The notes under the pieces are model-generated. The model worked only from the letters and a program-made list of their open reading frames with translations. It did not search any database and was not told the DNA's origin. A DNA stretch of 64,000 nt from Gammaproteobacteria bacterium. GTDB taxonomy: Bacteria > Pseudomonadota > Gammaproteobacteria > Thiohalomonadales > Thiohalomonadaceae. How positions within the stretch are numbered: the first letter of the stretch is position 1; every line of letters begins with the position of its first letter. The stretch lies in the NCBI GenBank assembly GCA_026196575.1, contig JAPHSX010000030.1, forward strand, positions 1 through 64,000, read 5' to 3'. Shown here piece after piece: positions 1-64,000 of the stretch. A program made the position numbers and the translations under genes.

Positions 1-304
1 GAACAGCTCACTCAAGGAGCGCACCTTCAGCTACGACCTCAATTTTGAGACGCCGCTCGATGAGTATAAATACGAACTGTCACGCAATGACGACTATCTG
101 CGCCTGATCCCGATCGCCCTGACGCAAAAAGAGCCCTCGGCGGGGCTGCGCAGCCTGCTGGATCGTTTCGTGGAAAAGTCCAAAATCCTGCGTCACGACG
201 CAGAGGCCCGCTTCGAGGAGAAGCAGTTCGAACAGGCAGTCACGGCGATGCAGCAGTCGACCAATGAGCTGGTCAACGGCCTGAAGATTATTGGCGTGCG
301 CTAA
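1..304 (+). CDS. C-terminal part of a helical repeat protein, paralogue of the next gene (5' truncated by window)
   Basis: Open frame from base 2 to TAA at 302-304; the translation (SYDLNFETPLDEYKYELSRNDDYLRLIPIAL...) aligns with the C-terminus of the 441-1625 product (SLNFETSEEEYHYELDRNDTYHMLIHML...). Confidence 0.75.
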   Translation, partial: NSSLKERTFSYDLNFETPLDEYKYELSRNDDYLRLIPIALTQKEPSAGLRSLLDRFVEKSKILRHDAEARFEEKQFEQAVTAMQQSTNELVNGLKIIGVR

Positions 305-339
305 TCCGCTGCCAATCCCGGCAGGCGGGGGTGTTTACC

Positions 340-363
340 CCCTCTCCCCCTGAGGGGAGAGGG
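340..363. repeat. Perfect inverted repeat CCCTCTCCCC-CTGA-GGGGAGAGGG
   Basis: 10-bp perfect arms; related copy with swapped arm order at 17158-17183. Confidence 0.8.
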
Positions 364-440
364 TTGGGGTGAGGGGGGAGAGGCCATTTATGGCCGATAC
401 TCCACTATCTATCGGATAAATTAGGTTTGAGAATCAGGCT

Positions 441-1625
441 ATGACGGAGAATATGATGAACAATCTGCACAAGGCTCTACTGCCCCTCGTTATCGTTGCT
501 GCCCTTGGCGTGACGACCGCTGCCCATGCCAAGGCCGAGCCACTGTCACGGCCGCAGAGCGAGGAACAGGTCAGCCTGGCGTTGGGGTTTGTCGACAAAC
601 TGCTCACCTCCTCCAGCCTCGCCAAACATATCGAGCAGAGTCACTTCGCCCCGGCCCTCGCCTATCTGGAGGAGGCGCGCCGCCTCAACGTCCTGGCATG
701 GCAAAGTCTGCAGGAGAATAACCTGGTGGGGGCCATCGCCAAGCGCGACGAGGCGATTCGTCTCGCCCTTGAGGCGGGCCACCTTTCGCAGATGGCAACG
801 GATAAGATGAACAAGCCACGAAATGATTTCGAAAGTCGGTTGCGCAGCATTGAGGCCCTGAGCAAGGCCCACGCCTCGATCGCGACAAAGAGTGGCAAGA
901 GTGAGTTGGTGGAGCAGCTTGACCACCGGATACGGGAGGATATGGCGGAGGCCTACAAGCTGCGTGCATCCGGCGATTATGTGAGCGGCCGGGCGGCGCT
1001 CGACAAGGCCTACCAGCATGTGCGCGCCGCGGTGGAGAAGATCCGCGGCGGCCAGACGCTGGGTGAGTTGAGCAGCAATGGTGTCAGCGCCTCGCCCCTG
1101 CAGCGCGACTACGAGACCAAATTGCGCAGCATCCACGCCCTGCTGGAGGCGCAGCAACGCATCGCCGATGAGAAGGCGACGGTGGAGCAGAAGGAGCAGC
1201 TCAAGCGTACCGTGAGTGCGTTGCTTAATTCGGGCGAGGATTATGCCGCCAGTGGCGACTATCAGCAGGCCACCAAGACCATCAACCAGGCGTATCAGAT
1301 CATCACCGCCTCCATTGAACAGCTGCGTGGCGGTGAGACGTTGGTGCGCTCCCTTAACTTCGAGACCTCGGAGGAGGAGTATCACTACGAGCTGGATCGC
1401 AACGACACCTATCATATGCTGATCCATATGCTGGTGGAGGACAAGAAGGGCATGGTGATCACCGAGCGCATTCAGCAGTTCATCGATCAGTCTACCGCCC
1501 TGCGTAGCCTTGCCGAGCGTCAGGCGCGGGACGGTGCCTTTGATGAGGCGATAAAGTCGCTGGAACAGTCGACCCGCAATCTCATCCACGCGATGCGCAA
1601 TGCCGGCTTTTTTATACCGGGGTAA
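441..1625 (+). CDS. Exported helical repeat protein of unknown function
   Basis: 394 aa, N-terminal signal peptide (MNNLHKALLPLVIVAALGVTTAAHA), internal ~80-aa repeats ([YF]E[ST][KR]LRSI.AL ... RGG.TL). Confidence 0.8.
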   Translation: MTENMMNNLHKALLPLVIVAALGVTTAAHAKAEPLSRPQSEEQVSLALGFVDKLLTSSSLAKHIEQSHFAPALAYLEEARRLNVLAWQSLQENNLVGAIAKRDEAIRLALEAGHLSQMATDKMNKPRNDFESRLRSIEALSKAHASIATKSGKSELVEQLDHRIREDMAEAYKLRASGDYVSGRAALDKAYQHVRAAVEKIRGGQTLGELSSNGVSASPLQRDYETKLRSIHALLEAQQRIADEKATVEQKEQLKRTVSALLNSGEDYAASGDYQQATKTINQAYQIITASIEQLRGGETLVRSLNFETSEEEYHYELDRNDTYHMLIHMLVEDKKGMVITERIQQFIDQSTALRSLAERQARDGAFDEAIKSLEQSTRNLIHAMRNAGFFIPG

Positions 1626-1637
1626 CAGGGCCACACG

Positions 1638-2150
1638 ATGATGCAAAAGATACTGATGTCACTCTGCCTGGTGATCGCCGGTGCCGCCCTGGCTGCGCCG
1701 CCGTTGCTGCCACTGGCCAAGGATGGCATTCACGACACGCAGGGTCCGGCCTTTACCCTGCTGCAGGAGCCGGCCGAGGCGCTGGGCAATCTGCCCGTGG
1801 ATCGTTACGGCTTTACCGACTGGGTGAAGACCCTGCAGGATGGCCATATCACACCGCGCACCGGCATTAGCGGTAGCGAGAAGATGAAGGCGGTGGATCT
1901 CGACATTACGATGAAGAACACCGCCTCCATGCCACATGTGCTCTTTAGCCACCAGGTGCATACCCAGTGGCTCACCTGCAGCAACTGTCACTCGCGCATC
2001 TTCCTGCCGCAGATCGGCGGCAACTTCGTCACCATGGCGAAGATCGTGGGGGGGGAGTATTGCGGCGTCTGTCATGGCAAGGTCGCCTTCTCCGCGCTGA
2101 ACTGCGAGCGTTGCCACACCGTACCGACCGCCAAGACGGGGCTGAGATAG
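1638..2150 (+). CDS. Triheme c7-type cytochrome
   Basis: Signal peptide; three CxxCH motifs (CSNCH, CGVCH, CERCH); LFSHQVHTQWLTCSNCH / GEYCGVCHGKVAF pattern of the triheme c7 family. Confidence 0.85.
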   Translation: MMQKILMSLCLVIAGAALAAPPLLPLAKDGIHDTQGPAFTLLQEPAEALGNLPVDRYGFTDWVKTLQDGHITPRTGISGSEKMKAVDLDITMKNTASMPHVLFSHQVHTQWLTCSNCHSRIFLPQIGGNFVTMAKIVGGEYCGVCHGKVAFSALNCERCHTVPTAKTGLR

Positions 2151-3124
2151 TGCGAATCATTGCGGCATCGATGCTACTGCTGTTCCACTCGGCACTGTTC
2201 GCGCAGGGGCTCGACTTTGTCAAACGGCTCTCCTCCATCGAACGCGCCCCGCTCACCAGTGATGCGCTGGGGCGCATGTTCGGTACCCCTGCCTTTGCGC
2301 ACCTGCAACGCCCGGTGGCGGTGGGGGCCTACGGCGGCACCGTCTATCTGTTTGATGCCGGCACCGGCATCTTCTATCGCTACGACCGCCACCAGGAGAC
2401 ACTACGGGAGCTGCCGAAGATCAGCGGCGCGCTGAAGGGGGTGCCCAGCAGCATCACCGTAACCCCCGACTACTCCTTCTATGTTGCCGATCCCGCCGGG
2501 CGTCAGGTGATCCACGGCTCGCTCGACGGGCAGGTGTTGCGCCTGCTCAGTGACGACACCAATCTCGCCAACCCCGTCGCCGCCGTGTTTGACGAGTTTG
2601 GCCGCCAGCTGCTGGTGGCCGACAGCCTGTTCGACCATATCGTCAGCTTCAACCACGAGGGGTGGCCGCTCTTTGCCTTTGGTGAGCGCGGCATGGGGCC
2701 TGAGCAGTCGCAGGTGGTCACCGATATGGCCGCCGGGCCGCAGGGCCTCTATCTGCTGGATCGCAACCCGCAGGTGAAGGTCTACACCCCGCAGGGGAAG
2801 TTCCTCTTTGGCTTCCCGCGCCATGAGGTCGCCAGCCCCACCGCCATCGCCGTTGACCTGCACGATCGCGTCTATGTGGCCGACGGCTTTGATGACACCA
2901 TCAAGGTCTATCTGCAGGGCGAGTATGTGGGCGAGTTTGGCGGCACCGGTACCTCCCCCGGACGCTTCCGCTTTATCACCGATCTCCATATCGACCAGCA
3001 CTTTCTCTATGTGGCCGACAGCATGAACGCCCGGGTGCAGGTCTTTGTGATAGAGCGGCTCCACGCCAAACAAACCCCGCCAGAGGAGAGGCCGCTGCCG
3101 CAGAGGGAGGGCACGACACCGTGA
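2150..3124 (+). CDS. NHL-repeat beta-propeller protein, exported
   Basis: In-frame GTG at 2150 overlaps the preceding stop and gives a signal peptide (MRIIAASMLLLFHSALFAQG); repeated I.V....VYVAD..../I.VY....G. Confidence 0.8.
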   Translation: MRIIAASMLLLFHSALFAQGLDFVKRLSSIERAPLTSDALGRMFGTPAFAHLQRPVAVGAYGGTVYLFDAGTGIFYRYDRHQETLRELPKISGALKGVPSSITVTPDYSFYVADPAGRQVIHGSLDGQVLRLLSDDTNLANPVAAVFDEFGRQLLVADSLFDHIVSFNHEGWPLFAFGERGMGPEQSQVVTDMAAGPQGLYLLDRNPQVKVYTPQGKFLFGFPRHEVASPTAIAVDLHDRVYVADGFDDTIKVYLQGEYVGEFGGTGTSPGRFRFITDLHIDQHFLYVADSMNARVQVFVIERLHAKQTPPEERPLPQREGTTP

Positions 3125-4170
3125 CCGCGCGCCTGGCTCTCCTCACCGTCGCCCTGTTGCTTGGCGCCTGCGCCACCACCCCGGAGCAGCGCCCGCCGAT
3201 GCGCTTTTTCAACGCGCAGCAGATCGTCACCTGGCCGTCGCTGCCGGAGCTGCCGCGCTTTGCCTATGTGGGCGAGCTCATCGGCGAGGTCAATTTTCTG
3301 CCGGATAAGCACAAAGAGGAGCGCAGCTGGCTGGCGATCATCACCGGCCTCTTCTCCGCCAAGGTACAGCGCGAGGAGCTACAGCGTCCGCAGGGGGGGG
3401 TGGTCGATGGGCAGGGGCGCATCTGCGTCACCGACGTGGGGCGCAACGCGGTGATGGTCTTCGACCCGGTCAACAAGCAGTTCAACGTCTGGCAGTGGGC
3501 CGGTGAGAATCAACGCTTTCTCGCCCCCATCGGCATCGCCGCCGGTGCCGACGATTCACTGCTCATCGCCGATGCCGAGCTGAAGGTGGTGGTGCGCCTC
3601 TCGCACGATGGCAAGCCGCTCGGCCAGTTCGGTCACGGCCTGTTCCAGCGACCCACCGGCCTCGCCCGTGACGCCGCGCGCGGCCGCATCTATGTGGCCG
3701 ACACCCACGGTCACAATATCAAGGTCTTCAGCGATGAGGGCGAGCTGCTCGACACCCTCGGCCAGCGTGGCGAAAAGGTGGGCGAGTTCAACTTTCCCAC
3801 TCACCTCGCCTTCGCCAATGACCGCCTCTACGTTACCGACAGCCGCAACTCGCGCATCCAGGTGCTCGACGCCGAGGGGGTGACACAGTCGAGCTTTGGC
3901 GAGCGCGGCCTCTTTGTCGGCAACCTGCCCCACCCCAAGGGGGTGAGCAGCGACAGCGACGGCAATATCTACGTGGTCGAGTCCTATTACGACCACCTGT
4001 TGATATACAATGCCCAGGGGGAGCTGCTGCTCCCCATCGGCGGCACCGGCCAGGGGATCGGCCAGTTCTATCTGCCCGCCGGGGTGTGGCTCGACAACGA
4101 CAACCGCATCTACGTTGCCGACATGTTCAACGGCCGTGTGGTGGTGATGCAGTATCTGGGGGGAGAGTAA
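3121..4170 (+). CDS. NHL-repeat lipoprotein
   Basis: GTG start, lipobox LLGAC, repeated NHL blades (RIYVADTHGHNIKVF, RLYVTDSRNSRIQVL, RIYVADMFNGRVVVM). Confidence 0.85.
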   Translation: MTARLALLTVALLLGACATTPEQRPPMRFFNAQQIVTWPSLPELPRFAYVGELIGEVNFLPDKHKEERSWLAIITGLFSAKVQREELQRPQGGVVDGQGRICVTDVGRNAVMVFDPVNKQFNVWQWAGENQRFLAPIGIAAGADDSLLIADAELKVVVRLSHDGKPLGQFGHGLFQRPTGLARDAARGRIYVADTHGHNIKVFSDEGELLDTLGQRGEKVGEFNFPTHLAFANDRLYVTDSRNSRIQVLDAEGVTQSSFGERGLFVGNLPHPKGVSSDSDGNIYVVESYYDHLLIYNAQGELLLPIGGTGQGIGQFYLPAGVWLDNDNRIYVADMFNGRVVVMQYLGGE

Positions 4171-4173
4171 ACC

Positions 4174-6564
4174 ATGGTCATTCATTCACGCCGCGCCGTC
4201 GCCGCCGTGGCCCTGCTGGCGACCCTTGGCGCCCCCGCCTTTGCCGCCAAGATTGCCGATGTCGCCAACACCAAGCACAACCTCTCGGCCAGCGGCCCCG
4301 GCACGGTGAAGGCGACCACCGAGTCGCAGATCTGCGTCTTCTGCCATACCCCGCACAAGGCCAATGCCGCCGCTATGGTGCCGTTGTGGAACCGTGCGCT
4401 TTCAACGAGCGACGGCACATATACCCTCTACACCTCCGACTCAATACAGGCCACCCTGGCGCAACCCGACGGCAGCTCCAAGCTCTGCCTCTCCTGCCAC
4501 GACGGCACCATGGCGCTCGGCAGCGTCGGCGTACTCAACGGGCTGGAGAACCAGACCATCGCCCTCAGCGGCACCGATGCGGTTACTCCCGGTACCATGC
4601 CTGACGGCGCGGGGGCCGCTACCGGATTTACCCGTGACCTTGGCACCACCCTGACCAACGACCACCCCATCTCCTTCACCTTCAACTCGGCCCTTGCCGG
4701 CGCCGACGGTGAGCTGGTTGACCCCGGTATCGCGCCGGGAAATACCTACATCATGAACCGCACCCCCGGCGCGACGCGCCCCCATGTGCCGTTGGAGAAC
4801 GACAAGTTACAGTGTGTAGCCTGCCACGACCCGCACATTCGTGACGACACGGGCGCCAACGCCAAGTTCCTGCGCCTCAACCGCTTCCAGGAGGTCGCGG
4901 CGACCGGGGCCGCCTTCGATGCGACCAACGACCAGGTCTGCCTCGGCTGCCATGACAAGGCGGGGTGGGAGGGGTCGGCCCACGCCAACTCCTCCGTCGC
5001 GGACGAAACCTACGCCGCCGCCGCTGCCACCCAGCGCGACTTCACCGCCGCCCTGCCGGTATGGAAGGCGGGTTGCCTCAACTGCCACGACACCCACACC
5101 GTGCAGGGGGCGCGCCGCCTGCTGCGCGAGGGAACCGATGGCCCCACGGTTGCCGATCCGATCACCGGTGTACTGGTCAAGAACGGCGGCAACCCGGCGC
5201 TGGAGGAGACCTGTTACCAGTGCCACGACGACGGCACCGGCGCGGTACTGAACAGCTACGCCACCGTGCCCAACATCAAGACCGATTTCACCACTGTCGG
5301 CAACAAACGCATGCCGATCACCAGTGCCGACCAGCCCGCGGGCAGCGAGGTCCACGCCATCACCGACAAGGACTTCAGCGAAACGACCACGCTGCTGGGC
5401 ACGACGGCGAGCAACCGCCATGTGGAGTGTACCGACTGCCACAACCCGCACCGCGTGATCAAGAACCGCCTGTTCAACGCCAACCCGACTACGGCCGATG
5501 CGGCGGGTACCCACACCCACGACTACGGCCACACCAATATCGCCTCCGGCGTGCTGGCGGGCACCACTGGCGTCGAGCCGGTCTATGGCGCCACCACCTG
5601 GGGCTCGCTCCCCACCAGCTACGATCTGAAGCAGGGCAGCGCGGCGATCGGTGCGGACACGGCCGCCAGCAACCTCTGGCTGACCCGTGAATACCAGCTT
5701 TGTCTCAAGTGCCACTCCGACAACGCCTGGACGACCGAGCCCGCCCTGGGCAGCTTTACCGGCGGCACCCCCCTCAACACCAACGGCCTGACCAACTACA
5801 CCAACCAGGCGATGGAGTTTCAGGCCCCGCTGGCCGACAAGGGTGAGCCCGGTGGCAACCACCGCTCCTGGCACCCGGTCATCGACAATACCGGCCGTAC
5901 CGCGGCAGTGCGCGCCAACATGAACCCCAATACCTTCCTTGCCCCCTGGAACGATGCCACCGGCACCAATGTCGGCAACCAGACCATGTACTGCTCCGAC
6001 TGCCACGGCTCCAATGTCACCTCGCTCACTGATGTCATTCCCGACGGCGGCGAGAATGGCAACCCCTGGGGACCGCACGGCTCCAGCAACAACTTCATCC
6101 TCAAGGGCACCTGGGATCAGGAGACCGGCGCCACCAGCTCCGGCCTCTGCTTCAAGTGCCACGATTGGAACCAGTATGCCAACCAGAACAACGGGGCCCC
6201 GTTGCAGAGTGGCTTCCGCCAGCCGACGGCGACCGCGCAATGCGCCGTCAATTTCGATACCGTCAACATGCACATTGGCCACGCCGCGCGGATTGGCGCC
6301 CCCCTCGAATGCACCTGGTGTCATGTGGCGGTGCCCCACGGCTGGAAGAACAAGCAGCTGCTGATCGATACCTTCACTGATGCAAATCCGGCGAATTGCG
6401 CTGCCGGAACCGTACCTTGTACTGATCCGCCCTATATACTTGAAGGCTATCTTGGGGGCAGTGGCGCTGCAGTCATCTGGCAGCCCAGCGGCAACTGGAC
6501 CTCCGGCGATTGCGGCGGCCGCAACTGGATGAACAATGTTGCCGGTTGCGCCAACCCGTTATGA
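4174..6564 (+). CDS. Multiheme c-type cytochrome with 11 CxxCH motifs
   Basis: CVFCH, CLSCH, CVACH, CLGCH, CLNCH, CYQCH, CTDCH, CLKCH, CSDCH, CFKCH, CTWCH; N-terminal signal peptide. Confidence 0.9.
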   Translation: MVIHSRRAVAAVALLATLGAPAFAAKIADVANTKHNLSASGPGTVKATTESQICVFCHTPHKANAAAMVPLWNRALSTSDGTYTLYTSDSIQATLAQPDGSSKLCLSCHDGTMALGSVGVLNGLENQTIALSGTDAVTPGTMPDGAGAATGFTRDLGTTLTNDHPISFTFNSALAGADGELVDPGIAPGNTYIMNRTPGATRPHVPLENDKLQCVACHDPHIRDDTGANAKFLRLNRFQEVAATGAAFDATNDQVCLGCHDKAGWEGSAHANSSVADETYAAAAATQRDFTAALPVWKAGCLNCHDTHTVQGARRLLREGTDGPTVADPITGVLVKNGGNPALEETCYQCHDDGTGAVLNSYATVPNIKTDFTTVGNKRMPITSADQPAGSEVHAITDKDFSETTTLLGTTASNRHVECTDCHNPHRVIKNRLFNANPTTADAAGTHTHDYGHTNIASGVLAGTTGVEPVYGATTWGSLPTSYDLKQGSAAIGADTAASNLWLTREYQLCLKCHSDNAWTTEPALGSFTGGTPLNTNGLTNYTNQAMEFQAPLADKGEPGGNHRSWHPVIDNTGRTAAVRANMNPNTFLAPWNDATGTNVGNQTMYCSDCHGSNVTSLTDVIPDGGENGNPWGPHGSSNNFILKGTWDQETGATSSGLCFKCHDWNQYANQNNGAPLQSGFRQPTATAQCAVNFDTVNMHIGHAARIGAPLECTWCHVAVPHGWKNKQLLIDTFTDANPANCAAGTVPCTDPPYILEGYLGGSGAAVIWQPSGNWTSGDCGGRNWMNNVAGCANPL

Positions 6565-7628
6565 TGCCGCCCGCCACCTCATTCCAGCCACGCACTGGCA
6601 CCCCCGGAGAGGGGGGACTCAGCGCACGGGGAACAGTGCCGGGCCGCTGGTTGCAGCGGCTGGCCTCACTGAAGCTGACCCTTGTCCTGTTCGGGCTGTT
6701 GCTGCTTTGCGTCGGGCTGTATTACGCCAGCGCCCCACGCTACCCCTGGCTGATCAGCCTGCCGCTGCTGCTGTTCAGCGCCAACCTGTTCGCCGCCATA
6801 GCCACCCACCCCACCTTTCGCCGCCAGCTGCCGCTGCTCACCTTTCATCTGGCACTGCTGGCCCTGATCACCCTGCTCGCCGCCAGCCGGTTGAGCTATC
6901 TCGACGGTGAGCTGGAGATCGCCGCCGGCGAACGGTTCAGCGGCCAACTCACCGCCCATGAGGCCGGCCCGCTGCATCGCTGGGGACTCGACCAGACCGC
7001 CTTCCGGCTGGACGATTTTTCCATCGAATACCAGCCGGGCCCGAACCGCGACGCCACCCGCAGCACAGTGACCTGGCGCGATGCCGGCGGCGAACTCCGC
7101 CAGGGCGTGGTAGGCGACCACCGTCCGCTGGTACTGAATGGTTACCGCTTCTACACCACCCACAACAAGGGCTTCGCACCGGCCTTTGTCTGGCAGCCGG
7201 ACGACGGTCGCCCATCGCAGCGAGGCCTGATCCACCTGCCGGCCTATCCAATCCACGAACACCGCCAGGCACAGGAATGGACCGTCCCCGCCACCGACCT
7301 CACGCTCTGGACCCAGCTCCAGTTCGATGAGGTGATCATTGCACCGGACCGTGCCTCCACCTTTCACGCCCCCAGGCAACACACCCTGATCGTGCGCCAC
7401 GGCGAATCCCGCCATGAGTTACAGTCCGGCGAGGGCATAGCGTTGCCCGGCGGCCGCCTGATTTACCAGGAGCTGCGCACCTGGATGGGCTTCAAGGTCA
7501 CATCGGACTGGACCTTGCCCTGGCTGTTCGCCGCCGGCGTGATCGCAATGCTCAGTCTGGGCTGGCACTACTGGCGTAAATGTGCCAGCCAACCCTGGCT
7601 GCGCGAAACGCAGGGGCAAAAGGAGTGA
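6561..7628 (+). CDS. ResB-like cytochrome c biogenesis protein
   Basis: ATGA overlap with the cytochrome gene; LASLKLTLVLFGLLLLCVGLYY plus further TM helices and a periplasmic domain as in ResB. Confidence 0.7.
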   Translation: MMPPATSFQPRTGTPGEGGLSARGTVPGRWLQRLASLKLTLVLFGLLLLCVGLYYASAPRYPWLISLPLLLFSANLFAAIATHPTFRRQLPLLTFHLALLALITLLAASRLSYLDGELEIAAGERFSGQLTAHEAGPLHRWGLDQTAFRLDDFSIEYQPGPNRDATRSTVTWRDAGGELRQGVVGDHRPLVLNGYRFYTTHNKGFAPAFVWQPDDGRPSQRGLIHLPAYPIHEHRQAQEWTVPATDLTLWTQLQFDEVIIAPDRASTFHAPRQHTLIVRHGESRHELQSGEGIALPGGRLIYQELRTWMGFKVTSDWTLPWLFAAGVIAMLSLGWHYWRKCASQPWLRETQGQKE

Positions 7629-7660
7629 GCGGCACGGGTGGGCTTCCTTCACGCGGGCGC

Positions 7661-8854
7661 ATGCGGCTGTTGCTGCTGGCCTGCCTGGTACCGGCGATGG
7701 CCTGCGCCGATGCACAACAACCCGCAGCCTGCCGGCCAGACGACACCACCTGCAGCTGGACACGGCAGCTGACCGACAACGACCTGGGGCAATCGCCGAC
7801 CCTACGGGACATGGCGGTCGACCCCGCCGGCAACCTCTATCTGGCCGGGGAGACCTATCCCGAGACAGGGTTTGGCCAATCCGCCACCCTGCTCGCCAAG
7901 TTTGACGCCGACGGCAGAAGGCTGTGGGTCCGGCGGCTGGTCGCCGATGGCGGGGGCTTCAACATGGCCTACGGTATCGATGTCGATGCGAAAGGGAACA
8001 TCTGCCTCGCCGGTATCACCGATGGGGCCTTCGGTGCCGGCAAGGCAAGACGCAGGGACGGTTTTGTCGCCCGCTATGACACCGATGGGCACCCGCTATG
8101 GGCCATAAACACCGCCTCCGCTACCGCCTTTGCGGCCGGCTTGGACGACAAGGGCAATTGCCACACCGCCGCCCTCACCGAGGTGACCAAATATGACCCC
8201 ACAGGAAAGCGGCTGTGGACCTACCGCACGCCGGTCGGTGCCATGGCCGTCGGTGGTAATGGCCGGGTTTACCTCGTCGGCCAGGCCGACAACGCCCCCG
8301 AGCCCTACCTCATGATCCTGGATGGCAACGGCAAGGCCCTGTACCAGGAAACGCTGCGACTGGGGCGGAACTTCGGCTGGAACCAGCCGGACTTTCACAA
8401 CCCGGCCCTGGCCATCGACGCCCAGGGTGCCATCTACCTGCAGGCCACCATGTCCGAGTATGGCCGGAGCGGTGCCCTGCGCGTCGAGGCCTTTCTCGCC
8501 AAACTCGATTCCACCGGCAAAATCCTGTGGGAACGGCACCACGGTTCGGCAGGACACCGCTGGGACTCGTTCTATGTCGCCGTGGATGGCCCGGGCAATG
8601 CCTACCTGGTGGGGCGCACCATGACCTTCCCAGTCGCCAGCCCGGGCGATGTCTTTGTCATCAAGTATGATACCGACGGCGAACTGCAGTGGGCACGCCA
8701 GTTCGGTACCCCGCTGTTTGACGGGGCGGCTCGCATCGCCCTCGACCGCAACGGCAATCACTACATCGGCGGGGCAACGGAGGGCGACCTGACGGGCCAG
8801 GGCGACACCGTACGCAGGATCGCCGTGCCATTCATTGCCCGCAACCGGCCCTGA
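7661..8854 (+). CDS. Exported SBBP/NHL-like beta-propeller protein
   Basis: Signal peptide (MRLLLLACLVPAMACADA); repeats such as MAVDPAGNLYLAGETYPETG, VAVDGPGNAYLVGRT, IALDRNGNHYIGGAT. Confidence 0.75.
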   Translation: MRLLLLACLVPAMACADAQQPAACRPDDTTCSWTRQLTDNDLGQSPTLRDMAVDPAGNLYLAGETYPETGFGQSATLLAKFDADGRRLWVRRLVADGGGFNMAYGIDVDAKGNICLAGITDGAFGAGKARRRDGFVARYDTDGHPLWAINTASATAFAAGLDDKGNCHTAALTEVTKYDPTGKRLWTYRTPVGAMAVGGNGRVYLVGQADNAPEPYLMILDGNGKALYQETLRLGRNFGWNQPDFHNPALAIDAQGAIYLQATMSEYGRSGALRVEAFLAKLDSTGKILWERHHGSAGHRWDSFYVAVDGPGNAYLVGRTMTFPVASPGDVFVIKYDTDGELQWARQFGTPLFDGAARIALDRNGNHYIGGATEGDLTGQGDTVRRIAVPFIARNRP

Positions 8855-8860
8855 GAGGAG

Positions 8861-9767
8861 GGGGTCAGTTCTCGCCTTGTAGCATCTGCTTGCGAATAAC
8901 CCGCCCGATTGTCGCCAGATGCAGGCCAAAGTATTCGGCTATTTCGCGATAACTGTAAGCGCCGGTTGCATAGGCCGCCGCGATCGCGGTATTGCGCTCG
9001 CTATGCCGTCCTGCGATCACCTCCAATGATGGGGCCGGCGCTCGCCGCTGCACTTGCGGGATGCTTAGCTCATCCCCCTCCACTTTGGCTTTTGCCTGTG
9101 ACTGTTCCACGAAGGCCTCATTGCCCAGATAAATCTGCTGACGTAAATTGGCCCATACACTGTCAGTACTGTGCCCTGCCGCTACAAAATTCCGATAGCG
9201 ATTCCGTGCTACGGGCCGCGTGCCCCCGAACTGTGCCAGAACGACGGTGGTGGCCAGCCATTTGGGTGGGGCCTCTTCGCCGACCACGGCCCTGTAGCTG
9301 CTCCACGGCCAATCTCCAGGCTGAGCGACCAAGCCGGCACGAACCGGATTGAGTACCACATACCGGGCCAATTCCAGCATGTGGTTATCCTTGTCCACCA
9401 GGATCCCTTTGAACCGACCCTGGAAAAGGTGGCCGACTCGCCCATGTCGTCGGTTCGATGCCTGCGTGTAGACGCCGTTGAGCAGGCGCATCCCTTTGGA
9501 CAGGTTGGCATCCGGCGTCTCCACCACCAAGTGGTAGTGGTTGGTCATCAGGCAGTAGGCGTGGCAGATCCAATTGAACCGTTCCACCACCTCGGCCAGC
9601 GTCGACAGGAACATCCGCCGGTCTTCGTCATCCTCGAAGACCGCTTCGCGCCGATCACCGCGTGTGGTGACGTGATAGAGCGCACCGGCAAATTCAATTC
9701 GTAGAGGTCTGGCCATGTGACAACACTACACCTTTGCATGCGGTGTCACAATGCGAGAACTGACCCC
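8861..9767 (-). mobile_element. RAYT/IS200-like element bounded by 15-bp terminal inverted repeats
   Basis: GGGGTCAGTTCTCGC at 8861-8875 and its exact reverse complement GCGAGAACTGACCCC at 9753-9767 flank the transposase ORF. Confidence 0.8.
8865..9716 (-). CDS. Y1 (HUH) REP-associated tyrosine transposase
   Basis: MARPLRIEFAGALYHVTTRGDRR..., TNHYHLVVET (HUH), LFQGRFKGILVDKDNHMLELARYVVLNPVRAG. Confidence 0.95.
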   Translation of the reverse strand: MARPLRIEFAGALYHVTTRGDRREAVFEDDEDRRMFLSTLAEVVERFNWICHAYCLMTNHYHLVVETPDANLSKGMRLLNGVYTQASNRRHGRVGHLFQGRFKGILVDKDNHMLELARYVVLNPVRAGLVAQPGDWPWSSYRAVVGEEAPPKWLATTVVLAQFGGTRPVARNRYRNFVAAGHSTDSVWANLRQQIYLGNEAFVEQSQAKAKVEGDELSIPQVQRRAPAPSLEVIAGRHSERNTAIAAAYATGAYSYREIAEYFGLHLATIGRVIRKQMLQGEN

Positions 9768-9882
9768 GCCATCGCGTTTGGGGTCGGGCCCAGAAAATAC
9801 GGTTTTTGAAAGAACAGTGGTCGGGTTAGCAAAGTGTAACCCGACCACGGGCTGTTACCTGCCACCGGTTAGCCAACAAAAA

Positions 9883-9904
9883 AAGGGCACCCGCAGGTGC
9901 CCTT
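9883..9904 (-). terminator. Rho-independent terminator downstream of amtB
   Basis: Minus-strand GGGCACCTGCGGGTGCCC hairpin followed by T-run. Confidence 0.85.
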
Positions 9905-9928
9905 CAGTTACTTCCACCAGGGAAAGAG

Positions 9929-11179
9929 CTACTTGCCGGTAAACTCCGGATAGGCCTCCAGCCCACACTCGGTAAGGTCGGTTCCCTCGTACTCCTCCTC
10001 TGCGCTGACGCGGATCCCCATCACTGCCTTGAGCACCAGCCAGGTGACGAAGCTGGCGCCGAAGACCCAGGCGAAGATGGTGGCGATGCCGATGAGCTGT
10101 GCGGTGAGTGTTGCCTCGGGGTTGGTGAGAACCACGGCCAGCAGCCCCCAGATCCCGACTACGCCATGCACCGAGATGGCACCGACCGGGTCGTCGATCT
10201 TCAGCTTGTCGAGGGTGATGATGGCGAAGACCACCAGTACGCCGCCGACCCCACCGATAGCGGTGGCGGCCAATGCGCTTGGGGTGAGCGGCTCGGCGGT
10301 GATGGCGACCAGGCCGGCGAGGGCGCCGTTCAGCGCCATCGTCAGGTCGGCCTTGCCAAACAGCAGCTTGGAGGCGATAAGGGCGGCGATGACGCCACCG
10401 GCGGCGGCCATGTTGGTGTTGACGAAGACCATCGCCACGGCATTGGCCTCGCCCACATCGGAGAGCTTCAGCTCGGAGCCGCCGTTAAAGCCGAACCAGC
10501 CCATCCACAGGATGAACATGCCGAGGGTGGCGAGCGGCATGTTGGCGCCGGGGATGGCGTTGATCTCGCCATTGGGGCCGTACTTGCCCTTGCGCGCGCC
10601 GAGCAGCAGCACGCCGGCCAGGGCGGCGGCGGCACCGGTCATGTGCACCACGCCGGAGCCGGCAAAGTCGAGGAAGCCGAGGCCATCGAGGAAACCGCCG
10701 CCCCACTTCCAGTACCCCTGCAGCGGATAGATGAAACCGGTCATCACCACGGCAAAGGCGAGGAAGGCCCACAACTTCATGCGCTCGGCCACCGCGCCCG
10801 AGACGATGGACATGGCGGTCGCCACGAACACCACCTGGAAGAAGAAGTCGGACATGGTGGAGTAGTAGGGGGCATCCTCGCCACCGGCCACGACTGCCGC
10901 CACCTCGTTGTCGGCCCCCAGCAGGAAGCTGATGCCCGGCCAGATGCTGGAGATTGCCGCATCGCCCGGATACATGATGTTGTAGCCGACCAGCATGTAC
11001 ATCACGCTGGCGATGGCGTAGAGCGCCACGTTCTTGGTGAGGATCTCGGCGGTATTCTTGGCGCGCACCAGGCCCGCCTCCAGCATGGAGAAGCCTGCCG
11101 CCATCCACATCACCAGCGCCCCGGATACCAGAAAGTAGAAGGTATCCAGCGCATATTTTACTTCTGTTATTGCTTCCAT
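9929..11179 (-). CDS. amtB: Ammonium transporter
   Basis: LVMWMAAGFSMLEAGLVRAKNTAEILTKNV, FAGSGVVHMTGAAAALAG, MGWFGFNGGSEL. Confidence 0.97.
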   Translation of the reverse strand: MEAITEVKYALDTFYFLVSGALVMWMAAGFSMLEAGLVRAKNTAEILTKNVALYAIASVMYMLVGYNIMYPGDAAISSIWPGISFLLGADNEVAAVVAGGEDAPYYSTMSDFFFQVVFVATAMSIVSGAVAERMKLWAFLAFAVVMTGFIYPLQGYWKWGGGFLDGLGFLDFAGSGVVHMTGAAAALAGVLLLGARKGKYGPNGEINAIPGANMPLATLGMFILWMGWFGFNGGSELKLSDVGEANAVAMVFVNTNMAAAGGVIAALIASKLLFGKADLTMALNGALAGLVAITAEPLTPSALAATAIGGVGGVLVVFAIITLDKLKIDDPVGAISVHGVVGIWGLLAVVLTNPEATLTAQLIGIATIFAWVFGASFVTWLVLKAVMGIRVSAEEEYEGTDLTECGLEAYPEFTGK

Positions 11180-11212
11180 CTCATTACCCTCCCACGGGGT
11201 CTTGTTATGCGT

Positions 11213-11737
<525 letters not shown>

Positions 11738-11804
11738 TCACCCATTGCGCGTGAGATGCACGGGGCAATGGATCACGGACGTAACTACCAGCCCCAGAAA
11801 AGCG

Positions 11805-11941
11805 TCTCACCGCAAAGGCGCAAAGTACGCAAAGGAAAACGCGGGCTGCGTAGCGATAGACCCAATGTGGAGGTAAGCCCGATACAGCGGAGCGGCATCA
11901 GGCCTACGACCTATATCAGCCTCTGCGCCTCTGCGGTGAGA
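11805..11941. repeat. MITE-like intergenic inverted repeat
   Basis: TCTCACCGCAAAGGCGCAAAGT (11805-) versus reverse complement of 11920-11941, TCTCACCGCAGAGGCGCAGAGG. Confidence 0.65.
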
Positions 11942-11986
11942 TCTTTTTGTTTTGGGGGCGAGTAAGTTACCACGCACCAATAAAAA

Positions 11987-12012
11987 ACCCGCCGCGGCGA
12001 ACCGGGGCGGGT
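11987..12012 (-). terminator. Rho-independent terminator of the porin gene
   Basis: Minus strand ACCCGCC...GGCGGGT hairpin followed by TTTTT. Confidence 0.75.
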
Positions 12013-12055
12013 CTTGCTGGTCGAGGCATCCGTGACGCGGTTGCGTCACATTATC

Positions 12056-12709
12056 CTAGAAGGACTGGCTCCAGGAGACGGTAACGCGGGGGTTATCCTC
12101 ACCGGCGCCGCTGTCGGTCAGATCATTCTTTTCGATCGCGAGGGTGAAGTCTGACTTGCTGACGCTCACCTTGAAGTGGCTGTAATCGGCATCGCTGTCG
12201 TTATCGAAACTGTACGCCCCGGCGGTGGCCCCCAGGGTGATCCCCTCGCTCACCTCGCTCTCCAGGCCGACGTAGTAGTAGATGTCACCCTCGCTGAAGG
12301 TGGCGGTATCGTCGTCATCCGAGCCGAAGGTGTAGGCCGCGCCGAAGCTGACGATATTGAAGCTGCCGTTGAAGTAGACCTCATTGAAATAGGTCTCGCT
12401 GACGGGATACTGGTAGCTCAGCAGGCCGACATCGTAGCCGAAGCCACCCGCCTCGCCGCCAAAGCCGCCATAGATGTCGAGCTCATACTCGCCACCGGCA
12501 AGGCTGGAGGTCCAGGCGCCCAGATAGAAGCCGGACTCCTGGGTATAGTCCATCCCACCCGAGACGGCGGCCAGATCGGCGGACTGGGTAACACCGCGCC
12601 AGATGTAGTTACTGGTGGCGCCCACGTTCATGGCTACCTCGGCCATCGCGGCGGAGCTGGCAGCGGTCAGTACGGCGGCGGCGATTAGAGATTTGGTCAC
12701 GTTTTTCAT
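12056..12709 (-). CDS. TorF-like putative porin
   Basis: Signal peptide; VAMNVGATSNYIWRGVTQSADLAAVSGGMDY; C-terminal aromatic residue (SWSQSF). Confidence 0.85.
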   Translation of the reverse strand: MKNVTKSLIAAAVLTAASSAAMAEVAMNVGATSNYIWRGVTQSADLAAVSGGMDYTQESGFYLGAWTSSLAGGEYELDIYGGFGGEAGGFGYDVGLLSYQYPVSETYFNEVYFNGSFNIVSFGAAYTFGSDDDDTATFSEGDIYYYVGLESEVSEGITLGATAGAYSFDNDSDADYSHFKVSVSKSDFTLAIEKNDLTDSGAGEDNPRVTVSWSQSF

Positions 12710-12782
12710 TTGGTTACTCCCGGTTTGTCATGCCTTCATCAAGCAGAAATTTCATCTTTGGTATCAACACACCCGATGACTT

Positions 12783-12798
12783 TGCATAACGTGTGCCA
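12783..12798 (-). promoter_or_regulatory. Predicted sigma54 promoter upstream of the porin gene
   Basis: Minus strand TGGCACACGTTATGCA with correct GG/GC spacing. Confidence 0.8.
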
Positions 12799-12989
12799 GC
12801 ATAAAAGGTTGCCCGTAAACCGCTGATTACGGTGCCTCGCGCTGGCCAACACCACCCTTAACGCACCAATAAAAGGCCGCCTGCCCTCAATTGGTGCCAG
12901 GCGCCATACGACATGCCAGGTACACACCGGGGCGGGAAATAGCGTACTATTCTGCAAACCAGAGGCGAAACCCGCAGCGAGCATCGACC

Positions 12990-13235
12990 ATGAACAAACC
13001 ACTATTCGACACCATCCTCAACCGCTTCAGCAGCACCCTGCCACCGGGTGCCGGGGTGTTGCGCGAGGATCTGGAGAGCGGCCTGCGCGCGGCGCTCCAC
13101 TCCGCCCTTGACAAGCTGGAGCTGGTGACCCGCGAGGAGTTCGAGGTGCAGGCCCAGGTACTGCAGCGCAGCCGCGCCCGGCTGGAGCAGCTGGAGAAGA
13201 CGGTGGCCGCCCTGGAGAGCCGACTCAACCCATAA
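12990..13235 (+). CDS. ubiK: BMFP-domain protein (UbiK/YqiC-like)
   Basis: Short coiled-coil protein: LREDLESGLRAALHSALDKLELVTREEFEVQAQVLQRSRARLEQLE. Confidence 0.85.
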   Translation: MNKPLFDTILNRFSSTLPPGAGVLREDLESGLRAALHSALDKLELVTREEFEVQAQVLQRSRARLEQLEKTVAALESRLNP

Positions 13236-13281
13236 TGCCCGCGGGGCAGCCCGCGCCGCCAACCACCATGGAAGGGATACC

Positions 13282-14787
13282 GTGTCACTTGCCACCATCC
13301 ACAGCCGCGCCACCGTCGGCATCCAGGCCCCACCGGTCACTGTCGAGGTGCACCTGGCCAACGGCCTGCCTGCCCTCAATATCGTTGGCCTGCCCGAGGC
13401 GGCGGTAAAGGAGAGCAAGGATCGGGTGCGCGCCGCGCTGCAGAACGCCCGCTTCGAGTTCCCCGCCCGGCGCATCACCATCAACCTCGCCCCTGCCGAT
13501 CTGCCCAAGGAGGGGGGACGCTTCGATCTGCCCATTGCCCTCGGTATCCTCGTCGCCTCGGGGCAACTCCCCGCCGACAAACTGGGGCAGTATGAGTTCA
13601 TCGGCGAGCTGGCCCTCTCCGGCGAGCTGCGTCCGGTGCGCGGCGTGCTGCCGGTGGCGCTGCAGAGCCGGGAGGCGGGACGCACCCTGGTGCTACCGGC
13701 GCAAAACGGTGCCGAGGCGGCGCTCATCAGCGGCGCGACGGTACAGCCGGCGCACCACCTGCTGGAGATCTGCGCCCACCTGCACGGCCAGCAGCCGCTT
13801 CCCTTCGCCGAGCCACCCCCCGTCACTGCCAGCCCCGACTATCCCGATTTGGCCGAGGTCTACGGCCAGCATCAGGCGCGTCGCGCCCTGGAGATCGCCG
13901 CCGCCGGCAACCACAGCCTGCTCTTCTACGGCCCGCCCGGTACCGGCAAGACGATGCTGGCGAGCCGGTTGCCCGGAATCCTGCCGCCGATGAGCGAGGC
14001 GGAGGCGATCGAGAGCGCGGTGATCGCCTCGGTCAGCGAACAGGGCTTTCTGCCACAGAACTGGGGGCGCCACCCCTACCGCGCCCCGCACCACACCGCC
14101 TCGGCGGTGGCGCTGGTGGGCGGCGGCAGCAACCCGCGCCCCGGCGAGATCTCGCTGGCCCACCAGGGGGTGCTGTTTCTCGATGAGCTGCCGGAGTTCG
14201 ACCGCAAGGTGCTGGAGGTGCTGCGCGAGCCGCTGGAGTCGGGCACCATCACCATCTCGCGTGCCGCCCGCCAGGCGGAGTTTCCGGCCCGCTTCCAGCT
14301 CATCGCGGCGATGAATCCCTGCCCCTGCGGCTATCTGGGCCACCCCAACGGCCGCTGCCGCTGCAGCGGCGAACAGGTGGCGCGTTATCGCGCCCGCCTC
14401 TCCGGGCCGCTGCTGGATCGCATCGACATGCATGTGGAGGTGCCACCGCTGCCGCGTGGCACGCTGCAACAACAGCAGGGGATGGAGGCGAGTGCAACGG
14501 TACGCGAGCGGGTCAGCCGCTGCCGGGAGCGGCAGCTGGCGCTACGCCACAAGGCCAACAGCCGGCTCGACAATCGTGAGCTGAAGCGCTTCTGCGCCCT
14601 GCAACCGCGCGAGGGGCAGCTGCTGGAGCAGGCCACCGAGCAGCTGGGGCTCTCGGCGCGGGCCCACCAGCGCATTCTGCGCCTGGCGCGCACCATTGCC
14701 GACCTGGAGGGGGTGGCGGAGATCGAGGTAAAACACCTCAGCGAGGCGATTGGTTACCGCCGGCTGGACCGCCAGCAGCGCGGGTAA
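13282..14787 (+). CDS. comM: YifB-family Mg-chelatase-like AAA ATPase (ComM)
   Basis: GPPGTGKTMLASRLPGILPP, FLDELPEFDRKVLEVLREPLESG, AAMNPCPCGYLG. Confidence 0.95.
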   Translation: MSLATIHSRATVGIQAPPVTVEVHLANGLPALNIVGLPEAAVKESKDRVRAALQNARFEFPARRITINLAPADLPKEGGRFDLPIALGILVASGQLPADKLGQYEFIGELALSGELRPVRGVLPVALQSREAGRTLVLPAQNGAEAALISGATVQPAHHLLEICAHLHGQQPLPFAEPPPVTASPDYPDLAEVYGQHQARRALEIAAAGNHSLLFYGPPGTGKTMLASRLPGILPPMSEAEAIESAVIASVSEQGFLPQNWGRHPYRAPHHTASAVALVGGGSNPRPGEISLAHQGVLFLDELPEFDRKVLEVLREPLESGTITISRAARQAEFPARFQLIAAMNPCPCGYLGHPNGRCRCSGEQVARYRARLSGPLLDRIDMHVEVPPLPRGTLQQQQGMEASATVRERVSRCRERQLALRHKANSRLDNRELKRFCALQPREGQLLEQATEQLGLSARAHQRILRLARTIADLEGVAEIEVKHLSEAIGYRRLDRQQRG

Positions 14788-14790
14788 GCC

Positions 14791-14964
14791 TCAGCGCATA
14801 AAGGTGAGATAGAGGGCGTCGACCAGATTGGGAAAGAGGAACAGCAGCAGGCCGATGAGGAGCAGCGCCAGCAGCAGCCACCAGTGGCCATAGCGGCGGC
14901 GCGGCGCGCCAAACAGCGGTCGCTTGCTCCAGTTCCGATCATTAAAGAGGGGGCCTTTGCGCAC
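14791..14964 (-). CDS. Small single-TM hypothetical protein
   Basis: 57 aa from GTG; HWWLLLALLLIGLLLFLFPNLVDALYLTFMR. Confidence 0.45.
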   Translation of the reverse strand: MRKGPLFNDRNWSKRPLFGAPRRRYGHWWLLLALLLIGLLLFLFPNLVDALYLTFMR

Positions 14965-15102
14965 CAATAATCCCGTTATGACTTTGTGGACAATGCGCCC
15001 AGCATGACGCAAAGCGGCCCCCCGGTAAAGGCACTGCTTCACACTGCCCCACACTCCCCATCTGCTACAATGGCGCCCCGGTTCATTGAGTCCCTGTTGC
15101 CC

Positions 15103-17112
15103 GTGTCCAACCTCAACCCCCGACAGCGCGAAGCGGTTCGCTACATCGACGGCCCCCTGCTGGTGCTGGCGGGTGCCGGCTCGGGCAAGACGCGGGTGAT
15201 CACGCAGAAGATCGCCTACCTCATCCAGTCCTGCGGCATCAGCGCGCAGCACATCGCCGCGGTCACCTTTACCAACAAGGCGGCGCGCGAGATGAAGGAG
15301 CGGGTAGGCCAGCTCCTGGGCAGCAGCGAGGGGCGCGGGCTGCGCGTCTCCACCTTCCACACCCTGGGGCTCGACATCATCCGCCGTGAACTGGCCACCC
15401 TCGGCTACAAGGCGGGCTTCTCCATCTTCGACGCCGCCGACAGCAACGCGCTGATCCGCGAACTGCTGCGCAAGGAGGCCGCCGGCGAGGAGATGGAGAG
15501 GGAGGTGCAGCGCCACATCTCCGGCTGGAAGAACCACTTCATCACCCCGGCACAGGCGCTGGCCACTGCCGAAGACCCCCTGGCCCACGCCGCGGCGATC
15601 CTCTACGAGGGTTACAACCGCCACCTCAAGGCCTACAACGCGGTCGACTTCGATGACCTCATCATGCTGCCGGTGCTGCTGTTCGAGGCCCGCCCCGAGG
15701 TGCTGGCGCGCTGGCAGCAGCGCCTCCGCTACCTGCTGGTGGACGAGTACCAGGACACCAACGCCACCCAGTACCGGCTGGTGCAACTGTTGGTGGGGCT
15801 GGAGGGACGACTCACCGTGGTGGGCGATGATGACCAGTCGATCTACGCCTGGCGCGGCGCGCAGCCGGAGAATCTTGCCCTGCTGAAGCAGGACTTTCCC
15901 GGCCTCAGGGTGATCAAGCTGGAACAGAACTACCGCTCGATGGGGCGCATCCTCAAGGCGGCCAACCAGCTCATCGACCACAATCCCCACCTCTTCGACA
16001 AAAAGCTCTGGAGCGAGCTCGGTTACGGCGACCCGATCCGCGTGGTGGTGGCCGCCGACGAGCAGGACGAGGCACTGAAGGTGGCCTCAAGCATCATCCA
16101 CCACCGGCTGCAACAGCAGGCCGACTACAGGGATTTTGCCATCCTCTACCGCGGCAACCACCAGAGCAGGCTATTCGAGAAGGTGCTGCGCGAGCAGCGC
16201 ATCCCCTACACCCTCTCCGGCGGTACCTCCTTCTTCTCCCACACCGAGGTGAAGGACATCATGGCCTACCTGCGCCTGCTGGTGAATCCGGACGACGACA
16301 GCGCCTTCCTGCGCGTGGTCAACACCCCGCGGCGCGAGCTGGGCGCCGCCACCATCGAAAAACTCGGTAGCTACGCCACGATGCGCGGTATCGGCCTCTT
16401 TGCCGCCAGCTTCGAGGTGGGGCTGCGCCAGCACCTTGGGGCACGGGCGATGCAGCGTCTCTCGCACTTTGCCGAGTGGCTGGTGGAGATCGGCGATCGC
16501 GCCCGGCGCGGCGACCCGGTGGCCGCTGCCCGCGATCTCATCCGCGACATCGATTACCACTCCTGGCTCAATGAGAGCAGCAACGATCTGAAGCAGGCGG
16601 AACGGCGCATGGCCAATGTGGAGGAGCTGCTCGCCTGGCTGGCCCGCATGGCCGCTGACGAGGAGAACGCCGGGCTGGGGCTCACCGAGATGGTGGCGAA
16701 GATGAGCCTGATGGATATCCTGGAGCGGCAGAACGAGGAGGAGGGTGGCGATAGCGTGCGCATGATGACCCTGCACGCCTCCAAGGGGCTGGAGTTCCCC
16801 CACGTCTTTCTCGCCGGCATGGAGGAGGAGCTGCTGCCCCACCGTGTCTCCATCGAGGAGGATAATATCGAGGAGGAGCGGCGCCTCGCCTACGTCGGCA
16901 TCACCCGAGCCCAGCGCACCCTCACCATCACCCTCGCCGCCCGCCGTCGGCGCGCAGGTGAACTGGTGCGCTGCGAACCGAGTCGCTTCCTCGCCGAACT
17001 GCCGGAGGATGACCTCAGCTGGGAGGGCAAGGGGATAGAGCTGCCTGCGGAGGAGCGCCAACAGCGCGGACGCGCCCATCTGGCCAATCTGAAGGGGATG
17101 CTCGGCGCTTAG
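15103..17112 (+). CDS. rep: ATP-dependent DNA helicase Rep
   Basis: LNPRQREAVRYIDGPLLVLAGAGSGKTRVITQKIAYLI; VDEYQDTN; start (GTG) chosen by analogy with Rep. Confidence 0.94.
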   Translation: MSNLNPRQREAVRYIDGPLLVLAGAGSGKTRVITQKIAYLIQSCGISAQHIAAVTFTNKAAREMKERVGQLLGSSEGRGLRVSTFHTLGLDIIRRELATLGYKAGFSIFDAADSNALIRELLRKEAAGEEMEREVQRHISGWKNHFITPAQALATAEDPLAHAAAILYEGYNRHLKAYNAVDFDDLIMLPVLLFEARPEVLARWQQRLRYLLVDEYQDTNATQYRLVQLLVGLEGRLTVVGDDDQSIYAWRGAQPENLALLKQDFPGLRVIKLEQNYRSMGRILKAANQLIDHNPHLFDKKLWSELGYGDPIRVVVAADEQDEALKVASSIIHHRLQQQADYRDFAILYRGNHQSRLFEKVLREQRIPYTLSGGTSFFSHTEVKDIMAYLRLLVNPDDDSAFLRVVNTPRRELGAATIEKLGSYATMRGIGLFAASFEVGLRQHLGARAMQRLSHFAEWLVEIGDRARRGDPVAAARDLIRDIDYHSWLNESSNDLKQAERRMANVEELLAWLARMAADEENAGLGLTEMVAKMSLMDILERQNEEEGGDSVRMMTLHASKGLEFPHVFLAGMEEELLPHRVSIEEDNIEEERRLAYVGITRAQRTLTITLAARRRRAGELVRCEPSRFLAELPEDDLSWEGKGIELPAEERQQRGRAHLANLKGMLGA

Positions 17113-17157
17113 GAGCCTGTCTGACTTAACCCGAATGGTAACGACTCGCCCCACCGC

Positions 17158-17183
17158 GGGGAGAGGGGCTTGACCCTCTCCCC
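17158..17183. repeat. GGGGAGAGGG...CCCTCTCCCC inverted repeat
   Basis: 10-bp perfect arms; same arms as 340-363. Confidence 0.75.
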
Positions 17184-17356
17184 TGGGGAAAAGGGGGCGG
17201 GGATGAGGGGGGCATCCCTCGGCGGCCTCTACCCATCATACCTGCACGATCGCGCTGGAAATCGTGAAAGTGGTTGCTGATATTTCTTTTCCCTGCGCAT
17301 GTGGGGATGTTCCTTGCGGGTGTCGATCCGCGTTTTAAGATCTTGGCTATGTGTTG

Positions 17357-18253
17357 TTAGCCCCTGTCATTCCAGAAGTTGTAGAAGTTAAACCAGTTGT
17401 AGGGATACCTGCGGCAATAATGTTCCAGACGTTCGACGTAGAGTTGGGTCATCGCCTGGACTTGTTGCATGCGGTTTTTTCGCTCTAGACTGAAACCTTC
17501 GCTGAGTATCTCGAAATGGATCTCATAGCGACGGCCACCAACATAGACACCGAAGAACATAAACACCGGCACCTGTAGTAGTCCGGCGACCAGCAGCGGT
17601 CCGGCGGGAAATTCGCAGGTTTCACCGAAGAACTGACATTCGACGACCTTATCATCCAGCGCCACCCGGTCACCGAGGATGCCGACGACCTCACCGCGCT
17701 CCATCGCCGCCTGCACCCGAAACAGGGTGTCACTGCGACCGACCGGTATCACCGTCTCCTTGATCTCCGGGTTCAGGGCATTGAGTACACGGCCCACCTT
17801 CTCGGCGTTCGCCTCATGCATCAGGGCATGAAAGACCACGCCATCCTCCTTGCTTGCCAGACTGCGCAACAGCTCAAAACTGCCAAGGTGTGATCCCATC
17901 ATCAGGCAGCCCTTGCCGCGGTGATATTGCGCCAGCAGTTCCGGGTAGCCGTGGATGGTGATATCAAAGTGATCCAGCCGGTTGGTGATCAGATAGACCC
18001 GGTCCAGGATGGTGGCGGCAAAGGTGTGGACATGATGAAACAGTTCACTAAAGCGCGGTGTGTGTCCCAGCACACGACGCAGATAAAAACGTGAGGCGCG
18101 ACGCGCACGCGGCACCAGCAGAACGAAGTAGAAGCTGATGGGGTAGAGCAACAGGCGGCCCAGCGGCCTACCGAGGCGCAGTGCTATCCAGCCTATCAGG
18201 CGGATCAGCAGCAGACTGCCGCGCTCTTTTTGTTGCAACCAGGTTCTCTGCAT
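17357..18253 (-). CDS. LpxL/HtrB-like lysophospholipid acyltransferase
   Basis: GKGCLMMGSHLGSFELLRSLA, VVGILGDRVALDDKVVECQFFGETCEFPAGPLLVA. Confidence 0.85.
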   Translation of the reverse strand: MQRTWLQQKERGSLLLIRLIGWIALRLGRPLGRLLLYPISFYFVLLVPRARRASRFYLRRVLGHTPRFSELFHHVHTFAATILDRVYLITNRLDHFDITIHGYPELLAQYHRGKGCLMMGSHLGSFELLRSLASKEDGVVFHALMHEANAEKVGRVLNALNPEIKETVIPVGRSDTLFRVQAAMERGEVVGILGDRVALDDKVVECQFFGETCEFPAGPLLVAGLLQVPVFMFFGVYVGGRRYEIHFEILSEGFSLERKNRMQQVQAMTQLYVERLEHYCRRYPYNWFNFYNFWNDRG

Positions 18254-18282
18254 GCTCGTAAACCTTTCGGTAATCGGTCGTC

Positions 18283-19362
18283 TTACGGGCGTTTTTTGCA
18301 GGCGAAAAGGGTATGACAGAGGCCAAGGTTGTCGGTGGCCTTTTCCAGTTCCAGCCCCGCAGCCTCGATGCACTCAAGAAGTTCCCGTGAGTGATACATC
18401 TTGGAGTTGCCGCTGGCCATTGCTGTGAAGTAGAGCGAGGTGTTGATCAGGGAGTAGCTGGAGGTCTCATGCTGCTGACGATCCCAGCAGGTTTCAAGGA
18501 TATAGACGGTGGAGTTGGACTCCATTATCTGGGCGATACGCTTGAGAATGCTAATGATCTCCGCTTTACCAAAGCAGGAGAGAAACTGACTCAGCCAGTA
18601 GATATCGAGGCCCGGTGGAAAGTGACTCGACTCATCCAGCAGATCCATGCCCAGCGGGGTAACCCGTTCGCTGAACCCTGCTTCACTCACGTTACGGATA
18701 GCGTTTTGCAGCTGGTCGGGAAGGTCGACCATGGTGATATGCACATCGGCATCGTACTGGGCAGCGAGAATCGTGAATTTGCCAACATTGGTGCCGATAT
18801 CGACCAGGGTTTTGGGTTTCGCCGCAAAGATCAATTTCAGTGCTGCCGGGTAGGCGGTATCGGAGTAGAAATGGTCGAAGGCGTACCAGCTATTCTTTAC
18901 CTGTTCTGGCAGGTGCGGCAGGGCCTGATAGAGGGTTTCCCACTGTTCACCGAAGACCTTTAGACCGCTCGGTCTACCGCTCTTGATCGCCTCGTCCAGA
19001 TAGAACATGCCCTGGTAACAGACGTCGTGATTGTAATCCATATTGATGCGTGTCATCGGGTCGTGTAGCAGGTAGTAGCCGACTTTGCTGAGGGTGAATT
19101 TCTCTTCATCATTCAGCTCCACCACGCCACAGCTCATACCACTCTCCAGCAGCGTCTCGACGCCGTAAAGTGACAGCCCCAGCGCCTCGGCGATGCCCTG
19201 TGCATCAACCCCCTGTGCCTTGTGCTGTTCCAGCTGCTCCAGGATGCCGAGTTCGCGCATGGTGCGTACCGCCTGAAAGATCAGCGGGGCAAAGGCGATC
19301 TTTTGCGCCTCGTCAATCGCCTCGTAGGCAGAGAGTTTTGTCTGCTTAAAAATGGGTTTCAT
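18283..19362 (-). CDS. SAM-dependent (O-methyltransferase-like) methyltransferase
   Basis: TLVDIGTNVGKFTILAAQYDADVHITMVDLP; winged-helix-like N-terminus. Confidence 0.85.
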   Translation of the reverse strand: MKPIFKQTKLSAYEAIDEAQKIAFAPLIFQAVRTMRELGILEQLEQHKAQGVDAQGIAEALGLSLYGVETLLESGMSCGVVELNDEEKFTLSKVGYYLLHDPMTRINMDYNHDVCYQGMFYLDEAIKSGRPSGLKVFGEQWETLYQALPHLPEQVKNSWYAFDHFYSDTAYPAALKLIFAAKPKTLVDIGTNVGKFTILAAQYDADVHITMVDLPDQLQNAIRNVSEAGFSERVTPLGMDLLDESSHFPPGLDIYWLSQFLSCFGKAEIISILKRIAQIMESNSTVYILETCWDRQQHETSSYSLINTSLYFTAMASGNSKMYHSRELLECIEAAGLELEKATDNLGLCHTLFACKKRP

Positions 19363-19561
19363 GTAGGGTGCTCCGTGCCGGATCTTCTATCGCCGTTATC
19401 ATCGTGGCGCTCTATTTGGTCGTGATGTAGAGATCATTGCATATTCCGGCCCACCGTGAACACCCGTTGCTTCGCAATTGCCCCATCCGTTGCACTGGCG
19501 AGTTGAATTCGCGTAGGATATATTGCGCGTTGGAGTTAATAAAAAACAGAGGAGATAGAGT

Positions 19562-19951
19562 ATGTCAAAGAGAATTTTAGTTATCACCTTATCACTGGCG
19601 CTGGCACTGTTGGCCGGCTGTCGCTCTGAGGCAGTTTATAATGTTGAGCAAGCGGCTGTTGTGGCCTCCATTGATAAGCCCTCAGCACAAGATGTGAAGA
19701 CGGCAATTATGCGAGCGGGTGGCGGACTGGGCTGGGTGATGAAAGAAAATGGCAATGGAAAGCTGATTGGGACCCTCTCCCTGCGCAAGCACCTTGCCGT
19801 TGTCGATATCGATTACAGTACAAAGTCCTATAGCATCAACTATAAGGACAGCCAGCAGCTTGACTACACGGGTACCACCATCCACAAAAACTACAATGGG
19901 TGGATACAGAACCTGAATAGAGCAATTCAGACGCAACTCAACCTGCTGTAG
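19562..19951 (+). CDS. Small lipoprotein of unknown function
   Basis: Lipobox LLAGC; 129 aa; sits inside the APE-like cluster on the opposite strand. Confidence 0.8.
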   Translation: MSKRILVITLSLALALLAGCRSEAVYNVEQAAVVASIDKPSAQDVKTAIMRAGGGLGWVMKENGNGKLIGTLSLRKHLAVVDIDYSTKSYSINYKDSQQLDYTGTTIHKNYNGWIQNLNRAIQTQLNLL

Positions 19952-19971
19952 TCGCTGTCACGGGCCGGGGT

Positions 19972-20721
19972 TCACTCGGCCCGCTGCACTCTCCTCCCCC
20001 TTAGCGCACGCCACAACCCTTGTGGATAAAGCCCTCTTGATAAAAGGCTCCAGGCGACCATCAAAACAATGCGTGTAATGTCTGCAACGGGCCGGAAGTG
20101 GCTAGCGCGGGCATTGGAGTGATAGCTTGATGAGATGGGTGTGACGTTGCAGGGTGTGCCCAAGCGTGCCGCATCAATCAGTGCCTTGCTCTCAAAGACA
20201 AAGCCGTACTTCCTACCGGTATCTGGCTGAAGCCGTCTGATCAGACTGGCAGGATAGAGACGAAAACCTGACTGTGTATCCTGTATCCATTGCCCTGCTG
20301 CCCAGGATATCCAGAAGTCCGCAAAACGATTGGCCGCCAGACGTGCACGCGGTGCCTGGTCATTGTCCTTAAGCCTTGCAGCAATAATGATCTCCCCGGG
20401 ATTTTTCTCTGCGTTTTTCAGTATGGCGGGTATATCTTCGGGGCGGTGTTGGCCATCGCCATCAATGGAAATGACCTGTTCGGCCCCTGCCTTGAGTGCG
20501 TGTTGCATGCCGTACCACAGGGCGGCGGCTTTACCACTATTTTGATCGTTTGCGAGAAGGGTGACGGTCAGACCTTCCAGCATCGCCTGCGTATTATCGG
20601 TAGAGCCATCATCGACAATAATTACCGGAAGAGAAAGTTGCAGGCAGCGTTCAACCAGGCCGCGGATGGTTGCCCCCTCGTTGTAGGCAGGAATGACGAT
20701 AACCGTTTTTTTCTCCCTCAC
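19972..20721 (-). CDS. Family 2 glycosyltransferase
   Basis: VIVIPAYNEGATIRGLVERCLQLSLPVIIVDDGSTDNT; SIDGDGQH. Confidence 0.92.
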   Translation of the reverse strand: MREKKTVIVIPAYNEGATIRGLVERCLQLSLPVIIVDDGSTDNTQAMLEGLTVTLLANDQNSGKAAALWYGMQHALKAGAEQVISIDGDGQHRPEDIPAILKNAEKNPGEIIIAARLKDNDQAPRARLAANRFADFWISWAAGQWIQDTQSGFRLYPASLIRRLQPDTGRKYGFVFESKALIDAARLGTPCNVTPISSSYHSNARASHFRPVADITRIVLMVAWSLLSRGLYPQGLWRALRGRRVQRAE

Positions 20722-21440
20722 TACGCCATGGCTCCATTAATCGATATTACCTGTGCCGAGATATAAGCTGATCTCTCGCTACTGAGGAAAGACACCAGTT
20801 CGGCCACCTCATCCGGGCTACCTGCACGCTGCATCGGTACCAGCTGCTTTATCCGCTCAGCGGAGAAACTCTGCTCGGCCATCGGGGAGTCGATTATCCC
20901 GGGTGCGACCACATTGACGGTAATGCCGCGTGAGGCGACTTCATGTGCCAAAGATTTACTGGCGCCATGCAGGGCGGCCTTGGCTGCTGCATAGTTTGCC
21001 TGCCCCCGGTTGCCGGTGATCGCGGCGATTGAGGAGAGGGAGATGATACGCCCCCAGCGCGTTGACATCATCGGTAGCAGTAACGGCTGAGTGACGTTGT
21101 AAAAGCCGTTAAGGGTGACATCGATCACCGAGCTCCACTGCTGGCGGCTCATGCCCGCCAACGGGGCATCGGCGTGGATTCCTGCATTGTTGATCAGGAT
21201 CTGGATGGGGCCCTCTTCAAGGATCTGTTGCAGCTGTTGTTCTGTCCCCTCCGCATCGGTCACATCAAAGCTGACGGCCTGCGCACTGCCACCGCCCTGC
21301 CTGATCTCCTCGACCAGGGTCTCAGCGGCATCGAGGCGGCTGTTACTGTGTACATAGATATGAGCACCCTGAGCGGACAACTTGCGACAAATGGCGCTGC
21401 CGATGGCCCCGGTGCCGCCGGTGACTAAGGCTCTTCTCAT
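20721..21440 (-). CDS. FabG-like 3-oxoacyl-ACP reductase
   Basis: ALVTGGTGAIGSAICRKL; NNAGIHADAPL; YAAAKAALHGASKSLA. Confidence 0.93.
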   Translation of the reverse strand: MRRALVTGGTGAIGSAICRKLSAQGAHIYVHSNSRLDAAETLVEEIRQGGGSAQAVSFDVTDAEGTEQQLQQILEEGPIQILINNAGIHADAPLAGMSRQQWSSVIDVTLNGFYNVTQPLLLPMMSTRWGRIISLSSIAAITGNRGQANYAAAKAALHGASKSLAHEVASRGITVNVVAPGIIDSPMAEQSFSAERIKQLVPMQRAGSPDEVAELVSFLSSERSAYISAQVISINGAMA

Positions 21441-21889
21441 GCGGTTTGCCCCGTTGCGTTGGTGGTGGCAGGTTTGATCACGGTGGCGCGCCCCTCCAGC
21501 AGCAGGGAGACGTCGTTACTCACCTCAAAGCTATAGATAAATCCGTTGTTGTCGCCGCCAAGGCGCTGACAGCGCAGCAACAGTACGGGTTGATCGTGCA
21601 GCTGTTCACAGTGCAGCTTGACCCCTCTAAGGGCCGCCAGGTAGGCCGCCTCGGGTGTGCTCTCATCCCTCTGCAACAGGGCTCCGTGAACCGCCATCGC
21701 CTGAGCGGCGTATTCCACACCGTTGATTGCCGAGAGTACACCGTTTTCAGCCAAGGGATTGGTCGGGTGGCACTGTGAAACGGCGCGACACTTGATCGAT
21801 GTTTCATCCCACTCAACTACAGAGTCGAGCAGACACATGCTGCCATGGTGTGGGATCAGTCGGCAGAGTTCTTTGTGATTCAACGACAC
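21437..21889 (-). CDS. Hotdog-fold 3-hydroxyacyl-ACP dehydratase
   Basis: LIPHHGSMCLLDSVVEWDETSIKCRA; ENGVLSAINGVEYAAQAMAVHGAL. Confidence 0.85.
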   Translation of the reverse strand: MSLNHKELCRLIPHHGSMCLLDSVVEWDETSIKCRAVSQCHPTNPLAENGVLSAINGVEYAAQAMAVHGALLQRDESTPEAAYLAALRGVKLHCEQLHDQPVLLLRCQRLGGDNNGFIYSFEVSNDVSLLLEGRATVIKPATTNATGQTA

Positions 21890-22668
21890 GGAGTAACCGT
21901 GATGTGGAGTCGTTGTTCAGCCAGATAGGGGAGGAGACATTCCCCACTCGCTGATGCCAATATGGCCAATAGTGGAAGTGCCCTTGCCGCAGGGTTGCCG
22001 CGCCGCAGTGATTCAAGCGGCAAATCCATTATCGTCTCTGGCCCTTTATCGAGCGACAGGCTGAGTTGCGCAATGCTCTGAGCACTGGCCTGGTGGCTGA
22101 GCAACAGGGCAGAGGCAAAGGGGGCGCTGACCTCGCACTTCTCCGACAGGGGTTTCGGGTAGGGGAGGTCGTAGCTGATTAGCAGTACCGGGCGCTGCTC
22201 TGCTACCACCTGCGCCGCCGCATAGAGCAGGCCGGTGGCAAAACTTTCATCCCCGGCGGCGATGCTGGTGGTGGTCATGGGGTTGGCGGTGGCGATACTC
22301 CAGTAGCCTGCCGGGGCATTGTGCACCGAGTTGTGAAACAGGGTGGGTGAGGCCATCGGCGGGGTGCCACTGAGCAGTTCACACAGTTTGTGGGTGATCG
22401 TCGGGTCGCCGTAGGCCGAGCTGAAGACGGCCGCCGGTTGCAGCCGCTGTGCCGCCTCCAGCGAAAGGGCCTGTTCGGCAGCCCGAAGCGCCAGTCGCGT
22501 GCTGTCACTGCTGCGCCGCCGTTCCGTGGCCGGAAGCAGTTCCGGAGCGGTCAGCTTGAGGGGCTCGGCAAGGTGGTCCGCTTCACCGCGCAGCACCTTG
22601 GCGGCACCAGGCCAGTCACTCAGGCCGGGGGCCACAACACCCAGGTTATCAAGGTAGAGGGTGGTCAT
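21880..22668 (-). CDS. Beta-ketoacyl synthase-like chain-length factor
   Basis: Short KS-fold protein; FHNSVHNAPAGYWSIATAN with no canonical KS active-site Cys. Confidence 0.85.
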   Translation of the reverse strand: MTTLYLDNLGVVAPGLSDWPGAAKVLRGEADHLAEPLKLTAPELLPATERRRSSDSTRLALRAAEQALSLEAAQRLQPAAVFSSAYGDPTITHKLCELLSGTPPMASPTLFHNSVHNAPAGYWSIATANPMTTTSIAAGDESFATGLLYAAAQVVAEQRPVLLISYDLPYPKPLSEKCEVSAPFASALLLSHQASAQSIAQLSLSLDKGPETIMDLPLESLRRGNPAARALPLLAILASASGECLLPYLAEQRLHITVTPCR

Positions 22669-23848
22669 TGCGCCCCCCAAAGATGAGGGAGCAGTTGCTG
22701 CCGCCAAAGCCGAAGGAGTTGCTCAAGACACGGTTAACCGTGGTCTCGCGCTGCTCTAACAAAATGGTGCTGCCAAAGTCGGGGTCGAGCTGCCGGGTAT
22801 TGAGGCTGGCGGGCATCAGGCCGTGCTCGATGCACTGCATGGCGATAATCGCCTCGGTGATCCCTGCCGCCCCCAGGGTGTGTCCGGTCCACCCCTTGGT
22901 CGAACTGCACGGGGTGTTCGTTCCGAACACGGTGGTGATGGCGCGGTCCTCGGAGCGGTCATTGCTGGGGGTCGCGGTGCCGTGCAGGTTGATGTAGTCA
23001 ATGTCGCTGCTCGCCAGCCCGGCCCGCGCAAGTGCGGCCTGCATCGCCTCTACAGCACCGAGCCCATCAGGGTGGGGGGTCGACATATGGTAGGCATCAC
23101 TGCTCTCACCAAAACCGAGTAGCTGGCCACGACTCCCCTCAACCGGCTCCCGCTCCAGGATGGCAAAGCCGGCGGCCTCGCCGATGGAGATCCCGTTACG
23201 CTGCGAGTCTGCCGGGCGACAGGGCTCGGCGGAGACCAGCTCCAGCGAGTTAAAGCCGTAGAGGGTGGTCAGGCAGAGGGAGTCGACACCACCGACGACA
23301 GCGGCATCGCAAAGGCCCGCCGCCATCAGTCGCCAGGCGTCGGCAAAGACCTTGGCGCTGGATGAGCAGGCGGTGGAGACGGTGAACCCCGGCCCCTGCA
23401 GTTGCAGTAGCCGGCGCACAAAGTCGACCAGCGAGGAGAGCTGGTGGCTGTGGACAAAGTCGAATTCGACGGGCAGCTCACCGGCCTCATTGCGCCGGCG
23501 AAAGGCCAGTTCGGTATTGAGGATCCCCGAGGTGCTGGTGCCGATCAACACCGCGACGCGTGAGGCACCGTGGCGTTCGCGCAGTGCGGCGACCTGCTGC
23601 TCGAAGTCATCCTGACGCAGTGCCAGCCGTGCCAGGCGGTTATTGCGGCACTCGAAGGCGGCCAGCTCCTCGGGGAGCGGTTCATGCTCCAGCCCCTCGA
23701 CAAAACCGACATAGGTCTTAAGTTCGGCAGGGGGGAAGTGTAATGGTTGCAGGCCGCTTTTCCCCGCGCGCAAGGCCTCCAACATGGCCGCGTTGCCACG
23801 CCCGAGGGCACTCACCGTGGTATAGGCGCTGATGTGAAGGGGTTTCAT
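22649..23848 (-). CDS. Beta-ketoacyl-ACP synthase
   Basis: STACSSSAKVFADAWRLM active site; NLHGTATPSND; KGWTGHTLGAAG. Confidence 0.94.
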   Translation of the reverse strand: MKPLHISAYTTVSALGRGNAAMLEALRAGKSGLQPLHFPPAELKTYVGFVEGLEHEPLPEELAAFECRNNRLARLALRQDDFEQQVAALRERHGASRVAVLIGTSTSGILNTELAFRRRNEAGELPVEFDFVHSHQLSSLVDFVRRLLQLQGPGFTVSTACSSSAKVFADAWRLMAAGLCDAAVVGGVDSLCLTTLYGFNSLELVSAEPCRPADSQRNGISIGEAAGFAILEREPVEGSRGQLLGFGESSDAYHMSTPHPDGLGAVEAMQAALARAGLASSDIDYINLHGTATPSNDRSEDRAITTVFGTNTPCSSTKGWTGHTLGAAGITEAIIAMQCIEHGLMPASLNTRQLDPDFGSTILLEQRETTVNRVLSNSFGFGGSNCSLIFGGRNDHPLP

Positions 23849-23878
23849 GGTTCCATTGTTATTTTAGGCTGCGTCATT

Positions 23879-26182
23879 TTACATCATCGCCCGGGTTTTG
23901 GTGTTACCGGCTGTGAGGGTGAGGAGCAGGGTGGAGAATACACCGAGGCTCACCGTCAGGCCGATGGCGTGCAGCACGGGCAGGGGCGAGAGTGCCAGCA
24001 GGCCAAATACCAGCAGGGTGGTGAGGCTGCAAATGAGCAGCGCGCCGAGGGTTCTGCTGCAACCACCACCCGCATTTTGGCAATGGTCGAAAAAGAGGCC
24101 GTAATCAAGACCGATCCCCATCACCAGCAGCAGGGAGGCGAGATGAAACAGGGAGAGCGATTCACCCAGCAGAGTGAGTAGCGCGGTGGTGAGCGCGATG
24201 GCGGTGAAGACCGGCAGTGCAACTCGGACAAGTCGTATTATGCCGCGCAAGGCGACGGCGAGGATCAGCAGGATCAAAAGCCCACCTATGCCGATCAGAT
24301 GCAGCGCCTCATCCCGGTAGTGTGCAACGAGTTGCGAGGCCTGCTGCGGGATGTCGATATAGCGCGCACCAGAGTCTGAGGCGATGCGGGCGATGGCCGT
24401 CGGGTTATGGATGCCACCGAGGGTGACAAGGGCGTACCAGCCATCCCCATGACGCCGCAGCAGTGAGCCCAGGCGTATCCCGGTGAGGGTGCCATCGAGT
24501 GATTCGGGGCCCAGAGGCTGAAGACTCTTTGCGGCAGCAATGTCGTCGATGAAGGGCTGAAACAGTCCCTCACGAAAGGACAGCCCCTCGCTTGCCCGAC
24601 TCAGGTTTGCCTGTAGTGATGTGCTATCCGGCAGGGCGTCACGGTGTCGTAGTTGGCGCTGGTGACTCGGCAGGTAGCGGCTGGGGCTATCAAAGTTATC
24701 CAGCAAGCCGCCGACTTGCGCCTGCTCAAGTTGTGCGCTTAGCGTCTCGGTCTGTTGCAGCAAGCGCTCAAGATTGTGGCTCTGCAATAGCAACAACTGC
24801 CCCGGTTCGGCGGCATTAAACCGTGCCCGCAGCTGTCGATCCTGCTCCAGTTGTGCCGCCGGGATCGGGCTTAAACGATTGAGCCGTGTCTCCCAAAGAT
24901 TCTCCCCCTGCAGCGTGACCACACCAAGAGAGACGACGAGCAGTAGCGGTGCCAGCCAGCGCAGGTTTTGCTGGCGGCTGATGCCAAGGGTGAGGTTAAT
25001 GAGCGGGGTGAGCGACGGGTGTAACTGATATTCCGTCGCCTGTAGCGCAGGGAGTAGCCAGCGGGTGACCACTGCGGCCACCACGATACCGCTGATCGCA
25101 AACAGCCCCATCTGTGCCAGCCCCTGAAACCCGGAGAAGACCAGGGCGCAGAAACCGACCGCCGAGGTGAGCATGCCGAGGCGCAGGGTCGGCCAGATCC
25201 GCACCGCAGCACGCTGATTGCCGCCGTGACTGAAGAGGTGGATCGGATAGTCGACGGTGAGCCCGATGAGGGTGATGCCAAAGGCCAGCGCGATACCGTG
25301 CAGCTGATCGAACAGCAGCACCACCGCGGCGGCACCGGCGACGATACCGCTAAACAGAGGCAGGGCGATAAGCAGGGTCGCCGTCGGCGAGCGGTAGGCG
25401 AAGAGGATCAGCAGGGCGACACCCAGCGAGGCCCACAGGGTGAGCTGTTGTGAACCCTCACGAATGCGCTTGCGCGACTCCACGGCGAATAGCGGCGGGC
25501 CGCTGATCAGCAGCTCCACACCGGGGGCGGCGGTTTTCTCAAAGGCGTGGCGAATCGCCTCGATGGCCGCCTGCTGCGGGTCCAGGGCAAAGGCCGGGGC
25601 GGTGCTGTGCAGCAGCAGCAGCGCGTGCTTGCGATCGGCAGAGAACCAGACCCCGAGGTGGCGTTGCGGCCCGGTGTGATCAATAAAGCGTTGCAGGGTT
25701 TGGCGGTGAACGGCGGTGGGGTCGCGGCGCAGCTGATGGTGGTCCAGTGGTGTGCCGAGGGCCAACTCCTTCAGGCGTTGTTGCAGGGCCTGTTTCAGGG
25801 TGAGCTCATCGAATTGGGCGGGATTCAGCAGGTAACGGTGGCGGAACAACAGGGCCTGTTCGCTCTCCGGCATGGTGTTATCGGTGCCGAGGATGTGCTG
25901 AAAGTGGGGTGTTGCGCCAAGGGCGCTCGCCAGCTGCTTTGCGCTGTCGGCCAGCTGTTGATCGGGTGCGCCGCTCAGGCCGAGCAGGATGACGCGCGAG
26001 GCGGGGCTGTCACGCAGGGTGTCGAGTAGCAGGCCTGTAACGGCGCCGGCACCGGCATCACTGGCATCACCGGGCAAAAACTGTCCCAGGTCGGACTGTA
26101 TCTTCGGTCCCTGTAGCAGGATGGCCGCGCAGCCGAGTATGAAGAGGCCCCATACGAGGATGATGGCGAGGCGCTGTTTCAC
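23879..26182 (-). CDS. MMPL/RND-family exporter
   Basis: 767 aa, multiple TM; GIALAFGITLIGLTVDYPIHLFSHGG and LLLVMGIGLDYGLFFDHC. Confidence 0.9.
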   Translation of the reverse strand: MKQRLAIILVWGLFILGCAAILLQGPKIQSDLGQFLPGDASDAGAGAVTGLLLDTLRDSPASRVILLGLSGAPDQQLADSAKQLASALGATPHFQHILGTDNTMPESEQALLFRHRYLLNPAQFDELTLKQALQQRLKELALGTPLDHHQLRRDPTAVHRQTLQRFIDHTGPQRHLGVWFSADRKHALLLLHSTAPAFALDPQQAAIEAIRHAFEKTAAPGVELLISGPPLFAVESRKRIREGSQQLTLWASLGVALLILFAYRSPTATLLIALPLFSGIVAGAAAVVLLFDQLHGIALAFGITLIGLTVDYPIHLFSHGGNQRAAVRIWPTLRLGMLTSAVGFCALVFSGFQGLAQMGLFAISGIVVAAVVTRWLLPALQATEYQLHPSLTPLINLTLGISRQQNLRWLAPLLLVVSLGVVTLQGENLWETRLNRLSPIPAAQLEQDRQLRARFNAAEPGQLLLLQSHNLERLLQQTETLSAQLEQAQVGGLLDNFDSPSRYLPSHQRQLRHRDALPDSTSLQANLSRASEGLSFREGLFQPFIDDIAAAKSLQPLGPESLDGTLTGIRLGSLLRRHGDGWYALVTLGGIHNPTAIARIASDSGARYIDIPQQASQLVAHYRDEALHLIGIGGLLILLILAVALRGIIRLVRVALPVFTAIALTTALLTLLGESLSLFHLASLLLVMGIGLDYGLFFDHCQNAGGGCSRTLGALLICSLTTLLVFGLLALSPLPVLHAIGLTVSLGVFSTLLLTLTAGNTKTRAMM

Positions 26183-26757
26183 GGTATGGCTTCACCCAGT
26201 TCGAGGATCGAGCTATCGCCGCTCTGCTCCTCGATGGTGAAGCGTGAAATGCCATCCTGCGTGCCTGCGATCTCCACCCGTTTGAGGTAAACGGCGACCT
26301 CGGCGTCGCGCGGTCTGAGCTCCAGCTGCCATTGGTTGGCGTCACCGCCAAGCGCGGTCTGATAGTGGCGTTGCAGGGTTTTCAGGTCGCCCTCAAGCGA
26401 GGCGCGAAACACCGTGACAAAGGTGAATAGCGGTGGGTAGTCGGAGAGGCGGATCTGCCGGGGTTCGGCCTCGTCTTCGCGCTCAATGAGCAGTCGATCA
26501 CCCTCTACGCTAAAGCGCTCATTAAAGGGCTGCCGGATATCTTTGATCAGTCGGCCATCGACAAAGGCGAGGGTGCCGTGCAGCGTGATCGGTGCGGCCA
26601 GCAGCTCTGAGTGGCGCGACTCGGTAAAGTGGCGTGTGGGGTGTTCGGTGGCGGCCAGCCCCTGCATCAGCCCCTCCAGAGTGAAGACCTCGGCAGACAG
26701 GGAGATCGCCGGCAGCAGCAGACAGAGCAGTAACAGTGGGCCCAGCCGTTTAGGCAT
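26179..26757 (-). CDS. LolA-like outer membrane lipoprotein carrier
   Basis: Signal peptide; FTLEGLMQGLAATEHPTRHFTESRHSELLAAPITLHGTLAF. Confidence 0.8.
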   Translation of the reverse strand: MPKRLGPLLLLCLLLPAISLSAEVFTLEGLMQGLAATEHPTRHFTESRHSELLAAPITLHGTLAFVDGRLIKDIRQPFNERFSVEGDRLLIEREDEAEPRQIRLSDYPPLFTFVTVFRASLEGDLKTLQRHYQTALGGDANQWQLELRPRDAEVAVYLKRVEIAGTQDGISRFTIEEQSGDSSILELGEAIP

Positions 26758-27040
26758 GTCGGGCCTCCACATCGAGGCTGCCCTGGGCAAACAGCTGCGC
26801 CTCACCGCGCACCTCAAACTGCAGGCGAGCCCCCTTCTCCTGTAGCGTGATCGCAAAGGCTTGCCCCGGTAACAGGGGGGTGGTGAATTTGGCGTTGCCA
26901 ACGGCGCTAACCCGATAGCCAGCCTCCCCCGCTTGCTGAATTACGCGGTGAAGTATCATCACGCCGGGCACCACCGGGTGGCCGGGAAAGTGTCCGGCGA
27001 GGGCAGGGTGGTGCGGGCTGATGAAATGGCGGTCTGGCAC
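26750..27040 (-). CDS. Hotdog-fold dehydratase
   Basis: HPALAGHFPGHPVVPGVMILHRVIQQ. Confidence 0.85.
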   Translation of the reverse strand: MPDRHFISPHHPALAGHFPGHPVVPGVMILHRVIQQAGEAGYRVSAVGNAKFTTPLLPGQAFAITLQEKGARLQFEVRGEAQLFAQGSLDVEARHA

Positions 27041-27043
27041 TGG

Positions 27044-28375
27044 TTATTCCGTCCGTTTGTGTGAGCGGATGAGCTGCTTTAGCTGGTCGAGCGGCAGTTT
27101 TCCGCTCTCATTGCGCGGCAGCTTTTCGACGATCACCAGGGGGCGCGGCAGGAAGGCGGCATCGATACGACGGCGCAGTGCCTCGATCAGTGCCGTCTCT
27201 CCCAGCCCATCCGTTACGGCTGCTGCTGAAAGGCGGGTGGTGCGCCCGTCCAGTTCCTCCTGCGGCAGGAAGAAGATACCGTCCCTCACCCCGTCAATGG
27301 AGAGCAGGATGTGGTTGAGATCGCCAAGGCTGACCCGCTTTCCCGCCACCTTGATGAGGTCACCGCTACGCCCCAGAAGGGCAAAGCGCTGCCCCTCGCG
27401 CTGTAACCGGTCGGCCAGTGGTTGTGGTGCGTCGAGGTGAGGGGCGCGAACCTGCCACGACTCGTCCGCCTGCTCGGTTATTTCGATGCCGGGTAGCGGG
27501 AACCATAAGTCCTCGCTGGCGGTGGCGCGGGTGGCGATGGCCCCGGTCTCGGTGCTGCCGTAGATCTCTGTTACCCGGGTGTTGCCCAGCGCCTCAACCT
27601 GCTGCGCCAGTTGGGCGGAGAGCGGTGCCGTGGCACTGAGGATAAAGGCGCTATCCGGGAGCCGTTGTTGTGCCGAGGCACAGGCGCGCAGCTGTAACGG
27701 TGTGGTAATGAGTGCCCGTGGCGCGGGCAGTGTGCCGAGCGCCGTGGCGATATCGGCCGGAAACAGTGGGCGGCGGTTATCGATGCTGCAACCGTATTGC
27801 AGCGGCAGCAACACCGAACTCTCCAACCCGAACATATGTTGCGGCGGCACGGTCGCCAGCAGGGCGGTGCCGCCGGGGATCGCCAGCCGCTCTCCGGTCA
27901 GTTGTGCCCCGCTTGTCAGCGTTCCCCAGCTCTTTGGGTGGGGGGTAGCCTCACCGCTGCTGCCCGAGGTGTAGAGGATGGCGCACTCCAGCGCGGCATC
28001 GATCTCAGGGATGGCGCTGGCGCTCGTTCCATCCCATTCGATGGTGCAGTCGAAACAGTCATACCCCGCATAGTCCGCGGGGCGGTCACTCAGCAGGGTG
28101 CTATCGGGATACTCCCGGCACAGTCGCTCGATGGTGTCGTGCGCACGGTTGGGCGGAAGCAGGGTGGTCTGGCTGCGAAGCAGGGCGGCGGCAAAAGCGA
28201 GCAGAAAAAAATAGCGATCCTCACAGAGGTTGAGCAGCCGTTGCCGCGCGGGCAGTGCACGGGCCAACTGCTGGGCGTGGGCGATAAAGGCCCCCGCGCT
28301 GATCGCCGCGCCATCCCGGTAGGCGATCAGGGAGTCCATGGTGTGCCCCTTCAGAAGGGGGAGTTGCGCCTTCAC
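27044..28375 (-). CDS. AMP-dependent acyl-ACP/CoA synthetase
   Basis: ILYTSGSSGEATPHPKSW; EIYGSTETGAIATR. Confidence 0.92.
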   Translation of the reverse strand: MKAQLPLLKGHTMDSLIAYRDGAAISAGAFIAHAQQLARALPARQRLLNLCEDRYFFLLAFAAALLRSQTTLLPPNRAHDTIERLCREYPDSTLLSDRPADYAGYDCFDCTIEWDGTSASAIPEIDAALECAILYTSGSSGEATPHPKSWGTLTSGAQLTGERLAIPGGTALLATVPPQHMFGLESSVLLPLQYGCSIDNRRPLFPADIATALGTLPAPRALITTPLQLRACASAQQRLPDSAFILSATAPLSAQLAQQVEALGNTRVTEIYGSTETGAIATRATASEDLWFPLPGIEITEQADESWQVRAPHLDAPQPLADRLQREGQRFALLGRSGDLIKVAGKRVSLGDLNHILLSIDGVRDGIFFLPQEELDGRTTRLSAAAVTDGLGETALIEALRRRIDAAFLPRPLVIVEKLPRNESGKLPLDQLKQLIRSHKRTE

Positions 28376-28989
28376 CTGCCTCGCCTCAACAGTGCGGGCC
28401 AGTCGGTGGTGGCAAGTTGTTGTACAAAGACCTTTAACGGGGTGCGTTGCGCAAAACGCAGACGTCGATAGCCAAACTCCATGCCAAACAAGATCGCGAT
28501 AAACAGGTAGTTAAGAACATTGGCAAACAGTGACCATAACTCCAGCGGGGCAAACAGTGATAGCAGCAGTGTCTCCAGCAGCATGGCGAGAAAAAAGAGG
28601 CTCCATAGCTGGGTTACCCGGCGGGTGTAGCGCAGCTGCTGCGGGTCACTCTCCTTAAAGACCACGCGCGCAAAGGTGGTGATCAGTGGCTCACGCCCCG
28701 TTCGCAGGGTCGAGGCAAAGAGCCACAACAGACCGCCGGAGATGAGGATCGGCGGCAGGTAGAGTGCCAGCAGATTCCCCTGTAGTAGCCCCATGACACA
28801 GAGCGCGAGAACCAGTGCCGGTGCCAGCGCCATCCATCTGGCGTTGCCTGAGGCTCGCAACAGGGTGAGTAACTGGCTCAGGCTCACCACCACCAGCAGC
28901 CACAGTGCCCACTGGGTTTTTGAGGACAGCAGGGCGAAATGGACTGCCAGCGGGTAACAGAGGAGCAGTATCGTTTGCAGACGATGCAC
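28372..28989 (-). CDS. APE-cluster-type integral membrane protein
   Basis: 205 aa with several TM helices between ACP and AMP-ligase genes; ARVVFKESDPQQLRYTRRVTQLWSLFF. Confidence 0.75.
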   Translation of the reverse strand: MHRLQTILLLCYPLAVHFALLSSKTQWALWLLVVVSLSQLLTLLRASGNARWMALAPALVLALCVMGLLQGNLLALYLPPILISGGLLWLFASTLRTGREPLITTFARVVFKESDPQQLRYTRRVTQLWSLFFLAMLLETLLLSLFAPLELWSLFANVLNYLFIAILFGMEFGYRRLRFAQRTPLKVFVQQLATTDWPALLRRGR

Positions 28990-28997
28990 TGCTGCGG

Positions 28998-29255
28998 TTA
29001 ATTGCGGTTGGCTTCGATGTGGGCGGTAAGGGCGGCGAGAGAGGCGAAGATTTTGTCGTTGTCACCATCGTCAGAGCGCAGCTGAAAACCGTAGTTGCGG
29101 GAGATGGCCATCGCCAACTCCAGTGCATCGATGGAATCGAGCCCCAGCCCCTCGCGGAACAGCGGCTGATCGGGAACAATATCCTCGGGGGAATTATCGA
29201 GATTAAGGGTCTCGACGATCAGTGTGGCCACTTCCAGTTGCAGTGTTTCTGACAT
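28998..29255 (-). CDS. Acyl carrier protein
   Basis: LFREGLGLDSIDALELAMAI phosphopantetheine site (DSID). Confidence 0.93.
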   Translation of the reverse strand: MSETLQLEVATLIVETLNLDNSPEDIVPDQPLFREGLGLDSIDALELAMAISRNYGFQLRSDDGDNDKIFASLAALTAHIEANRN

Positions 29256-29360
29256 GGTGATTCCTGATAGTATGCATTTGAAAACATTCGTTTTTATACG
29301 GTATTGCGAGGGTGACGTGTGGGATATTCTCCATGCCACTGATAGGGGTGTCAAATTGTA

Positions 29361-30173
29361 ATGACAGTGCGTTACGAGTACCACTTGCTGCTGCTTGCAA
29401 TGCTACTTCTCTCCTCTCACGGAGTGGCTCAGGAGAAACCGTTGTGGGAGTTGGGTGCCGGGCTTGCCGTGGGCTCTTTTCCCACCTATCGGGGGGCCGC
29501 CGTGCAGCACACCTACCTGCTCCCCTTCCCCTTTATTGTCTATCGCGGCGAGCGGGTCTCGTTTGACCGTGAGGGGCTGCGTGGCAGATTGTTTGAATCG
29601 CCGCGCTGGCGTCTTGAATTGAGTGCCGACGCGATGGTGCCGGTAGAGCAGGATGAGGGGCTGCGAGAAGGAATGGCAGAGCTGGCCCCGGTGCTGGAGC
29701 TTGGCCCCTCCCTGGAGTATCTGATCGCCAAAGATCGGGAGACCGAGTGGCGTCTGCGACTGCCTCTGCGCAGTGCGATTGCGATGGAGCTCCCTTCGCT
29801 CTCCACACAGGGCGTAGTGTTCCACCCCAATCTGGCGGTGGATACCCACAACGGCAGTTGGGAGCTGGGCGGCTCGCTCGGCCCGCTCTTTGCCTCGAAG
29901 GCCTATCACGACTATTACTACCGCGTACCCGCCGCCTACGCGACGGCACAACGCCCAGCGTATGAGGCCGAGGGGGGGTATAGCGGAATGCGCCTTACCC
30001 TCGGGGCAAGCCGTTATTTCGGCAGGCTCTGGCTGGGGATGTTTGTCCGTTATGACGACCTGCGTAGGGCGGTGATTGCGGAGAGCCCGCTGGTGGAGCG
30101 TGACAGCGCCCTGATGGGCGGCGTGGCGATCTCGTGGGTATTCAGTCGTTCTGAGAAGATGGTGACACGCTAG
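29361..30173 (+). CDS. MipA/OmpV-family outer membrane protein
   Basis: Signal peptide; WELGAGLAVGSFPTYRGAAVQHTYLLPFPFIVYRGERVSFDREGLRGRL. Confidence 0.85.
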   Translation: MTVRYEYHLLLLAMLLLSSHGVAQEKPLWELGAGLAVGSFPTYRGAAVQHTYLLPFPFIVYRGERVSFDREGLRGRLFESPRWRLELSADAMVPVEQDEGLREGMAELAPVLELGPSLEYLIAKDRETEWRLRLPLRSAIAMELPSLSTQGVVFHPNLAVDTHNGSWELGGSLGPLFASKAYHDYYYRVPAAYATAQRPAYEAEGGYSGMRLTLGASRYFGRLWLGMFVRYDDLRRAVIAESPLVERDSALMGGVAISWVFSRSEKMVTR

Positions 30174-30865
30174 CTGATCCGCGACAGACTATGGCGGCTA
30201 CGGCTGAGACGCGACCACCATTTGCCGGTGTGATACCAGTGGAGATAGAAGGCCTCCAGCAGCAGCCGTGGCCAGCCGGAGGGGGCCGCCATAAAGTGAT
30301 CTTCGGCGGCACAGAGTGCGGGGTAGAGACCCAGACCATTGGCCAGTGCCTGGCAGCGTGCCAGATGGTACCGGTTGCTGGCCAACGCGTAGCGCCGGAT
30401 ATTGCCGTGGCGTAACTGCTCGCGGCTGTTGCGCAAATTTTCCAGGGTGTTGCGTGAGCCATCTTCAAGGATCAGTGCCGACGGGGCGATCCCCTGCGCG
30501 ACAAGAAACTGCTTACCGGCGTCCGCCTCGCTGATCGTCTCTGAACCCGTTACCCCGCCCATCAACAGGAGTCGACAACCGGTCTGCTGGTGCAAATGGT
30601 GCGCCCTTTCAAGTCGCAGACGAAAATCTGGGTTGGGTTTTCCGGCAAGGAGCCGCATACAGGGGATTAGAACAAGCTCAATATCCGCATCACACCGCGC
30701 AGGTGCGAGGCGGGCCTGGCGCAGCACCCGATATCCCATCCATGAAATGGTAACTCCCGCGGTAAAAACGATAATCGTGGTGGAGAGTGCCAGGGTAAAC
30801 CAGCCGTCCCCTCCCATCTGCGCGGGAGATGTTGTTGTCTGCGGTGATCGACTACGCTTACCCAT
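30170..30865 (-). CDS. YdcF/SanA-type DUF218 protein
   Basis: LLLMGGVTGSETISEADAGKQFLVAQGIAPSALILEDGSRNTLENL. Confidence 0.85.
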   Translation of the reverse strand: MGKRSRSPQTTTSPAQMGGDGWFTLALSTTIIVFTAGVTISWMGYRVLRQARLAPARCDADIELVLIPCMRLLAGKPNPDFRLRLERAHHLHQQTGCRLLLMGGVTGSETISEADAGKQFLVAQGIAPSALILEDGSRNTLENLRNSREQLRHGNIRRYALASNRYHLARCQALANGLGLYPALCAAEDHFMAAPSGWPRLLLEAFYLHWYHTGKWWSRLSRSRHSLSRIS

Positions 30866-30900
30866 ACTAAAAATCGAAGCAAAAAGGATCCTTTGGCAAT

Positions 30901-32214
30901 ATGGCGAATTATCGGTGTTTTATCTGGTTAGTGCCATTCCTCACATTCATCACGCAGGCGCAGGCGGTGCAGATGGATGAGGAGTGCATCAATGAGCCGG
31001 TATTCAATGGGCGCGTCTGTGTCTATCAGACAAACCGCGCTGCCAGCCAGAACATCTTCCTAATCCATGGGATTGGCGACAATGCCAGTCGTGACTGGGA
31101 GCGACAGCTCGCGATGCTGGCCGAACAGTTTCACATTATCACCATTGATCTTGCCGGCTTTGGCCGCTCAGAACAGGGGGACAAGCCATACACACCGGAG
31201 AACTACGCGGCACTGATCGACTTTGTTGCATCACACTATACGATTCAGCGTTTTGATCTAATCGGCCACTCCATGGGGGCATCAGTCGCCATGCTTTACG
31301 CCGCCAAATTCCCGCAAAACGTAAAACGCCTGGTGCTGGTTGATGCGGCGGGCATTCTGCACCGCATAGCGATAGGCAAATATGTGATCGCCAGTGGGAT
31401 AAATAGTGAGGCCGACGGAACCGATAAGGTCGAATCCTATGTGGTGAAGATAATTGAAAAGTTCGAAGGGCTGTTTAGCCTGTTTAGTGACGATGTCGCC
31501 AAAGAGAGCGAACATGCCAGGGCCGGAATTGAGTTGGTGGATTACGATTTTGGCCAGACGCTGGATAAGATTATTACACCGACATTAATCATATGGGGTG
31601 CCGAGGATCAGATCGCCCCGTTGCGAACGGCAAAGGTACTTAATTACCGTATTAAAAATTCACAACTCAATGTCATCCCGGATGCCGGACACCTTCCGAT
31701 GAAGGAGAAGAGCGAAACATTTAACCATCTTCTTGATGGGTTTTTGAATTCGGCAGGTGTGGCGGCAGTTATCGCAAATAACGAAAAAGAGATGCGCAAT
31801 ACAATCGGCACCTGTAACGGAAAGAGCGGCGTTCGGTTTCATGGCGAGTATCAGCGAATAGAAATTAACAACTGCAACGACGTGGTACTTGAAGGTGTTA
31901 GCGTTACGGAGCTGTCTGTATTCGAATCGCGCGTAGTGATTGAAAACAGCCACATTGGCGGCGAGGTTGCCGTAGCCCTCGATGCAACGGGATCTGATCT
32001 AAAAATAACCGCCAGCAGGATAAGCGGCGAGGTAGCAATAAAGGTTGATCGAAGTCGCCTGGATTTGGCTGCGGTGGATCTGCAGGTGAAGGAGAAGGCG
32101 ATAGTCGCCAACTCGCGGTCACGGTTTATCTTTTCGGTGAGCAGGATCTACAGGGGTCAGGAGAAAACGAATATTCATGACTATGTGACCTTGAATCAGG
32201 GTGGCACCCTGTAA
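30901..32214 (+). CDS. Exported alpha/beta hydrolase with C-terminal beta-helix-like extension
   Basis: NIFLIHGIGDNASRDW; LIGHSMGASVAM nucleophile elbow; AGHLPMKEKSE; tail with repeated IEINNCNDVVLEGVSV..VVIENSHIGGEV. Confidence 0.8.
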   Translation: MANYRCFIWLVPFLTFITQAQAVQMDEECINEPVFNGRVCVYQTNRAASQNIFLIHGIGDNASRDWERQLAMLAEQFHIITIDLAGFGRSEQGDKPYTPENYAALIDFVASHYTIQRFDLIGHSMGASVAMLYAAKFPQNVKRLVLVDAAGILHRIAIGKYVIASGINSEADGTDKVESYVVKIIEKFEGLFSLFSDDVAKESEHARAGIELVDYDFGQTLDKIITPTLIIWGAEDQIAPLRTAKVLNYRIKNSQLNVIPDAGHLPMKEKSETFNHLLDGFLNSAGVAAVIANNEKEMRNTIGTCNGKSGVRFHGEYQRIEINNCNDVVLEGVSVTELSVFESRVVIENSHIGGEVAVALDATGSDLKITASRISGEVAIKVDRSRLDLAAVDLQVKEKAIVANSRSRFIFSVSRIYRGQEKTNIHDYVTLNQGGTL

Positions 32215-32330
32215 GGGCAACCTGCAAGACGAGAGGCACCAGCCCCTGCAAAAGGTATTAAAGTGTCCCTCCCGCGGCCCTCGATCAATCCTGGTGGGAT
32301 GCTCGGTATAGGGCGGATTTCGTTACTCAC

Positions 32331-35300
32331 CTAAACAGCCTCTCTATACTTCTTAAAATTTTCAGCCTGTTCGAAGATTTCTTTATAGACCTCATCCCTA
32401 TCAACAGGTGGGTAACCGTGCTCCGCTAGAACCAGTATGAGATCGACCTTTAGCTCGGCCTTGATATCATCCCGCTGGTTCCAATCGGTGTATTTGACCT
32501 TGTCTTCAACTACGGTTTTCACTGCCTGTGCCAGGACAAGCAGCTTATCCTCCGGATAGGTGAAGTCGTATTTCACTGCCAAATCCTTGAGGATGTCGTA
32601 GAAGGCCTTCTCTTCCAGATCGATGCCTAAGTCGGCAAAGGACTCCTTTTCCTTTTTCAGTGCATGGATCAGATCCATAATCTCAAGCGTGAAGTCTTCG
32701 AGTACCTCGCCTCTCAACACATCATCCTCTTTGCGTTCGTTGTAGATCTCTACCAGCGCTTTGAACTTCTTGGAGAAATCGAGTCCCTTGCTCTTGTTGA
32801 TCTTCTTGAAGTCCTCGATGGCCTTGGCCAGAAGCTGCTGCAAGAGTTTGATCTTGGTGTTTGGAAGTTTGATCTTCTCAATCTTGGACAGGTAGTCGGC
32901 ATCGAATATATCTACAGCTCCCGCTGAGTCCTCACCCATCTTGAAGATCTCTTCCACCCCGTCGCTCTGCAGGGCTTCGGTGATCATCTCCCGTACCTTG
33001 GCGTTCATCTGGGCGGTGTCGGGGGCATTGCCCTTGGTGAGCTTGAAGACGATGGAGCGCACGGCCATGTAGAAGTGGATCTGGTCGCGTTCGGTCTGGC
33101 TGAGGCCCTCTGAGCCACTGCAGATGTCGTAGGCGGCCTTGAGGCGCTTCACCAGGTGCATGAAGCGCTTCTCTATCTTGTTGGTGAGCTGTGCGTACTC
33201 AGCGGCCATGTTGAGGCAGTTGAGCTGCTCTACCGGACTCCCCTGGTAGTAGGGGGTGGCATCGAACTGGTGGAACATTTTGCTGAGCAGGTCGAGGTGG
33301 TCTTTCACCACGATGATGGACTGGTCGATCTCCTCGATGTTCTGCTGGTCGGCCTTGTTGTAGTGAGCCAGGGCGAGGTTCATCTGCTTCTTGATGCCGA
33401 TGTAGTCGACCACCAGCCCCTTCTCCTTGCCCTCGAACTTGCGGTTGACCCGCGAGATGGTCTGGATGAGGTTGTGACGCTGGATCGGCTTGTCGATATA
33501 GAGGGTATCGAGGAAGGGCACGTCGAAGCCGGTGAGCCACATATCCACCACGATGGCGATCTTGAAGTTGGATTTGGCGTTCTTGAACTGACGGTCCAGC
33601 TCCTTGCGGTCGTCCTTGGTGCCGAGCATGTCGTAGAGCGCTTTGGGGTCGTCCTTGCCACGGGTCATCACCATTTTTACCCGTTCCATCGGTTTGATGG
33701 CCTTCTTCTCCTGCTCTGTCAGGTCGGCGCCTTCCTCGCAGGCTAATACCTCGTTCCACTCGGGGCGCAGTTTAATCAGCTCCCGCCAGAAGGCGTAGGC
33801 GATCTCCCGCTTGCTGCAGACGAACATCGCCTTACCCTTGAGGGTGGAGCCTTCGCCCACACGGGTTTCGTAGTGGTGCACAAAGTCGATAGCCAGGGCC
33901 TTGATGCGGTCCGGGTCGCCCAGGATGGCGTTCATCTGGGCGTTGGCCTTCTTGCTCTCCTCGATCTGGTAGTCACTGGCGCCATCCTCGGCGCACTGGG
34001 CGTAGTAGGCCTCGATCTCCTCCAGCTTTTTGTTATCGAGGATCACCTTGGCGGCACGCCCCTCATAGACGATACGCACGGTGATCTCATCCTTCACCGA
34101 CTCGGTCATGGTGTAGGCGTCGACCACCGGGCCGAAGACATCCAGCGTGGCGTCGATGGGGGTGCCGGTAAAGCCGACATAGGTGGCGTTGGGCAGGGAG
34201 TCGTGCAGGTACTTGGCGAAGCCGTAGCTGCGCTGTACCCCCTTCTCGGTGACACGGACCTTCTGGTCGAGATTGACCTGGCTGCGGTGCGCCTCATCCG
34301 AGATCACGATGACGTTGCTGCGCTCGGTGAGCAGCTCGGTATCCTCGGTGAACTTGTGGATGGTAGTGAGGAACACCCCGCCACTGTTGCGCCCCTTGAG
34401 CAGATCGCGCAGCTGGGCGCGGCTCTCCACGCTAATTACTGTCTGATCGCCGATATAGCCCTTGGCGTTGGTGAACTGGCCGGAGAGCTGGTCGTCGAGG
34501 TCGGTGCGGTCGGTGATGAGGACGATGGTCGGGCTTTCGAAATCGACACTCTTCATCAACAGGCGGGTGAGAAAGAGCATGGTGTAGCTCTTGCCGCAGC
34601 CGGTGGCGCCGAAGTAGGTACCCCCCTTGCCGTCGCCTTCCGGCTTGCGATGCTGCTTGATGTGCTCGTAGAGTTTGGTGGCGGCGTAGAACTGGGGATA
34701 GCGGCAGACCACCTTCATCCCGTTCTTCGAGACATCGGGGAAGTAGATGAAGTGGCGTATCACCTCGCGCAACCGTGCCTTGTCGAACAGCCCCTCAATC
34801 ATGGTGTGCAGGGCACTGATGCCGTCCTTCTCGATGGTCTCCTGCCCCGTCACCTTGCGCCAGGTATAGAAGTAGTCGTAGGGGGCGAACAACGAACCCA
34901 TGCGAGAGTTCACCCCGTCGCTGATCACGCACAGCGCGTTGTACTTCATCAGCTCGGGTATATCGCGGGCATAGCGGATGGTGAGCTGCTCATAGGCGTT
35001 GTGGATCGTCGCCTCTTCCCGAATCGCGCTCTTGAACTCGAACACCACCAGCGGCAGGCCGTTGATGTAGAGGATGCCATCGGGGATGCGCTTTTCGCTC
35101 CCCTCGATCTCCAGCTGATTCACCAGCTTGTAGATATTGTGGTCGGTATAGGCGGCAGGCTCCTCGGCCACCACGGTGGTCAACAGCTCCGCCGGTGGCT
35201 GGCGCTGCTCCGGCAGCCCGCTATAGTCGATGAGCTGGATATAGAGGTCCTTCTGACTGCGGTCTTCACGCTTGAGCAGGAAGCCGTCCGAGACCATCTT

Positions 35301-35552
35301 GTTGATCTGCCTGTTGGAGTCGTAGAGGTCGAGGGCGGGCAGACGCTCCAGCCTGCGGATCACCGACTCGATCTCCTCCGGGGTGATCTGCTCTTTGGCG
35401 TAGCGGCTGGCGAGGTAGTCGCGCAGATCATCCCGAATCAGCACCTCGCTGGGCTGGCGCGTGAACGAATCGCCCTTGTGATGGGGGTAGCCCTGTTGTT
35501 CCAGCAGGGCGATGATCGCCTGCTCTAATTTATCTTCCGTGAATTTAGTCAT
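32331..35552 (-). CDS. hsdR: Type I restriction endonuclease subunit R
   Basis: GTYFGATGCGKSYTMLFLTRLL; VITDRTDLDDQLSGQF; ISDEAHRSQ; FVGFTGTPI-like motif. Confidence 0.96.
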   Translation of the reverse strand: MTKFTEDKLEQAIIALLEQQGYPHHKGDSFTRQPSEVLIRDDLRDYLASRYAKEQITPEEIESVIRRLERLPALDLYDSNRQINKMVSDGFLLKREDRSQKDLYIQLIDYSGLPEQRQPPAELLTTVVAEEPAAYTDHNIYKLVNQLEIEGSEKRIPDGILYINGLPLVVFEFKSAIREEATIHNAYEQLTIRYARDIPELMKYNALCVISDGVNSRMGSLFAPYDYFYTWRKVTGQETIEKDGISALHTMIEGLFDKARLREVIRHFIYFPDVSKNGMKVVCRYPQFYAATKLYEHIKQHRKPEGDGKGGTYFGATGCGKSYTMLFLTRLLMKSVDFESPTIVLITDRTDLDDQLSGQFTNAKGYIGDQTVISVESRAQLRDLLKGRNSGGVFLTTIHKFTEDTELLTERSNVIVISDEAHRSQVNLDQKVRVTEKGVQRSYGFAKYLHDSLPNATYVGFTGTPIDATLDVFGPVVDAYTMTESVKDEITVRIVYEGRAAKVILDNKKLEEIEAYYAQCAEDGASDYQIEESKKANAQMNAILGDPDRIKALAIDFVHHYETRVGEGSTLKGKAMFVCSKREIAYAFWRELIKLRPEWNEVLACEEGADLTEQEKKAIKPMERVKMVMTRGKDDPKALYDMLGTKDDRKELDRQFKNAKSNFKIAIVVDMWLTGFDVPFLDTLYIDKPIQRHNLIQTISRVNRKFEGKEKGLVVDYIGIKKQMNLALAHYNKADQQNIEEIDQSIIVVKDHLDLLSKMFHQFDATPYYQGSPVEQLNCLNMAAEYAQLTNKIEKRFMHLVKRLKAAYDICSGSEGLSQTERDQIHFYMAVRSIVFKLTKGNAPDTAQMNAKVREMITEALQSDGVEEIFKMGEDSAGAVDIFDADYLSKIEKIKLPNTKIKLLQQLLAKAIEDFKKINKSKGLDFSKKFKALVEIYNERKEDDVLRGEVLEDFTLEIMDLIHALKKEKESFADLGIDLEEKAFYDILKDLAVKYDFTYPEDKLLVLAQAVKTVVEDKVKYTDWNQRDDIKAELKVDLILVLAEHGYPPVDRDEVYKEIFEQAENFKKYREAV

Positions 35553-35827
35553 ATCGCCTCGGCGAGTTGTTTTTCGGTATTCAGCATGTGGCGTTGGCCG
35601 CAGGGGTGCCAAATAAGGTGCTGTGACACAGGAATCGTGTCGGGACTATGTCCGGAGCTTCCACCCGAATGCCCAGAGCTCTTTCCAATATCCGGAGCAC
35701 TACCCACCTGCTGTTCCGGACATTGCGAAGTATTGGGTCTGCCCTTTACCTTGGTTTGCGATGAAATAAACAAACACAATAAATTCAATTGGTTACGCGT
35801 AACTTGGTATTGCAGTCCATTCAGCAT
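35549..35827 (-). CDS. Small ORF overlapping the hsdR start, SSGHS repeats; possible gene remnant
   Basis: ATGA overlap with hsdR; KSSGHSGGSSGHSPDTIP. Confidence 0.4.
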   Translation of the reverse strand: MLNGLQYQVTRNQLNLLCLFISSQTKVKGRPNTSQCPEQQVGSAPDIGKSSGHSGGSSGHSPDTIPVSQHLIWHPCGQRHMLNTEKQLAEAI

Positions 35828-35838
35828 TGAAATAACAC

Positions 35839-37248
35839 CTAGGCCCAGCTCGGGATGTATCGAGCGTAACGCTTTGAATCAGGGGCCGTGGGATCTAGCT
35901 TTACCAGCCCCTGCTCAACTGCAGCAGCAATGATCTGGGAAATGGTATTGCTGCTCCCCTCTGAGACGCCAAACCTCTCCCGCAGGCTCTGATTGGTCAT
36001 TTGTTGACGCAGAACCCACTGCAGAACACAGTGCTGGTAGCAGGCGCGCACCCGATCACTGCCGTTCATATCCTTGAACCGCCGTGTCCCGTAAATGACC
36101 GCAACCGTGCGCCGGTAGCTCACCAGAAACTCCGGGGCGGGCAACTGTAAGATCTCAGCTGTCTCGATCACGCGGTCAATACCGCTGCTCTTTTCCTCAC
36201 AAATCCCAAAACGCCGCATCAGGTCGGCCAACCGCTCGTTGCGCGACTGGTATCCATCAATGAAACGCTCGACCGGTACCACTGGCTCACCGGGGTTTGA
36301 TATTTCGACACGATTGGCATACACCTCCACCACAGGTGAAGAGCCGCCAATCGTCATATCCTGATGTATCAACGCATTGGCGAGCAACTCACGAATCACC
36401 ACCTCAGGTAGTAGCTTCACATCCTTGCGGATGGCCTGTTCAATAACCTCATTTTGCGGCAACTGCCCCATAACGTAATTCACCAGGCCGACAAACCCGA
36501 CGGCATACCCCTTGTCTCCTGTAATATCAGTCCGGGTATTCATCTTCGACTCACCGTCGTACACAATCACCCTGGCCGCCTTACGACTGACAGTGGTGAA
36601 ACTCTTGAGCGACTTGGCCAGTAGCAGTGCGCCTATGTTCAGAATTGAAAATCCGGCGACTGACTGTTCGATCAAGCGCTCGGTCATCAACTTGGCGAGC
36701 ACACCGCTTTGCTCCGTCGGGTAGGGCAGGTTCAACAGGTCAAAAAATGTTTGCGTATCCAGCAACTGAATCACATCCTGTGCGCTGGCGTCTTTGAGAG
36801 CAATCTCCCCCAACCAATCCGGCTGACCCTCGGCGAAGATGCGCCGTAATTGATCCTCGCTCATGGGCACCAACTCTTCTCCTGAGCGCATGAGATAAGC
36901 GCCTTCATAGTGGTAGGCAGTGCCACGTGGCCGGGGCGGAATTACGAGCACCACAACCCGGCCGTCCGGATGCGCCACCTCTTCGATATCAACACGGAAT
37001 CCAATCGCCTGAAAGATTTTTGCCGCCATGTCGATCGGGTTATTGATGGCTGAGGTACCCACTATCGGGCGTGGTGGTTTATCGGCCACCCCAAGCAGCA
37101 GATGCCCGCCCCCTTCATTGGCAAGCGCTACGCAATAGCGAAACAGCTTTTTGTTATCGAATTGAGTCTTGGCCTCCTTGAACTCCAGGTTCTTAGTTTC
37201 AGAGCGGGCACTACGCCAAAGATCAACCTGTTCAACCGTTATCGTCAT
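35839..37248 (-). CDS. AlbA_2/Schlafen-like putative DNA-binding ATP-binding protein
   Basis: ESKNLEFKEAKTQFDNKKLFRYCVALANEGGGHLLLGV-type N-terminus; LPEVVIRELLANALIHQDMTIGG. Confidence 0.85.
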   Translation of the reverse strand: MTITVEQVDLWRSARSETKNLEFKEAKTQFDNKKLFRYCVALANEGGGHLLLGVADKPPRPIVGTSAINNPIDMAAKIFQAIGFRVDIEEVAHPDGRVVVLVIPPRPRGTAYHYEGAYLMRSGEELVPMSEDQLRRIFAEGQPDWLGEIALKDASAQDVIQLLDTQTFFDLLNLPYPTEQSGVLAKLMTERLIEQSVAGFSILNIGALLLAKSLKSFTTVSRKAARVIVYDGESKMNTRTDITGDKGYAVGFVGLVNYVMGQLPQNEVIEQAIRKDVKLLPEVVIRELLANALIHQDMTIGGSSPVVEVYANRVEISNPGEPVVPVERFIDGYQSRNERLADLMRRFGICEEKSSGIDRVIETAEILQLPAPEFLVSYRRTVAVIYGTRRFKDMNGSDRVRACYQHCVLQWVLRQQMTNQSLRERFGVSEGSSNTISQIIAAAVEQGLVKLDPTAPDSKRYARYIPSWA

Positions 37249-37643
37249 CGATTTGATTCCCCGTTGTAGTCGAGCACCGGCTGGTTCTTGCCCCCCAGTT
37301 GTCCGGAAATTCCGGACAACTGCCCCCGCGCAGCTCGCATGCGTCCTCGACCGCGAACCGAGCAAGCCTGGAACCAGACGGCGACGGTCGCCTCCGGGTT
37401 GTAGTGTTTGACGCTGCGCCGAACCTGTCGCTCTCCCTCCTGGCGAACTACCGAGAAATCCTCGGTAGTTGCAGACTCCTCCAATTCATTGTCACTGTAG
37501 ATGTTTTTCAGGTGCAGGCTGATGTTATCGGTGGAGGTGGCGAACAACTCCGCCATCTGGCTCTGCGTCACCCACAGGGTCTCACTTTGCAGACGCACCT
37601 CGACCTGATGATTGTCGGTTTCAAAAATAACAATGTCACGCAT
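37245..37643 (-). pseudogene. Truncated RhuM-family protein with repeat-derived C-terminus
   Basis: IVIFETDNHQVEVRLQSETLWVTQSQMAELFATSTDNISLHLKNIY.. is RhuM-like up to KHYN, then becomes unrelated sequence containing a 25-bp palindrome. Confidence 0.7.
37297..37321. repeat. 25-bp perfect palindrome AGTTGTCCGGAAATTCCGGACAACT
   Basis: 12-bp arms around a single central base. Confidence 0.95.
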
Positions 37644-37730
37644 AGCGACTCCTTGAACCGGCCTTGCTCCCTGTGATGAAACACCCCCTACGGGGTGTGG
37701 CGAAGTGCTTTTGCGTGGCATGCAGGCGGA

Positions 37731-39086
37731 TCATCCGGCGGCTGCCTGTTCGACCATCGCCTCGGCATCGGGGAGGCGGAGTTGGCCGGAGAGGAGCTTG
37801 GGGAGGAGGGTGTCGCGGAGGTTGGTAAGTGTTGAACTCTGTTCGTCTAATACTTTACGCCGCGAATTGTATGATTCAATCTGACCCAAGTAGCCGTCAA
37901 AAACTCCTACTCTTGGAATTGTTACACTTCTCGCATAAACAGCATTCCTATTCACACCAGGAACAGCTGAATCCGCACCCATTGATTTGATGTCAATTAA
38001 GCCGAGCGTCTGGTACAGCCAGTAGAGTGGTACATGCGACTTATTAACAACAAAGAAAACTGTGTCAATTGGAAAGAAGTCATCTTCGACCCAATACAGT
38101 GATCCTACGGTTCCTTTCCTACCAACAACAATTCCTGGTCCATCAACAAGCTTTTCATTATGAAGGCCAGATATTCCACCTGAACCGAATACAGGCACAT
38201 CTCCATCAATACGTTTTGATGCGGGCAGTGATTTGCCGTATGCAAGTTCTATAACATCCCCAATTGATTTAACCTCCCACCCCTCCGGCACCCACCCCAT
38301 CTCATCACTGAAGACGAAGCGGTTGGGGAACTGTTGCTGAATCGCTTCGGGTCGCTCCCGGCCTCCTGCCTCCCGCGACACTAGCACATCCCTGTGCGTC
38401 GGGAAGGGTTTGCGCTTGTCGCCCAGTGCCTTACGAATCTCGGCGCGGGTTTGCAGGGGTTCGGGGATGGGGTTGCCCGCCGCGAGGGCGTTGTCGATGA
38501 CCGGGTCGAAATCGACAAACCAGCTCTTGAACAGCGCCTGCGCCATCGCCTCCAGCGTGGCGTTCATCTGGCGGTTGAGTTCGATTTTGTCGTCGAGGGT
38601 GCCGAGGATGTAGGCGATGGATTTTTGTTCTTGCAGTGGAGGCAATGGAATGGGTAACTCGGCGATTGCTTTACCCGTTAAGTGCTTGATCGTTGTACCA
38701 GTGAAATAAGGCTCCAAAGCACCGGTTTTGCCTGCCCAAAGAAACCAGTAATGGAGGAAGCGGTTATCTAGCGCTTCTTTCGCTCTGATTCGATGAAGAG
38801 CCTTTTGAATCTTCATCCCAGGGATTTGCTCTTTCCAGATTGCACATCGACCCGGTTCACCACCCTCACAAACCACAAGATCTCCATCCTTGAGACCATA
38901 CCGCTCGTGCTCGTTCTCCTCGAAACGCATTTGAGCTAATTCATCGATATCAAAACTACCCCAGCGAACATTTTTGTTGCCTAGATAAGGGAAAAAGTCG
39001 CCGCGATTTTTTTCCTTATCGAGCATCTTGCCCAAGCATGAATCTACATGCTCACCCAAGCGGACTGTTGGCCAATCAGCCGGCAT
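37731..39086 (-). CDS. hsdS: Type I restriction-modification specificity subunit S
   Basis: Two target-recognition domains; LPIPLPPLQEQKSIAYILGTLDDKIELNRQMNATLEAMAQALFKSWFVDFDPV. Confidence 0.95.
   Translation of the reverse strand: MPADWPTVRLGEHVDSCLGKMLDKEKNRGDFFPYLGNKNVRWGSFDIDELAQMRFEENEHERYGLKDGDLVVCEGGEPGRCAIWKEQIPGMKIQKALHRIRAKEALDNRFLHYWFLWAGKTGALEPYFTGTTIKHLTGKAIAELPIPLPPLQEQKSIAYILGTLDDKIELNRQMNATLEAMAQALFKSWFVDFDPVIDNALAAGNPIPEPLQTRAEIRKALGDKRKPFPTHRDVLVSREAGGRERPEAIQQQFPNRFVFSDEMGWVPEGWEVKSIGDVIELAYGKSLPASKRIDGDVPVFGSGGISGLHNEKLVDGPGIVVGRKGTVGSLYWVEDDFFPIDTVFFVVNKSHVPLYWLYQTLGLIDIKSMGADSAVPGVNRNAVYARSVTIPRVGVFDGYLGQIESYNSRRKVLDEQSSTLTNLRDTLLPKLLSGQLRLPDAEAMVEQAAAG
38350..38397 (-). 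repeat. In-frame two-hairpin insertion in hsdS
   Basis: Minus strand GCACAGGGATGTGC-TAGT-GTCGCGGGAGGCAGGAGGCCGGGAGCGACC; encodes HRDVLVSREAGGRER. Confidence 0.65.
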
Positions 39087-40680
39087 AACCTAGCTCCAAC
39101 AAATTCTCCTTAATCACCGCATCGAGCTTCTCCGACTCCGCCATCTGCCGATAAAGCATCTGACTCAACTCCCCCATCTTCTCCTCAAACGGCACCCCAT
39201 CATCCTCAATCTCCGCCGCGCCAACATAACGCCCCGGTGTGAGCACATAGTCGTTGGCCTTCATCTCATCGAGTGAGGCGGCCTTACAGTAACCCGCAAC
39301 ATCCTCATAGCCCCCATCCTTAACCTCACCCCGCCACGCATGGTAGGTACGGGCGATCTCGGCGATGTCATCAGCCGTCAGCTCCTTGTGGGTGCGGTCG
39401 ACCATGCTGCCCATATTGCGGGCGTCGATGAAGAGGGTCTCGCCCCGGCGGTTACGAAAACGTGGTTGGCCGGAAATTGCTCCTGCATTTCCGGCACTTC
39501 CGCCATCCCTGGCGGTCGCTCTCTTGTTTCGTGCCAAAAACCACAAGCAGACGGGGATCTGGGTGGTGTAGAAGAGCTGGCCGGGGAGGGCGATCATGCA
39601 GTCGACCAGGTCGTTTTCGATGAGTTTCTGACGGATCTCGCCCTCGCCCTTGGTGTTGGTGGACATGGAGCCGTTGGCCAGTACGAAGCCTGCGGTGCCG
39701 TTCTCCGAGAGCTTGGAGACCATGTGCAGGATCCAGGCGTAGTTGGCGTTGCCGGTGGGAGGGACTTCGTAACCGGCCCAGCGCGGGTCGTCGGTCAGCT
39801 CGTCGGTGGCGCGCCACTCTTTAAGATTAAATGGTGGATTGGCCATGATGAAGTCGGCCTTGAGGTCGGGGTGCTGGTCCTTGAAGAAGGTGTCGGCGGG
39901 CACCTCGCCGAGGTTGGCGGAGATGCCGCGAATGGCCAGGTTCATCTTGGAGAGCTTGTAGGTGGTGGCGGTCTGCTCCTGGCCGTAGATGGAGATGTCC
40001 TTCTTGCTGCCCTTGTGGCTTTCGACGAATTTGATCGACTGCACGAACATACCGCCGGAGCCGCAGCAGGGGTCGTAGATCTTGCCGCGGTAGGGTTCGA
40101 TCATCTCGGCGATGAGGTTGACCACGCACTTGGGGGTATAGAACTCGCCGCCGCCCTTGCCCTCGGTGGCGGCGAACTTGCCGAGGAAGTATTCATAGAC
40201 CCGGCCGACCACGTCTTGCTCGTTGTCCTCCACGGTGTCGATGTTGTTGATGGAGTCGATGAGGGCGGAGAGCTTGCTCACGTCCAGCCCGAGGCGGGAG
40301 AAGTAGTTATCGGGCAGGGCGCCGCGCAGGGTCTTGTTGTGTTTCTCTACGGTGTGCAGGGCGGTGTCGATCTTGACCGCGATGTCGTCCTGCTTGGCCT
40401 GCTTCTGGATGAAAGACCAGCGCGACTCTTTGGGCAGGTAGAAGACGTTGTGCATGGCGTAGAACTCCACCATGTCGACATAAGCCTCCTTGCCCTCGTC
40501 AATGAGTGCCTGCTTGCGCTCCTCGAACTTATCCGAGACGAACTTGAGGAAGATGAGGCTGAGCACCACATGCTTGTACTCGGAGGACTCGACCGTACCG
40601 CGCAGCTTGTCGGCGGTATCCCAGAGGGTCTGTTCGAAGCTCTTCTGTTTCTTTGGAGCGCTCTTCTTGTTGTCTGCCAT
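39076..40680 (-). CDS. hsdM: Type I restriction-modification methyltransferase subunit M
   Basis: YEYFLGKFA..KGGGEFYTP; IYDPCCGSGGMFVQS; IMANPPFNLKEW. Confidence 0.97.
   Translation of the reverse strand: MADNKKSAPKKQKSFEQTLWDTADKLRGTVESSEYKHVVLSLIFLKFVSDKFEERKQALIDEGKEAYVDMVEFYAMHNVFYLPKESRWSFIQKQAKQDDIAVKIDTALHTVEKHNKTLRGALPDNYFSRLGLDVSKLSALIDSINNIDTVEDNEQDVVGRVYEYFLGKFAATEGKGGGEFYTPKCVVNLIAEMIEPYRGKIYDPCCGSGGMFVQSIKFVESHKGSKKDISIYGQEQTATTYKLSKMNLAIRGISANLGEVPADTFFKDQHPDLKADFIMANPPFNLKEWRATDELTDDPRWAGYEVPPTGNANYAWILHMVSKLSENGTAGFVLANGSMSTNTKGEGEIRQKLIENDLVDCMIALPGQLFYTTQIPVCLWFLARNKRATARDGGSAGNAGAISGQPRFRNRRGETLFIDARNMGSMVDRTHKELTADDIAEIARTYHAWRGEVKDGGYEDVAGYCKAASLDEMKANDYVLTPGRYVGAAEIEDDGVPFEEKMGELSQMLYRQMAESEKLDAVIKENLLELGYAG
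39468..39512 (-). repeat. In-frame two-hairpin insertion in hsdM
   Basis: Minus strand GCCAGGGATGGC-GGAAGT-GCCGGAAATGCAGGAGCAATTTCCGGC; encodes ARDGGSAGNAGAISG. Confidence 0.7.
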
Positions 40681-40995
40681 GGTTGCCTTGTCTGGTCCTA
40701 TCTACTTATTGCTTATACCCAGTTTCTATTTTCTGCGCACGACTACCGAGCCGATGTTGCCGACTCTTGTCATCTCTAGGGGGAGGGCAGGTATCGCACG
40801 ATGCTCCCTATCGACGAATGAGTGGCTGGTGGCGTTGTTCGAAGCTCGCATGTTCTTGCTAAGCCATTGAACGGGTTGCCGTCAGTGCGCTGATTTACAG
40901 GTATGTTACCACGCGGAATGGGGGGGAAAACGAGCGGTGACCCGATTAGGGATGTGCTCATATTTCAGCTTTTTGAAAAGGCCGAAAAAACACGG

Positions 40996-41024
40996 TGGTC
41001 ACAGAATGGTCACGAGATGGTCAC
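40996..41024. repeat. Three TGGTCAC direct repeats at 11-bp spacing
   Basis: TGGTCAC at 40996, 41007 and 41018. Confidence 0.8.
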
Positions 41025-41032
41025 GGGAAAAA

Positions 41033-41066
41033 AACAAAAGGGCCTAGCCGAAGCTAAGCCCTTGTT
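41033..41066 (-). terminator. Rho-independent terminator downstream of tRNA-Met
   Basis: Minus strand GGGCTTAGCTTCGGCTAGGCCC followed by T-rich tract. Confidence 0.8.
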
Positions 41067-41071
41067 TTGTA

Positions 41072-41148
41072 TGGTGGCTATACCTAGATTCGAACTAGGG
41101 ACCCCATCATTATGAGTGATGTGCTCTAACCAACTGAGCTATATAGCC
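41072..41148 (-). tRNA. tRNA-Met (CAT), elongator type
   Basis: GGCTATATAGCTCAGTTGGTTAGAGCACATCACTCATAATGATGGGGTCCCTAGTTCGAATCTAGGTATAGCCACCA; cloverleaf with CAT anticodon and encoded CCA. Confidence 0.95.
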
Positions 41149-41209
41149 ATATTTTGAGGGCGCAATTCTGCGGTGTTGCGCCGTGTCTGTCAAGCCCGCT
41201 GCGGTGCGG

Positions 41210-42301
41210 TCAGACGTTGAAGCGGAAGTGCATGACGTCGCCGTCCTGGACGATGTACTCCTTGCCTTCGAGGCGCAATTTACCGGCCTCTTTTGCCCCC
41301 TGTTCGCCCTTGTAGGCGATGAAGTCGTTGAAGGCGGTGACCTCGGCGCGGATGAAGCCGCGCTCGAAATCGGTGTGGATAACGCCGGCCGCCTGTGGGG
41401 CGGTGGCGCCGATGGGCACGGTCCAGGCGCGCACCTCTTTGACCCCGGCGGTGAAGTAGGTCTGCAGGCCAAGCAGTTTGTAGCCGGCGCGAATGACGCG
41501 GTTGAGGCCGGGTTCATCCAGCCCCAGTTCGTCGAGGAAGACGCTGGCCTCTTCTGGCTCCAGCTCTGCCAGCTCCGATTCGATGGCGGCGCAAACCGCG
41601 ACCACTTCGGCCCCTTCGGCGGCGGCGTAGGCGCGCACGGCGTCGAGGTGGGGGTTGTTGTCGAAGCCCTCCTCGGCGACGTTGGCGATGTAGAGGGTCG
41701 GTTTGATGGTGAGCAGGTGCAGGTCGTAGAGGGCCTTCTGCTCCTCTTCGTCCAGTCCCAGGGTGCGCACCAGTTTGCCCTCGTCGAGGCCGGCCTTTAC
41801 CTTCTCGAACAGGGTGAGCTTGGCCTTCGCCTCCTTGTCGCCACTCTTGGCGATCTTGGCGATGCGCAGGAGGCCCTTCTCCACGCTTTCCATGTCGGCC
41901 AGCATCAGTTCGGTGTTGATCACTTCGATGTCGTCCAGCGGGTGGATGCGCCCGGCGACATGCACCACGTTCTCATCCTCGAAGCAGCGCACCACCTGGG
42001 CGATGGCGTCGGTCTCGCGGATATTGGCGAGGAATTTGTTACCCAGTCCCTCGCCGCGGGAGGCGCCGGCCACCAGCCCGGCGATGTCGACGAACTCCAT
42101 GGTGGTGGGCAGCACGCGCTGCGGCTTGACGATTTCGGCCAGCTGGTCGAGGCGCGGGTCGGGCATCGGCACCACGCCGACATTCGGCTCGATGGTGCAG
42201 AAGGGGTAGTTCTCGGCCTGGATCCCCGCCTTGGTCAGCGCGTTGAAGAGGGTGGACTTGCCGACGTTGGGCAGGCCGACGATACCGCATTTAAATCCCA
42301 T
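41210..42301 (-). CDS. ychF: YchF/OLA1-type redox-regulated ATPase
   Basis: [43 protein letters not shown]. Confidence 0.97.
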
Positions 42302-42347
42302 GGTGGTCTGTTCCGTAGTGCTCGTGCTGCTGTGAAATCGTGATGAA

Positions 42348-42926
42348 TTACTGACTGTGCAGCCGGTTCATCGCCTTTTGTTGATCGCCACTCACTATCA
42401 GCGACAGGTTGTCGAGGGCCTTATCTACCGCCTCTTCAATGTGCTGTTGATCGCTGCCTGAGGCTTTGCTCAGGACGTAGCCGGAGACCTGGCTGGCGTG
42501 GCCGGGGTGGCCAATGCCCAGGCGCAGGCGCTGAAACTCCCTGCTGCCCAGCTGCGCGATGGTGTCGCGCAGGCCGTTGTGGCCGCCGTGTCCCCCTCCC
42601 TGTTTCAGGCGCACCGTGCCCGGTGGCAGATCCAGTTCGTCGTGGGCGATGAGGATATTTTCCGCGTCGATCCTGTAAAAACGGGCCAGCGCGGCGACGC
42701 CCTGGCCACTTCTGTTCATGAAGGTCATCGGTTTTAGCAACCAGACCTCCGTACCATCGATAAGGCCCTTGCCGACCTCACCAGAAAATTTGCTGTCAAA
42801 TTTCAGGGTGATGCCGTGGGCACGGGCGATGGCGTCTATAAACCAAAAACCGGCGTTGTGTCGCGTCTTCGCGTATTGCGGGCCGGGGTTTCCCAAGCCT
42901 GCAAGCAGTTGAATACGTGACGACAA
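42348..42926 (-). CDS. pth: Peptidyl-tRNA hydrolase
   Basis: [41 protein letters not shown]. Confidence 0.96.
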
Positions 42927-42958
42927 CGCCGGTTTTCTCAGCGTTCAGGTGAGGGCGA

Positions 42959-43582
42959 TTACGCGCCTTCGCCCTCGCTCTCCTCGGTGGTCTCTTTGCT
43001 GGCGCGGGTCTTGTGGATCGCGGCAACGGCCTGGTCGTGGCCTTCGCCGTGGGTCAGTTCGACCAGCTCCACGCCCTTGGGCAGTTTGATGTCGGTGAGG
43101 TGCAGGATCTGCTCGATCTCCACGCCGGTCAGGTCGACTTCCAGATACTCGGGCAGGTCCTGGGGCAGACACAGTACCTCAACCTCGGTGAGGTTGTGGG
43201 TGACGACGCCGCCAACCTTAACGCCAGGGGCGCTAGACTCGTTGATGAAGTGCAGCGGTACGTGCATCTTCAGCTTCTCGGTGTCGGAGACGCGCAGGAA
43301 GTCGGCATGCAAGATTATCGGCTTGGCCGGGTGACGCTGCAGATCCTTCAGCACGGCCTTCTCTTTCTTGCCGCCGATGTCGAGGGTGAGGATGTGCGAG
43401 TAGAAGGCCTCGTTCTCCAGGTTGTGGATCAGCTTGAGGTGCTCCAGGCTGATGTTCATCGGTTCTTTGTTGCCACCGTATACGATGGCCGGTACCCGAT
43501 CCGCGTGACGCAGGCGGCGGCTCGCACCTTTCCCCAGGTCAGTACGGACTTCGGCACTCAGGGTGAAGTCTACTTTGCTCAT
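42959..43582 (-). CDS. rplY: 50S ribosomal protein L25/Ctc
   Basis: [32 protein letters not shown]; long-form C-terminal TL5 domain. Confidence 0.95.
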
Positions 43583-43709
43583 TGTTTCTCTCCAGTTTCA
43601 TATCAAAGACGAACAGACCACCCGCAGGTGGTCTGTTCACCGTCAGCCGCGACCAGTTGACGGTTTACCATAAGGCGACATGCCTTAATTCAGTGCCGCT
43701 TGCGCGGCG

Positions 43710-44663
43710 TCAGTCCATATACAGGGAGCTGACCGATTCGTCGTTATTGATGCGGCGAATGGTCTCCGCCAGCATCTCCGATAGCGAGACCGTGCGGATG
43801 CGGTTGCATGCCTGGGCCTCGGCGCTCAGCGGGATGGTGTTGGTGACGATCAACTCATCCAGCTGCGAGTTCTCAATATTTTCCACCGCCGGGCCGGAGA
43901 GCACCGGGTGGGTGATGTAGGCCTTGACGCTGGCGGCGCCGTGCGCCTTGAGCGCATTGGCGGCCTGGCACAGGGTGCCGGCGGTGTCGACCAGGTCGTC
44001 GATGAGGACACAGTCGCGCCCCTTCACGTCGCCGATGATGTGCATCACCTGTGCCACGTTCGCCTTGGGACGGCGCTTGTCGATGATCGCCAGGTCCGCG
44101 TCATCGAGCCGCTTGGCCAGGGCGCGGGCACGCACTACACCGCCCACATCGGGTGATACCACCATAATGTTGTCGCCCTGATTGCGCTGGCGCCAGATAT
44201 CGCCCAGCAGGATCGGCGAGGCATAGACGTTATCCACCGGGATATCGAAAAAGCCCTGGATCTGATCGGCGTGCAGGTCGACGGTCAGCAGGCGGGTCAC
44301 GCCGGCACTGGTCAGCATGTTGGCCACCACCTTGGCGGTGACCGGCACGCGTGCCGAGCGCGGGCGGCGATCCTGCCGGGCATAGCCAAAGTAGGGAATG
44401 ACGGCGGTGACACTGCGGGCCGAGGAGCGGCGCATGGCATCGACCATTACGATCAGCTCCATCAGGTTGTTATTGGTCGGGGCGCAGGTGGGCTGGACGA
44501 TGTAGACGTGCTTGCCGCGCACATTCTCCAGGATCTCGACCATGATCTCGCCATCGCTGAACTGGCCGACGATGGCCTTGCCCAGCGGCATCTCAAGGTA
44601 GCCGGCGATCTCGTGTGCCAATTGAGGATTGGCATTGCCCGCAAAGACCATCATTTCCGACAC
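43710..44663 (-). CDS. prs: Ribose-phosphate pyrophosphokinase
   Basis: [56 protein letters not shown] start. Confidence 0.96.
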
Positions 44664-44717
44664 CTGGAGCCCCTTAACAGACGCGGGCCGCAAAATGCGG
44701 CCGCTGTTATTGGAATT

Positions 44718-44792
44718 TGGCTGGGGCGGAAGGATTCGAACCTACGCATGACGGGATCAAAACCCGCTGCCTTACCACTTGGCTACGCCCCA
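44718..44792 (-). tRNA. tRNA-Gln (TTG)
   Basis: TGGGGCGTAGCCAAGTGGTAAGGCAGCGGGTTTTGATCCCGTCATGCGTAGGTTCGAATCCTTCCGCCCCAGCCA. Confidence 0.95.
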
Positions 44793-44852
44793 ATAAACTT
44801 GCTTTGAACTATCGGTTTTCGTGTAACCGGCCAGTGCCGGAAAATCGATAGT

Positions 44853-45695
44853 TCAAAACTCCGCCAGTCTGCTATGCAGCGCCGAGCGATTACTCCCTTT
44901 GGCGACAAATCCCCGCCAGCCGGCGGGAAGCTGCCGGTAGACTGTCTCGGCCCCCTCCCTGGTGTCAAAGGCGGCGAAGACGCAGCTCCCGGTACCGGTC
45001 ATCCTTGCCGTGGCAAAGTGACCCAGCCATGCCAGCGCCTGAGCGATCTCAGGGTAGTGGCGCGCGGCCACCGGTTGACAGACGTTTTCACCTTCCCCGG
45101 CGAGAAAGGCGCGTATTTTGATAGCTTGGCACTCCCGTGTCAATTGCGGATCAGAAAAAATCCTGGCGGTGGAGACCTCCACTGGCGGGATGATGACCAG
45201 ATACCACGGTTCGGGCAGCTCCACCGGCTGCAGGATCTCTCCCACCCCCTCGGCCCAGGCGGCGTGGCCGTGGACGAAGACCGGCACGTCGGCACCCAGT
45301 TGCAGCCCCAGTTCGGCCAGTTCGCCGAGCGGCAGATGCACCCCCCAGAGCCGGTTGAGCGCGACCAGCACGGTGGCGGCGTCGGAGCTGCCGCCGCCCA
45401 GGCCACCCCCCAGCGGCAGCCGCTTTTCCACCCGGATGTCGGCCCCCAGCTGGCAGCCGCTGCGTTGCTGTAGCAGGCGGGCGGCGCGCACCACCAGATC
45501 CTGCTCCGGCGCTACCCCCGGCAGGTCGTTGAGGCGGTGAATGGCGCCGTCGTCGCGCAGATCAATGTCGATCTCATCGCCGAAGTCGAGAAACTGGAAG
45601 ACGCTCTGCAACAGGTGATAGCCGTCGGCGCGCCGGCCGGTGATGTGCAGAAAGAGGTTGAGTTTGGCCGGGGCCGGCCACGGCGCATGACTCAC
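44853..45695 (-). CDS. ispE: 4-diphosphocytidyl-2-C-methyl-D-erythritol kinase
   Basis: WPAPAKLNLFLHITGRRADGYHLLQSVFQFLDFGDE; LPLGGGLGGGSSDAATVLVALN. Confidence 0.96.
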   Translation of the reverse strand: MSHAPWPAPAKLNLFLHITGRRADGYHLLQSVFQFLDFGDEIDIDLRDDGAIHRLNDLPGVAPEQDLVVRAARLLQQRSGCQLGADIRVEKRLPLGGGLGGGSSDAATVLVALNRLWGVHLPLGELAELGLQLGADVPVFVHGHAAWAEGVGEILQPVELPEPWYLVIIPPVEVSTARIFSDPQLTRECQAIKIRAFLAGEGENVCQPVAARHYPEIAQALAWLGHFATARMTGTGSCVFAAFDTREGAETVYRQLPAGWRGFVAKGSNRSALHSRLAEF

Positions 45696-46312
45696 CGCTC
45701 ATCCTCCCCCTCGTCCGTCGGCAGCGGTTGCCAGTCGCTGATCACCAGCCGCACCTGTGCCTGGTGGTTGTCGATGAAGACCTTGCGCGGCAGCTCCACG
45801 CCGTGGCGCGGCTGGTAGTCGAGAAAGGCGATCTCCCAGCCGGCTTGTGTCAGATGCCTCAGGCGACCGTACTGATCGAGCTGCGGCGTCGAGGTGCCGG
45901 GGGCGGGGAGCCCCAGCACCCAGTAGCGCAGCGCCGCGACCGGCACCCGCCACCCCAGCCGCTGGTAGAGTAACTGATCGGGGTCGCTGGAGTGGAGGGT
46001 CTCCCCCTCGTCGGTCAGCAGCGTCACCGCTACCGCATCGCCGTGTAGCTGCATGGCCCCCTGGCCCAGCGGGGCGATGATATTGAGGGAGTAACGCTCA
46101 TCGCGCTGCTGCCAGTTGAGGCTCATGTGCCACGCCTCGTGGTCGTTCTGTACCGCCAGCCGACCCGAGAGCTGCCAGTGGGTGAGCTGGCGCAGCGGCG
46201 GCTGGCGCCGCTGCCAGCTCTGCTCGGCACTGGTGTCGGGCAGGGGGCGCGGGGGGAGAGGGCTACAGGCCGCTACCAGCAGCAGTAGCAGCGTGGCGGT
46301 GAGGCGGCTCAT
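45692..46312 (-). CDS. lolB: Outer membrane lipoprotein LolB
   Basis: Lipobox VAACS; LTHWQLSGRLAVQNDHEAWHMSLNWQQ; position between ispE and a TPR gene. Confidence 0.9.
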   Translation of the reverse strand: MSRLTATLLLLLVAACSPLPPRPLPDTSAEQSWQRRQPPLRQLTHWQLSGRLAVQNDHEAWHMSLNWQQRDERYSLNIIAPLGQGAMQLHGDAVAVTLLTDEGETLHSSDPDQLLYQRLGWRVPVAALRYWVLGLPAPGTSTPQLDQYGRLRHLTQAGWEIAFLDYQPRHGVELPRKVFIDNHQAQVRLVISDWQPLPTDEGEDER

Positions 46313-48036
46313 GGATGGAAGCGGCGGATGGTCTGCAGCAGCACCTTGTGCTCGGGGGCAAATTGCAGCGCCTCTTGCCAGATGCGGCGTGCCTCCTCCT
46401 GGTTGCCGGCGGCCCACAACACCTCGCCCAGATGGGCGAAGATCTCGCCATCGCGCACCTGCGCGGCGGCATGGCGCAGGTGCGCCAGCGCCTCGTCGAG
46501 GCGGCCCAGGCGGTAGAGCACCCAGCCCATGCTGTCGATGTAGGCAACATCGTCGGGCTGTTGGCGATAGGCGCGCTCGATATAGTCGTAGGCCTCCTGA
46601 TAGCGCGTCGTGCGATCCGCCAGGGTGTAGCCGAGCGCGTTGAGGGCACGGGAGTTGTCGGGGTTGAGCTGCAACACCCGTTTGAGGTCGCGCTCCAGGA
46701 TATCGAGCCGGTCGATCTTCTCGGCGGTGAGGGCGCGGGCGTAGAGCAGCTCTTCGTTGTCGGTGAAGGTGGCCAGCCCCTCGTCATAGACGCCCATGGC
46801 CGCCGCATGTTGCTCGGCATCATTCAGCAGCTCGGCCTCGGCCAGGTAGAGCCGTACCCGCTCCTCGTCATTCTGCGTCTCCAGTTCACGCAGGTAGGTG
46901 CGGGCGCGATCCATCCCCTGGTGCTGGGCGATGAGCCGCGCCGCCTGCAACTGTGCCTCCAGATAGCGCTCGCCGTGGGCGATGGAGCCGTACCAGGCAA
47001 TGGCCTTGTCGGGCTGCTGCCGGGCCTCGGCGATCTGCGCCATGGCAAGTCGTGCCTCCTCCTCGCGCTGACCCAGGCGCAGCAGGGTGTTGAATTGTGT
47101 CTCGGCGTCATCCAGATCGCCCGCCTCCAGCGCCAGCAGGCCTAGGGCGTAGAGCACATCGCCATCGCCGGGGTTCTCCTTGTTGAGGCGGGAGAACTGT
47201 TGCCGTGCCTCTTTGAGCTGGCGTGCATCGACCAGCATGCGGGCGTAGGTGAGGCGCAGCTGGTGGTTGTCGGGCGCAAGTTTGAGCGCCTGCTTCATGC
47301 TCTGCAGCGCGGCCTCTGTCTTGCCCAGTTCATGCAGCACCCGCGCCTGCAGGATCAGCCCCTGGGTGTGTCGTGGCTCACTTTGCAGCAGCCGCTGCAA
47401 TACAGTGCGGGCCACCTCGTTGTTGCCGAGCTGGTTGGCCAGATGGGCCTGGGCGTAGAGGGCGTGCGGGTTGCCCGGCACAAGGGCGACCAGTTCGGCC
47501 ATGGTGGCGAGGGCGCGCTCCTTGTCGGGGTCGTTGGCGAGCAGGGTGGTCACCAGCAGGTAGCCGTGGTTGTTGTCCTGGCGCGGGTTTTCAAGCAGCT
47601 TCTCCAGGTGCGGGCGGGCCTCGGCGTTCTGTCCGGAGGCGATGAGCAGGGCGGCGACTGATTTGTGGGCCTCGTCGTTGGCGGGTTGCAGCTCCACCCA
47701 GAGGCGTGCCGCGTTGAGGGCAATGGTGTTCTCGCGGGCGTAGATGGCGATGCGGGTGGCACGCTGCGCCAGGCGGTAGTCGCCGGTGTGGCGCGCGGTC
47801 TCCAGATAGGTGGCGGCGGAGAGGCGCAGCGCCCCTTGCTGGCCGGAAAATTCGGCCACCAGCAGCTGATAGAGCAGCTCGGGGTCAAGTTCAACCGCAG
47901 GCAGTTCGGTGTCGGGGCTGGGGGCAACGACGGTGTCTGCCGCATTGTCACGCGGCGGGGCGCTGGTACAGCCGGCTGTTGCCGCGAACAGGGCCGACAA
48001 GATGGCCGCCAACAGCAGCCGGTGCGAACTTGTCAT
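46309..48036 (-). CDS. TPR-repeat lipoprotein
   Basis: Lipobox ATAGC; many TPR units (NPDNSRALNALGYTLADRTTRYQEAYDYIERAY). Confidence 0.9.
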   Translation of the reverse strand: MTSSHRLLLAAILSALFAATAGCTSAPPRDNAADTVVAPSPDTELPAVELDPELLYQLLVAEFSGQQGALRLSAATYLETARHTGDYRLAQRATRIAIYARENTIALNAARLWVELQPANDEAHKSVAALLIASGQNAEARPHLEKLLENPRQDNNHGYLLVTTLLANDPDKERALATMAELVALVPGNPHALYAQAHLANQLGNNEVARTVLQRLLQSEPRHTQGLILQARVLHELGKTEAALQSMKQALKLAPDNHQLRLTYARMLVDARQLKEARQQFSRLNKENPGDGDVLYALGLLALEAGDLDDAETQFNTLLRLGQREEEARLAMAQIAEARQQPDKAIAWYGSIAHGERYLEAQLQAARLIAQHQGMDRARTYLRELETQNDEERVRLYLAEAELLNDAEQHAAAMGVYDEGLATFTDNEELLYARALTAEKIDRLDILERDLKRVLQLNPDNSRALNALGYTLADRTTRYQEAYDYIERAYRQQPDDVAYIDSMGWVLYRLGRLDEALAHLRHAAAQVRDGEIFAHLGEVLWAAGNQEEARRIWQEALQFAPEHKVLLQTIRRFHP

Positions 48037-48193
48037 CAATCTCTCCGTGGAGCCCCGAGGGGGCGGGTTTGACAAAACTATACCTGAGTTTGGCGATTTT
48101 TACCCATATGGTGTGAATGGTGCCGCCCCTTGCCATGAATACCCCGCCTAACGCAAAATGGCCCATTCGTTGCAATTGTAAGTTCCCGATTTT

Positions 48194-49456
48194 ATGACAC
48201 TGCTTGCGCTCGGTATCAACCACAAGACGGCCCCCGTAGAGATCCGGGAACGGGTCGCCTTTACGCCCGAGACCCTGCCGCAGGCCTTTAGCGAGTTGAC
48301 CGCCACCAACGGTGTTCACGAGGTGGCGATCCTCTCCACCTGCAACCGCACCGAGCTCTATTGCGGTATCGAGGGCGAGGATGGCGGCATGGTGCGCGAC
48401 TGGTTCAGCCGTTTCCATAACCTCAAACTGGCGGATGTCGAGCCCTATTTCTACACCCACCCGGATCGCCACGCGGTGCGTCATATCCTGCGGGTGGCCA
48501 GCGGTCTGGATTCGATGGTGCTGGGCGAGCCGCAGATCCTCGGGCAGATGAAGCAGGCCTACAGCACCGCCAACGCCGCCGGTACGGTGGGCGAGCTGCT
48601 CAATCGCCTGTTTCAGCACACCTTCAGTGTGGCCAAGCAGGTGCGCACCGATACCGCCATCGGCGCCAGTCCGGTCTCGGTGGCCTTTGCCGCGGTCTCG
48701 CTCTCCAGGCAGATCTTCACTGATCTCTCCAAACACACCGCGCTGCTCATCGGTGCCGGCGAGACCATCGAGCTGGTGGCGCGCCACCTGCACGAGAGCG
48801 GGGTGGGGCGCCTTATCGTCGCCAACCGCACGGTGGAGCGGGCACACAACCTGGCCCAGGAGTTTGGTGGTTATGCCATCGCGCTCTCCGAGATCCCCGA
48901 CCACCTGCACGAGGCCGATATGGTGATCTCCTCTACCGCCAGCCAGCTGCCAATCCTCGGCAAGGGGGCGGTGGAGAGCGCACTGAAAAAACGCAAGCAC
49001 CGCCCGATGTTTATGGTCGATATCGCGGTGCCGCGTGACATCGAGGCGCAGGTCGGTGAGCTGGATGATGTCTATCTCTACACCGTGGACGATCTGCAGG
49101 AGATCATTCAGGAGGGGTTGCGCTCACGCCAGGAGGCGGCGCAGCAGGCCGAGGAGATCATCGACACCCAGGTGACCCACTTCATGAACTGGCTGCAGTC
49201 GCTGGGGGCGGTCGACACCATTCGCGACTACCGCATGAGCATCGAGGCGATGCGCGAGCAGGTGTTGCAGAACGCACTGGCGCAGCTGCAGAGGGGGCAT
49301 CCCCCCGAACAGGCGATGCAGGAGCTGGCGCGCCAGCTCACCAACAAGCTGATGCACGCCCCGTGCAGCAACCTGAAGCAGGCCGGTTACGATGGCCGCA
49401 CCGAACTGCTGCTGGCCGCACGCGAACTCTTTAATCTCAAACACACAGACCATTAA
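48194..49456 (+). CDS. hemA: Glutamyl-tRNA reductase
   Basis: [48 protein letters not shown]. Confidence 0.97.
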
Positions 49457-49461
49457 TCCCC

Positions 49462-50547
49462 GTGAAACCATCCATTCTTGGCAAGCTGGAGAATCTCTCC
49501 GAGCGGCTGCAGGAGATCAGCGCGCTGCTGTCCGACGCCGATACCATCAGCAATCAAAATCGCTTTCGCGAGCTCTCCCAGGAGTATTCGCAGCTCAAGC
49601 CGGTGGTCGACACCTTTACCGCCTATCAGGGGGCGCTGGACGACATCGCCACCGCCCGCGAGATGCAGGGGGAGGAGGATGCCGAGATGCGAGAGATGGC
49701 CGAGGAGGAGCTGAAGGTGGCCAGGGGGCGCTCCGAAGCACTGGAGCTTGAGCTGCAGAAGCAGCTGCTGCCCAAGGACCCGAACGACAACAAGAATATC
49801 TTTCTCGAGGTGCGTGCCGGCACCGGTGGCGACGAGGCGGCGATCTTCGCCGGTGATCTCTTTCGCATGTATGCCCGCTACGCCGAGCGGCTGCGCTGGC
49901 AGGTGGAGGTGGTCTCCCAGCACGAGGGGGAGCACGGTGGTTACAAGGAGATCATCGCCCGGGTGATTGGTCAGGGGGCCTATTCGCGGCTCAAGTTCGA
50001 GTCGGGTGCGCACCGTGTGCAGCGCGTGCCGGAGACCGAATCACAGGGGCGCATCCACACCTCCGCCTGCACCGTGGCGGTGATGCCGGAGGCCGACGAG
50101 TTTGAGATGATCGATATCAATCCGGCCGATATCAAGGTGGATACCTTCCGCTCCTCCGGCGCCGGTGGCCAGCACGTCAACAAGACCGATTCGGCCATTC
50201 GCATCACCCACCTGCCGACCGGTATCGTGGTGGAGTGCCAGGATGAGCGCTCGCAGCACAAGAACCGCGCCAGGGCGATGTCGGTACTGCAGGCGCGCCT
50301 TAATGCGGCGAAGATGGAGAAGCAGCAGAGCGAGCAGGCCGCCACCCGCAAGCTGCTGGTCGGCAGTGGTGATCGCTCCGAGCGCATCCGCACCTACAAT
50401 TTTCCGCAGGGGCGGGTGACTGACCACCGCATCAACCTCACCCTCTACAAACTCGACGAGATCATGGCCGGTGACCTGGATGAGGTAATCGAGCCGCTGA
50501 TTAACGAGTACCAGGCCGATCAGCTGGCAGCATTGAGTGACGAGTAA
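49462..50547 (+). CDS. prfA: Peptide chain release factor 1
   Basis: [54 protein letters not shown]. Confidence 0.97.
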
Positions 50548-50613
50548 GGGGCCAACCCCGCCCCGGCAGCCGCCATGCGGCAAGACGATCTTTCATGGCA
50601 CAATGCGCCAATC

Positions 50614-51450
50614 ATGACCATTGATTCCGCCCTCGCCGATGCCACCGCCCGGCTGTCCGCCACGGACGCCGCCCGTCTGGAGGCGGAGCTGCTGCTGGCC
50701 GCGGTAGTGGGGCAAACGCGCACCTATCTCTACACCTGGCCGGAGCGCGAGCTGACGGCGCCACAGCAACAGCGTTACGCGGCGCTGGTGGCACGCCGGG
50801 CCATGGGTGAGCCGCTGGCGCATATCCTGGGGCGGCGGGAGTTCTGGTCGCTGGAGTTGCGGGTGACGGCCGATACGCTGATCCCGCGCCCGGAGACCGA
50901 GCTGCTGGTGGAAGCGGCGCTGGCGCGCCTGCCGCCCGCCGGCGGACGGGTGGCGGATCTGGGCACCGGCAGTGGGGCGATCGCCCTGGCGCTGGCGCGG
51001 GAGTGTCCGGCCTGTGAGGTGGTGGCGGTGGAGCGCAGCGCGGGCGCGCTGGCGGTGGCCGAGGAGAATGCGTGTTGCAACGGTATTGCCAATGTGACCT
51101 TTCTTCATGGCAGCTGGTATGAGCCGCTAAAAAGGGGGCGATTTGCCATGATCGTCTCCAATCCCCCCTATATTTGCGCCGATGATCCCCATCTCAAGCG
51201 GGGCGATCTGCGCTTTGAACCGCTCAGCGCCCTCAGCTCGGGGGCGGACGGGCTGGACGATCTCCGGCTGATCATTGATGGTGCCGGGGCGCACCTGCTG
51301 CCGGGGGGGTGGCTGCTGCTGGAGCACGGCTATGACCAGGGGGCGGCGGTGACTGCCCTGTTGCGTGCGGCGGGCTTTGCGGCGGTGGCGGATCTGCCGG
51401 ACCTGCAGGGACACGGCCGGGTGGCGGTGGGGCAATTCAGCGCCACTTGA
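50614..51450 (+). CDS. prmC: Release factor glutamine methyltransferase
   Basis: HILGRREFWSLELRVTADTLIPRPETELLVE; VSNPPYI. Confidence 0.95.
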   Translation: MTIDSALADATARLSATDAARLEAELLLAAVVGQTRTYLYTWPERELTAPQQQRYAALVARRAMGEPLAHILGRREFWSLELRVTADTLIPRPETELLVEAALARLPPAGGRVADLGTGSGAIALALARECPACEVVAVERSAGALAVAEENACCNGIANVTFLHGSWYEPLKRGRFAMIVSNPPYICADDPHLKRGDLRFEPLSALSSGADGLDDLRLIIDGAGAHLLPGGWLLLEHGYDQGAAVTALLRAAGFAAVADLPDLQGHGRVAVGQFSAT

Positions 51451-51472
51451 TAATTTTAGCGGCAAGTCTAGG

Positions 51473-51889
51473 ATGGTGAACATGGAGAGAGAAACCAGCG
51501 TACTGGTCAAACATCGTGAGATCCGCTTTTGTCGCCTTCACCCCGATACGCAGCAGGCCCATTCGGCCAGTCGGTTGTTGAGCGATGTGGAGGGGGTCCA
51601 CCAGCTGCGACCGCAAGACGGCCATCTGCTGCAGATCAGTTACGACATCACCCTGCTCAATCTGAATCTGCTGGAGGATGTCCTGGTGGATCTGGGTTTT
51701 CACCTGGACAACAGCCTGATGGTGAAGCTCAAGCGTGCCCTCTATTACTACACGGAGGAGGTGGAGCGGGCCAATCTCGGCATCGATGAGAGCGGCTGTG
51801 CCGACCGACAGGTCTTTATCAATCGCTATCTCAAGCTGCGGCACGGCTGTCGGGACGAGCGACCGGAGCACTGGCGCGGTTACCTCTGA
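51473..51889 (+). CDS. Conserved hypothetical protein
   Basis: 138-aa ORF between prmC and the E1-like gene; HREIRFCRLHPDTQQAHSASRLLSDVEGVHQL. Confidence 0.7.
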   Translation: MVNMERETSVLVKHREIRFCRLHPDTQQAHSASRLLSDVEGVHQLRPQDGHLLQISYDITLLNLNLLEDVLVDLGFHLDNSLMVKLKRALYYYTEEVERANLGIDESGCADRQVFINRYLKLRHGCRDERPEHWRGYL

Positions 51890-51940
51890 TCGTGCTACTG
51901 GGATAGAATCCCCGTTCACCCATTTTACGGAACCCCCTCC

Positions 51941-52681
51941 TTGAACGACGAACAGCTGCTGCGTTACAGCCGCCAGATCATGCTCCCCGCCGTGGATGTG
52001 GCCGGACAGCAGCGGCTGCTCGATAGCCGGGTGCTGATTATCGGCGCCGGTGGGCTGGGCTCGCCGGTGGCGATCTATCTGGCCGCCGCCGGGGTGGGGC
52101 AGCTCACCCTGGTCGATTTTGATACGGTGGATCTCACCAACCTGCAGCGGCAGATCCTCCACGGCAGCCATGACATCGGCCGCCCCAAGGTAGAGTCGGC
52201 GCGCGACTCCCTGAGGGCGCTCAACCCCGAGGTGCGGGTCGAGGCGATTAACGCCCGGCTGGAGGGGGCGGCGCTGCTGGCCGAGGTGGCAAGGGCCGAT
52301 GTGGTGGTCGATGCCAGCGACAACTTCGCCACTCGCTTCGCGGTGAATGATGCCTGCGTGGCGGCGCGCAAACCGCTGGTCTCCGGCGCGGCCATCCGCA
52401 TGGAGGGGCAGGTGGCGGTGTTCCATAATGAGCGCCCCGAGAGCCCCTGCTACCGCTGTCTCTATCGCGATGAGCAGGAGCTGGCCCAGACCTGCAGCGA
52501 GAACGGCGTGCTCTCCCCGGTAGTCGGCATCATCGGTGCCATTCAGGCCACCGAGGTGCTGAAGGCGCTGCTCGGCATCGGCGAGACACTGGATGGACGC
52601 CTGCTGCTGCTCGATGCCCTCACCATGGAGTGGCGCAGCATGAAACTGCGCAAGGATCCGGCCTGTAGTTGCCACCATTAA
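51941..52681 (+). CDS. moeB: MoeB/ThiF E1-like adenylyltransferase
   Basis: LLRYSRQIMLPAVDVAGQQRLLDSRVLIIGAGGLGSPVAIYLAAAGVGQLTLVDFDTVDLTNLQRQ; TTG start. Confidence 0.93.
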   Translation: MNDEQLLRYSRQIMLPAVDVAGQQRLLDSRVLIIGAGGLGSPVAIYLAAAGVGQLTLVDFDTVDLTNLQRQILHGSHDIGRPKVESARDSLRALNPEVRVEAINARLEGAALLAEVARADVVVDASDNFATRFAVNDACVAARKPLVSGAAIRMEGQVAVFHNERPESPCYRCLYRDEQELAQTCSENGVLSPVVGIIGAIQATEVLKALLGIGETLDGRLLLLDALTMEWRSMKLRKDPACSCHH

Positions 52682-52710
52682 TCCGAATGCAAGCACGAGA
52701 CATTACGACC

Positions 52711-53118
52711 ATGCCCCCACTGACACTGCCCAGAACCCTGGTCACCCGCATCCTGGCACACGCCCAGCAGTCGCCCGAGGACGAGGTGTGCGGCCTGATC
52801 GGCGCGCGCGACGGCGTACCCGAGGCGGTCTACCCCATCGCCAACGTCGCCGAGCTGCCGCAGAGTCTCTTCGTCATGGAGCCGGCGGCGCAGATCGAGG
52901 CGCTGCGCCGGATGCGCCTCAGTGGCGAGGAGCTGTTTGGCATCTACCACTCTCACCCCCACGCCCCCGCCGAACCCTCGCGACGCGACCTGGCGGAGGC
53001 GGCCTATCCGCAGGCGCTCTATCTTATCGTCTCGCTCAATACCACGGGGGTGCTGGAGATGCAGGGTTTTCGCCTGCACGATGGCGAGGTCGAGCGGGTC
53101 GATCTGGAGGTGGCGTAG
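52711..53118 (+). CDS. JAMM/M67-family metallopeptidase
   Basis: DEVCGLIGAR; GIYHSHPHAPAEPSRRD (HxHx7-10D). Confidence 0.93.
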   Translation: MPPLTLPRTLVTRILAHAQQSPEDEVCGLIGARDGVPEAVYPIANVAELPQSLFVMEPAAQIEALRRMRLSGEELFGIYHSHPHAPAEPSRRDLAEAAYPQALYLIVSLNTTGVLEMQGFRLHDGEVERVDLEVA

Positions 53119-53392
53119 CAGGAATTGCTTGCACCGCCGTCGAAGCGGGTCAACCCGGATGTTTTATGAATACGGATGATCATCACGCCGTATATTGGTT
53201 GCACAGTGGATTTTTTTTAGGAGCGGTGTAGTTATTCATACACACGACTTATGTCCATGGATGGACGGTATTCCGGCGCGCCAGTGAAAAAAATTCGCTG
53301 TGCCATCAAGAGACAAGCGAGGGCATTCGTAATTCATGAAACATCCGGGTTAGAATCCCCCACCGTATTGCATAACCATTCAGGAGAGTAGC

Positions 53393-53677
53393 GTGGCTGA
53401 AACAATTGATGAGTTGACCATCTCGTACACCGAGGACGGTGTGGAGACCACCAAGGAGCTGGACAAGGTGGTGCTGTCGAAGGGGGCGTGGTCCACCATC
53501 CTCTACCGTTATCAGGACTGGGATCGGGCCAAGGAGGAGTACGGCAAGGATAAGTACACCATTCGTCGTTACCAGAAGCGCAACGGCGAGTATCAGCAGA
53601 AGTCCAAGTTCAATATCTCCAGCAGCGATCAGGCCAAGGCGATCATCGATGCCCTGCAGAAGTGGATCAACGACTAG
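53393..53677 (+). CDS. Conserved small hypothetical protein
   Basis: 94 aa from GTG; LSKGAWSTILYRYQDWDRAKEEYGKDKYTIRRYQKRNGEYQQKSKFNISS. Confidence 0.75.
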   Translation: MAETIDELTISYTEDGVETTKELDKVVLSKGAWSTILYRYQDWDRAKEEYGKDKYTIRRYQKRNGEYQQKSKFNISSSDQAKAIIDALQKWIND

Positions 53678-53743
53678 CAGCTGTTTTAACCCGCCGCTGG
53701 TTTTTCACGACACCTGTTTCGCTCAATGACAAGGGAGGGTGAT

Positions 53744-54175
53744 ATGGGTCAGCATGTAACGGTATCGCGCGCCGCGCACCTGCTGGGGGTAAGTCGTCAT
53801 GACCTGCAGCGCATGATCCGTAGTGGTGAGCTGCAGACCTTTGAAGGGGATGTGGATCTGGATGAGCTGCGCCAGCACTACCCGACCATGTCGCTGGACG
53901 AGAATCCGATGGTGGAGCGGGTCAAGCTGATCCGCGCCGCCGCCTTCGGCCGGCGCGTGAGTGAGACGGTGATGCCCGACACCGATGAACTGAATGTCAA
54001 GCTGCACAAGCGGGATGTGGCGCTGGGGGTAGCCCAGGCGCAGCTGAAAAAATATCGGAGTTGCCTCGATGGCCTGGCGCAGTTGATGGCCGAGCTCAAC
54101 CAGCAGGCCACCGCAGAGCAGAAAGAGATGATCGGCGTGCTCAACCGCTGGTTAGCGGAAAAGCTGAAATCCTGA
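53744..54175 (+). CDS. HTH/excisionase-like domain protein with coiled-coil tail
   Basis: VSRAAHLLGVSRHDLQRMIRSGELQTFEGDVDLDEL; overlaps the FNR gene start. Confidence 0.75.
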   Translation: MGQHVTVSRAAHLLGVSRHDLQRMIRSGELQTFEGDVDLDELRQHYPTMSLDENPMVERVKLIRAAAFGRRVSETVMPDTDELNVKLHKRDVALGVAQAQLKKYRSCLDGLAQLMAELNQQATAEQKEMIGVLNRWLAEKLKS

Positions 54176-55189
54176 GTGGGCGTCTACCGCATAAGGTTGT
54201 TACCCAGTGGCCATGAGTTCCAGGCTGCGGCCCAGGAGAACCTGTTGGATGCGGCACTGCGCTCCGGATTGAATGTCAATTTTTACTGCTCCAGCGGCAG
54301 TTGTGGCGAGTGTCGGGCACGGCTCATCGAGGGGGAGTTGGGGCCGCACGATTTTCACGACTACCATTTTAGCGAGGCGCAGAAGAGGCAGGGGCTGTTT
54401 CTACTCTGCACCGCCCACGCCGCCAGCGACCTGGTGGTCGAGGCGGGAGAGGCACGCTCTCCCCGCGATATCCCCCACCAATTCATCAAGGCCCGGCTCG
54501 GCAGGGTAGAGCGCGTGGGTGAGCAGCTGCTTATCGTGCAGCTGCGTACCCCGCGCAGTAGTCCGTTGCGGTTTTTTGCCGGGCAACACGTCGCGCTCTC
54601 CATCCCCGGTGTTGGCGGCATCGATTGCAGCATTGCCAGTTGCCCCTGTAACGGCCGCCTACTGCAATTTCACATCCCCCGCCAACCGGATAACCCCTTC
54701 GTGGCGCACCTCTTTTCCGGCTTGCGCCACGGTAGCGAGGTGGAGGTAGCGGGGCCCTTTGGTGAGATGACGCTGGATAACGACTCGACGCGCCCCCTGT
54801 TGCTGGTGGCCCAGGATCACGAGCTGGCGACGATGAAGAGTCTGGCCGAGCACGCCATCAACCTTGACTTGCCACAACCGGTACGGCTGATCTGGCTGGC
54901 ACGCGAGGGGCGACACTATCTGGAGAATCTGTGCCGCTCGTGGAGCGAGGCGCTGGACGATTACCACTTTTATCCGCTGGTGTATGCGGCGGGGGCGTCG
55001 GAGGCGGCGCAGGTGACCCAGCTTATGGCGGTTATCGGCAGCGAGATAGCCGCACCGGGTGAGTGGGATATCTACTGGGCGGGCTCCAGCGGTTTTAACC
55101 AGATCCTCTATCCGCAGCTGCTCGCCGCGGGCGCCGATGAGCGGCGGCTCTTTTCGCCACGCCGCCGTGCCATCGGGCGCATGGTTTAA
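54176..55189 (+). CDS. 2Fe-2S ferredoxin / FNR-type oxidoreductase
   Basis: CSSGSCGECRAR...LLC cluster; FAGQHVALSIPG flavin site; GTG start. Confidence 0.88.
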   Translation: MGVYRIRLLPSGHEFQAAAQENLLDAALRSGLNVNFYCSSGSCGECRARLIEGELGPHDFHDYHFSEAQKRQGLFLLCTAHAASDLVVEAGEARSPRDIPHQFIKARLGRVERVGEQLLIVQLRTPRSSPLRFFAGQHVALSIPGVGGIDCSIASCPCNGRLLQFHIPRQPDNPFVAHLFSGLRHGSEVEVAGPFGEMTLDNDSTRPLLLVAQDHELATMKSLAEHAINLDLPQPVRLIWLAREGRHYLENLCRSWSEALDDYHFYPLVYAAGASEAAQVTQLMAVIGSEIAAPGEWDIYWAGSSGFNQILYPQLLAAGADERRLFSPRRRAIGRMV

Positions 55190-55264
55190 CAGGGAGGGCG
55201 TGCGGGGGTATATTGTCCTCTCGTACAGAACTCTGTGAGCCGAAAAAAAACAGCGGGGGATGTC

Positions 55265-55495
55265 ATGCTACAGGCTATTGATCCAATTGTTCTTAATTTT
55301 CTCTACGCCGCCATGGGCGGCTTCATGACCCTCTTCTTTATGTGGCTGGGGTGCAAGATCTTTAATCACATCGTCTGCTTCAATATCAGCGAGGAGTTGC
55401 GCAACGGCAACGTGGCGGTGGGGTTGATGATTATGGGGATCTTCATCGGTATCGGGGTGGCCCAGGGGCTGGTGATAGGGCTTGGTCTGAACTGA
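55265..55495 (+). CDS. DUF350-like small membrane protein
   Basis: 76 aa; NGNVAVGLMIMGIFIGIGVAQGLVIG. Confidence 0.7.
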   Translation: MLQAIDPIVLNFLYAAMGGFMTLFFMWLGCKIFNHIVCFNISEELRNGNVAVGLMIMGIFIGIGVAQGLVIGLGLN

Positions 55496-56103
55496 TGTGC
55501 CACCGGTGGCCCGCACTCTTATTGCTCCTGCTGGCTGCCCCGTTGTGGGGCGGCGAGTTGCCGGTTCACGAGGGGAACTGGAGCGATGAGTATGACCACT
55601 ACTTCAGGAAATATACCAAGCGCTATTTTGGCCCCTACTACGACTGGCGCTGGTTCAAATCGCAGGCCATCGTCGAGTCCAACCTGCAACCCGGGGTGAG
55701 GAGCCCGCGCGGGGCGGTCGGAGTGATGCAGCTCCTCCCCAGCACCTTTGATGAGATCAAGAAACGTCATCCCCATTTTGTGAGTGTGGAGGAGCCGCGC
55801 TGGAATATCGCCGCCGGCATCTACTACGACCGCACCCTCTATCGCAAGTGGGAGCTGCCCTCGGAGCAGGATCGCCTCTATCTGTCGCTGGCCAGCTATA
55901 ACGCCGGTTATGTGCGCATGCGCCGTGCCTACCGGCGAACCGCGCCGCCGGTAGAGTCATGGGAACAGGTCGAACCGCAGGCGCCGCTGGAGACACGTGA
56001 CTATGTGCAGCGCATCCGTGCCCTGATGGATGCCGAGGCGCCAAAACAGCGCAGTCCCCTGCGTGGCGTGGCCCGATTGCTGGGTGAGCGGGAGGTGTTG
56101 TAG
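55495..56103 (+). CDS. Lytic transglycosylase (SLT, MltF-like)
   Basis: WFKSQAIVESNLQPGVRSPRGAVGVMQLLPST; YLSLASYNAGYVRM. Confidence 0.9.
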   Translation: MCHRWPALLLLLLAAPLWGGELPVHEGNWSDEYDHYFRKYTKRYFGPYYDWRWFKSQAIVESNLQPGVRSPRGAVGVMQLLPSTFDEIKKRHPHFVSVEEPRWNIAAGIYYDRTLYRKWELPSEQDRLYLSLASYNAGYVRMRRAYRRTAPPVESWEQVEPQAPLETRDYVQRIRALMDAEAPKQRSPLRGVARLLGEREVL

Positions 56104-56124
56104 GGGATCTCCTGCGCTCACCAC

Positions 56125-57150
56125 TCAGGGGGTGGTGAGGATTTCCCTGCCCACAAGGCTGTCGTGGATCCAGCCGGTGCGGCTCTTGCCCTGCAGCCCC
56201 ACCAGCAACCAGCGCCCCTTGCGTCGTAACGGCAGTAGCACGGCGCCCTGCTCCAGCGTGGTGACTACTGGATGGTCGGTGCCGGGGCCGCGGCGCACAT
56301 TGGCCTTGGCGCTCTGCACTGCGGCGGGTGAGGTGATCTCCTGCTGCCGCCCCTCGCTGATCAGCTCCTGCATCAATTTCAGTGCCGCGCCGTCGCCCTC
56401 GGCGATCAGGGTGCGCAGCAGCAGACGCGCATCCTCGTGTCCGTCACGGGCGGCCCGGTGGTAGTAGTGGACGGCCAGCGCCGTGTCGCGGCGCACCGCC
56501 CCCTCGCCCAGGCCGTACAGCATGCCCAGGGCAAAGGTGGCATCGATATGGCCCTGACTTGAGGCACGCCCCCACCAGTCGCTCGCTTTCTCGTCATTAA
56601 TCGCCAGACCGTAACCGTTGTGGTACATCCAGCCGATACCGTACTGGGCGTTCGCATCCCCCTCCTCGGCACGCGGTCGCCACAGATAGTAGGCCTCGGC
56701 AAAGTTGCCCTGCTGAATGGCTGAGGCGATCTCCGCTATCCACGGCGCCCTCTGCGCGGGTGGCTGAGGCGGTTGCCCATCGGTATCAGCGCCACTCTGG
56801 AGGGCATCCACCCGCACCGCCGCCCCCTCTTCGCGTGAAGGTGTTGTGATCGCATCGACCTCCGTGGCCGGTTGCTCGGTCTCTGCGCGGGTGGTGGCGT
56901 CTGTTTCAAGCCTGTTTGTCGGGGGGATCTCATGGTGATCCGCCCCCGCCTCTGGCGCCGGTTCTGGTTCTGGCGGGGCGATATCGGCTGGCAAGGGTGC
57001 CGCCGCCTCGGCGGCAGGGACCATGGGCGGATAGGGGTAGTAGTAGGGGGTCGGGGGGTAGCCCGACCAGTAGGGCGGGGGCGCGGCAACACCTGTCAGC
57101 GGCAACGGTATCAGCAGCAAAATGGCGAGGCGGACGAGTCGGCGGGACAT
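56125..57150 (-). CDS. Sel1-repeat protein with SH3-like C-terminus
   Basis: GDANAQYGIGWMYHNGYGLAINDEKASDWWGRASSQGHIDATFALGMLYGLGEGAVRRD; ANVRRGPGTDHPVVTTLEQGAVL. Confidence 0.85.
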   Translation of the reverse strand: MSRRLVRLAILLLIPLPLTGVAAPPPYWSGYPPTPYYYPYPPMVPAAEAAAPLPADIAPPEPEPAPEAGADHHEIPPTNRLETDATTRAETEQPATEVDAITTPSREEGAAVRVDALQSGADTDGQPPQPPAQRAPWIAEIASAIQQGNFAEAYYLWRPRAEEGDANAQYGIGWMYHNGYGLAINDEKASDWWGRASSQGHIDATFALGMLYGLGEGAVRRDTALAVHYYHRAARDGHEDARLLLRTLIAEGDGAALKLMQELISEGRQQEITSPAAVQSAKANVRRGPGTDHPVVTTLEQGAVLLPLRRKGRWLLVGLQGKSRTGWIHDSLVGREILTTP

Positions 57151-57236
57151 AACGTTCTCTGGCGACGGGATGGTAGAGGGTAGCGCAACTGGTGTATTGG
57201 CGACAAACGCCGGCGTAATTTCGGCGCCATGAAAAA

Positions 57237-57264
57237 GGCCCGTGCAGTTGCCTGCACGGGCCTT
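57237..57264. terminator. Bidirectional-looking rho-independent terminator
   Basis: AAAAAGGCCCGTGCAGTTGCCTGCACGGGCCTTTT. Confidence 0.9.
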
Positions 57265-57287
57265 TTGTCGGAGCAAGTAAGGAGAGC

Positions 57288-57824
57288 TTACTTGTTACGC
57301 TGCTCCATCATGGCGCGCTGCTGTTCCATCGCCTTCTTTTGCGCTTCCATCATGGCGGTACGTTGCTGTTCCATCTGCTTTTGCATCTCGGCGTAGTACT
57401 TCTGCTGCTGTTCCATGGCCGCTTGCTGAGCCTTCATCTGCTCTTCGGTGGGGGCAGCCGGGGCGTAGCCGTAGGCAGGGGCGCCATAGGCGGGTGCGCC
57501 GTAAGGAGCGTAGCCGTTATACCCGTTATAACCATTGTTGCCATTGAAACCGTTATAGCCGTTGTAGCCGTTGTAACCGTTACCGGCGGCGTTACCGCTG
57601 CCGTTGCCACGGGCTGAGCTGCTCATGCTGAAATCGAAGGCACCGTCGGTGTTGCCTGCGCCGTTACCCCAGCCATTGCCGTTACCGTTGCTCCAGCCGT
57701 TGTTGTTGCCATTGCCCCAGCCATTGTTGCCCCAACCGTTGTTGTTGTTGAAGGGACCCCACCAGGCGTTGGCAGCGGTGGCGGTGAACAGGGCGGCGGC
57801 GGCGATGATTACTCTGATTTTCAT
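57288..57824 (-). CDS. Sulfur globule-like Asn/Gly/Tyr-rich exported protein
   Basis: Signal peptide ending ANAWWG; NNGWGNGNNN and GYNGYNGYNG repeats; TEEQMKAQQAAMEQQQ tail. Confidence 0.75.
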   Translation of the reverse strand: MKIRVIIAAAALFTATAANAWWGPFNNNNGWGNNGWGNGNNNGWSNGNGNGWGNGAGNTDGAFDFSMSSSARGNGSGNAAGNGYNGYNGYNGFNGNNGYNGYNGYAPYGAPAYGAPAYGYAPAAPTEEQMKAQQAAMEQQQKYYAEMQKQMEQQRTAMMEAQKKAMEQQRAMMEQRNK

Positions 57825-58085
57825 TGTTTGATACTCCGTTACGTAGGTTTAATTTAAGTTGTGCAACCTGGAACAGTAAGCAGGAGATGCGAATATGGTG
57901 ATCGCGACACTCCCCCCTTTGTCACTGTGTTTCATGAGTTTATTAGTATGTTCTAATTTTGTCAACTACCTTTTCTTCCTGTTGCCCCTGGGTTATCTGC
58001 TAGACTGCCGCCGGTTTTTGCCGGATCGCCCTGCGCAGCATGGGCGACGCATCCCTCTCAATGCCATGTATATAAGGAGAACCCC

Positions 58086-58367
58086 ATGTTTGATACCAAT
58101 GAATATTTTGATGGCAAGGTGAAGTCCATCGCCTTCAGTGTCGGCGCTGAGGCCGCCACTATCGGCGTCATGGCCGCCGGTGAGTATGAGTTTGGCACTA
58201 GCCAGCAGGAGACCATGCAGGTGATTAGTGGCGGACTCACCATCAAGCTTCCCGGTGACAACGAGTGGCGGCGCTTTGGCCCCGGCGAGCAGTTTGTCGT
58301 GGAGGCCGATCAGAAATTTGGTGTGCGGGTGGAGGAGGATAGCTCCTACCTCTGTATCTACCGCTAA
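58086..58367 (+). CDS. ppnP: Pyrimidine/purine nucleoside phosphorylase (DUF1255, cupin)
   Basis: [62 protein letters not shown]. Confidence 0.95.
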
Positions 58368-58510
58368 ACCGTGGCCATGGGAGACGGTTCGGCAGCCCGG
58401 TTTTTTACCAGGCTGCTGAACGTCTCCGGGTAAATATCCTCGCGCCGGTCTACACAGGAATCCACATAATACAACGCCCCGGCAAATTCGAGTCTGCGCG
58501 GTCTGACCAT
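58364..58510 (-). pseudogene. N-terminal remnant of a RAYT transposase
   Basis: Minus-strand translation MVRPRRLEFAGALYYVDSCVDRREDIYPETFSSLV aligns with MARPLRIEFAGALYHVTTRGDRREAVFEDDEDRRMFLSTL of 8865-9716, then stops. Confidence 0.85.
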
Positions 58511-58737
58511 GCAATAAAACCTGGATCAGATCATGAAAAAGCAAGCGGAAAGCCCCGTGCTTCTGCTGCATTTCATCGCTTTGTTCCGTACGAATGGAAT
58601 ACTGGTGGCTGCGCAACTCGACAAGAAAGCTATCCAGCTCATCGCGATACTGCGAAGTTATCTCCTCAAGGTGTCCCTCTGTGGTAATCGAAAAGCTGAG
58701 TATCTACGAGGCCCAGGCAGAAGGAAGCGCAAAATGC

Positions 58738-58842
58738 CCCTAACAACAAATTCAACAAGGACATACCTCCGTGGCGCGCATTTTGTGCAAATTCGCACAA
58801 AATACACGCCACTACGGTATGCCTTATGTGAAACGTTATGAC
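58738..58842 (+). other. Candidate integron attC recombination site
   Basis: R''-like CCTAAC, L''-like TTCAACAAGGACATACC, imperfect 105-nt palindrome, L'-like GGTATGCCTTATGTGAA, R'-like GTTATGA; one unpaired base in GGACATACC/GGTATGCC. Confidence 0.65.
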
Positions 58843-59148
58843 TAAAATCCGCGAGATTCTCTCCAGTGTTTAACTGCACCGGACTCAGGTGTAGATAGGT
58901 ATATAGATGGTGAAGTAAGGGCCGATGCTGCCACATACTAAGCGGCGGCCGGGGGAGCCGTCGATTGATATCCCTCTCATCAATAAATGTGATTGGCTGA
59001 TGCCAGAGCAATATACTATGGTATTGATACTATCACCACGCCCCATGCTGTAAATCGGCAATTTAGAGGAACAGGATGGAGGATACGCGGGGAGCGGCGT
59101 ACTGTGCGCAGCCTTGTATGCGGAAGTGGTGAGTCAGAGGAGACCGCC

Positions 59149-59466
59149 ATGTCGATATCTACACATTCCCGTAGCACGGCCGCCCTCAGTTTCGAGTCCC
59201 TGAATTGGGTCGCCGCCGATGCGCTGGCGCGCGATCAAACCCAGAGTCATCGCTTACACGAGCCTGAGCACCGCACCAACTCCGCCGACCCCATGACGGG
59301 CGAGGATATCGAAAATGTCACCACTCATCCATCACTGGTGGATGGTGACCTCACGCTCTATTTCGAAACAAAGGCGACCCGCAAGGCGTATCTGGATACG
59401 CCGGTCGATCATCCCAACCCACACTTGCCCTACCCGGCATCGGACACTGACGACCGTGGTGGCTGA
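59149..59466 (+). CDS. Hypothetical protein
   Basis: 105 aa upstream of the DsrC-like gene on the same strand. Confidence 0.5.
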   Translation: MSISTHSRSTAALSFESLNWVAADALARDQTQSHRLHEPEHRTNSADPMTGEDIENVTTHPSLVDGDLTLYFETKATRKAYLDTPVDHPNPHLPYPASDTDDRGG

Positions 59467-59686
59467 GTCCGGTGGATTGGAGGAGAGACGACAGGCCCAG
59501 CAAGATCGCCGTTTTGCTTGCTTGGGCAGCACGTTGGTGGCGCACCTTCGCCGGCATCCCCTTCTTCGGCGCGCCTGTCATGGGAAAAGGTCGAAGGTAA
59601 GTATTACCAACTGACGGTGATGTTCATCGTACTCGACGGTTGGCCGGTACGATACGCCCCACCATTCACAAGAGGAGTGTCCGATC

Positions 59687-60031
59687 ATGAACGATTTCTA
59701 CCTTTCACAAGTAAACCCCGATTTCCCTTTTGCTCCCGAGGAGTGGCAGGAAAGCGATGCCGTGCGCATGGCGCGTGATGAGGGAATTGAACTCGGCCCG
59801 GATCACATGCTACTGCTGCACTCTTTGCAAGAATATTTCTATACACATAGCAAGCCGGACGTACACATTCGGCAGCTACGCGATGCACTGGATGAGAAAT
59901 TTCATGAGAAAGGGGGAACAAAGTATCTCTTTCATCTGTTCCCCGGTGGGCCTGTTGCACAGGGTTGCCGACTTGCCGGCTTACCCGTTCCTGCGGGTGC
60001 TGAAGATAAATCCTTCGGCAGTGTGCAGTAG
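59687..60031 (+). CDS. DsrC/TusE-family protein with atypical C-terminus
   Basis: [72 protein letters not shown]. Confidence 0.9.
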
Positions 60032-60066
60032 ATCGTATACATAACGCGCAGTGGGGGGAGCGCGCG

Positions 60067-60387
60067 ATGACTGGGAAGCTGAAAGAAGCGAGAAAAATGA
60101 CGGCGCGGGAAGTCGCTGATCGAGTTCTCGCGCTTGATGGTTGGTGTGTAACCGACGGCAAACTGGAAAAAGAGTTTGTCTTTCGGGATTTCGTGGAGGC
60201 TTTCGGGTTCATGTCGCGCGTGGCGTTGTATGCAGAAAAGCAGGATCATCATCCGGAATGGAGCAATGCCTACAAGCGGGTACATATATCACTCAGCACC
60301 CATGAAGTGGGTGGCATCAGCGAGCGCGACTTCCGGCTTGCCGTCTCGATCGAGCATGCCTACAAGAACGGTGAGTTGAACAGATGA
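60067..60387 (+). CDS. Pterin-4a-carbinolamine dehydratase
   Basis: [54 protein letters not shown]. Confidence 0.92.
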
Positions 60388-60480
60388 ACGTCCTCGATCT
60401 AAGGAACCCCTGAACAACTAGCGAAAAATGACAACACAGCCCGCATACAGTCTCAGTAAAATAAATCGGTTCCCTGCCCC

Positions 60481-60717
60481 CTAAAGCTCCTTATGCGAGC
60501 CATCGCAAAACGGCAGGTTTTTGCTCCGTTTGCAGCCGCACAGGCCGACCTTGCGCCCCTCTTGAAGGGTGAATTTCAGCGGTGTAAACCCGCTGCCCTT
60601 GTGGCTACCGTCGCAAAAGGGCTGCTCCTTGCTGTGGCCGCAGGTGCAGAACCAGTAGTCTCCGGCCTTGAGGTCGAAGACGTAGGGCTTTTTCTGGGCG
60701 CTATGCGGTTCTGACAT
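60481..60717 (-). CDS. CDGSH iron-sulfur domain protein
   Basis: WFCTCGHSKEQPFCDGSHKG and LCGCKRSKNLPFCDGSHK, two CDGSH motifs. Confidence 0.93.
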   Translation of the reverse strand: MSEPHSAQKKPYVFDLKAGDYWFCTCGHSKEQPFCDGSHKGSGFTPLKFTLQEGRKVGLCGCKRSKNLPFCDGSHKEL

Positions 60718-60754
60718 GGTGTATTCTCCCCATTTTATTCTGCGACGTGTATCA

Positions 60755-61369
60755 GTGAACAAGGCAAATCATAACGGTCTCGGCTTGACGGCGCTCACCA
60801 CCCTGCATGTGGGGCCGCTTAGCTGGCAAATCAATCGCGGTAGCGCGGTTTCGCTGGCCGGTGAGAGCGGCAGCGGCAAGAGCCTGCTGCTGCGTGCCAT
60901 TGCCGATCTCGATCCCCATGGCGGCGAGATGTCGCTGGATGGTCAGAGTGCGCTGTCGATGACGGGGCATCAGTGGCGGCAGCGTGTCGGGCTGTTGCCG
61001 GCCGAGCCGTTCTGGTGGGCGGAGCAGGTGGGCGAACATTTTACCGCGCCTGGGGCGGCGCCCCTTGCGGAGTTAGGCTTACCACCCGAGGCGATGGAGT
61101 GGAGCGTCTCGCGCTGCTCCACCGGGGAGCGGCAGCGGCTGGCGTTGGCGCGGCTGCTGCAAAACCGCCCCGAGGTACTGCTGCTCGATGAGCCGACCGC
61201 GGCGCTCGACCCGCAAAGTGTCGAGCGGGTGGAGGTCGTAGTGGAGCACTATCGGCAGGAGCGCAACGCGGTGGTGATCTGGGTGAGTCACGACCCGGCG
61301 CAGCGCCGGCGGGTGGCGACGCGTCACTACTGCATCGAGCATGGCAAGCTGACCGAGGTGACGGTATGA
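60755..61369 (+). CDS. fetA: ABC transporter ATP-binding protein, FetA-like
   Basis: LAGESGSGKSLLLRAIADLDPHGG; SRCSTGERQRLALARLL; LLDEPTAALDP; paired with FetB. Confidence 0.88.
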   Translation: MNKANHNGLGLTALTTLHVGPLSWQINRGSAVSLAGESGSGKSLLLRAIADLDPHGGEMSLDGQSALSMTGHQWRQRVGLLPAEPFWWAEQVGEHFTAPGAAPLAELGLPPEAMEWSVSRCSTGERQRLALARLLQNRPEVLLLDEPTAALDPQSVERVEVVVEHYRQERNAVVIWVSHDPAQRRRVATRHYCIEHGKLTEVTV

Positions 61370-62178
61370 ATTTTATTGCGCTCAATGCGTGGGACCTGGT
61401 CATCGCCGCGTTGCTGGTGGTGATGCTGTCGCTGCTCAGTTTTCGTCTCGCCCTGGGGATCAGTCGCAAGCTGCTGTTCGCCGCGCTACGCACCACCGCC
61501 CAGTTACTGTTGATTGGCTTCATCCTCAATCTGCTCTTCGCCAATGTCCATCCGGGGTGGGTGGCACTGCTCGCCACGGTGATGCTGCTGGCGGCGGGGC
61601 GCATTGTGATGGAGCGCCAGGAGCACCGTTTTCTCGGCTGGTGGGGTTACGGGGTCGGCACCCTGTCGATGTTCCTCTCCTCCTTTGCGGTAACGCTGAT
61701 CACGCTGCTGGTGATCATCCGCCCCGAGCCCTGGTATCAGCCACAGTACGCCATTCCGCTGCTGGGGATGATGCTGGGTAACACCATGAACGGGGTAGCG
61801 CTGGGGCTGGAGCGGCTCACCAGTTCGGTGACCCAGCAGCGCCGGGTGATCGAGGCGCGGCTGATCCAGGGTCACCCCTGGTGCGAGGCGATCTCGCTCA
61901 TTCGCCGTGATGCGATGCGGGTGGGGATGGTGCCGATGCTCAACGCCATGGCGGCGGCCGGGGTAGTGAGTCTGCCGGGGATGATGACCGGGCAGATCCT
62001 CGCCGGGGCCGAGCCGATGGAGGCGGTGAAATACCAAATCCTGATTATGTTCCTGATCGCCTCGGGGACCGGTTTCGGCACCATGGGGGCGGTACATTTT
62101 GGCGCGCGCCGCCTGTTTGATGAGCGTGAGCGGCTGCGCCTTGACCGACTAAAACAGACCGAACACTACTCCTCATAG
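61366..62178 (+). CDS. fetB: UPF0014-family (FetB-like) permease
   Basis: LRTTAQLLLIGFILNLLF; MLGNTMNGVALGLERL; ALNAMAAAGVVSLPGMMTGQILAG. Confidence 0.92.
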   Translation: MNFIALNAWDLVIAALLVVMLSLLSFRLALGISRKLLFAALRTTAQLLLIGFILNLLFANVHPGWVALLATVMLLAAGRIVMERQEHRFLGWWGYGVGTLSMFLSSFAVTLITLLVIIRPEPWYQPQYAIPLLGMMLGNTMNGVALGLERLTSSVTQQRRVIEARLIQGHPWCEAISLIRRDAMRVGMVPMLNAMAAAGVVSLPGMMTGQILAGAEPMEAVKYQILIMFLIASGTGFGTMGAVHFGARRLFDERERLRLDRLKQTEHYSS

Positions 62179-63032
62179 ACCGCCGCCAGCGCGCGGCTGA
62201 CGAAGGGGGGCAGGGCGAGTCCGCCGTGATGGGTGCCGGGGGTGTAGTAGAGGGTATCAAAGGGGCGCGCCGCGGCCGCCTCGTCACGCGGGGCGCCGAT
62301 GGGCGATCGGGAGGCCATGGTGCAGCTCCACCAGCCCGAGGGGTAGACCGGCTGCGGGAAGTGCAGGGTCTGGCGATGGCCCAGGCCCGCCCTGCCCATA
62401 AAGCGGTTCATCTCGCACAGCAGTTCCAGATGGTAGAGCGGCGATTCGCTCTGCTGCACCAGGATACCGTTCTCGCCCAGCGCCGCGGCGCAGTCGCGGT
62501 AGAAGGCCTCACCAAAGAGCCCCTCGGCCGGGCCGATGGGGTCGGTGCTGTCGACGATGATCACGTCATAACTCCCCGGCGCCGCCTCCTTCACCCACTT
62601 CAGCCCGTCCTCGAAGCGCAAGGTGGCGCGCGGGTCGTCGTTCGATTCGCACAGCTCCGGGAAGAAGAGGCGCGAGGCCTTGGTCACCACCTCGTCGATA
62701 TCGATCTGCGTCACCTGCTCCACCTCGGGGTGGCGCAGCACCTCGTGCAGGGTGCCGCAATCGCCTCCGCCGATGATCAGCACCCGCTTTGGCGCCGGGT
62801 GGGTGTAGAGCACCGGGTGGGACATCATCTCGTGGTAGAGAAAGTTGTCGCGGGTGGTGAGCATCGCCAGCCCGTCGATGGTCATCAGGTTGCCGAACTT
62901 CTCGGTGGCGAAGACCTCCACCTTCTGGAACGGACTCTGCTCCTCGAACAGCTTCTCGGTGATGGTGAGGGAGAAGGCGGAGCCGCACTCAAGCGTGGCC
63001 TCGTTAAACCACTTCTTATCGCTGGGTAACAT
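62166..63032 (-). CDS. speE: Spermidine synthase
   Basis: FEEQSPFQKVEVFATEKFGNLMTIDGLAMLTTRDNFLYHEMMSHPVLYTHPAPKRVLIIGGGDCGTLHEVLRH. Confidence 0.97.
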   Translation of the reverse strand: MLPSDKKWFNEATLECGSAFSLTITEKLFEEQSPFQKVEVFATEKFGNLMTIDGLAMLTTRDNFLYHEMMSHPVLYTHPAPKRVLIIGGGDCGTLHEVLRHPEVEQVTQIDIDEVVTKASRLFFPELCESNDDPRATLRFEDGLKWVKEAAPGSYDVIIVDSTDPIGPAEGLFGEAFYRDCAAALGENGILVQQSESPLYHLELLCEMNRFMGRAGLGHRQTLHFPQPVYPSGWWSCTMASRSPIGAPRDEAAAARPFDTLYYTPGTHHGGLALPPFVSRALAAVYEE

Positions 63033-63171
63033 GACGGTGTTCTCGGTCGCTGCGTGAAGCGCGAAACGATACCTCCCCCTCGTCCCTGGCGCAACCCGGT
63101 ATCCCCGGCGTTTCCATGAGAGAGGGGAATGGCGGATAATTCCCTATCCCAACCGATGCGGACATGGCGTG

Positions 63172-64000
63172 ATGGCTAACTGGACGATTCAGCAGGCGCG
63201 AAACTGCTACAACATTGCCCACTGGGGTGACGGCTACTTCGGCATCAACGAGGCGGGACACGCCTGCGTCTATCCGCGGCGCGACACCCGCCAGGCGATC
63301 GATCTCGATACCCTGAGCCGTGAGCTCGCCGACCACGACCTCTCACTGCCGGTATTGCTGCGCTTTAACAACATCCTGCATGAGCGTGTCGACACCCTCA
63401 CCGCGGCCTTTGACCAGGCGATGGCCGAGGAGGGGTATGCGGGACGCTACACCGCCATCTACCCAATCAAGGTCAACCAGCAGCGCAGCGTGGTCGAGGA
63501 GATCGTGCAGCACGGCGGCGAGCGGGTGGGGCTGGAGGCGGGCAGCAAGCCGGAGCTGATGGCGGTGCTGGCGCTGGTGGCGCCGGGCGGCACCATCATC
63601 TGCAACGGCTACAAGGACCGCGAATATATCCGCCTCGCCCTCATCGGCCGCGCCCTGGGCCACCAGATCTACATCGTGGTGGAGAAGCTCTCCGAGCTGG
63701 AGATGGTGCTGCAAGAGAGCGCGCAGCTGGGGATCGCCCCGCTCCTCGGGGTGCGACTGCGCCTCGCCTCCATCGGTGCCGGCAAGTGGCAGAACTCCGG
63801 TGGCGAGAAGTCAAAATTCGGTCTCTCCGCCGCGCAGCTGCTGGCGGCGGTGGAGCGGCTGCGCGGCACCGGTCAGCTGCCGCAGCTCCAGCTGATGCAT
63901 GTCCATCTGGGCTCGCAACTGGCCAATATTCGCGATATTCAGCGCGGGGTGCGCGAGGTGGGACGCTTCTACAGCGAGTTGCGGGCGCTGGGGGTGCCGC
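63172..64000 (+). CDS. speA: Biosynthetic arginine decarboxylase (3' truncated by window)
   Basis: YTAIYPIKVNQQRSVVEEIVQHGGERVGLEAGSKPELMAVLAL; KSKFGLSA. Confidence 0.95.
   Translation, partial: MANWTIQQARNCYNIAHWGDGYFGINEAGHACVYPRRDTRQAIDLDTLSRELADHDLSLPVLLRFNNILHERVDTLTAAFDQAMAEEGYAGRYTAIYPIKVNQQRSVVEEIVQHGGERVGLEAGSKPELMAVLALVAPGGTIICNGYKDREYIRLALIGRALGHQIYIVVEKLSELEMVLQESAQLGIAPLLGVRLRLASIGAGKWQNSGGEKSKFGLSAAQLLAAVERLRGTGQLPQLQLMHVHLGSQLANIRDIQRGVREVGRFYSELRALGVP

Follow-up and report, generated by a model that had tools for sequence, protein, structure and literature searches.

The short two-hairpin segments in hsdS and hsdM of the window (the whole 64,000-nt stretch that was analysed) are very probably two members, from different subfamilies, of a dispersed palindromic element that is non-autonomous and about 51 bp long, inserts precisely, is retained in frame and would be mobilised in trans. 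The matching segments proposed by the sequence-only reading were found again on the minus strand, and that reading was also right that 18 nt separate AGGGAT from GCAGGA in both copies and that AGG-GAT is read in the same frame in the two genes. The hsdS segment (38401-38351, minus strand) reads CGACGCACAGGGATGTGCTAGTGTCGCGGGAGGCAGGAGGCCGGGAGCGAC, with the translation THRDVLVSREAGGRERP in frame s2, and the hsdM segment (39518-39468, minus strand) reads CGACCGCCAGGGATGGCGGAAGTGCCGGAAATGCAGGAGCAATTTCCGGCC, with the translation TARDGGSAGNAGAISG. The second hairpin of the hsdS copy is made up of a GTCGC/GCGAC outer stem, a GGGA/GGGA internal loop and an inner GGC-AGGAG-GCC hairpin.

Table 1. Positions of the two elements, their hairpins and their host genes in the window.
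Feature	Positions	Strand	Basis
51-bp two-hairpin element, hsdS type (family B)	38351..38401	-	cmsearch 80.4 bits, E 1.3e-14
hsdS element hairpin 1, GCAC-AGGGAT-GTGC, ANGGAX hexaloop	38384..38397	-	sequence; compensatory changes, columns 6:17 and 7:16
hsdS element hairpin 2	38351..38379	-	sequence; covarying column 24:50
51-bp two-hairpin element, hsdM type (family A)	39468..39518	-	BLAST copies in G004, G005, G006, G019; alignment A3
hsdM element hairpin 1, CCGCC-AGGGAT-GGCGG, ANGGAX hexaloop	39500..39515	-	hairpin scan
hsdM element hairpin 2, GCCGGAAAT...ATTTCCGGC, AGGA loop	39469..39495	-	sequence
hsdS, host of the family B copy	37731..39086	-	ORF; HsdS homologues and PDB matches
hsdM, host of the family A copy; overlaps hsdS start	39076..40680	-	ORF
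Both hsd copies jointly	38351..40680	-	neither element matched a curated structured RNA family (Rfam; E up to 1)

The case for the element rests on homology, because the literal motif is not above chance: with up to two mismatches we counted 11 matches in the window against 6.9 expected, and 12 of 100 shuffles reached as many. By BLAST against 20 genomes of the order, the hsdS segment had matches in 10 (best 95-96%, E 5e-19) and recovered a second copy in the source genome, inside metH (G000:C64), while the hsdM segment had matches in 5 of the 20 (best non-self match 92% over 51 bp, E 4e-15). A chance resemblance between two variable loops, for which the insignificance of the literal motif in the window would speak, is hardly credible beside homologues elsewhere at about E 1e-15 to 1e-19 and stems that covary, and on these comparisons it is already refuted. 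The covariance model of the hsdS family ranked the hsdM element next among the sources searched, though weakly (17.7 bits, E 0.11). Both types share the order CGAC-stem-ANGGAX-stem-NNARTG, and the second hairpin proper to the hsdM type has paired variants of its own, with a stem that is altered yet still paired in L013, L014 and L464 (alignment A3). The hsdM segment belongs to a sister subfamily, which has the 5' module in common with the hsdS type but differs from it in the second hairpin.

The sequence-only reading had taken an absence of further literal copies from the genome as grounds for giving up the element, and as worded this nearly came about, with only two exact occurrences of AGGGAT-N18-GCAGGA in the source genome; literal copies are scarce there because individual copies differ in stems and spacer, and the element family stands. 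The covariance-model search that it had proposed did find further copies: the hsdS-type model (R1) matched 54 of the 369 sampled Gammaproteobacteria genomes at E 1e-6 or better. In G345, a genome of 2.4 Mb, we counted at least 110 copies, with 28 in G294, 23 in G132 and few in the source genome. Almost none were present among the plasmids, phages and viral contigs searched. Copies were also seen on contigs labelled as a Klebsiella pneumoniae MAG and a Phycisphaerae MAG (L111, L141), placements that are likely binning errors or recent transfer.

The element consensus, CGACGCACAGGGAAGTGCTAGTGTCGCGGGAGGCAGGATGCCGGGAGCGAC, was built from 118 copies recovered in a scan of public genomes that yielded at least 119 stretches, and the pattern of the scan itself fixed the 3' part. 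The length was exactly 51 bp in 137 of 138 distinct copies. Among the copies used for the consensus, stem 1 occurred as GCAC:GTGC, GTAC:GTAC, GTGC:GCAC and GTCC:GGAC (45, 25, 15 and 6 copies, respectively) and stem 2 as GTCGC:GCGAC and GCCGC:GCGGC (66 and 28 copies, respectively). Pairing was kept in 98.3% of the cells of alignment A1, against 91.3% after shuffling and less than 50% in slid controls, and double changes numbered 42 against 11.0 in the shuffled alignments. The loops read ANGGA in 204 of 220 distinct copies (loop 1) and AGGA in 206 of the 220 (loop 2), with N and X variable; the pair of GGA-loop hairpins is what selection keeps. Mutual information revealed one extra pair outside stem 1, at columns 1 and 21 (C:G 141, T:A 81, n=232), opposite a nearly invariant G2/A20. 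This pair could be an extension of the stem or a guide-like contact with the target base. We set the target/guide reading aside, since a simple extension of hairpin 1 accounts for the covariation; the empty sites do not discriminate between these readings, both ends being C.

Variants and relatives of the unit were also observed. An enlarged form of 69 nt, a multiple of three, has 18 additional nt in hairpin 1 and recurs in G345 (for example L364 4656-4724, L393 1521-1589) and in valS of G040. An intergenic single-hairpin relative, GTCC-ATGGAT-GGAC, lies in the window at 53253-53266 on the plus strand (context TTATGTCCATGGATGGACGGTATT), and others of this kind were found in L183, L098 and L147. 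In G019, loci L018-L041 are composite intergenic repeats in which several hairpins with GGA loops lie in either orientation; one such repeat adjoins an IS200-like gene (L217). Finally, a short ORF of the window with a RhuM-like start (37245-37721, minus strand) crosses another palindrome at its C-terminal end (TTGTCCGGAAATTCCGGACAA near 37300) and resembles a gene cut short at a repeat.

The host genes include valS, leuS, metH, dnaG, uvrA, gcvT, tgt and hsdM, and many of them are unrelated and confirmed by Pfam. In the consensus, frames s0 and a1 are closed by stops, and s1, s2, a0 and a2 are open; the predominant gene frame, s1, yields 17 residues, the flexible peptide DAQGSASVAGGRMPGAT. A long ORF runs through the element in 99 loci; s1 was the longest in 74 of them, and Pfam gave s1 to 8 of the remaining 25. 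When s1 ORFs were sampled, 18 of 20 had a Pfam match in that frame. Exceptions were read in s2 (the window hsdS, the DEAD-box helicase gene at L174 and possibly L099, at a contig edge) or antisense (L142, L186, L119, L108, L121, L185 and, at its C-terminus, L190). A codon model applied to G345 and G132, strict enough that about half of their copies were not called intragenic, placed gene copies in s1, a0, s2 and a2 (34, 14, 6 and 2, respectively), and no copy with coding flanks was in the closed frames s0 or a1, an outcome with a chance of about (2/3)^56 under free choice of frame. By the same model none of 13 relatives of 52-53 nt was called intragenic, with one more at an edge, and three copies in these two genomes had same-strand coding flanks in different frames, so that they may break genes. 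A looser gene caller assigned 88 copies to genes (62 sense, 26 antisense) and left 39 as intergenic. From the frame evidence, the insert is probably translated into the host protein.

Related genomes preserve the corresponding empty sites. At three loci of G294 (L419, the host of which we take to be an Mpl-type ligase, L427 and L432) the element is missing in both congeners, where the flanks are contiguous at about 86-92% identity, and none of these three nucleotide-level sites carries a target duplication. At many sites the element has inserted precisely, as a block of 51 bp, and target duplication is lacking. Elsewhere the same site holds inserts of different length, namely 51/51/69 nt at L420 (ValS), 51/51/162 nt at L426 (presumably IspE), 51/51/93 nt at L433 (presumably PabB) and 51/63/12 nt at L425 (presumably CoaBC). 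Every one of these orthologous-site lengths (12, 51, 63, 69, 93 and 162 nt) is divisible by three, and the sites hold nested related hairpins. Of the L425 orthologues in the two congeners (L444 and L461, in G040 and G187), one keeps a remnant of 12 nt, GCCGGGAGCGGC, and the other has a form of 12+51 nt; this series reads as decay in steps of three.

The hsd genes themselves gave the same kind of comparison, and the alignments that the sequence-only reading had called for revealed homologues of both proteins without the segment. The HsdS of G091 aligns as EQRKPLP-PE-IQQQFPSRF against DKRKPF-PTHRDVLVSREAGGRER-PEAIQQQFPNRF of the window. The window HsdM and the L173 HsdM, which share 77% identity, each have an element at a position where the other has an empty site, and the HsdM of L097 (N. 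eutropha) agrees with the L173 insertion site. The structure 3khk matches HsdM at E 2e-132 without the inserted segment. The HsdM site is not the normally contiguous stretch that it had been taken for, since homologues have a loop of variable length there. In L251, L263 and L253 this loop holds other repeat-like peptides (RHSGESRNP, PSPSGRGVGGEG and PSPPGRGAGVRA), and on these alignments the HsdM loop is a site that gathers inserts of several families. An AlphaFold model of HsdM places the segment (387-408) in a low-confidence coil between two strands, which is consistent with a loop, but the model (mean pLDDT 52) is too poor to count as evidence.

The empty sites in congeners, the reciprocal HsdM pair, the Pfam-confirmed hosts and the lack of closed-frame copies all support the earlier proposal of a palindromic element that is mobile, enters genes in frame and can be translated; mobility itself we infer from the distribution and the empty sites. 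A mobilising enzyme supplied in trans, most likely a single-strand, hairpin-recognising transposase of the Y1/IS200-like kind, would act on the structured strand. New copies would land widely, those in genes would persist only if their length, their frame and a tolerant loop let the protein go on working, and the host proteins would thereafter bear 17 additional residues. Genes for Y1-type transposases are present in 18 of the 20 genomes of the order; none of the 20 Y1-transposase loci examined was flanked by a full element, and one IS200-like gene had family-A-like hairpins nearby. The window also has a Y1 (IS200/REP-type) transposase-like gene (9357-9680, minus strand; PF01797 match), with no element copy alongside. 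Spread could instead be enzyme-free, through replication slippage, template switching at hairpins or recombination between copies, and the head-to-tail tandem arrays with their exact 51-nt period, the nested composites at orthologous sites, the lack of a linked transposase and the other hairpin repeats in some flanks would fit such a process. Copy-to-copy recombination surely contributes to the tandem and nested forms, but the many precise-ended insertions in unique sequence of unrelated genes argue against an enzyme-free origin, which we hold to be somewhat unlikely. It is far less probable still that gene copies are removed or skipped, by an RNA intron or a translational bypass, and so are absent from the protein: their strong secondary structure within conserved genes might suggest it, but the multiple-of-three length and the avoidance of closed frames would then be needless.

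A further reading adds a function to mobility. The element may be a portable CsrA/RsmA-binding RNA site, with ANGGAX of hairpin 1 and AGGAX of hairpin 2 together binding a CsrA dimer to the transcript of the host gene or titrating CsrA, and the loops would then be conserved because CsrA binds them. The SELEX motif of CsrA is RUACARGGAUGU, in a hexaloop mostly over four or fewer base pairs, and CsrB repeats read CAGGA(U/A/C)G (PMC7652899); ANGGAX is placed directly on a stem (PMC4005645). The element does have a short hairpin whose loop presents GGA within ANGGAX, and its ANGGAX and AGGAX loops over short stems resemble those of high-affinity RsmE/CsrA sites and of the CsrB/RsmZ-type hairpins, but the latter belong to a single regulatory RNA whereas the element is dispersed DNA in genes and spacers. 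Besides the conserved loops, each of the 46 element-bearing genomes of the class sample with a good assembly has csrA, compared with 280 of 314 genomes overall (p 0.003, with no kinship correction). Where neighbouring genes point the same way, however, the intergenic copies between them have no preferred strand (12 sense, 12 antisense), the ratio of G-U to A-C mismatches (48:34) does not tell an RNA constraint from a DNA one, and two incomplete assemblies of genus g5 (G005, 92% complete, and G006, 82%) have the element while csrA was not found. For these reasons we keep CsrA binding as a rival and not as the main explanation. That the element combines a protein-coding insert with a two-site candidate CsrA/RsmA-binding RNA is a prediction we consider unlikely.

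In-frame palindromic elements are best known from Rickettsia and from scattered REP cases. Like the Rickettsia palindromic elements (RPEs), which are short palindromic repeats, in frame within genes of conserved proteins and translatable (PMC3733652), our element is an in-frame palindrome in unrelated protein genes with empty sites in relatives, but it differs in sequence, in its gammaproteobacterial hosts and in its two-hairpin 51-bp unit with GGA loops. RPE-4 and RPE-6 are CGTC-tagged REPs, defined by an unpaired CGTC tag at one end, an 8-9-bp stem and a loop of 4-5 (PMC3733652). Such a tag and stem are absent from the element, with its consensus YGAY, 4-bp stem and hexaloop. The comparison with Rickettsia holds for function (in frame, translatable) and not beyond it. 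GTAG REPs are gammaproteobacterial hairpin repeats too, some of them intragenic, including in uvrA and tRNA synthetases (PMC3733652), but the element consensus ends in CGAC without a terminal GTAG, no RAYT gene flanked by full element copies was found at the 20 Y1-transposase loci, and the element occurs in head-to-tail 51-nt arrays. ERIC and the enterobacterial RU elements are likewise small, non-autonomous and able to supply codons; RU elements are MITE-like and 103-168 bp long (PMC2759123), whereas the element has 51 bp in two separate hairpins, with neither terminal inverted repeats nor, at the three empty sites examined, target duplication. No earlier description of the sequence, the peptide or a link between CsrA and palindromic repeats was found in the openly searchable literature and Rfam. 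The kind to which the element belongs, represented by RPEs and intragenic REPs, is already known (PMC3733652).

The multiple-of-three series at orthologous sites, together with the empty sites, is a natural record of how protein segments are gained and reshaped, and the copies reveal where essential enzymes can accommodate 17 additional residues. The match of the loops to the CsrA motif poses a directly testable question. If CsrA binding were true, the spread of the element would extend Csr control to housekeeping mRNAs, such as those of aminoacyl-tRNA synthetases, primase, methionine synthase and restriction-modification genes, or would form a dispersed CsrA sponge.
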